Source: Cryptococcus deneoformans JEC21 (lineage: Eukaryota; Basidiomycota; Tremellomycetes; Tremellales; Cryptococcaceae). From it: a DNA stretch of 40,000 nt. Position numbers and translations under genes: made by a program. How positions within the stretch are numbered: the stretch's first letter is position 1; each line of letters begins with the position of its first letter. Below are positions 1 to 40,000 of this stretch, piece after piece. The stretch covers positions 552,501 to 592,500 of the forward strand of contig NC_006694.1 in assembly GCF_000091045.1 (NCBI RefSeq). Direction: 5' to 3'. The notes under the pieces were generated by a model. It was given only the letters and a program-made list of their open reading frames with translations. It had not been told where the DNA came from and ran no database searches.

Positions 1-1290
1 ATCTTGCGACCACTCGTTTCTTACGTACTGTACGACCTTGCGGTTTATTACCCAACCAAACTCTACAAGGTAGGCGATAGTCGTCGACCAAAGAGTAACA
101 GAGAATAACCGAGGTAGACGACAGTCGAGTGTGGCTATGTATGATTGTTGCAGAGGGGATTACTGTTGATCAGCGTCAAACGCTGCCCTATGCAGATCTG
201 GAACATGCGTTCCAGAACATTTGATCAATGAGAAACAAACTGGTAAAGGATGCTGATGAGCGTTTCCTGGAGCTCTGAGTTCGGTTGTCTGTAAGATGAT
301 TGAGACGACGAAAAAGTCAAGCAGGAAAAAGAGGGCACTCTTAAATACGCAGCGTGGCCCACCAGGAAGAGGATTAGCCGATTTAATTATTTTATTAGGG
401 GGCGATGAATTTGTTGTCGTCGTCCCATCGGCCCTACTAGAAGATAGTGATGATGAAGCGTTATCCATATGCTACGATGTGCGTGGTCTGTGGTAGAGGG
501 CCTTCTTGCCCGAAAAACGGTTGGGCCGAAGCCGGGCGTGACCTAACCCGTCGTTCAATTCTCCCCAAAATAAACATAAAATACAGGGCCAAGAAGGACA
601 AGTACAGCGGTAGCTGACTGCTGCTCGTGCTATATGTAGCGTACTACTACAACTACTACTTGTATTCTGCATGGATCATATAGTACAATTTAAGCATTTC
701 TAGCCCAAAAAGGAAGAAGTGAATTGATGAGCGAGGAATCATTATTGAGTAGTAAAGATGACTCATCAGAACAGCTCAGAAATCATCAGCAGGAAAGGGA
801 TGATGTCGGCAATAATAATAAATACGTTACTACTATAACAACAGCTCTACTCATAATTATATAATAAGAAGCCGTTCATGATCATTTACCCAACAACGCC
901 TTCGCCGATGCACGTTCTTAATTTAAGAGATCTCAGCTTCTCAACTTTATGACATACAACACCAAACTGGATATTGGCGACGTAGCTTAATTATGATCCA
1001 CGACCTAGAGCTGCATTTTATGATGATTTGTTGGAATTCCCGAATCATAGTTAATCACCGATGGAACGAAACGTTGACGAACGTGCGCTCTTGCAAGGAC
1101 TGGTTAATCCTCACTTGACAGCATTTTGTTGGTAAACCACATCAAAAATGTACATGTACTACCCAATCCGCCGATCATTGCCACAAAAAGCCTGTCTCCT
1201 GCAAGCGCCAACAGCGTCCAAAACCAACAGATGAAGAAATTTCATGAAACTACTGCGTTCACTTCCTTCGGTCTTTTGTCACCTTTTCAC
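1..1290. other. Left-edge region with no supportable gene
   Basis: I see no conserved protein or RNA signature in this stretch. Short open frames exist on both strands around 160-670, but they show no recognisable domain, no convincing splice structure and overlap each other on opposite strands. The part from about 690 to 1000 is AT-rich. The right end holds the downstream flank of the acyltransferase gene, whose stop codon is at 1291-1293. Confidence 0.5.
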
Positions 1291-3565
1291 CTACTCCATC
1301 TCGGTGTCTACACCACTCGCGTTAACAGCCCCAACTTCTTCAGCAGTGAAACCCAGCCTGGCACCTTTGCTCTTCAGATATTGTAGAACCTCCCTACCAC
1401 TTCTGGTCCCTCCTTGCTTGACCCATCGGCCCGTGAGCTGTTCTTCCGCTCCATCTTGCTGACTCTGCTGTAAGACTTTTCCGCCGAATTCCTCAGCCAG
1501 CCAAGTCTGTGCCACGACTTCTTCACCATTCTCCAGCTCCAAGAGGAGTTCTGCCAATTCTCTAGCAGCTTGGGCCCGGACGCGAAGGATGTGTTTGACA
1601 AGAACACGAGACGAGAGCCGCTTGGGCTTCTGATATTTCTCCGGGGGGGTAGCTGGGGGAAGGCCAGCGACTTTGGGAGGGTCAGGAGCAAACAGCGAGT
1701 ATTGAGCGACAAAGTTGGGAAGGGGCATTTCGAAATCGCGAGGAAGCCAAACACCGACTACAAGTCGCCAGGCGGCAACGAGACGCTTCATACTTGATAT
1801 ATTTATTAGTTGGGCACTAATTATTGACACTAAACTCACGCATCGTAATTTTCGTCGATAAGGGCAGAATGATACCTGCCCAAAAGCCAGACGGCCCCAG
1901 CTGCCATCACGGTACCCAGTGTCCAATTCCTGAAGACAGCCCAAAGACTGAAGAATAGTACTGGATACGTTAAGAAGCTGAGCAATAAGCCAAATGTGAT
2001 CTTCATCTGCGCTTGAGTCTCGAGCTCATCCTCCACCAATCTAGCTCCTAGGATACCAACAATGTAAACGGGAATATGAAGGAGCATTGGAACAATGAAG
2101 AATGGAAGGCGAATAAGACAAGCGATGGAATCTTTGATCAAAAGCCAAAGGGTGCTGAAGCGAGAAGGAAGTGAAGTTACAGAGTCGGGATTGAGCTGCC
2201 GGGGAAGTTTTAAGCCCACAAGAGCTGCATTAGATAAACGTGAAGACGTGAGCAGGCGCTGGTAGGTTGCAAGCAGCGTCTTGAGGTTCTCGATCTTCGA
2301 GTTAGGGGTGCAAAAGAGATCCACCAGGCTGTCGAACCCCGTGTTAATCCCGTGTAAGAAGTCAACCTTGTAACAGAGAACGACATACGTTTGTGAGACT
2401 TGAACATAATCAGCAAGAGATAAGTCCGATTCCCTTTCCCACAAGAGTTCTCTGGCCATTTGAGCAGCAAAGGCAGTGTCCCTAATTTTGGCAATCAATG
2501 CCTGCCACGTTGCGTATAAAACAAGGAACATACCAGTCGGGGCAGTTTACCGTCATCTTTCTAAATTCGAGGGTAATTGCCTTTGTCAGATTCTTGACGG
2601 CCACCTTATTGGCACCTGGTTCATCGCTGAGGAATTGTGATTCAAATTGCTCCATGGTAATGGGCTTCCGGTAGCTAAACCAAGTGGTGATAAGACAAGA
2701 TCTATTGAAAGTTCAACGACCGGTGACTTACTGAACCACCACGCGACTTCTATACTTCGCCTTGTCCACGTAGGCAATTCCTACAGGGACGACGACGGCT
2801 TTCTTGCCTTTTTTCGCCCCCTTATTCTCTTCGGTCCCTTGTAAATAGCGCACATATTCAAGCGCTGCCCATGAAGTACCGTCTTTGAGAGGAATGATAT
2901 GGGGTTCAGTATGAGAGGTACCCTCGGGGAAAACACCGATACACTCTCCAAGAGCCAAAGCTACAGGCATCGAATAAGATTGGAAACTGACATGGAACAG
3001 GGCAGTTACCTTCAAATGTCCCTCGAAAGAGCATTTGGTTGTTTCTGGTTGTTCTGTCCACCGCTTCAAATGCAGTCAGGCACCATTGTTCTGACCAAAT
3101 CATATCCGCTTGACCCTAGCACATACCGATGTTGCCCGCATTGTGGAGCAGCCAACCAACTGCCGGGTTCTTGAACAGAGAGTCTTTAACCTAAAACGTT
3201 CGTTAGCTCATATGATCGGATGAAGGGTTCCGAAAGAACAGACAGACCCAGTAGTGCATGAGGTGTCCATGCGGAACAGTGTTGCTCAACAGAGCAGGCT
3301 ATGTAAGCCACAGTCAGTATAAAACTTCAAACTACTATTCATTGCCCTACATCGACGGCCATGTTGGCATGGGTACAGGCACTGGCAGCTGAGTCAGCAT
3401 CACAACGCCTTCCTCTTGCAAGCTTGGACCGCGGGAAACCCACAAGATAATAGGTCCTTCGGTCGGGACATTCTCTGCGCCATACACTTCGATTTCGCGG
3501 AAGAAGGAACAGATGGCTGAGTTGGCAAGGGCCACGAGGGGTTTATGGGTGAATCCAAATGGCAT
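1291..3565 (-). CDS. Glycerol-3-phosphate acyltransferase-like membrane protein (PlsC domain)
   Basis: Predicted membrane acyltransferase of glycerolipid synthesis, probably acylating glycerol-3-phosphate and/or dihydroxyacetone phosphate in the ER (role inferred from the family). Nine exons: 3444-3565, 3351-3381, 3248-3298, 3190-3127, 3063-3010, 2960-2732, 2674-2551, 2501-1840, 1792-1291, giving 612 codons in frame. The spliced protein shows the PlsC acceptor motifs: HANMAVD at residues 45-51 (catalytic His and Asp), a VDRTTRNNQMLFRGTFEAL block near 91-110 and FPEGTSH at 118-124. Hydrophobic segments lie in the C-terminal half (1836-2160), followed by a charged cytosolic tail. The FPEG block followed by an LPLK-like stretch resembles yeast Sct1/Gpt2, which are longer (about 740 residues), so the exact substrate is uncertain. 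The start was chosen as the first Met before the conserved FFREIEVYGAENVP segment. One intron (3191-3247) uses the weak donor GTCTGT. Confidence 0.85.
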
Positions 3566-3941
3566 TGCGTGCGGGCAGCTATGAGTAGAAGAGCACTATA
3601 AGAGATCGAACGAGGAGATGGAAGATCTATATACATATATGATCAGATGGCCGGGACAATGTAATACGTAACGCAACGACAACCGCGCGCCGAGCTCCGC
3701 AGAACCACTCCTCTCAGGCACAGAGCGGGTTATCTGGGAGAAATTACATAAAAATTGATTCTTAAAAATAAATAATCAAGAGAAAAAGTGGTTATTTATT
3801 ATTTAATTATTAAAGTTCCATGACGGTGATGGCCGCTGTTTTTTTTATTACTTTTTTTATCTTCACCGTGAAATTTCTTCAGAAGAAGATACCACAGCTA
3901 ATCTAGTCGCGCAACTCTCGATTCCATATTTACAAGCCACA
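3566..3941. promoter_or_regulatory. Divergent promoter between acyltransferase and SRP40-like genes
   Basis: 376-bp head-to-head intergenic region. It contains an AT-rich core at about 3745-3860 with poly-T runs near 3840-3858, typical of a nucleosome-free divergent fungal promoter. No specific factor site can be assigned. Confidence 0.4.
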
Positions 3942-5309
3942 ATGCCCACAAAACCTTCAACCGAGCTTGACGCCGCTGTCCTCGCATACCTTGTCAAGCG
4001 GGGCTACACCAAAGCCGTCAAGTCACTTGAAAAAGAAGCAGGTGTCAAGCTTTTGCCAGGCCAGGAAGACAAACTTGAGAATGCTTGGGCTGCCACTGAT
4101 GTAGCTGCCGTTGCTGCCACTTCGTGCGTCTGAGATTCGCATCGCAATACTGTACTAACCATTGATAAGGGATGAGGCCGAGGACTCTAGCAGCTCTGAA
4201 TCCGAGTCCGAAGACTCTGATTCTGATTCTGACTCTGACTCTGACGATGAGAAGTCAACCAAAGCAGTTGGTGGGTTTCGTTCCATACCGTCATATGGTG
4301 CAGATTAACTAATCTCTATGCAAAAGACCCTGCCACCGTCCCTCTTCCCGAGTCATCCAGCTCTGAATCTGGATCGGATTCTGGTTCCGACTCTGATTCT
4401 AGTTCGTCGTCTTCTGGCTCTTCTTCTAGCAGCTCAACCTTGAAGTCTTCCGGCAAGACGTCGGGATTCCTGGACATTGAAGCTGAAGTTTCCAGCGACG
4501 AAGAAGTGAGCAGTGATGAGGAGAGCGAGGACGAAAGCGAAAGCGGTAGCGAGAGTGATTCATCCAGTTCAAGCTCTTCTTCTTCCTCCTCTTCTTCTTC
4601 TTCCGGCTCCTCTTCTTCTTCCGGCTCCTCTTCTTCTTCCGGCTCCTCTTCTTCCTCCAGCTCCTCCTCTTCATCTGACTCCTCATCATCTTCTAGCAAA
4701 TCAAAGTCCGAGTTTAAGGAAGAACAGGAGGCTCGACCTGTCATCGGCAAGCGCAAGGCTAGATCTCCTTCTACTTCCTCCTCTTCTTCTTCTTCATCAT
4801 CATCTTCCTCATCCGCTTCGGAATCTTTACCAAAGTCCCCTGCTGTCACTGTTGTGACCACCAAAAAGCGCAAGCTCGAGGACGGGACAGAAACCATCAC
4901 ATCCACTGCCACTATTACTCCAGCCCCTAAAGCAAACAGCAGCAGGGAAACTAGCACTCCCGCGAGCGCCGTCGGAACTCCCGTCGGCGGCAAAGGGAAA
5001 AGGGTGCAGGGACAAAGATTTGAGAGAATTAAAGCCGACAGTGTTACTTTCCATGACCCAGGGTTGATGGACAATTCTTTCGAGGCTAGGGAACGTACGG
5101 GTGCCAATGCTAACGACTATGGAGCCAAGGCCTCAAGGGATTTGATTGTCACCCGTGGTGCTGGTTTCAGGAAGGAGAAGAACAAGAAGAAGCGTGGTGT
5201 GAGTACCCATGTCTAGTTTGGCTGCATTTTGCTAACAAGAAACGAATTACAGAGCTATGTCGGTGGAGAAATCACTCTTCAGACCCATAGCATCAAATTT
5301 GATGACTAA
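3942..5309 (+). CDS. SRP40: SRP40/Nopp140-type nucleolar phosphoprotein
   Basis: Acidic serine-rich nucleolar protein of the Srp40/Nopp140 family, thought to act as a chaperone for snoRNP assembly and pre-ribosome or Pol I work (family knowledge). Exons 3942-4123, 4170-4270, 4327-5198, 5253-5309 give 403 residues in frame. The N-terminus (about residues 8-35) is LisH-like, with an LAYLVKRGYTKAVKSLEKEA segment. The middle is long Ser/Asp/Glu-rich low complexity, a typical CK2 substrate, with basic KKRK patches. The C-terminal approximately 60 residues form the diagnostic SRP40 C-terminal domain: GQRFERIKAD, NSFEARE, NDYGAKASRDLIVTRG and the end GEITLQTHSIKFDD. The last 18 residues sit in a separate exon after a GTGAGT intron. 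A long open frame on the opposite strand is a by-product of the Ser-rich repeats. Confidence 0.9.
4605..4658 (+). repeat. 18-nt coding tandem repeat in the Ser/Gly tract of the SRP40-like gene
   Basis: Three consecutive 18-nt units beginning GGCTCC at 4605, 4623 and 4641 encode Gly-Ser5 blocks; the third unit has one TTC-to-TCC type change. They sit within a wider TCT/TCC-rich region (4570-4700). Units of 18 nt keep the frame, so length change would alter the tract without breaking the protein. Confidence 0.8.
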
Positions 5310-5526
5310 CTTCCAACCTAAACCATCTCTGGGATCCATCCCATCACGCCTGTCTTCTTCGTAGAGTTTTAAGAGTTTTAGCTGTTTGTATAATCATTTT
5401 TATTGATATTTTTTCTTCGGCCATGCATCAAACTGCATAGGAAAAAATCACATTGGTCATAAGGGCATTTATTATATCAACGGATTGTCTCAGAAGAAAG
5501 ACTTTTGCAACAACTTCATGAACGCT

Positions 5527-7709
5527 CTATTGAAGCTGCAAGCCCGCCATCTCCGTTGCAGGGGATCTGGGGTAAGAGAGACAAGATTCGTGGATAACAT
5601 TGAGGGCCTTGATAGCATCCTTGTTCTCAATCACTGAGCCATCATGTATCAGCTCTGTGGTTTTGATTCTTTCGCCCGAAGATTAAAACGTGGACCTACC
5701 ACAGCTGATGTTAATCTCGCTTGCACCCTGACTGATCATCTCAATGTTGATCATCGCCCGCGCCAAACTGGCAAACATCAAACCAGCACTTCCAATGGCA
5801 TTCCTCATATTACGTCCGACAAGAGAGAGGATAGCCATGTCCTTTGAAACAGTGACTTCTCCGATTTTTTCGAGATCCTTGACAAGACGCTCCAAGCGCT
5901 TTCGGTTGAGGAAGTCTTGCATAGCCATGGATACCTGCCACGAGCTGTGAGAAAAGTTTTGAGCATAGAATGATAATGGCTTACATGCACTTCACTGGTG
6001 CTGATCAAATCAACAACGACACCGGCCCTGTCTAGTGTCCCGAAGATCCTGGCGAGGAAGCCGTGAGATAATGTCTTTCTATTAGAGTGAATATTGAGGA
6101 CGATAATCTCATCCTTGATGGTTACAGCAGTCGGCATTCTCTCGTCAACACCTTCAACAATCCTTTCGGCCTTGGGAGGTTCAGTGTCCAAGCCTCGGGG
6201 GAAGCCTAGGTCAGGGTAGATAACTGTACCAGCGCCAGAGGGATTCTCAACATTCTTGATCCTGATAGGGATCCTCGCTCGGATGACTTGCTCCATGGTG
6301 AAAGGATGGATAACTTCTGAGCCGTAATAGGTGAGCTCGGCAGCTTCGTCTGGGGTGATGATGGGTACTAGACGGGCAGAAGGTACTTTTCGAGGGTCTG
6401 CGGTGAAGATACCATCGACCTCCTTCCATACTTGCAATTCGGAGGCTTTCAGGCCAACGGCACAGAGAGCTGCACAAAGATCCGTATATCCACGACCGAT
6501 TTGGGCAAGAAGGGAGCCGGGGACAGGGCCAAAGTAGCCTATACGAGGGATTAGTTAGAGATCGGAAAATTGTCGGGGTCCTCCATGCGCCAGTAAACAC
6601 TCACCGGTCACAACAGGAACCCTTTGGCCACATTCTCTCAGTCTCTCACCCAATCTGAACGAAAGCTGGTCATAGAATTCTTGGCCAAGCTGCGCGACTC
6701 CCTGATCGCCAGCATCAACAGAAATAGCCTCACTGGCTGCAGACATGGACGCATCAACGATGTTGTCGAGAACAACGAGCTCAGAGTCCACGCCCTTCTT
6801 AACCATCAGCGTAATGTGCTGTAGTCATTAAAAGAAGACACTTACCCTATCTCTTAAAGCAGCAGCGACGATCTTGCACGCCAACCGTTCTCCGGTACCG
6901 ACGATGGAATCTTGGCTTCTTGGACTGATCTCGTCAATGATCTGGGCATGATGTATTAGAGATATGCCATGCACTGTATAGGTAAGCGCACCTGAGCAGC
7001 ATATAGGAAACTTCTGAGGCTTTCGCAATCCCTTTCAATCTCTTCTTCAAGCTCATCACGCAATGGACCCTCCTTCAATGATGCCCGAGCAGCTTCCAAA
7101 TGGCCCTTCTTGATGAGATCCACAGTTGCATGGAACGCAGGTTCCTGACTGACGGATGAATCTTGCGAGGGTGTGGCCGGACTTCTGGGAGGGGATCGGC
7201 TAGAGCTGCTTTGAAAAGGGCTGGGGCTGCCGGATCTTCCGAGTTGAGGCTCGAGCTGCGAGAGTGAAGAAACGGAAGACACCATGGAAGTAGACTGGTC
7301 CTTGCCAAAAAAGCCTGAACCAACACGTTTGGGGTAGAAAGGGGTGGCTGTGCCTGACATAGAGCCAGAACGGCCGTCACCGGAAGAAGACAGCGCCGGC
7401 TGAAGAGCTTCTCGGGAAGCTTGAAGGAGGAGGTTCGTGGTACCGAGAGACTTGGTCTGCGTAGAACGAGCCGAGCAAACGATAGCAACTTTAGAGCCAT
7501 TGTCGATATATGACCTGTAAATAAGGTTTAATGAGTATACGGTGAATGCAAGCCGTCAACACGTACCCGACGATTTTGGTGATGTTGTCCAGGCTTTTAC
7601 CAACCGACGTCCCGCCGTACTTCTGGACGACCCAGGGGAGGGTTTGGTCTAGCGAATTGCGGACGAGGTCTTCAAGGTATGGGGCGGTGGGTGTGGATGC
7701 TGAGGACAT
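5527..7709 (-). CDS. HOM3: Aspartokinase (aspartate 4-phosphotransferase)
   Basis: First enzyme of the aspartate pathway to threonine, methionine and isoleucine: phosphorylates L-aspartate with ATP (family knowledge). Exons 7709-7567, 7514-6992, 6941-6846, 6797-6605, 6538-5985, 5934-5700, 5633-5527 give 616 residues. Motifs: kinase signature VQKYGGTSVG at 28-37, SARSTQTKSLGTTNLL near 62-77, GYFGPVPGSLLAQIGRGYTD, then VDGIFTADPRKVPSARLVP and two ACT domains (AVTIKDEIIVLNIHSN onward and MAILSLVGRNMRNAIGSAGL), which in yeast Hom3 bind threonine for feedback inhibition. It exceeds Hom3 (527 aa) mainly because of a Ser/Pro-rich insert at about residues 90-173. The start at 7709 was chosen; an in-frame Met at 7826 is possible but the added residues are not conserved-looking. 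The intron at 6798-6845 is taken as 48 nt, because the nearer AG would leave only 27 nt. Confidence 0.95.
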
Positions 7710-8226
7710 GGCGTGGGAGACTTGAGGGGGGAAAGAGGACAGAAACGACTCGAGATGGCGGGCGGTGAACGAATAATCAACAAATATCGGTCCAGTGAAA
7801 AACAGGGAATCAAAATCTCGAGTCATTTCGGATAATCGGCTGTTGCGGAGATCCCATGATCTCCGTCAGGCAGATAACGGCGGGCTTCCTGAAATTCGTC
7901 ACGTCTGCTGCGGCCTGTCCTTATTAAGTTCATTTCATTTCATTTCTCGTTCGTTTCATCATCATATCTCATCAAGAAACCCAATAATGTTCGCCGGACT
8001 TTCCTTTGCAGGCGCATAGTCTACGGGAAGACCAGTCAACTTCTTTCTACCATCATTCAGCACGGAGTTTCGATGCTAAACCTCGCCAAACTTGCGCGAA
8101 ATGTGCTCTTTGAGGTCACCAACCCCCCAAACCCTATTATATTCCTCATTGAAGACCCATTTCACCGTTATCCAAGATTTTCGGAGCGATATAAATGGTC
8201 TTCATTTCTAATTTTTCTGGCAATAC
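7710..8226. other. Aspartokinase promoter region
   Basis: Upstream flank of the aspartokinase gene. It has CT-rich and TTTCATTTCATTTC-like runs near 7930-7950. No conserved coding frame is apparent; short plus-strand frames here have no domain or splice support. Confidence 0.35.
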
Positions 8227-8394
8227 TTAATGAAGACTCTTCACCTTGTCTTTGACAGACTCTGAGATGGAAGGCTCTAAATTCCAGATGCGCGACCATA
8301 TGTGTTGTTCTTTCGCAGCCTCAATTTCCGTCAAAGCGATAGCCCACACTTTCATTGTCTTCTTCGTAGCAGATGGTGCGATGTTGAGACCCAT
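8227..8394 (-). CDS. Possible 55-residue small protein
   Basis: An uninterrupted ATG-to-stop frame on the minus strand. The predicted protein begins MGLNIAPSATKKTMKVWAIA and is mostly amphipathic helix with Trp, Glu and Lys. Upstream on the same strand (8530-8600) lies a long CT-rich tract when read on the minus strand, a common feature of fungal core promoters. I recognise no family. It could equally be chance, since 168 nt is short; a role cannot be stated. Confidence 0.25.
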   Translation of the reverse strand: MGLNIAPSATKKTMKVWAIALTEIEAAKEQHIWSRIWNLEPSISESVKDKVKSLH

Positions 8395-9189
8395 GATGTG
8401 AAATGTGGTAAGAGCACAGGATAATTGAGTAATTTTTTAGGAGGGTTTCTTCTGGGATGAGTTGACTTTGTAGGCCATCGCCAAGGTCCCTAGTCCCCCC
8501 AAAAAGTCGAGCGTCGCTGAGTTACTTATAAGAAGGAATAAAAGAAAGAGAATAAGCGAAAAAGAAGCAAATAAATAGCGAGAGCGAGAGAAAGCCATCA
8601 AGACACATCAGGAAAATGAGGCGAGGTTTATGTTATATAGCAGAGATGTTGCGTAGTAGTGAGAACCTGCGAAGATGAATTCTCACAAACCGCTTATACA
8701 TACTTACAACCGTTCCATCCGCTTTTTGACCATTTTCATCGCCTATCCCAGGTACGTCAGACCCTAAACAGTACCACCACCATTACCACCCGTATTATCA
8801 CATTTTGTAGTCTCTATCGCGTTGAAGCAGTCCTCTTCAAAAAAAAATACAACTCCTTATCTTCCTGCCGATCGAAAAAGGAGGGAACAGTAATGGCACC
8901 TCCAAACATGAAACAATAGCCCTTATCTTTCCCTAAATTAACGTAAGGTATGATAAACCCATCATACATATAAAGTCATGATGAGATGACGACTTCGTTG
9001 CCATATACAATGAAAGGAGGAGCTATCTCAGCGTGGTTGAATAATTTAGATCATCAAGTTGTTTTGCATCTCCACGGTACCCCATTATTTAGAAGGGAAC
9101 TCCCAAAACATTTTTAGTCAACATGCGAGATGGTCAAGGAAGCCAGCAGCTCTCAAGAAGGTATGTTACATATTTAATCCTTGCATGCG
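8395..9189. other. Intergenic region downstream of the aldolase gene
   Basis: Contains the purine-rich (plus-strand) tract at about 8530-8600 and otherwise mixed, stop-rich sequence. Probably holds the 3' end of the aldolase transcript near 9190 and perhaps a promoter for the small minus-strand frame at 8227-8394. Nothing else can be supported. Confidence 0.3.
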
Positions 9190-10435
9190 TTACAAAGACT
9201 GCTCAAACTCCCAAGCGCCCTTGAGATCAACTTCAATCAACTTCTTAACGTCATCAGAGATTGTACCGAGGGGTAGTCGGACAGCACCGCCCATACCCTT
9301 CTCGACATAGTGGTCGAGGAAGTATTTCTAACAAGAACGATGAGCGATTGCCATGATGGGATCGGCTGATTACTCACCGTTCCCTGGATACCGGCCTTCA
9401 CAATAGTCCAATCAGCCTCTGCAACTCGGTCTTGCAACTCCATGGCTTCAGCGAGCGCCTTGGAGTCGCCCTGAAGACCGGCAACAGACTTGTCCCAAAG
9501 TCGTCGGATGGTCTTGGGAATGGTGTTACCGGTACCAGTGATGCAACCAGTGTGTCGGGAAACGAGGGCAGGAAGGGTGCTTTCCGAGAAACCGGGAAGG
9601 ACCTGGAACTGGCCGGTGGCAGTGCAGCTCTTAAGGAAGCTGCCGTGCTTGGCGAGGTATTCAGGGGACTGAGTGTAGGCGGCAATTCGGTGACCTTTAC
9701 CGATCATAGCGCAAGTGAGCTAGTAAAAAGAAAAAAAAAATCAGATTTGAGAGAATAAGAAGGTAACGTGAATCGACGAACCTTAACACCAAAGCAGTTG
9801 GGGTGGTTGGAGAGTTCGATAATCTCATCAGAAGTCAAATCGATGCCGGCAGCAGCTCCACTAATAGGATATGAGTGCGGCTCAAAGGAATATAATCCTA
9901 ATTGCACTTACGGGAAGTTGTAAATCATGACGGGAATAGGAGACTCGTCAAAGACCTTTCGGAAGAAGTCCTTGATGGCCTTACGGTCTCGGCCCATGGC
10001 AAAAGAGAAGTAGCCAGGGGTGATGACTATGGAATGGCTCGCACCGGCCTCGGCAGCCTCTTTAGTCACCTGGATGGTTGTCTGGGCAGATCCAGCTCCG
10101 GTACCAACAAGGAGCGGCTCGTTGACAAAGCCAGCATCGTCGAGTGCCTTTCGCACAACAACAGTGCACTGTTTGCGTTCTTCAGGAGAGAGATGAGAAG
10201 CTGAAATTGAATCAAAATTAGACTATGCTCATTTCTCACACTTGTGTGACTGACCTTCTCCATTGGTGCCGAGCAAGACGATACCAAGACCGGCCTTAGC
10301 CAATCGGACGGTTTGTTTAGCCAATGCTTCGTAGTTGATACTCTCATCGTCGTTCATGGCAGTAACCAAAGGGACTGAAGGACCGCCCGCCCAAACTCGA
10401 GAAGGCGCGCCGCTAGAGGTATTGTTGGTAGTCAT
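9190..10435 (-). CDS. DapA-family aldolase, probable 2-keto-3-deoxy sugar acid aldolase
   Basis: Class I aldolase of the dihydrodipicolinate synthase / N-acetylneuraminate lyase family. Exons 10435-10255, 10200-9912, 9860-9782, 9719-9378, 9327-9190 give 342 residues. Visible active-site features: the GTNGE motif at 56-60 (substrate carboxylate site), IYNFP at 153-157 with Tyr154, and GVK at 181-183, where Lys183 is the expected Schiff-base lysine. Fungi generally lack lysine synthesis through DapA, so a catabolic role is expected; close family members cleave 2-keto-3-deoxy-gluconate/galactonate or 4-hydroxy-2-oxoglutarate to pyruvate plus an aldehyde. Its neighbours (galactonate dehydratase, ACS transporter, Zn2Cys6 regulator) favour 2-keto-3-deoxy-D-galactonate, giving pyruvate and glyceraldehyde; this is inference. 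It shares a divergent promoter with the regulator. Alternative: a 4-hydroxy-2-oxoglutarate aldolase (HOGA1-like). Confidence 0.85.
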
Positions 10436-11256
10436 GACTGGAGGTATGTTTTTCGAGTGGATTTGACTGAGCTTTAGAGGGAAGAGGTGCGAGACTTTTA
10501 TTGAGGTCAATGACTGGTCGTAGCCTATATGGGACTATTCTAACTTACCTCGTGAATGAATTGACAAGAAAGACAAGAAAACGAAAGCAGATGTCTGTAA
10601 TTATACCCTGCTTCACAAAAAGGCGTTGCTGCAACCAGGTGGGAGGATCCTCGGTCAAATACGAGCCGGGCCTCACGGGCCGATGCCGTCTTATACCGGC
10701 GCCACGAGCATGTGTCGGTCTTTCTTCGCCCCTCCTACAGCTACCGATCCTCTTTCGTCATCATTTTGTTGTTGGCTTTATTAGGCAATTCACGGATCAT
10801 GGTTGCCTGAAAACGGGGCCGCAAATATGTGCTTTCATTTCATTGGAATAGAAAAGGGAGTCCTCTTCGATGGGAGCAAGCCTCCATCTACGCTTCATGC
10901 AGCATGAGAGGGTATAATTAATTATGTAGTACTTAAGGAAAAATAGCTTAAAATGATGAACAACAAGCGCGTCGGCCTATGCCGTATTCGAGACAGCTCT
11001 GGTCAGGTGGCTGCGGCTATGTTCGGTCCGATAACCGGGGGGATACCAGCCACTGTGGGGTACCGCGGGGGGAAATCGTATTATGGGGGAGCGGGGTTAT
11101 TCTTCGGCTCTTCCGCTGGAACGACGTTGTTACTCCTTCTCTTTCTCAAACTGGACATCTCGCAACTGCATCTCTTCCTCCTTGTTGTTGCTCCATCCAG
11201 CCACTACTGTCTCCCAATCCTGCTACACTCAGTCCATAGTGGCAACTACAGCTTTC
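10436..11256. promoter_or_regulatory. Divergent promoter between aldolase and Zn2Cys6 regulator
   Basis: 821-bp head-to-head region. It carries several CGG/CCG triplets and the near-palindrome at 11022-11031. The regulator start was placed at 11257; an in-frame Met at 11083 exists, so the right part may be transcribed leader or extra N-terminal coding sequence. Confidence 0.4.
11022..11031. promoter_or_regulatory. Candidate Zn2Cys6 binding site TTCGGTCCGA
   Basis: CGG and CCG half-sites as an inverted pair around one base (TCGG-T-CCGA). Zn2Cys6 factors commonly bind paired CGG triplets. A nearly identical site, TTCGGACCGAA, occurs at 17123-17133 in the other divergent promoter of the same cluster. 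Function is inferred only. Confidence 0.35.
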
Positions 11257-14200
11257 ATGTTGAACCCGTCAGTGGCTGCAACGTTTGCCGGGGGAAACAA
11301 CTACCACAGGGGTAACTCCGCTGCACCTCTCAACATGCTCTCCCATCCGCCCTCCAGACTTTCTCCGCCTCCAGGGGCGGATATATACGGCGTGACAGCA
11401 TCTTCATCAAGTCAACAACTGCCAGTGGCAGGTTCTTCCGCTACGTATCCCACACAGCTGCCTCAAACAGCCGCACCGCTCACGGATACGAAGAAGCAAG
11501 GCCAGAACCTTCCTAAACGAGGTTACCGGGCATGTGTGAGTATCCAAAAGGCCCAAATTCTTACAATCAAACTGACATGAGCCTATTGCTTGCTTCTGAT
11601 CAATCGGAATCACCTGAAATCGATAGACCAACTGTCGACTCAGAAAAGCTCGTTGCGACCGTGCGTGACCCTTTCTTCCCAAAGTTGAACGTGGCTGAGA
11701 CCAGGGTAGTTGGGGATGTAAACTCCCCGTCAGAACCTCCCTGCTCGCGTTGTCGAAGGGAGCAGCGTGACTGTGTGTTTCTTCCTAGCGTGCGTCAACA
11801 TATCACATCTTGCGACCTTTCGACTGACAGTGTGTTTGGTGCCGCCAGAAACGGCGTCGCAGAACATCTGTAGCTGACCCTGCTTTACGGGAAGAATCTT
11901 TGGATCTTCCACAGACTGAAATCTATCCTGTCCAAGCAGCAGCAAGGCCATCAAGTGCCAATGCACATTCAGGCGGGGCTCAAGGGGCTCCCAGCGTGTC
12001 TCAGTCTCTCAGTCAACAAGGTCCCCCTCTTGCCTCTGCCTCATCCGTCAATTCTTCTTTCCCCCAGCTTCCTAAGCCGGCGGCCAATAAGGATGATTCC
12101 TCCAGCAGGATGCCCTTCACTCAAACCGGAATCTGGAACGAGACAGTGCAACAACCCACCAGTACTGAAGATCAAGGTAAACAACAGGTGTTTCCTTCTT
12201 CTGCTACATATCCGACCATGCATTCCGTGGGCTCAACTCAACATCACACTGACACCACTACTCCAGGCTCATTGGGCGGATCATCTGCCGCTTCAACCAC
12301 CGCTTTGTCACCACAGTATCGCACCAAAAAACGGAAAACTGAGCCCAGCAATCGAAAGATTGTCAACGCCAACTTGAGCAACGAGATGGATGCTTTGGAG
12401 ATCCTGGCGAATGCTGCAACTGATGGGGATGATGAGGGAGAAGATGGTAAAAGGAAACAGCCACACGATCCGAAGAAGGTCACCTGGAATGTTGGAGAGC
12501 AATACAAAGCGCCTATGAGGGAGTTGAGCGATTTTCATTTGATAAAAGCTGGCATTTTAGACGAACATGGTCTTCATGCCATGGTAGACAACTTCTTTCG
12601 GTACTATCACCCAGCACTTGTACGTGACATATAATGGGTCTTCGTATCACCGCTGACTTTTTGGCAGCCTATCTTCCAAACAGCCCGTATCCCGAGGTGC
12701 AGGGAACAACTACTCGATCTCGCTCACAATGATAGTTTCCTTCTTACTTGTATAGTCGCTGTCGCGTCTAGACATCCGTCTGATAATCGATACAAAGATG
12801 TTCATGACAAAACATGGGCAGTGATTAGAGACGCCATGAGCGATTATTCTTTCACCGGTCTACCTGGATCGGTTGGTTTTGTAGAGGGAGTGCTTCTTCT
12901 TGCAGAACACCTCCCTAGAGAAAGGGGAACACCCCCACGAGGAACAAGTGTAGATATGCTTGCCGGACCTGGGACTGAGTCGGCTGGAGTGCATGGCACA
13001 GACAACAGGAGAAGCTGGTCTTTGATCGGCTTGGCCATTCGTGCGGCATATCTCCTGGGGTGTGAGTATGATTAATAGCATGACATGACCCGCGCTAACG
13101 TTTACGTCTAGTGGACCAAATTTCGTTGGAGATTGACGAATCCAGTCGTACTCCTGATGTAGAGCGAGCTAGAAGTGTTTGGACCTGGTGTTATTTATAT
13201 GATCGAACGATAGATAAGTATTACTTCACTTCATCAAATAACCTCTGGCTAACATTCTCGGCACGTCTTCGAACAGGTCTCGCTTTCTGGTCTAGAGGTC
13301 CTGCTCTGTGTTTTGTGGGCTATTCTCACATATCACAAACGGGAGAGGTAGCTGCCAGACTCAACTTCCCTCTGCAATTATCTCCTGGGGCAGAGCTAGA
13401 TGGGAGAGCTCATGATGACTCGGCATCGCTTATGCAATCCCTTGTGGAGCTCACTCAAGTGATGACCAACGCCCATGACATCCTGTATCCAAGCAAGCTT
13501 AGAACAGAAGTGTTGGTCAAACAGGGAGAGTACTTCTTGTTCTTGGACCATTTCAGGCGAGGTGCGTTCGGTCTATCGTTACTGGGGACTGTAAATATTA
13601 ATTTTCTTTTTCAGCTCTTGACAGCTACCGTACTATCTGGAAACCCAAACAATGGTCGAATCGTACTCTTGAAGAGTTAAGCTGGATGACATTTCATTAC
13701 GTTAGGTGAGTAAACCAAGTATAGTCTCGCGATACAATGATTCGGCTGTTGATGTTTATCGCAGATTGTACATTTCTTCATTTGGATATTCGGCACATAT
13801 AAAGAGAGCTCAATGGCGTGGAGATAAGGAGGCTTCGACCGGTCGAGATGGCTCTCGACAGGCAGTGCAGATATTTCCTCGAGGTATGTCTGACAGTCAA
13901 ACCTTACTCGGATCAAATGCTGATAAAGCTCTTAGGCTCTGCAACGTCCCCCGATGCTCTTTACATCTATGATTCCATTGCAGCTGCCAACGAGATTCTA
14001 CATATTTCTCTGCGTCTTGCGCAAATGGGTAGTCTCCGTTATCTTCCTTCCCGATATCTCATCAACATATCGTATGCCGCTGTCTTTGCGTTAAAGAGCA
14101 GTTACTCTGGCGCTGTAGAAGAAAAGGATATGCATAGGTAAGCCACATCGCAGACTTACTGAAGATCGCGCTAAAGCATCGCAGAATCAGAGAATTAGTC

Positions 14201-14720
14201 GACCATGTGTGTACGGGATTGGTGCTATCCTGTCCTGATAAGGACCATCCGGCCGTTCGTTACGGACAAATGTTGAGAATGCTGGCTAAACGACTGGAAG
14301 AGCTCCATGATGCGAGTGTAAGTCACAATTAGTGCCTCTTTAGACCTGTGTATTCACGTCCTTTTGTAGGCGGTTCCGTCTCGTTATCCCTCGCCTGAGC
14401 CCGTCGAAACGACTTCCAACTCAAATGCATCCCCCCAAGCAAGCCAAGACCAACCATCTGTTTTCCCTTGGCCAGCACCTCCCAACGCTTCGACCGAGCA
14501 TAGCGCCCCTACTCCAGCTTTTCAACTTCCCCCCTTCCCCGACATGTCTTTTCTTACGAACAGCCAAGTTAATCCCGATTACCTGGGCGAAAATAATACG
14601 TCGAATTCAGAGAAACAAGCAGCAATGTTTGACTATGAGGACACCAAATTTGATTTCGATCTAAAGGGTTTCTGGGATGACTTCTCGCTAGGCGAAGGAA
14701 GCGGTTTTCCGTTTAGATGA
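11257..14720 (+). CDS. Zn2Cys6 fungal transcription factor
   Basis: Probable cluster regulator. Exons 11257-11535, 11627-11660, 11710-11789, 11849-12619, 12668-13061, 13112-13213, 13265-13561, 13615-13705, 13765-13883, 13936-14137, 14185-14317, 14370-14720 give 950 residues in frame. The binuclear zinc cluster is Cys93-X2-Cys96-X6-Cys103-X12-Cys116-X2-Cys119-X6-Cys126, followed by a basic KRRRR stretch, then a Ser/Gln-rich linker, and from about residue 390 the fungal-specific transcription factor homology region (FFRYYHPALPIFQT, VASRHP, WSLIGLAIRAAYLLGL, FWSRGPALCF). The C-terminus is acidic and aromatic (FDYEDTKFDFDLKGFWDDF), resembling an activation domain. The junction at 13213/13265 uses a proposed AT-AC intron; without splicing, 17 extra residues interrupt the DRTI...LRTG motif. 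It lies between the aldolase and dehydratase genes. The start is uncertain (11083 is an alternative). Confidence 0.9.
11627..11660 (+). other. 34-nt exon carrying the first half of the zinc cluster
   Basis: This tiny exon encodes TNCRLRKARCD plus one base, that is Cys96 and Cys103 of the Zn2Cys6 cluster. It is flanked by a 91-nt intron (11536-11626) and a 49-nt intron (11661-11709). Cys93 is the last codon of exon 1, and Cys116/119/126 lie in exon 3, so the domain is split over three exons. Confidence 0.85.
13214..13264 (+). other. Putative AT-AC spliceosomal intron
   Basis: A 51-nt segment begins ATAAGT and ends CAC, with a CTAAC branch-site sequence 12 nt from its end. Removing it gives DRTIGLRTGLAFWSRGPALCF, which fits the DR-x3-LRxG-xAFWSRGP pattern of this transcription factor family. 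No GT-AG pair here restores the frame: the only nearby GT (13218) leads to a stop. U2-type introns with ATAAGT...AC ends are known but rare. The segment is free of stops, so retention would add 17 residues instead of truncating. Confidence 0.6.
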
Positions 14721-15365
14721 TCACCTAACTGACAGGCTGTTGACTCGAGTGTAACCCAGTTAATGCCTTTTTGACTTTGTAAATATAGAATGACGTCTTG
14801 CATGTACATATCTATGCCATCTCTTCTCGTACCCACTTATCTGGTCTTATCACAAATGCCTGGCTGAAAGACGAACAACTATCAGATGACCTTTCAGTAC
14901 TTCTTGTATGTACTGACGACAACATGTTTAGATACGAATGCGTCAGAATGAGGGTCCCTTCCTTTCGTAGATTTGGCGATATATCAAGCTACCGTTGTCG
15001 ACCTGCATTCTTCCACTAGATAAAAATGGTGCGTAGTCAGAGGATGCTCAGAGCTGAAATTCGGTAGTTAGATTTTTCATGACATTTGCTGTCCGATAGT
15101 GGTGGTTTGTATGTTGCCTGACCGCCCATGCCGCGAAAACCTACATTTCAAGCTATCCATTACGTTAGCTTAAAACTGAATAATCGAGGCTGTTAGGCAA
15201 CACTATGCTTTATAGTAATTATACTTGACCTCTGCCTTTTTCCCCAGTGAAGGAAGTAAGAATTATCAGATACATGGCATAACTACAATGACGCCTCTCG
15301 TGTTCAAAAGGATTTTATAGTTTACCTTACGGCCTCAAATAGTCTATGATCAATCAATCAATCTC
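14721..15365. other. Convergent intergenic region after regulator and dehydratase
   Basis: Tail-to-tail region holding the 3' ends of the regulator (+) and the dehydratase (-) transcripts. Some open frame around 14800-15019 on the plus strand has no domain or splice support. I see no other element. Confidence 0.4.
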
Positions 15366-16987
15366 TTACCACTCTCGCATCGCACCATCTTCTCCTCGGA
15401 AAAGAGGATTAATCCACGGTTCGAGCTCAGCCGCTTCAGCTGCCTCCTTCCTAATCATATCTTCGTTGAGTTCAATGCCCAAACCAGGAGCAGTAAGCAG
15501 CCCGATAGAACCATTCTCGATGTCGAAGACTTCAGGGTTGAGCATGTAGGACAAGAGGTCCTTGCCCACGTTGTAGTGCATCTTCAAGCTCATTTCGCAA
15601 ATGACGAAGTTAGGCGTTGAGAAACCGACATGAAGAGAGGCGGCGAAGGCCAAGGGACCGAGAGGACAATGAGGAGCAAGACCAACATCGTATGCTCTAA
15701 TACACATTCAATTTTCCGTCTCAACCAGGAAAGACGGGCACAACTCACTCGGCCATGATAGCAATCTTTTTTGTTTCAGAAATACCACCAGCATGAGCAA
15801 TGTCGGGCTGGATGAGGTCGATACAGCCAGATTCAAGGTATGGTCGGACATCAAGACGAGTAAAAAGTCGCTCTCCGAGCTAAACGACAAGAGTTAGTCC
15901 AATTACGATGACGTACGCGTGCCAGGCTGCTTACAGCAATGGGAATGTTAGTCTTGTTGTACAAGTCTTTAAGCTCGTTGACATGCCCTGGCAAAAGAGG
16001 CTCTTCAATGAAGAAAGGTCTGTGGGGCTCGAGGCCAGCAGCAAGCTGCTTTGCCATGCCTTTATGGACTCGACCATGGAAATCACTACATCCAATCAGT
16101 TCCCATTACTCACGAAGATAGACAGACACACTTACAGTCCAGCGTCAATACCAACTGCCTTCACTTCTGCCAGTCTCTTTACAGTATCATCGAGAGCATG
16201 GGGGGAATCGAGCCAGCCAATTGATTCGGTTGCTGTATGGTTATCAGCATCCGTAATCGGATATGTTTGCATGAGAACTCACCATTCATCTTGACAAAGC
16301 GGAACCCCTGTTCTTTCCTGGCCTTGGCCTGTTCTGCAACATCAGAGGGTCGGTCACCACCACTGCGAGTGACTTATTAGCCCAATCATTGTCAAGATTT
16401 TGAAGGACTTACACCCAGCCGTAAACATCACATCTCTCTCGAACCTTGCCGCCGAGCAGTTCCCAGACGGGGACGCCGAGGACCTTGCCCTTGATATCCC
16501 AAAGAGCGATATCCACACCACTCATGGCAGACATAAGGACTTCGCCACCTCGGTAGAATCGATGTCGGTAAAGGTAGGTGTAAATTTCCTCAATGTTCAT
16601 AGCATCCCAGCCGATTAATCTGCACATGGTAAGCACGTATGTTTGTGAAGAACAACAATAGGCTCACCTTCTGGCAATGTCTTTCATACTACCTTGTACG
16701 GCTTCAGTGTGACCTTCCAGAGTTCCTTCACCCCATCCAACGACACCTCCTTCCGTTTCAATTCGGACAAAGAGCCACCTCGGACGCACGTAGAAGGTTT
16801 CGATCTTCTTGATCTTAGTGGAGCCAGCTTGGCCAGCACTAGGATGAGGCTGTACTGCGAGTGAGCACTGGAGGCCCTTGTTATATTTCAAGGCCAGGTC
16901 GGAAGGAGGAAGGTAGACTGCCTCCCGGTCGGCTTTCACGGATGAATCGGTGGTGACATTCACTGGCTGAGGGGGGTTGGCAGACAT
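15366..16987 (-). CDS. D-galactonate dehydratase (DgoD-type, enolase superfamily)
   Basis: Converts D-galactonate to 2-keto-3-deoxy-D-galactonate (family knowledge). Exons 16987-16668, 16619-16413, 16362-16283, 16232-16136, 16085-15935, 15879-15749, 15696-15366 give 438 residues. It matches E. coli DgoD over its full length with a constant offset of 53: Mg ligands Asp236, Glu262, Glu288 (DgoD Asp183, Glu209, Glu235), catalytic His238 in DFHGRVH (His185) and His338 in LAPHCPLGP (His285). Other shared blocks are FYRGGEVLMSAMSGVDIALWDIKGKVLG and the terminal NPLFRGEDGAMREW. The additional N-terminus of about 55 residues lacks a clear targeting motif. Its near-perfect retention of DgoD catalytic residues makes galactonate the best substrate guess; related acid sugars remain possible. 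Divergent from the transporter, with a TTCGGACCGAA site 136 bp upstream of its start. Confidence 0.93.
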
Positions 16988-17122
16988 TATGGCTAGATGA
17001 TTCGACAGGTCTTTGCGGGTAAAAAGTAGACAGTAATGGGATTAGACTTGCGTTTTGATAGTGACGTTCTTTATAAAGGTCGGCTAGACACTCGGACTTG
17101 GAGCGCGGTCGTCGAGCAGAAA

Positions 17123-17133
17123 TTCGGACCGAA
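17123..17133. promoter_or_regulatory. Candidate Zn2Cys6 binding site TTCGGACCGAA
   Basis: Perfect inverted repeat of TTCGG around a single A, located 136 bp upstream of the dehydratase ATG. It matches the site at 11022-11031 except at the central base and the last position. A likely target of the cluster regulator, by inference. Confidence 0.4.
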
Positions 17134-18521
17134 GTTACCGACGGCAATTGATGGGCCACCGTCTTTCTTGCATTGGGGGGCGAATCAAGGTTGACAGAGG
17201 TCTAACGAGGTAACGGTTGGTAGGTGATGTACTCTTCCCATCTCTGAGATGGATTGTGCCCAGCAAGGTATATAGGAAGGCAATTTCTGCACGAGTATGC
17301 TCTGCTGCAAACTACAATAGCCTACTAACTCACAAGGAACAATTCTCTTCTTCAACCGCCGACCTATTTTCCAACACCGCCGAGTACCGAGATACTACTG
17401 ACCGCGCCTCCGTCTTCAACGATTGCTTCCGTTCCAAGTCAATGACGGACTGCGCCGTCACAGAAAGCGAGCGGGATCATTCACGGATATCGCATATTTG
17501 CATACAATCTGATTTTGGAAGAAATCGGGTTGCTGCTAACGGACACCATTCCTATAGTGCATCTCTTCTTAATATGGGACACGCTCATGCACAAATAAGG
17601 GGATCTATATTGCTCTCTCTGTTGGGGCTGAAGAATTGAATACAATCATCACGCGCTCAAATCTACATTAACAGCCCGTCTGGCCTTGCGTGAGAGGAAG
17701 ACGGAGCTCGAGGACTCGGCTGTCTGTCGGTTCTCGCCGATTTTACGGTCCATTCCGTCCTCATTATTCCAAATCCATCATCATGACTTAAGATTTGCCG
17801 ATTAGATAGGTCTTCTGCGGAACAAGGAGAGTAGTGAGTAACAAGCAACAAAACCTTATTCCCATCCGTTTGGCTTGGCTTCATTCCTATGTTCAAGCGT
17901 GTGGCCTACGTATCAGAAGATTTTTTTCTTTCCTTATAACCTTTGAATGGTGAATTCCCGAAGGTCTGCAGCAGCTGACAGCAGCTGAGCACTCAAAATT
18001 AAGGCAACAGTAATAAAGACAAGTAGCAGGGAAACGGAAGACGTCTTGTATATGTAAGACAACAACAAGTGAGCTGATGCCGACAAATGCCATTAAATAC
18101 CGAAACCTTCCGCAAAGTACCGGCACTGGGCAGCCCATTCATGTAAGTGATTTTTGGCCGAATATTGCTGCTCTCCACATACTAATTTTTTTCTGGTCCA
18201 TTTTTTCCTTACTTGTTTCAAGGCATTATGCCCAATCAATCTTCGCTCCCCTGAATCGTTGATGCTCAAACACAACACATTTATCACCCGAAGCATTCCG
18301 ATTTTGAATCCGAAGAACGGAATTCCTTTATTGTCCCTTTCATCCGGCTGGGCAACCCTTGTTTATCTGCTGCCACCAAACCAGTGGCCCCGCAGGGCCC
18401 AACACCGATGCGGGGAAGCTAGGAATCAAGTATGGGCCTCCAGGTACCCGGTACCAAGACAGAGAGAGGCAAAGGAAAGAAGGTTGTTGTCGGCTGCTTC
18501 GACTACGCCCTGGAGCTTACA

Positions 18522-18528
18522 TATATAA
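18522..18528 (+). promoter_or_regulatory. TATA-like box of the transporter gene
   Basis: TATATAA about 95 bp upstream of the transporter ATG at 18622. A second ATATATAAC stretch lies at 18603-18611, very close to the start. Placement suggests a regulated TATA promoter; unproven. Confidence 0.35.
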
Positions 18529-18621
18529 TGCCTCCATGAGCTCTTCAAATCCCCATTCTGCTTGATTCCCCAACCAGAAATACCCGTCCCACATCCTTTT
18601 ACCATATATAACAGCAACACT

Positions 18622-20394
18622 ATGTCGCTTGAGGAGAAGTTGAGTCAAGAACACCTTGATCGGGTAATTAGCGAGAAGGACAAACTCGATGATGGCGTCG
18701 ACCGTCACCTTGCCGTCAAAATCCCGGAATCCTTGGTTGGACTCAGCCCTGAAGAGGTCAACGCTATTGATAGGAAGGCAACATTGAAGTTGGATTTGCT
18801 CTTAATGCCAGTATTGATGGCCCTTTACATTCTGTAGGTTGGGTTATGGGCGTGCATTGACCAGGAACTGACTCTCGAGTTCTACACTAGCAACTATCTT
18901 GATCGACAGAATATTTCTTCAGCCAAGATCGCCGGGATCATGGACGACCTTGGACTTACAACAACTCAGTACAATACATGCGTCGCCGTGTTGTTCGCTG
19001 GATATGTTAGTCTTCAGATCTTTAGTAACATCTTCGCTTCAAAAATCAACTACCCAGGTGTCTGTAAGTCTATAACCTCTCTTTGGGTTCACAAGCAATG
19101 ACTAACGTTTTTGTCCAGACATTTGTGTTATGTGTGCTATTTGGGGTGTCATCTCTGGTTGCACTGGTGCCGTCCAGTCCTATGCCGGTCTTGCTGTATG
19201 CCGTGTAGTACTTGGGTTCGCGGAGAGTGCATTCTTCCCCGGTGCTGTGTACCTCAACTCCTGCTTCTACACCAAGAAGCAAATGGCCCTTAGAACAGCC
19301 ATTCTGTACTCGGGATCCCAGATCGGAAACGCTTTCGGTGGTCTTTTTGCTTTGGCCATCCTCAATCTTGACGGTGCCCATGGTCTTGAAGGTTGGAGGT
19401 GGCTCTTCATCGTAGAAGGTAAGCAGGTAATGGCAGTATCCATCGAGCGTAACTGGTCGCTGATAGGAAACAGGCGTCTTGACTGTTGGTCTTGCCATCA
19501 TTTTCGCAACGTTCATCCCCAACAAGCCCGGAACCATGAAATGGCTTTCACAGCAAGAAAGAGACCGCCTCACCTATCGATTGGAAGTTGATAGATCATC
19601 CAAGGATGCGACAGATGAAGTCACTGTTTGGACTGCTTTCAAAATGGCCTCATGCGATCCTAAGACTTGGCTCCTTTGTGCAGTTCTTTACTGCAATTAC
19701 ATCGCGGCTTCGGTCACCAACTTCTTCCCTGTTGTCGGTAAGTGGATTTCTGTTGATGAATTTTGTTTCTAAAGCTAACAATTGTTGACAGTTTCTGGCC
19801 TTGGTTTCAACCGAACTGTGACCCTCGCCATCACTTGCCCTCCTTACGTCCTCTGTTGCTTTTCCATCTTGATAATTGGCTGGCATTCCGATAAGAAAAA
19901 TGAACGAACACTTCATATCATTTGTCCTTTCTTTATCACCATTATCGCCAATATCCTGGCTATATCGACTACAAAGATTGCGCCACGATATGTTGCTATG
20001 TGTCTTCTTCCTTCCTCATTTTATGGTGCAACCTGCTGTGTGCTTTCCTGGATCAGTTCGTCCATCACAGGTCCTGCGGTCAAGCGTGCTATCGCTATTG
20101 CCATGTAGGTTAAAGTTCAAAGTCCCACATAAGATCTCGCTGAATAAATGCCACAGTATCAACGCCGTTTGTAACACCCCCAACATTTGGACATCATATC
20201 TCTATTACGACGCTCCCCGTTACGTTGCGGCATTCGGAGTGGATTTGGCCGCCAGTGTTTTGACTATTGCTTTCGCAGCGTTAACTTACCTTTATCTCCG
20301 TCGCCAGAATAGCAAGATTGAGCGCGGGGAACCTTTGCCTGTCTCGGGTCCCTCTGTCGTACAACTTGAGGCTGGCTTTAGATATCAGTTGTAA
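18622..20394 (+). CDS. MFS transporter, anion:cation symporter (Dal5/DgoT-like) family
   Basis: Twelve-helix major facilitator permease of the ACS family, which includes yeast allantoate (Dal5) and nicotinate (Tna1) permeases and bacterial galactonate (DgoT) and hexuronate (ExuT) transporters. Exons 18622-18833, 18891-19063, 19119-19418, 19474-19737, 19792-20104, 20157-20394 give 499 residues. Features: cytosolic N-terminus, then ILNYLDRQNISSAKIAG (the ACS signature after helix 1), CRVVLGFAESAFFPGAVYL in helix 4, the central loop with PNKPGTMKWLSQQERD and the GWHSDKKNER loop after helix 8. Divergent from the galactonate dehydratase, so import of galactonate or a related acid is the likely job (inference from context). 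The start at 18622 was preferred over an in-frame Met at 18562 because the added residues are not conserved-looking. Confidence 0.9.
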
Positions 20395-21188
20395 GAAGCT
20401 GAGACTTTGTGAAAGACAGCCTATTTTAGCAGTCCGGGTTTAACACTACAGCTATATATCATAATAATTGGGTGCTCAGTTGGGTTCAGGAATATTTTGG
20501 TTTCAAATACTGAAGGCTTGTAATGTTAAGAATGGTAGTTATCATTGAAAAATATGCACTCCGTGTATGTTTGAACAAAAGCCCTTCATCTTGAGGTTAG
20601 TGTTAAGAACAGCAGGAGACGGAGGCAGTCCACCGCTGGCTGTTGTAGATTGATACATCTGCACCATGACGCACATAAAGCACATCAGCTATCAAAAAGG
20701 AGCACCAAACACACTTTCGGAACTTCGTGGTTTTTTGCACCCTGTTCCTGGACAACAACCGATCCAAATTTTAGCGTGTTTGACTAGTTTGTCAGTAGTC
20801 CAACGAAGCAGACCCAAACAAGTTACTACTCGATTATTTAGACCCTTGACCTTATATTATATGTATATGTTTGCTATTATTGTGTGTATGCTTCACTAGT
20901 ACTACTATTGCACAAGCTCGTACAGTCGTCGTACGCCCGAAGTTTTATTTCTCCGTAGAGTGATGTACGCGACGTGAGGAGTAAGTAGTCTGTTAGCTTG
21001 ATGGCGATAATGGGGAAGGGTACTTTATTGACGCGATGTATTATTTTTTGACCATGGCTTGTCTACTTGATGCTATCTATACAACTTGAAGTTGTCATTC
21101 GCTTGGTACTTCTTCTTGCCATTCCTCCTCCTTTTCGATCCTCACTCGAGCGGTTTTACGCGCCGACCAACTGTCATCGAACTTAACG
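20395..21188. promoter_or_regulatory. Transporter 3' flank and glycosidase promoter
   Basis: 794-bp tandem intergenic region. The left part holds the transporter 3' end; the right part, with CTT-rich sequence near 21105-21130, precedes the glycosidase ATG. No exact copy of the TTCGGWCCGA site was noticed here. Confidence 0.35.
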
Positions 21189-23011
21189 ATGTCGCCTTCG
21201 TTCCTTCCATTGATTTCTTCCGTCTTCGCAATCCATATTCTGTTTTTCGCGTTTACCAGCTTTACTCAAACACACGCATACCCGCATAATCGTCGGCAGG
21301 GGGTTGCTTTGACGCGAGAGGGTTCGGAACCGTCACATGAGGCAGCCCAATCGATTCTGACCAACTCTGGTTCTGAATTGGGGCAAAGTTCTACAGCTTG
21401 GAACCAGCCAGATTCAACTTCTGCCGCTGTCTCCAGAATAGCCAGTGTTACGAGCGGCCCTACCACTAATGAGCTGACTAGCAACGCGATGTCCACCTTG
21501 TCACCTACCACTGTCGCCAGCGATTCCTCATTGACAGAGACCTTAACTTCGTCAACGCCGGTAACGACTTCCTTTACCCCTGTTTCGGGTCTCGCCTTCC
21601 CTTCGGTAACCCCGTCCCCATCAATCACTGCCTCTTCCTACAAAACCCTCACTTCCTTCATACCTTACATTCTCTCCAATGCCAACTCCATAGCAGTGCA
21701 CTCGTGGGAACTAGGGGCCTTCACAGAGACTCTTCTGGAGGTATACTACCCCCAGCTAACTCCTTTCGGATGGGACTGTAGAGCATTCGATGGAGAGGAC
21801 ATTCCTTGGAGCGTCTTGAAGATAGCGAAGGATGCTATTTCACATTATAATTGGACCGGTGCTCCAGGGCAAGATTTCGGTAAGAATTTACCGGATTATC
21901 TTTTTCCTGATACTACACCTCATGCCCACGTCTCTCAGGCTCTAGTAGGAGGTGATGGAGCATTGGGGGATCCTGTATCATTGGTACCAGCTGTCTGGTT
22001 GCTGGCAAGATTCGCCAGACAAGACGACGTCAGAGACAAGCTGGGTCTGAGATGTCCAGAAGACTACGCCTGGGCAGTGGGAAATCAGCTCGACTACTTA
22101 TTCAATGGGCCCGCAAGTGACAACGGTATATTCAGGTTTGATTAATTCCCAAGACGGATGTTGATGAAAGAGTGCAGGCACTATCTCTCAGAGGGAAGCG
22201 GGATTTGAAGTATGGTCCGACATGGGGTATATGATACCCCCTTCTTTGGCCTATCTTGGGCTTGACATCTCGGACGATAGTTTATTGAAGAAGGCTCTTG
22301 AACAATTCAGTTTGGAAAGTTCAGCCATGCTTGACACTGACCAGCTTATATATCAACACATCCCTGCAACGGATGCAAGATTGTGGGCAACTGGTAATGG
22401 ATGGATGACTTACGGTCTGATGCGCGATGTCAGTTATTCTTCTGGAATAGACTTTTATCACGATTGACTTTCTGCAGCTCGCATCTGTGAAAATGTCTTC
22501 ATTCGCCGAAGACTTGTCCTCCTTGAAGTCTGACGCCGAACAAACAATTGCCGGTGTCTTCAAAGCCCTTTTTGATCAACTTGGTGTAGGTCTTCCCTGC
22601 CATCCACTTGCTTTGAACATTGACATTCCTCTAGGAAGATAGTCTGCTCCCTGATTATATGCTTCAAGGCAACTCAACTTTAGCATTGGGAGATACAGCA
22701 GGGACAGCCCTGAGTGTCGCAGCATACTATCGCTTCCTCGAAATTGCACCTCACCTGACTAGCCAAGACTTGACTGCTAAAGCGGAAAAGGCCTTCGATG
22801 GGGTCGTAGCAAAAATTGACGATGATGGTTGGGTGACGCACGTAAGTTCGACAGAAAAATTTTATGGTTCACTCTGATACTCCAGCAGTGTGTCGACCCG
22901 ATGGGCACGTACGGTTGGGTTGTCTACCCGGAAGATCACTCACTGCACTCGCCGGAGGGACAGGCGTTCGCTGCCAAGATGTGGAAGGCTCGTACGGATG
23001 CCGGATACTAA
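21189..23011 (+). CDS. Secreted six-hairpin glycosidase, GH105-like (YteR-type)
   Basis: Probable secreted unsaturated glucuronyl/rhamnogalacturonyl hydrolase of the six-hairpin superfamily. Exons 21189-22125, 22178-22428, 22478-22585, 22635-22841, 22889-23011 give 541 residues. It starts with a hydrophobic signal peptide (about residues 1-30), then a Ser/Thr-rich linker to about residue 150 that should be O-glycosylated, then the catalytic barrel. GH105 hallmarks are VWSDMGYMIPP (Asp327 is the candidate catalytic acid), DARLWATGNGW (378-388), DTAGTALSVAAYYRF and the C-terminal CVDPMGTYGWVVYPED. Family enzymes remove unsaturated uronic acids from pectin or glycosaminoglycan fragments made by lyases. 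Adjacent to the acid-sugar catabolic genes, so it may supply them; the real substrate is unknown. The last intron has two possible acceptors (22885 or 22888), differing by one Gln. Confidence 0.85.
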
Positions 23012-23293
23012 ATATCTAATCTTAGTATCTTCATACTTATTTCCCTTTTTGGCAATCTTGACATAAAACCCTTCAGTATTCTTCAATTTGCGTATAGAAT
23101 TCGTAGGACATTTGCCCTGTTCGGAGGCTGGTCTTCCGTACAGCTATTTGATAATGACACTGTAAAATTTTAGAGTATGCTGGTCGATGACCGAGTGCTT
23201 CCTCCGGTGCTAAGGTTGAAATTTTGTGCCATCGAATATGAAATGGAATCGACAGTTTATCATTCTAATGGGCATATCTTGTAACATGTCGTC

Positions 23294-26200
23294 CTACATG
23301 ACAACGCAATCTTCTCTGACAGACAAGGCATACATGGCCTGTATTGCATCAGCACATTGCATTGGCTTGCTAGTTAAAAACTGACCTTGTCAACAGTCTT
23401 TTCAATCTTCTTCCAGTCAGACCTTCTCTGAATAAACTCGTAGATACTTATTCCTTTGTCAGGATGCGGGCTATCCTGGATTATCGATAGACTTACTCTT
23501 CAGGAGTGAAAGCGCCCCCATATCTTGATACATCCCTCACGATCTGCGCCAAATCCTTTGCATCAGACACGATGTACACATTTCCAAGCATTTTGAGATC
23601 AGAAAAGTCATCTGTGATACGCTGCTGCTTCAGCGAAGAGACAAAGTCATAATAGGCATTCAAATCCGCGATGACTTGGAAGCCACCTTCGAGAGAGATG
23701 ATTTGTCGCTTAATATGACGCTGGATGATACTTTTGAGGAAAATATTGACAATTAACGTTATTTCTACAGGCGGGATTTGGATCTCAATTACTTACGCTT
23801 CCAAACGGATCCCCACCTCCTGATAGAAAACTTCCAATACCTCCTTAGATGTACTCCCCTTTAACAAGTTGCAATGCATTTCGAGACACATGATAGCCTC
23901 TTTACAACCTTGTGTAGGGCCTAGCTCCATTGGCGTACCCTCCACAGGATAATACTCTCTAGGACCAGTCTTGACCAGTATTATATGTTCAACCTGTGTC
24001 GTTCATCAGCACCTTCGTTGTTGAGTGATGCCATCATCGATTATATAACTAACCTGATTCATCAGCACCTCAATCCCAGCATTAAGTCCAGCAGCCACGG
24101 CGTCGTCCAGGACACTCTCAAACCTTTTTTTCTCCCTCATAACTGCATTCAAAAAGTCCGTTTTATCGACATATGGCGATAGCTCTTTATCGAAGTAGAC
24201 TTGAACCATAGACTGAATGGTATCACCTATGTGGACAAGTTCGAAAAACTGTAAAAGGGGCGCAACGCTAGTTGTTTCTTCGTGTTCAGCAGGTTTGTAG
24301 GTGCTCATCTGATTTGTAGCTCTACGCAACGATTAATATGAACGTCCTCGAATCTGACGCACTCACATTTTGAATCCAGGGGCAATATGCCTGTCTCCAA
24401 CCGCCTTTAACAGGAAGATAAAAATCTCTTCAATCGCCTCTCTCACCTTCGTTCCGACCTTCCCGGGATACTTCACAAACGTCTCTGCTCGTTTCAAGGA
24501 ATCTCGATCCACCTGAATTAACTCTAACGCGGTATCAAGTGAAACGAGAAGCTGAAGGCGATCAAATGATTTGTTGTTTTTTGGACTGGGTGTGGATGGA
24601 TGAGAGCTTTCCAGCGAACCAGCAGCTGACCTCGCATGGGAGTCGTTCGAACTGCTCGCATGACTAGGCTCTAGAGCTTCTTTGACGTTCTCTACATTTT
24701 CTGTCACTCTCACTCCTTCCATAATATCGTCATTCGTCATATCTTCTGCTGTCTTCTCATCCACATCTGTCACTTCGAATACTACCTCCTCGCCGTCTTT
24801 CACCTCTTTGACGACTCCTCCTTTACCGGTCCATTTTTGCGGATTGAGCATCGCCAGACCGCTCACAGCTTGAGTTCCGCCGCTGACGATCGCGTTGACA
24901 CCGAAGGTGACAGTACGGGGTACAATAGTGACAGGAAGAAGCAAAGCATCCTTGAATGAGGCAAGGACATTGCGCTTAACTTGGTCAGGGTTGGCGGAGA
25001 TTAGGAAGGTAGGGGTGTGTGACTTGGAAAGTTGTTCAGAATCACTCGTGCCCAGCTAATAAGTCATAAGCTGCGAATCAGATCAAAACTGATGGGGCTC
25101 ACTTGTTGTTCCCATATTCGGCAGATATCCTCTAGATGATGCTTGACACGTTCAGTTTCATCATCTAAATAGTCATCAAGATGCTCTTCAAACATGTGAA
25201 AACTGCAAGAACCACAGTATGTAAGCACAATTTTTTCCGTCTATGGATCACAATGATTATACTCACACACTATCCTCAACTTGCTCCTTCTTTATTACAT
25301 TTTGCTCATCTCCTAGCACCTCCATGGCTACATCCACGAGCTTCCATGCTTGGACGAAGGTAGCCGCGGCAGCACGTAAGAACAAGTCTTGCGAAACTGC
25401 ACGTGCTTGGGAAAGAAGGGGATGGATGTATTCGCCGATCTATTTTGTCAGTCTAAGTATTTAAGTTGCTTCAGCTGTTAGAAAAATGAACACACAACTT
25501 CGTTGGATAGTCTGTCGCAAAATGATAAAACCACCTTTGCTTTGGAAGGAAAAACGGAATGGGCTATCTCAGCATCTATCCTGAAAGCCTCCAGGACGTG
25601 TGACATAAATGCGTCCATGGGAGTGAAATCCAGCTGGCGAATTGTAGCTCCTGACTGTGTCTGTACCTTACTACAATATCACTCGTCAACCAGCAGCCGT
25701 GTTATGAAAATGATATAGTTAGAACTCACATAATGTTTTCCAAGGAATCCCACCTGGAAGTATCATAAAACACCTCTCTTTTCTCCACCCACACTCTTCC
25801 ACATTCCCACTTTTCCCTATCCCCACCACCAGCTTCCCAAACTTTCCAACTACTTTCAGCAGCTTCCTTCATGCCTTCTTCGTCCTTCTTTCCGTCAGAC
25901 ACTTCAAATGCTACAAGACAGGTCGAATCAAAACGATCAGCCGCAGCTAGTAATGCTTGGCGAAGGAAACCCCAGTCACGTAAAGGCTGAAGTTGCGGTG
26001 ATAGAAAACGTATGAGAGAAAGCAAAACAGATGATTGATGGGAAAGTGAGGGTGGCAAGGCAGTGGTGGGTGAAGGAGGAAAGAGTAGGGAAAGTGTTGA
26101 ACTGGGTGACGGGGATGATCGGAGGTGTTTGCAGAAAGGCAGAAGAGAGAGGTGGTGTGTTTTATAGGCTAAATAGTATGGACCTGGCGAATGGGATGAA

Positions 26201-26899
26201 AAAGAGGCGGAAGGTAAAGGCATAGTAGGAGTAAGAGCGAAGAAACCTGTCGTCCGACCATGTGAGCTACTGCTGCCCGTCGGTCGTGAAGGTAAGGGTA
26301 AGTCCTCAAAGTCCAAAAGGTTCTGCTCCTTCGAAGTGCCCCATTGCTGTGTATTGGTGCCAAATTTGCCTTGAGGTACTGTCGGTTTAGCGGTCTCAAA
26401 ATCCCCGAAATCCACATCTTCAAATACATCCTTGTCCTGCCCTGTGAAGTCCCCAAAGTCATCTTCAAGAACTGAAGCTTGCTGGGCTGGAAAGGACGGT
26501 TTCCTCTGAGTTGATACTGGCGGCTTGAGTTCATTATCCTTCAAATTAGCCGTGAACGGGGCTATATCAGATCAGCCCTGAATGTTAATACGTATGTAGC
26601 TCACCAATGGACTCGTGCTCTATGCCAAGGAGGGTGCATCTCCATTCCCAACCTCTCTCGTCTTTAACCAGGTGGGCAAATGCTCTGTTGACCCTCGCAG
26701 CATTTGGTAGATCGGGAATGGGTAATAGCTCGATAATCCTAAGTATGACATCTTCTGGCCATCTACCTATGAATTGTGCAGGTGCTCCTGAGCGTGGACC
26801 ATGTTTTGAAGGCTTGAGGACCGAAGCAAAGCGATTCGAGAGATGGGATGCTGATTGAAATTGTGGTCTTGAGGGAGCTATGGGTGCCCATTTGTCCAT
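23294..26899 (-). CDS. RCY1: Recyclin-1 (F-box protein of endosomal recycling)
   Basis: Rcy1-type F-box protein acting in recycling from endosomes to the plasma membrane, with a Sec10-like helical body (family knowledge). Exons 26899-26605, 26561-25730, 25670-25496, 25439-25267, 25202-25103, 25055-24367, 24321-24054, 23993-23797, 23730-23497, 23446-23386, 23338-23294 give 1022 residues. The F-box lies at about 44-85 (WPEDVILRIIELLPIPDLPNAARVNR). Next is an acidic DDFGDF / DVDFGDFE region resembling adaptor-binding motifs, a Pro/Ser-rich linker, then the helical domain with NVLASFKDALLLPVTIVPR. The protein ends CVVM, a CaaX prenylation box, as in yeast Rcy1. The 15-codon last exon alone carries the CaaX box. 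The start at 26899 is the Met nearest the conserved part; 27031 is an in-frame alternative. Confidence 0.9.
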
Positions 26900-28390
26900 C
26901 CTGGCAGGGATGTATGTGTTGTATGCTTTCCAATCACTTTGGCTGGCGAATTGGCTATTGCGATCAAACTGCGTCTTTAGCGACTTTTCATGGACGAGCG
27001 ACACATAATAGCAGCAGCGAGTTATACGCACGTAGTAACAAATGAAATAGCGACTAAGCCGATCCGTGCCTACACGAGCCAGCAGTTCAGTTACTTAGGA
27101 GCCTAGCAAAAGCGCGTGTCACTTTTTATAGGCATGGAAAACAGTGAGGGAATTCAAAATGGGAAAAAGAGCCTCCGTCGTGATGATACGTAAGAACGAA
27201 GAATCATTAAGAACTTGAACTGTCTGTTGTAAGGCGAAAAAAAATAGGCGATGCAGCTTCTAAGGAGATGCTACCCTGATATACATACTTCACTCCGAAG
27301 AGAACGAGAACATGGTTCGAGAGATCATGGTTATTCCCTTCTCTATAAATTAAAACATAGAAAAGGAGGATGTCCCCAGTTGAATTCCCTTTATTAGTTA
27401 GCTGTCTATTTCCATCATCTCTCCCTCTATTATTGATCAATGACAATGAACATAAATGCCCTTCCAGTCTTATAGCGCCCCTAATATTACGTGCCTTGCC
27501 CTGCAAAGGATCGGCGCTTCTTGAGTGGAAGCTGCTGCTGCGGTCTGCAATCTTTGTTGTGTTGCTTCGTAAGGAGTAGTGTTACCCTCGAGGAGGAGGG
27601 GGCACTTGTTGGTTGGTCAGTCTGCATACCTTCATGTACGTTGTCTCTAGGGCGTGTTAGGGTGTGTTCCTAAGCAGAGCCCCAAGCTGATATGTCTTGT
27701 TTCGTCCTTATTGATAGTTGATTGAGATTCTTTCCCCCGTCCAAGGATTTCTCAGACATCGATCTTATTAATCCGTGTATCGCCAGGTAGTAGCCCTAGC
27801 CATAGTTGTAATGCAATGTATCTGCTTTTCCTGGCCCAACTTTGCTACCACTTATGTCTCAATATTTTATATTTCCCTCTTATCCTGAATCACCTAGGGA
27901 CGCCCTCCTTTGAGCCTCCATGTTAATCTCTGTGTGATAGTAAGCTGTTTGGGGTGGATTGATGGATAGTGGGGGAGTAACCAAGAATCCAATTTAAAAC
28001 ACGCTTGTTGATCCTCGACAATTGCCCACAAGGATTGTAGAATCGAGACCCAGTAACTAATAATGGCCAATGACCGACGGATGGCCGCTGTCGGAAATAG
28101 TTGACTGGCCAAAGGCGATGGGAAAAATGCAAATAAGGACGACGATGCATCCTCTTGTCACGACAAGGGACGGTACAAGGGATAATAGAGGAGAATGAGA
28201 TAAACATCCGCCATCCACCATGAATGCTCTGTTTATTAACCAGAAGTCAGACAACCAATCCGGGCCTGTTTCTGGGTTTGCGAGCAGCACAGTACATGGA
28301 ACACGGTTTCATCCCTTCCGTGAGACATTAATTTCGCATGACTACGTTTCCCGCATGTGATTTCCCAATATTCTTTTTTATATCTTATCA
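26900..28390. other. 1.5-kb intergenic region, RCY1 promoter and RRM-gene 3' flank
   Basis: Stop-rich sequence on both strands. The left part should contain the RCY1 leader and promoter; the right part the 3' end of the RRM gene. I find no conserved protein, tRNA or repeat. It is long for this gene-dense window, so a non-coding transcript is possible but nothing in the sequence proves it. Confidence 0.35.
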
Positions 28391-29385
28391 TCAGGCGGCC
28401 TTTCCTTTGGCTCGATTGACTTTAGCGCTTCCGTTCGACGCTTTTGTATTCTTGTTCTTCTTGTTATTCTTCGAATGATCCCCAGGAGAAGGGTTTAATC
28501 GCGATAGAAGATCCGCACCAGCAGAATGGGACTTGACATTGGCTTTTTGTTTATTCGCACTGTTGACAAATTTAGGCGTCAAGTTCCCTCCTATCTCTAA
28601 TAAAGGCTCTTACTCACCCTCCCTGCTGCTTCCTCCTATCATCTTCTTGGCCCGCCTTTCCGATCCTCTTCAGCAACGCCAGACCTGGGGGAGCACTCTC
28701 AGCCTGCGCATGCATTGCACCGGCCGCTTTCTTTCCAGACATGCTATTTCTCTGAGCACTGTGTCGTTGCGCCTGCTGGTTGGTTTGTGTTGGTCCTGAG
28801 CTAGCCTTGGGCCCTGTGGGGATTGTCTTGCTTTGCTGATTCGCAGGTCTTGCAGGGGCGACGGAGTTCGTTAGGGGGAGAGATACATGCGATGGAAGGA
28901 CGTGATGGACTTGAAGCACCAGTGCTGAACAGGTAGTTGCATTTTGTGAGCAAAGGTATTGAATCATGAAAAATGATTAAACTTACATCCATCAATCGGT
29001 TGCCCAGAATATTGAGCCCTGATTCTTTCCGCATCCTCAGCAGTCTCCACATACACAAGCATTACCCCTTGAAAATCTCCATTTTCGCTGTGAAGGCTCG
29101 TAACAGATGTTGTGAGGGGTGAGAGATGCAGAGGTTCTGAGAGGAGAAGGTCCTAAAAAGGATAGGAACAACATCAGAAACTATTTGTTCAAAAACGGGC
29201 AATAAACTCACGCGTAAATCACTAGCAGTGATATCGGGAGGCAGGCCAGCGAAAAGAACGCGGTGGGGTTCTCGCGACAAAGGTTCTCTGCTCGGCAACG
29301 CCGAAGTGGATGGCGTAGAGTAATAAGCGGCTGGTTGAACTGGCGGTACACCTTGTTCGTAGTTGTTATAGCGAGGATAGGCCAT
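28391..29385 (-). CDS. RRM-domain RNA-binding protein
   Basis: Exons 29385-29212, 29152-28987, 28924-28618, 28559-28391 give 271 residues. A single RNA recognition motif covers about residues 35-115: RNP2-like VLFAGLP, then a degenerate RNP1 (GVMLVYVET), EDAERIRAQYSGQPIDG and SLVLQV. The rest is Gln/Ser/Pro-rich low complexity (NQQ, QQAQRHSAQRNS) and a highly basic Lys/Asn-rich tail ending KVNRAKGKAA. Two short hydrophobic helices, LALLKRIGKA and GADLLSRLN, look like linear interaction motifs. I do not recognise the specific family; role in mRNA handling is only suggested by the RRM. Confidence 0.8.
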
Positions 29386-29767
29386 GATGTAATAGTCTTA
29401 GGTCGGGTTAGATCGATGGATGTCAAGAAGCGAACGAACGACGGAAAGAATAGTAATTATTGTACGCCAAATGCGTGCGTGTGTAGCGAGTGATACGCAC
29501 GAGCCCGTAATTAAATTAGAATGCAGAGCGGATAGCGGGAACAGATTTTCAAATGCTCTGATTACAATTTACAAAGCATATTATTACGAACATAACAAAT
29601 CAATTATGTGGCCCATGTGAATAGACTTGTATATACCGTACGTATAATTCTATTATGATGGGTCAAATTACTCGCTATTCATCTCTATCAAGCCACATCG
29701 GTGTTTCTGGATTATTTGTACATCCTGTCATTATAGCATTGATACATACAAAATCATCTACACTGAT
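29386..29767. promoter_or_regulatory. RRM-gene promoter and EXO84 3' flank
   Basis: 382 bp between two minus-strand genes. AT-rich around 29560-29660. A plus-strand open frame from 29655 runs antisense to the proposed EXO84 tail exons and is not called. Confidence 0.35.
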
Positions 29768-32627
29768 CTACAAATACCGTTCCATAGAGGGCCTTGGCGG
29801 GGCCCTGCCTCGTTTTTCGTTTCGAGGTGATAAACTTGGTGATGGCTCTCTGGTTTCTTTGATATTCAATGTCGCCCTTCCGCTGTCTCCTCCACTGCTG
29901 CTAGCCCCCACACTTGGCATTCTTGGTCGGGAATGGACGTTTAACGGGGCAACACTATTCTTAGTAGAAACTGTTGCTTCTCTCTCGCAGCACCGAACTA
30001 GATTGACCAACTCCAGAGTTAGATCCTTCGGTCACAGGAGAAGAACCAAAGTATGAGGCGGCTTCTATATTCTTCGGTTTGTTTGGTTTGTTTGTTTCGA
30101 GTTTGGAAAACGGCCAGGGCCGCGTTTAGTAGGTGCATGCGTGCCTAAATGTAGAACTGATTCGCGCACCTGATCAGGACGCGGCCAGGAGGATTCCTTG
30201 CGTTTTCAGACAGAGGTGAATACGGAATGGGGATAGTCTGAAGGATTAGATGAAGGTTGCAGAAGGGAAGAGAGAAGGAAAGTGAAATCGAGCCCTACGT
30301 CTCGTAGCAACTGGTAGGTTTAGGTGATGATTTAGCAATGTAACTTATTACCGACAAATGGCCTACCTTTCGATTCTGCGTAGCTGTAACGTGCAAGCAT
30401 TCATTAACAGTGGATTCACTGATGTTGGGTGCATCCATCTGACGCCTGAAAAGATCCGCAAACGTTTCAATTTGCTGTTTCGCCCAAGTAACAAAGCCTA
30501 AGACCAAGCAAATGAGTATAATGTCTCCGACAGATTGGATTACTCACCAGACGCCATGTTGTTCTCTTTGAAAGCGTTCATGTACCAGTCGCTGGTATGC
30601 CTGATAATGGTGAAGATCACCACAGCCAATTCATTGATGTAGATGCTAACATCTCCATCGCATTTGATACTTCGCACCCTTTTAAACATTAACTCTCTCC
30701 TGGACTCCAAAAAAGAATCCCGAGCATGATCGGCAAGGTCGAGTCGGACAAGAAGTGATATAAGGCGGGCGGATGAAGATTTGCGAAGGTTTGAAGAAGA
30801 AAGGTCGTGCGAAATCTGGGATACCAGAGAAGGAACTAACTGCTCGAGGCGAGATACGAGGAGGGAATGGGCGGAGGAGTTAGATTCAATGGACTTGGAG
30901 AGAGCTTGGCCTAACACGTATATAAGCGAAATTCCTAATACCAACAAAAAAGTCACCTTTTTCCACTAATTTCACTGATTCTTCCCAATCTCGAATGGCA
31001 ATGGCCATTGTTAGTTCGTCGCCGTACTCATCAATCCACCGAAGATCCTTCGAGTCCGCCATGGATGGCCCAATGGTAGAAAGAGGATGTCCAGAATTGC
31101 CAGTACCATTTCCGTTCTTCTTTGTTTCCGTCAGTCACTGAAAAGATACACTGATTAAACTTACATCGCCTAACCACATAGTTTTTCTTCGCTCTTGCTC
31201 CTTTTCACTATCCTTTCTCTTCTTTTCATTGGCTTCTCGAGATATTTGTCTGAAGGCGTTAATAAGTGCCCTTTTGTCATCGGATTTCTGCGTTCTGTAG
31301 ACACAATGTTCTTTCCCGCGGTGAACCTTGATCACGTTAACCAATTCTACGCCGAGTATCAGTCGATTCGTTATGCCGTAATGACGTCACTTACCGCCGC
31401 CATCCTTGACATCAACAATCCCCAGCTCAATGAGATTCCAACACCGTTCAGCAACCATCCTACCTCTGTCCCTATCTTTCTCATCGCCCACACTGGTGGT
31501 TGAGCCCCCCTTGTTTCTTCTCTTGCCAGCTATTAAAAGCACATCGTTCAACAGAAAGATGCTAACATTTTGTTTAGGTTTGTAAGTTGCAGGATTGAGC
31601 TCGACCACGCCATGGAGCTCAAAAACGAGGTGACGGCCAGCTACTACGGGTAGATACTTCTGGGAACCCTCGACGATAGACCATAATTGGGTCAACTGAT
31701 TACGATAGAGGTTTTGAAGGTCAAAGACAGACTTGCGCTGTGTGCGACGTCGTTCCACTTCCAGACCTCAGCGATGACCAATGGTAGCCCGATCGGCGAC
31801 TCACAGTTGCCATTACGGTCGAGGGTAGGTGCTAAAGTATCTTCCATTCCCATCAATTGGGGAAGATCTTTCCACTGTCCTAGTAGCTCTTTGAGTTCAA
31901 GCATGTCATTCTCCAAGGTAGATATTTCTTTGGATATTGCGACAAACTCCGCATAGCTATGTTTGATGTAAGAACATTCATGAATGCTGAGTAATGGAAA
32001 GACTTGCTGTTTAAACACTGTCCTCTGTAACTCTTTCTTGTTCGCCTGCTTTTCTCTCATTAGAGCAGCCACGAATCTTCGTTTTTCCTCCTCGTCTGCG
32101 CCTGTCAAAACCTTTTTCACATAAGCTTGCGCGTCGACCTTCTCATTGCTGAGCTCTTCTAAATTCCACTCTTCCTCCAACGTAGCATCTGCGGCGCCAC
32201 GGCGCCCGATGCTTTCATCTACAAGGTGCTCTTGGGTATCAAGAGGTTGAGACGACTGGATGCTAGATTCCTTCAAATCTGAAGCGCCATACAGGCCGAA
32301 TGGAGAAGCGGCCAAGTCTTCCCCCGGTGTTTCAATGTCGAGACCTCCGTATGGATCAGCCGTTAGGAAATCGGACGCTCCAGGAAGTGGAGGAGGCACA
32401 GAAAACGACTCATTCCCCCCATACCTAGAGGGTACGATCAGCAAGTCTTTTGTTAGAATATGCTAAAGCAGTCACCTCATACTCAAGCGCTTCTTTATCT
32501 TTTCTCCGACCTTTGACATGCGCTTCTGTTTGTTATCGTTAGGTAGGGGTGGACGAGCTCCTCGGTCAAATTGAACTGAGGCCGGTCCACGAGGGATGGC
32601 TGTTGATGGTCGACGTAAAGAGGCCAT
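29768..32627 (-). CDS. EXO84: Exocyst complex subunit Exo84
   Basis: Subunit of the exocyst tether for secretory vesicles at the plasma membrane. Exons 32627-32476, 32424-32008, 31956-31805, 31757-31395, 31346-31165, 31119-30957, 30910-30548, 30497-30367, 30310-30224, 30169-30112, 30064-30012, 29959-29768 give 770 residues. Diagnostic parts: TVFKHYAEFVAISKEISTLE and DMLELKELLGQW (N-terminal coiled coil), a PH domain (HLVFELHGVVELNP ... FLLNDVLLIAGKR ... WNLIELGIVDV) and the C-terminal helical bundle ending LLRDVGLDFTFLLSSLL. The intron 31957-32007 is proposed as GC-AG. The last three exons code a Ser/Pro-rich basic tail (ending RPSMERYL); without that splicing the frame would stop at 30206 after FTSV, giving 675 residues. 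The tail is supported by in-frame phases over three introns of 54, 47 and 52 nt, though one donor (GTTTTC) is weak. Confidence 0.88.
31957..32007 (-). other. Putative GC-AG intron in EXO84
   Basis: Read on the minus strand it begins GCAAGT and ends ATAG, 51 nt. Removing it joins VFK-H-YAEFVAISKEI, the expected exocyst sequence. The nearby GTCTTT donor would shift the frame. The segment has no stop codon, so an unspliced model would keep 17 foreign residues in the coiled coil. Confidence 0.65.
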
Positions 32628-33015
32628 CGTATCGGATTCCTCGTTGCTGATGGTATGGTCGAGTCAGTCCAGAGAGTTTGTTATCCAGTTCTATGTGCGT
32701 GCGAGAATTTGTATCTGAGCAAGCTCTGCGGCCGAATTCAGTTGTCATCGCTGCGTCGCCGTTACGCGCCTTTTGTTGACTCGCAGCGAATGGAATGCGC
32801 ATACCTAAAACGATGACGTAATAATCAACTCTCGACGACTCGGATGCGGTCCTTAATACGCCGACCCCTTTTAATCCTTCTTGCAGCACCGCGCCAAGGT
32901 ATGACAAAAATTCAGAACAAAGAGGAAGGCCCAAGCAGTTGCGTTTCCGAGAGGATAAGTGAACGATATTTCAAACATTCATCTACAACGAAAAAGTCCA
33001 CGTTTATCATCTATA
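32628..33015. promoter_or_regulatory. Divergent promoter between EXO84 and the CDF transporter
   Basis: 388-bp head-to-head region with no clear TATA box. A minus-strand open frame covering 32566-32934 has no conserved content beyond the EXO84 first exon region. Confidence 0.4.
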
Positions 33016-34788
33016 ATGAGCGTCACTGCTATAACGACCGAAGTTGTTGACGCTAATCCCGCTTGCCCTCGAGATGATCTTGAGTTGGTGGCGATCTCCT
33101 CAGTTGTGGGCCGCGAAGCTGGCGAAAAAGATCCATACAGCCTAAGAAAGAAGATGATTGGGGAAGACGAGATCAAGGATCTTCGCCAGTCAGTCATCAT
33201 GATCTGTCGTCTTCTGTGCTGTATGTAACTGACAGATATTGCTGATTATAAACGATAGGCGCAAAACCGGTGGTGACAAGCTTGCCAGCTTCTACGAGTC
33301 ACAGAATGAGCGCATCAATGACTTATTGAAACCCATGTCCGCTCACTCCGCTGAGGCAGCTCAAGAGGCTAAAGATAATGCCCTCAAAGTGAAGATAGCT
33401 ATCAACGCCTCGTTTATAGCAAACATTGCTTTGGCCATATTGCAGTTGTATGCCGCCATCAGCAGTATGAGTTTGGCCCTCTTTGCCAGTTGCATTGATG
33501 CCGGTTGGTTTCCCCTTATTGATAAATCTAACAATTGCTTATAATTATGATCTATAGTTTGTAAGTCATAGCGCATAATCCAGCATAGTCGCGTCTCTTG
33601 CAAATTATTAACGAGCCATCAGTTGACCCCTTTGCTAATTTGATTCTATGGCTGGCCCATCGACGGTCTGATCGGGCAAATGAGAACAAATGGCCAGTCA
33701 GGGGTTCACGCTTTGAGACCAGTTAGTCCTAGTTCATCATTCTATATTTTACTAACTGATTTGTGTCTTTAGTGTAAGCTACTTATGAAGATCCTTCGTG
33801 CTCAAGTACTGGACTCTGACGTATGTTCACGACTAGCGGCAACATCATTTACGGATCTATTATGGGCGGCGTGAACGTTATCCTTGTTGTGGAGTCCATT
33901 CAGGAATTTGTTACTCACACAGGTGATGATTTGAACGAATTTCATTTGGCGTCTATTATAGCCGTCGCAGTTGCTTTCGGTACGTATCTCAAACTATTTT
34001 CGTTCAACCGGCGATCGGAAATATCTTATGTCTCTGTAGGTGTTAAGTTTTGCCTCTTCCTATATTGCTTGGCCATCCGAAAATCTTCTTCTCAAGTTCA
34101 AGTTCTGTGGGAAGACCACCGAAATGACCTTTTGACGTAAGCGGGCGTAACTTTCGTGATTCTGTGCGTTGACTGCTGATGCAAATGTCAACAGAAATGG
34201 GTTTAGTATCTTGACGGCTGCCGGAGGTGCCAAACTTCGGTGGTGGGTAAGTCATGGCCTGAAAACAAAACGGACCTGAGACGGCTGACAAGTCTCTCAA
34301 AAACAGATCGATCCTATGGGCGCAACGATCATTGCCTTGGTCATCATTATTGTATGGACTCGCACTGTGTATGGTGCGTCATTTGGCTCGAATTCCAACT
34401 TCTGGAATATTAACCACTTGACAGAGCAATTCACTTTTCTGGCAGGCATCACTGCCCCTCCGGATTTCATCAATCTTGTAACGTACAAGGCCATGACATT
34501 CTCCCCTTCTATCACTTCTGTAGACACTGTCCGAGCCTATCATTCAGGTCCACAGTATTTTGTCGAAGTGGATATTGTGTTACCCCCTGAAATGCCTCTT
34601 TGGGAAGCCCATGACATCGCTCAGGATTTACAAGACCAGATCGAGAAGTTGAAGGATGTGGACAGATGCTTCGTGCACGTCGACCATGAGATTTCTCACG
34701 AGCCCGTGAGTTAATTTGTTTCAGTCAGAACTTCAGAAGTCTTGCCTGAATACTGATGAGCATGTAGGAGCACCGCAAGAAGGTATAA
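33016..34788 (+). CDS. Cation diffusion facilitator, Mn-type CDF transporter
   Basis: Proton-coupled exporter of divalent metal, by motif a manganese-type CDF. Exons 33016-33188, 33259-33503, 33558-33560, 33623-33721, 33773 (single base), 33837-33979, 34040-34136, 34195-34246, 34307-34373, 34425-34705, 34768-34788 give 393 residues in frame. Both metal sites are DxxxD rather than the HxxxD of zinc transporters: DAVFD at 138-142 and DHRND at 247-251. Other CDF blocks: SLALFASCIDAVFDPFANLILW, FETIGNIIYGSIMGGVNVILVVESIQEF, DPMGATIIALVIIIVWTRTVY, and a C-terminal cytosolic domain with HSGPQYFVEVDIVLPPEMPL and VHVDHE. Codons 140-141 need the 3-nt exon and codon 174 needs the 1-nt exon. The start at 33016 was chosen over 32959. 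A decayed partial copy lies 470 bp downstream. Confidence 0.9.
33558..33560 (+). other. 3-nt microexon (TTT) in the CDF gene
   Basis: Lies between a 54-nt intron (33504-33557, GTTGGT...CTATAG with CTAAC branch) and a 62-nt intron (33561-33622, GTAAGT...CATCAG with TTAAC). It completes Val140 and starts Phe141 within the DAVFD metal-binding motif. Skipping it as one 119-nt intron would keep the frame but delete Phe and ruin the DxxxD spacing. The same microexon, TCT, is found at the same phase in the nearby pseudogene. Confidence 0.8.
33773..33773 (+). other. 1-nt microexon (T) in the CDF gene
   Basis: Lies between a 51-nt intron (33722-33772, GTTAGT...CTTTAG, branch ACTAAC) and a 63-nt intron (33774-33836, GTAAGC...GACTAG, branch CTGAC). 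It supplies the middle base of codon 174: A at 33721, T at 33773, C at 33837 make ATC (Ile) and give ETIGNIIYG. A single intron over both would shift the frame. Equivalent description: two nested or consecutive introns (a stwintron-like arrangement). Confidence 0.65.
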
Positions 34789-35254
34789 GACTCCCAAAGG
34801 AAGTAGGAAGCCTTCATAAGACTATCGTCTAGGTCATAGAAATTGATGGTACAAGTGTTCCTTTATAGTATGGTAGGTCAAACGTCCCCTTTTTATTTTC
34901 TCTTTACAATGGCGCCTTCGTCTGACAATTAAAGCCCAGTTAGATACGAGAACGAGACGACTCCAGGGTATCGGCAGTGAGACATGCATTTCAGTTCATA
35001 GGAGGTGTCTGCTTCCCGACGAATAAGAAGTATACGTCTATCAATCTTTTCCCTCCTTTTTTCAATTCTGCAAGCTTCTTCTCACCGTTCGGAGAGTACA
35101 AAAGCCGAAAGTGATAAAGTCTATTCGTCTAATGCTCTTGCTACTCTACAAATCTCAATCTGTGAAACGATCCTCGATCACCAAATAAAGTGGCGAACAC
35201 TACCATAATCACTCTCCTACTGCTACTCAGTCTTCGGATGTGAACATCTTACCC
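34789..35254. other. Spacer between the CDF gene and its decayed copy
   Basis: 466 bp with no supportable gene. Should contain the CDF transcript 3' end and the former promoter of the duplicate. No repeat bordering the duplication was noticed. Confidence 0.35.
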
Positions 35255-35923
35255 ATGACTGACTCTCCTTCTCGTAGCCCATACAAATCTTACGACGTGA
35301 AACAAGTCTCAGTTTCCGTTGCGGCCGGCATGGATGTCATCAACGAGAAAGACCATATGTTTCTCAAAGAGAGGATTATCAATGAAAAAGGTGTATGAGA
35401 ACTCAAACAGTAGGTTGTATGGTATTTTGTATAGTGGTGATAGTTGTTTTGACTCGCTGTTTCTGTTCAGACGCCGAAAGGGCAAGAAACTTGCAAAGTT
35501 CTATACCGTGCAAAATTCTAGAATCGACAATCTTCTCAAGCCTATGAGAGCACATACATCAGATTCCTCCCAAGAAAAAGCGAATAAAGCTCTTCGTGTC
35601 AGAATTGTCATTCATGCGTCGTTCATTGCAACTGCTGTCTGGCTGTTTTACAGCTATATGTACCCATAAACAGCGGCGGTTTGGCGTCGTTTGCCAGCTG
35701 TATCGATGCTGGTGGGTGAAAGCGGGTGCATGTAGGGCTGGGTGCTGATCAATAGGATTGACCAGTCTGTAAGTTACTTGGAAGGAGGGAAGACTGGTCG
35801 AGCAAAATGAGCTAAATTGAGCAGTCAATCTGTTGGCGAACATATTGGTCTGGATAATTTATCGAGCTTCGAATAGGGCCGACAAAAATAGATGGCCTAT
35901 TGGTGGCTCGAGCTTTCAATCTG
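35255..35923 (+). pseudogene. Degenerate partial copy of the CDF transporter gene
   Basis: Homologous to the N-terminal half of the adjacent CDF gene, in the same orientation. Exon equivalents: 35255-35409, 35471-35711, microexon 35766-35768, 35825-35923. Matching segments include KLAKFYTVQNSRIDNLLKPM (parent KLASFYESQNERINDLLKPM), LASFASCIDA, and NRADKNRWPIGGSSF (parent DRANENKWPVRGSRF). Damage: an in-frame TGA at 35396-35398 near the end of exon 1, a 1-nt loss relative to the parent in exon 2 (about 35625-35650) that shifts the frame to a TAA, loss of the second Asp of the DxxxD motif (Asn instead) and no recognisable downstream exons. The 99-nt fourth exon keeps exactly the parent length. 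A tandem duplicate that has decayed is the simplest reading. Confidence 0.8.
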
Positions 35924-36201
35924 GTAAGTCCGTTACCTATGCATGCATGGTTTTGCCTTGGTAACCATATCAGTAGTTCAACAGTGTGGCAACTTTTGAG
36001 CAGGTCCTCCGAACTATTACTAACAGATATCCAGCCATGTTCCGACCGTAACTCTCTACCTATGCAAGCTTGTTTTTATTATTCCGAAATCTATTATCGA
36101 CACAACATATCTCCACAACCGCCGCCACTCAAGATGAAGTATGTGCATACAAAGACCAGAGTTTTACAAATTATATATTAAAGATAGTTTCATATGATTG
36201 T

Positions 36202-37152
36202 TCAGAACACGGGTTTCTTGGGTAAAGACGCAAAACCTTTTTTGACTGGCTGCGCTTGCACTAACGATTTGTGCTGTGCCACAGATGGAAGAGAGCTATC
36301 CGACAAAACAGGCGATTTGCTTGATGGTTCGGCTGTTACTTCGTCTTTCTGAGCAGCATCACTCCTTTGTCCTACCAGCTCGGACTGCATTTCTCTTTCG
36401 AGCTCCGCTGCTGCCTTTTCCCCTTCAATATCTCCTAGTAGCTCCTCTGCAGGTAGGTTTGGGATAGGTGATGCGCTATTGGAAGCCTCGGCGGGGGACC
36501 CGACACCTGAGCCTGGAATCCAATTCTCGTCGGGGGGTTTACGTTGTTGCATCGAAGCGAGCTTAGCTTCCATGGCTGCTATTTGGGCAGCAGTACTGTG
36601 ACCATATGAGCATGGACATTGGGCGTATACAAATTTGAATCCTTACGATTGAGGTTTGCGTTGGCTCTTCAATAATGATAGAGTGGTAGTCTTAGTGGGT
36701 TCCGCTCTACGACCTTTAGTAGGCAACATGGAATTGTCAGGAGGCGCCTGACGACAATCAGCATTGTTCATGAGTCTCAGAGGCTGTCGACTTACCGTGC
36801 TGGCGTAGGTAACTACAAGTTTACGGCCTCGAAGGAGTCGATCATGAAGTTTGACCATTGCTTTCAAGGCATCCTGGCTGCTTGTGAGCCACACGGAATC
36901 TTCCCGTACGCATATGACGCCACTTACTGCTTTGTCTAAGAACTGAATGAACGCAAATCCTCTTGGCTTTCCCTTGAGAATCCCTGTTTTGTGGAACATG
37001 AAGTCGAGTTTTGTGATCTTACCATACTTTGAAAAGATCTGGATGAGGGTAAACTCGTCGACGGTGGGGGAAAGATTCCCAACATAAAGACGGTCTGCGT
37101 TTGGTCCTACCGGAGTGGAGGAGGATGAGGCGACCGGCTGCGTGGACTGCAT
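36202..37152 (-). CDS. RBM18: RBM18-like RRM protein
   Basis: Exons 37152-36928, 36873-36796, 36747-36647, 36595-36202 give 265 residues. One RRM at about 20-100: RLYVGNLSPTVDEFTLIQIF, KLDFMFHKTG, RGFAFIQF and a late LLRGRKLVVTYA. The FHK-x-G-x4-G-PRGFAF order and the following TAAQIAAMEAKLASM helix match metazoan RBM18 (family knowledge), whose molecular role is poorly defined. The C-terminus is acidic then ends in a basic KKGFASLPKKPVF tail. It shares a 290-bp divergent promoter with the gene at 37443. Confidence 0.85.
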
Positions 37153-37442
37153 GGTGTTTGAGGTGAGATGGAGATGGATCGAGAAGTAAGAAGCGGGGCC
37201 GATGAGATGGAGGGATCAGCGAGGAAAGCGACCAACGAACAAAGTGATCGAAGATGGCAGAAGATAGATCGGAGAATGCTATTTGTTGTTTTGGGTGCAT
37301 GAGCTGTGATTAGGAAAGTGATCTGCTGCTGATTAGCGGAACCAATGTTTTATTAGTTTTCATGATGACATCATGAGAAGCTGTAATAAATCTCTTTGCC
37401 GTTACATTAGGAAGAACACGTCGCCATTTACCGCTGAACCTT
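37153..37442. promoter_or_regulatory. Divergent promoter between RBM18-like and right-edge gene
   Basis: 290-bp head-to-head region. Nothing specific beyond its position; no clear TATA box. Confidence 0.4.
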
Positions 37443-40000
37443 ATGTTTGTCCATATCCTCATATTCAACCGCGAAGATGGACTCGTAAGCAGCCAGCCCC
37501 TTCTCCCCCGCATCGCTGACCCCCGCAGCCTCGACGAGCCACTCCATCTCCACATCCTCACTTCCCTTGCTTCCAGCTACGCCGCACATCCTTCAAACTC
37601 CGATGAACAACCCATACACGCACTCACTCGCGGTCTTCCACAGACCGCGCTCTCCACATCCGCTGGTCAAGGCCTTCCGGGCTCAGACGAAGAAGACGAT
37701 GAATGGGTATGTTCATCTCATTAAGGACATTCCTGATCGGATTGCTGATGACTTATAGACCGAGCTGGAGATCAATCATGCGATATCTTATGCCCATTAC
37801 GTCTACTCGCTCCCTATCACGTCTCTGAACCTCGCAGCATCGGTTGAAAAATTGAAAAAGCTTCTGTGGGGACTCATTCGGCAGGGGACAATAGTAGTCG
37901 ATCCCATCGCTTCTCCGGCTTCATCGTCAAGTGCCCGAGCGGACGTCGGCCTAGCAGGTTCGGTAGGGCAAGCGCAACTTTGCCAAGACCTTATCAAAGC
38001 TATGATCTGGGCTGGCTGGAGCAGTGAGGAGGCTAGGTCTGATGTGGGGGAAACATTGGTGAGACTCGGGCAGCAGATTGCAGATTTGTGCTCGTCCAAT
38101 GCGCAAACCAGTAAGTACAATCGAGCCAACTGTAAAGCAAGGCTGCTGATTTGCCCATTATAGCCTTTCCCTTGGTTCTTCTCAACTCGATCCATTCGGT
38201 AATCACCCACTGTCCCCTTCCTCCTTTCCCAACATCCATCGTTGCTCGATTGGTATCCGCATTCCTTCCAATTTCATCCCCGAAATTCCTTGTGAAACTC
38301 GTCAGGCAATCGTCATCAGCTGCTTCAACCCCTCATTTTCGTTTGCCTAAGAATAGCCCATTTTTAGCTCAGTACCCAAGCTCCCCAGTTGCGGTGGTCA
38401 TGCTTGTCACAGAGGCAATAACTGCTCTCTTGGGTAACTCCCTCTTTTCCCAGCCTGACATCAATGAAGTCCAAAAAGCTTTTGTGAAACACTCTGATCA
38501 AATGAATTCCCCGTTCCTTCCCAACTCCGAACCTTCTGGCTCAAGGCCTGTATTGGAACATCAAATAAACCAACTTGTGTCATTCCCGGTGGAAGGTCAC
38601 GGCTTATCTTCGACACCGGAAGGTCGAGCGGTACTTGCGGAGGCGGATAGGATGAGTTTGCGATGGTGGAGTGATTTGATGGGATCAACATACGTTGATG
38701 CAGAAAGGGAACTTCCAGGAAGGAGGGGTAATCTGTTCGCTCATGGGAGAAATGAGCCGGAAGAAGAAGTAGATTTGACCGTTGCTGTTCTTGTAAGTTC
38801 CAATGTTGCTCTTGTTCTGGTGACTGCTAACAGTGTCGCCAGCACCTGATGAACATGATCGTCTTGCGTCAGCCAGATGGAGACAAAACTCAGCTTGCCA
38901 GGCTTAAAATGTTGCTATCAGAAAGTTCTACAATCACTGATGCCAGAGTTCTCGAGGCTGCCTTCACTTGCACCACCATTCTTGTCAGGAAGTAAGTGAT
39001 CCCACTTCTTTTTGGCCTCATTTTGACGTTATATTGCAGCAATCCTTCTCTTGGGACTCCAATGACTCACCATATTCGTCGTCTGTTGATGACCCCTCTG
39101 CCAGCGTTCGAGGGGGAGATCGCGGGGCTGGGGGGAGATGTGCCCCCAGCAGTAGTGGCAGCAGGAAAGTGTCTGTCCGTTTGCATTGAAGTGAGTTAGC
39201 AATGTTGGGACAGGCTAAGGTCAACTAACTTTACGCTGTATTAGATGTCCGCCAACGATGATCTTACCTCGTCTACCCTTTACTCCCTCCTTAATACACT
39301 CAGCCATGGGCAAGGAAATTCTGGTTCGGCAGGCGTCAACTCCATCCGTTCTCTTCCCTTGCATTATCAAGGCGGAGAAGCTGATACGTATACTTTGAAG
39401 ACCACTCTCACAGGAGGAAAAGGTTCAGAGGAGCAAAGGAGACTTGTAGCGGCTGCCGCGGTTCAGGTTGTCAGCCGACTGGCCTTGGAGCTGGGGAAGG
39501 ACGATGTAAGCCTGTTTCATGTTGTATCTTGTTATGTATGGATACTAATATGTGACCAGATATTGCATCTCAGTTTAGCTATGCTGCTACAGCGACTCCG
39601 GGGCGTCGACATCGCCACAGAAGCAACTATTGTCGCCAATCTTGTACCGCTTGCCCTTGCCAGCTCCAACGCAGACCTCATCGAAGTCTACCGTGCCTTT
39701 TCCCAAATCGCTCGCTCCTCTCATCCTGAAGATCCACGCAGGTCGTCCAACGCAATCCTCGCTGCATTGACTACGCTAGCGAAAGGCATGTACAAGAGGC
39801 TGGACTGCGCGGATGGGTATCTGGTTGAACTCCTTACGCTCTTTGCCGATAAGGGTACTCAAACCCAGATGATATCGATGGCTGCGCACGCATTCGATTC
39901 TAAAGACCGAGAACAGCTCGCCCAACTCCGTACTGAAGGAAACACTAGAGTTGCGGATATGAAGTCTTGGCTTTCAGCCCTTCTTATCCCCATTTCAACT
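37443..40000 (+). CDS. Large alpha-helical protein, possible PI 4-kinase Stt4 N-terminus (partial)
   Basis: Open at the right edge. Exons 37443-37706, 37759-38110, 38164-38792, 38843-38991, 39040-39190, 39245-39505, 39560-40000 and beyond give at least 749 residues in frame. The protein is a chain of amphipathic helices with low-complexity Ser/Pro loops and no catalytic motif in this part. Segments such as LDEPLHLHILTSLASSYA near the start, LLNSIHSVI and TRVADMKSWLSALLIPIST at the window end resemble the N-terminal solenoid of fungal Stt4/PI4KA kinases, which make PI4P at the plasma membrane. That assignment is from memory of the family and uncertain; another HEAT-type scaffold is possible. 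A kinase domain downstream of the window would settle it. Confidence 0.7.

What the first reader, a model, noticed from the sequence alone, without database searches (positions are those of the whole stretch)
33503..33837. CDF transporter gene appears to use a 3-nt and a 1-nt microexon
In the sequence, two pairs of back-to-back introns flank TTT (33558-33560) and a single T (33773). All four introns have GT starts, AG ends, branch-like CTAAC/TTAAC/CTGAC boxes and usual lengths (54, 62, 51, 63 nt). The 3-nt exon restores the DAVFD metal motif; the 1-nt exon restores the frame and ETIGNIIYG. Without the 1-nt exon no GT/AG choice I tried gives an open, conserved frame. The full model sums to 1182 nt. 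One-base exons are extremely rare in any eukaryote; alternatives are recursive splicing or stwintrons.
Basis: partly seen in the sequence, partly recalled or inferred. Interest (0 to 1): 0.8.

Follow-up and report, generated by a model that had tools for sequence, protein, structure and literature searches.

The report
Transporter gene with one-nucleotide exon
A fungal metal-transporter gene is cut up so finely that one of its coding pieces is three letters long and another is a single letter; this is very probably real, but one-letter exons have already been reported in this fungus and in plants.

Summary
A CDF metal-transporter gene (33016-34788, + strand, 11 coding exons, 1182 nt, 393 aa) needs a 3-nt exon (TTT, 33558-33560) and a 1-nt exon (T, 33773), so that the codon of Ile174 takes one base from each of three exons. 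Against an HMM of 61 homologues, chosen by name from outside the Tremellomycetes, these models rank first of 125 and first of 81 open splice models. With GTNNG donors and YAG acceptors, the 1-nt model is the only open one of 21. No single contiguous removal tested restores either motif, which speaks against a stwintron. Two C. deuterogattii annotations of this gene differ only at the two microexon codons: R265 reads as predicted here, strain 99/473 does not. All 7 unnamed short contigs of relatives read as predicted. The 3-nt exon recurs in a diverged tandem copy. No RNA reads of this strain could be examined. The kind is known: C. neoformans exons "as small as 1 bp" were reported in 2014, later plant APC11 and VPS55 and Fusarium CYP621A. 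The likely mechanism is removal of two ordinary short introns one after the other. One correction: other open frames exist, with poor donors or broken motifs.

The parts
33016..34788 (+). CDF metal-transporter gene, CDS from ATG to stop: exons 33016-33188, 33259-33503, 33558-33560, 33623-33721, 33773, 33837-33979, 34040-34136, 34195-34246, 34307-34373, 34425-34705, 34768-34788 (393 aa)
   Evidence: Open spliced frame of 1182 nt; Pfam Cation_efflux and ZT_dimer over cut-off; 93% identity over full length to an R265 protein
33504..33557 (+). intron 2, 54 nt, phase 1, upstream of the 3-nt exon
   Evidence: GTTGGT..TATAG, CTAAC box
33558..33560 (+). 3-nt exon TTT; completes Val140 and starts Phe141 of DAVFD
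   Evidence: First of 125 open models; present as a residue in R265, 7 of 7 short contigs, 105 of 105 non-Tremellomycete rows
33561..33622 (+). intron 3, 62 nt, phase 1, downstream of the 3-nt exon
   Evidence: GTAAGT..ATCAG, TTAAC box
33722..33772 (+). intron 4, 51 nt, phase 1, upstream of the 1-nt exon
   Evidence: GTTAGT..TTTAG, CTAAC box
33773..33773 (+). 1-nt exon T; middle base of the Ile174 codon ATC, whose A and C come from the neighbouring exons
   Evidence: First of 81 open models; only open model of 21 with GTNNG donors and YAG acceptors
33774..33836 (+). intron 5, 63 nt, phase 2, downstream of the 1-nt exon
   Evidence: GTAAGC..ACTAG, CTGAC box
35766..35768 (+). 3-nt exon TCT at the matching codon of a truncated tandem paralogue (introns 35712-35765, 54 nt, and 35769-35824, 56 nt), reading DAVFN
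   Evidence: First of 32 open models, 37.5 bits against 36.3 for the next, which needs a GC donor; intron 35769-35824 has no match to the branch pattern used

Best explanation
The gene encodes a CDF (cation efflux) metal transporter whose pre-mRNA contains two pairs of back-to-back ordinary short GT-AG introns. Removing them leaves a 3-nt exon (TTT) and a 1-nt exon (T) in the mature mRNA. Because two spliceosomes can hardly sit on splice sites one or three bases apart, each pair is most likely removed one intron after the other by intron definition: the first event joins the microexon to one neighbour and the second joins it to the other. The Ile174 codon is thereby built from three exons, one base each. 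Shown here: the sequence anatomy, the frame, the conservation, the failure of single-removal models, and agreement with the R265 protein and with short contigs of relatives. Inferred: that this strain splices it this way, that splicing is sequential, and that wrongly spliced messages are cleared by nonsense-mediated decay.
For: First of 125 and first of 81 open splice models against an HMM of 61 other homologues. Only open model of 21 with GTNNG donors and YAG acceptors in the 1-nt region. Shuffles: 26 and 13 of 20,000. R265 (P0001) and strain 99/473 (P0003) of one species are identical except F141 and I174. 7 of 7 unnamed short contigs carry a residue at 141 and [IVL]GN at 174-176. DAVFD aligns without a gap with the Asp-pair stretch of FieF. 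The 3-nt exon recurs in the tandem paralogue. C. neoformans exons as small as 1 bp were reported from RNA-seq (PMC3990503, section read).
Against: No RNA reads of this strain were seen. Whether the R265 record rests on reads over these junctions was not checked. 28 of 36 genome-annotated Tremellomycete proteins lack the residue at 141 and 30 of 36 lack [IVL]GN at 174-176; I read these as annotation errors, but without their DNA. Skipping the 3-nt exon also keeps the frame with consensus splice sites, so a DAVDP form could exist. Five of the seven contigs have room for introns of this length.
Confidence: 0.94

Rival explanations
1. No microexons: one long intron at each place (33504-33622, giving DAVDP, and 33726-33836, giving ETSYGN), as proteins of other strains are annotated. 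The transporter would lack one residue of the DxxxD motif and carry SY in place of Ile174.
For: Both are open. Nine of the first eleven listed proteins read DAV-DP and ETSDGN, P0001 not and all nine named Cryptococcus (P0002-P0010), P0011 likewise.
Against: 10.3 and 9.2 bits lower. Donor GTCCTA lacks the +5 G that all 10 introns of the model have. DxxD would break the metal-site spacing seen in FieF. Within one species R265 has F141 and I174 where strain 99/473 does not.
Confidence: 0.03
2. Stwintron or recursive splicing: each region is one compound intron removed in two steps with no base left in the mRNA.
For: Each stretch is 115-119 nt, the size of two introns; compound introns are known in fungi (search listing only).
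Against: No contiguous removal tested gives RFETIGNI (0 of 6,795) or DAVFDP (0 of 7,695) whatever its ends. Sequential splicing of the pair is likely, but one or three bases remain.
Confidence: 0.01
3. One-base assembly error or a decaying gene at 33720-33840.
For: A single base decides the frame; the tandem copy downstream is a truncated remnant in this genome.
Against: The protein is otherwise intact and 93% identical over its full length to R265. Annotations from other genomes go wrong at the same codon. Both introns of the pair have good splice signals.
Confidence: 0.02

Closest known systems
1-bp exons in Cryptococcus neoformans var. grubii (Janbon et al. 2014, PMC3990503; intron section read)
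   Same: Sister variety, RNA-seq with manual curation; [quoted passage not shown]
   Different: The section read names no gene; whether this transporter is among them was not seen.
Fusarium CYP621A single-nucleotide exon (PMC12940212; abstract, results and discussion read)
   Same: Fungal coding gene; the 1-nt exon is the middle base of a codon in a conserved motif, found because the flanking exons are out of phase and the intervening stretch is about two introns long; supported there by 18 SRA reads.
   Different: Another gene and phylum; exon is G; no companion 3-nt exon is described in the parts read. That paper calls its case the first for a fungal gene.
Arabidopsis APC11 (PMC4674806; abstract and discussion read) and plant VPS55 (PMC8831610; passages)
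   Same: Constitutive 1-nt coding exon between two introns, missed by annotation, conserved across species.
   Different: Plants; proven there with constructs and RT-PCR.
Candida snoRNA host transcripts with a single-base exon (PMC5033589; passages)
   Same: One base left between two introns in a fungus.
   Different: Non-coding host transcripts, so no reading frame is restored.
Stwintrons (search listing with abstract starts only)
   Same: Two introns in adjoining sequence removed one after the other.
   Different: There nothing remains between the introns; here one or three bases stay in the mRNA.

Membership tests
single-nucleotide coding exon | one base flanked by AG and GT of two acceptable introns | tested here: met
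   TTTAG T GTAAGC; introns of 51 and 63 nt with consensus donors and branch-like boxes
single-nucleotide coding exon | the base is needed for an open, conserved frame | tested here: met
   First of 81 open models; only open model of 21 with GTNNG donors and YAG acceptors; skipping it gives a stop at codon 186
single-nucleotide coding exon | transcript reads across both junctions in this strain | not testable with these tools
   No RNA-seq held. Indirect: R265 protein and 7 of 7 short contigs
3-nt microexon | needed for the conserved motif, and conserved in a homologous copy | tested here: met
   First of 125 open models; TCT in the tandem paralogue, first of 32
stwintron | nested introns whose removal leaves no base between, giving the conserved protein | tested here: not met
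   0 of 6,795 and 0 of 7,695 contiguous removals give the motifs
zero-length recursive splice site | AG directly followed by GT at the junction | tested here: not met
   AG T GT and AG TTT GT
CDF cation efflux family | Cation_efflux membrane domain and ZT_dimer domain | tested here: met
   81.6 bits (cut-off 26.6) and 48.3 bits (cut-off 26.7)
CDF cation efflux family | Asp pair DxxxD in the second membrane helix (helix recalled) | tested here: met
   DAVFD aligns gap-free with DSLVD of FieF; which metal is carried was not tested

The most novel reading that the evidence does not exclude
One gene carries two ultra-small exons (3 nt and 1 nt), and both, above all the 1-nt exon, are old and kept across much of the Tremellomycetes, so that most public proteins of this transporter from Cryptococcus, Kwoniella and kin are wrong at exactly these codons. 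If so, obligatory one-after-the-other splicing of intron pairs has been kept in conserved motifs over long evolutionary time in fungi.
Probability: 0.6. Interest if true: 0.5.

Novelty: new member of a known kind. Interest (0 to 1): 0.38.

Why it matters
It is a clean case for how small an exon can be: one codon is built from three exons, with a 3-nt exon about 210 bases upstream in the same gene, in an organism for which deep RNA-seq has been published (PMC5006051, section read). Two predicted joins (GTTTTTGAC and ACCATCGGC) can be looked for in existing reads. It also points to a recurring annotation error: of 36 genome-annotated Tremellomycete proteins examined, 28 lack the residue at 141 and 30 lack [IVL]GN at 174-176, which would mislead work on metal-site residues.

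Tried and rejected
The single-intron reading was tried and rejected: DAVDP and ETSYGN score 10.3 and 9.2 bits lower, and the second needs a donor without the +5 G. Single contiguous removals of any kind were rejected. A 1-nt counterpart in the tandem paralogue was sought by eye only: similarity ends just there, so it neither supports nor opposes. The DNA of relatives could not be examined: I found no other fungal genome among the tools, the metagenome scan has a cap of zero, and the own genome gives no file. Structure prediction was not used because it would not decide between splice forms. A strict regex count of the motif, IGN in 3 of the named Tremellomycete rows, was replaced by an alignment-column count, [IVL]GN in 6 of 36. 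Rows left out of the 36: P0041 (paralogue), P0121 and P0122 (pieces of the paralogue), and the 7 unnamed short contigs, which are counted apart. The first search listed 120 of 1,852 hits and the second 120 of 588; only listed proteins were counted. The 61 proteins of the HMM are P0044-P0120 less 16 rows, chosen by the names shown. Eight literature searches were made; no listing or passage that I saw names this gene's microexons, but the library holds open-licence papers only, and supplements could not be read.

Full report
What it is. The window lies at C9:552501-592500 of a 19,051,922-base, 14-contig genome. From its size I take this to be Cryptococcus neoformans var. neoformans JEC21 (recalled, not from a call); the eleven best protein matches are all named Cryptococcus. 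The gene on the + strand, 33016-34788, reads as 11 coding exons, 1182 nt and 393 aa. Pfam finds Cation_efflux and ZT_dimer over their cut-offs, and the protein aligns with the FieF pumps of solved structure.

The observation. All stated positions, lengths, GT/AG ends and branch-like boxes were confirmed. All 10 introns of the model begin GTNNG[T/C]; one of them, 33980-34039, has no match to the branch pattern used. The exon TTT lies between 54- and 62-nt introns, the exon T between 51- and 63-nt introns. The reported median coding intron of the sister variety is 55 nt (PMC3990503, section read), so each 115-119 nt stretch is the size of two introns.

Is it more than chance? I enumerated one- and two-intron GT/GC-AG models in each region (941 and 948) and scored the open ones with an HMM built from 61 homologues, chosen by name from outside the Tremellomycetes. 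With GTNNG donors and YAG acceptors, the 1-nt model is the only open model of 21, and the 3-nt model is one of 5 open of 30; another of those five is the plain intron 33504-33622 giving DAVDP. Shuffled sequence with fixed outer ends gave a comparable layout in 26 of 20,000 (1 nt) and 13 of 20,000 (3 nt).

Evidence from relatives. Two proteins of one species, C. deuterogattii, are identical except at the two microexon codons: R265 has F141 and I174; strain 99/473 lacks F141 and has SD for I174. The 2021 R265 annotation was RNA-seq based, with manual curation of chromosomes 9 and 14 and of 873 coding sequences (PMC8022950, abstract and passages); whether the record seen comes from it, or rests on reads over these junctions, was not checked. 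Among 36 genome-annotated Tremellomycete proteins, R265 included, 8 have a residue at 141 and 6 have [IVL]GN at 174-176. All 7 unnamed short contigs have both. Of the other 105 listed proteins, mostly Agaricomycetes by their names but some unnamed, 105 have a residue at 141 and 103 have [IVL]GN. Two of the seven contigs (P0016, P0038) leave 134 and 84 nt beyond the ORF, less than the 230 nt of the four introns, so they are probably cDNA or intronless; three leave 257-295 nt, and two leave 1,755 and 2,319 nt and say less. That these contigs are transcripts is inference.

The tandem copy. Downstream lies a diverged and truncated copy (matches at 35469-35639 with 53% and 35824-35946 with 34% identity). 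Its junction at the same codon again needs a 3-nt exon, TCT at 35766-35768 between 54- and 56-nt introns, first of 32 open models (37.5 bits; the next, 36.3, needs a GC donor) and reading CIDAVFNLLANILVW. So the 3-nt exon is probably older than the duplication. A full-length form of the copy is annotated in C. bacillisporus (P0041), again as DAV-DP. The copy says nothing certain on the 1-nt exon.

How it works. The intron phases are 1 and 1 around TTT, and 1 and 2 around T, so the Ile174 codon takes A, T and C from three exons. Retaining intron 4 or intron 5 gives a stop at codon 175, and skipping the T gives a stop at codon 186. Skipping TTT keeps the frame but turns DxxxD into DxxD. As argued for Arabidopsis APC11 (PMC4674806, discussion read), two introns around one base can hardly be spliced at once; intron definition with sequential removal is the simplest mechanism. 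Which intron goes first is unknown.

Alternatives. No single contiguous removal tested gives RFETIGNI (0 of 6,795) or DAVFDP (0 of 7,695). This excludes stwintrons if the protein is as in R265. An assembly error would have to be matched by trouble at the same codon in many other genomes.

What is known. One-base exons are not new: C. neoformans var. grubii "as small as 1 bp" (2014), Arabidopsis APC11 (2015), plant VPS55 (PMC8831610, passages), Candida snoRNA hosts (PMC5033589, passages) and Fusarium CYP621A (2026). The 2026 paper calls its case the first for a fungal gene; the 2014 sentence suggests otherwise. What may be new is this gene, with a 3-nt and a 1-nt exon about 210 bases apart, one codon from three exons, and the trail of differing proteins in relatives. 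No listing or passage seen in the eight searches names it.

Verdict. Very probably real, a new member of a known kind; moderate interest.

Noticed in passing
35240-36000: A diverged tandem copy of the transporter gene, cut short in this genome: matches end near query residue 181. Annotated longer forms exist in C. bacillisporus (P0041) and, in pieces, C. neoformans (P0121, P0122). By eye its upstream part also seems out of frame.
   Followed up: partly
35923-36035: In the remnant copy the stretch after TTTCAATCTG holds AACAG T GTGGCA and a later CTAAC..CCAG, a possible but weak echo of the 1-nt exon (seen by eye); unresolved because similarity ends there.
   Followed up: no
proteins P0121 and P0122: The C. 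neoformans C23 protein P0121 of the second copy jumps from ..ASYVDA to ECIREF.., leaving out the whole segment with both microexon codons; probably another annotation error at these exons.
   Followed up: no
literature: PMC12940212 (2026) calls the Fusarium case the first single-nucleotide exon of a fungal gene, whereas PMC3990503 (2014) already states that some C. neoformans exons are as small as 1 bp.
   Followed up: partly
33980-34039 and 34374-34424: Retention of these two introns of the same gene would leave the frame open to the normal stop (414 and 411 codons), unlike the other eight.
   Followed up: no
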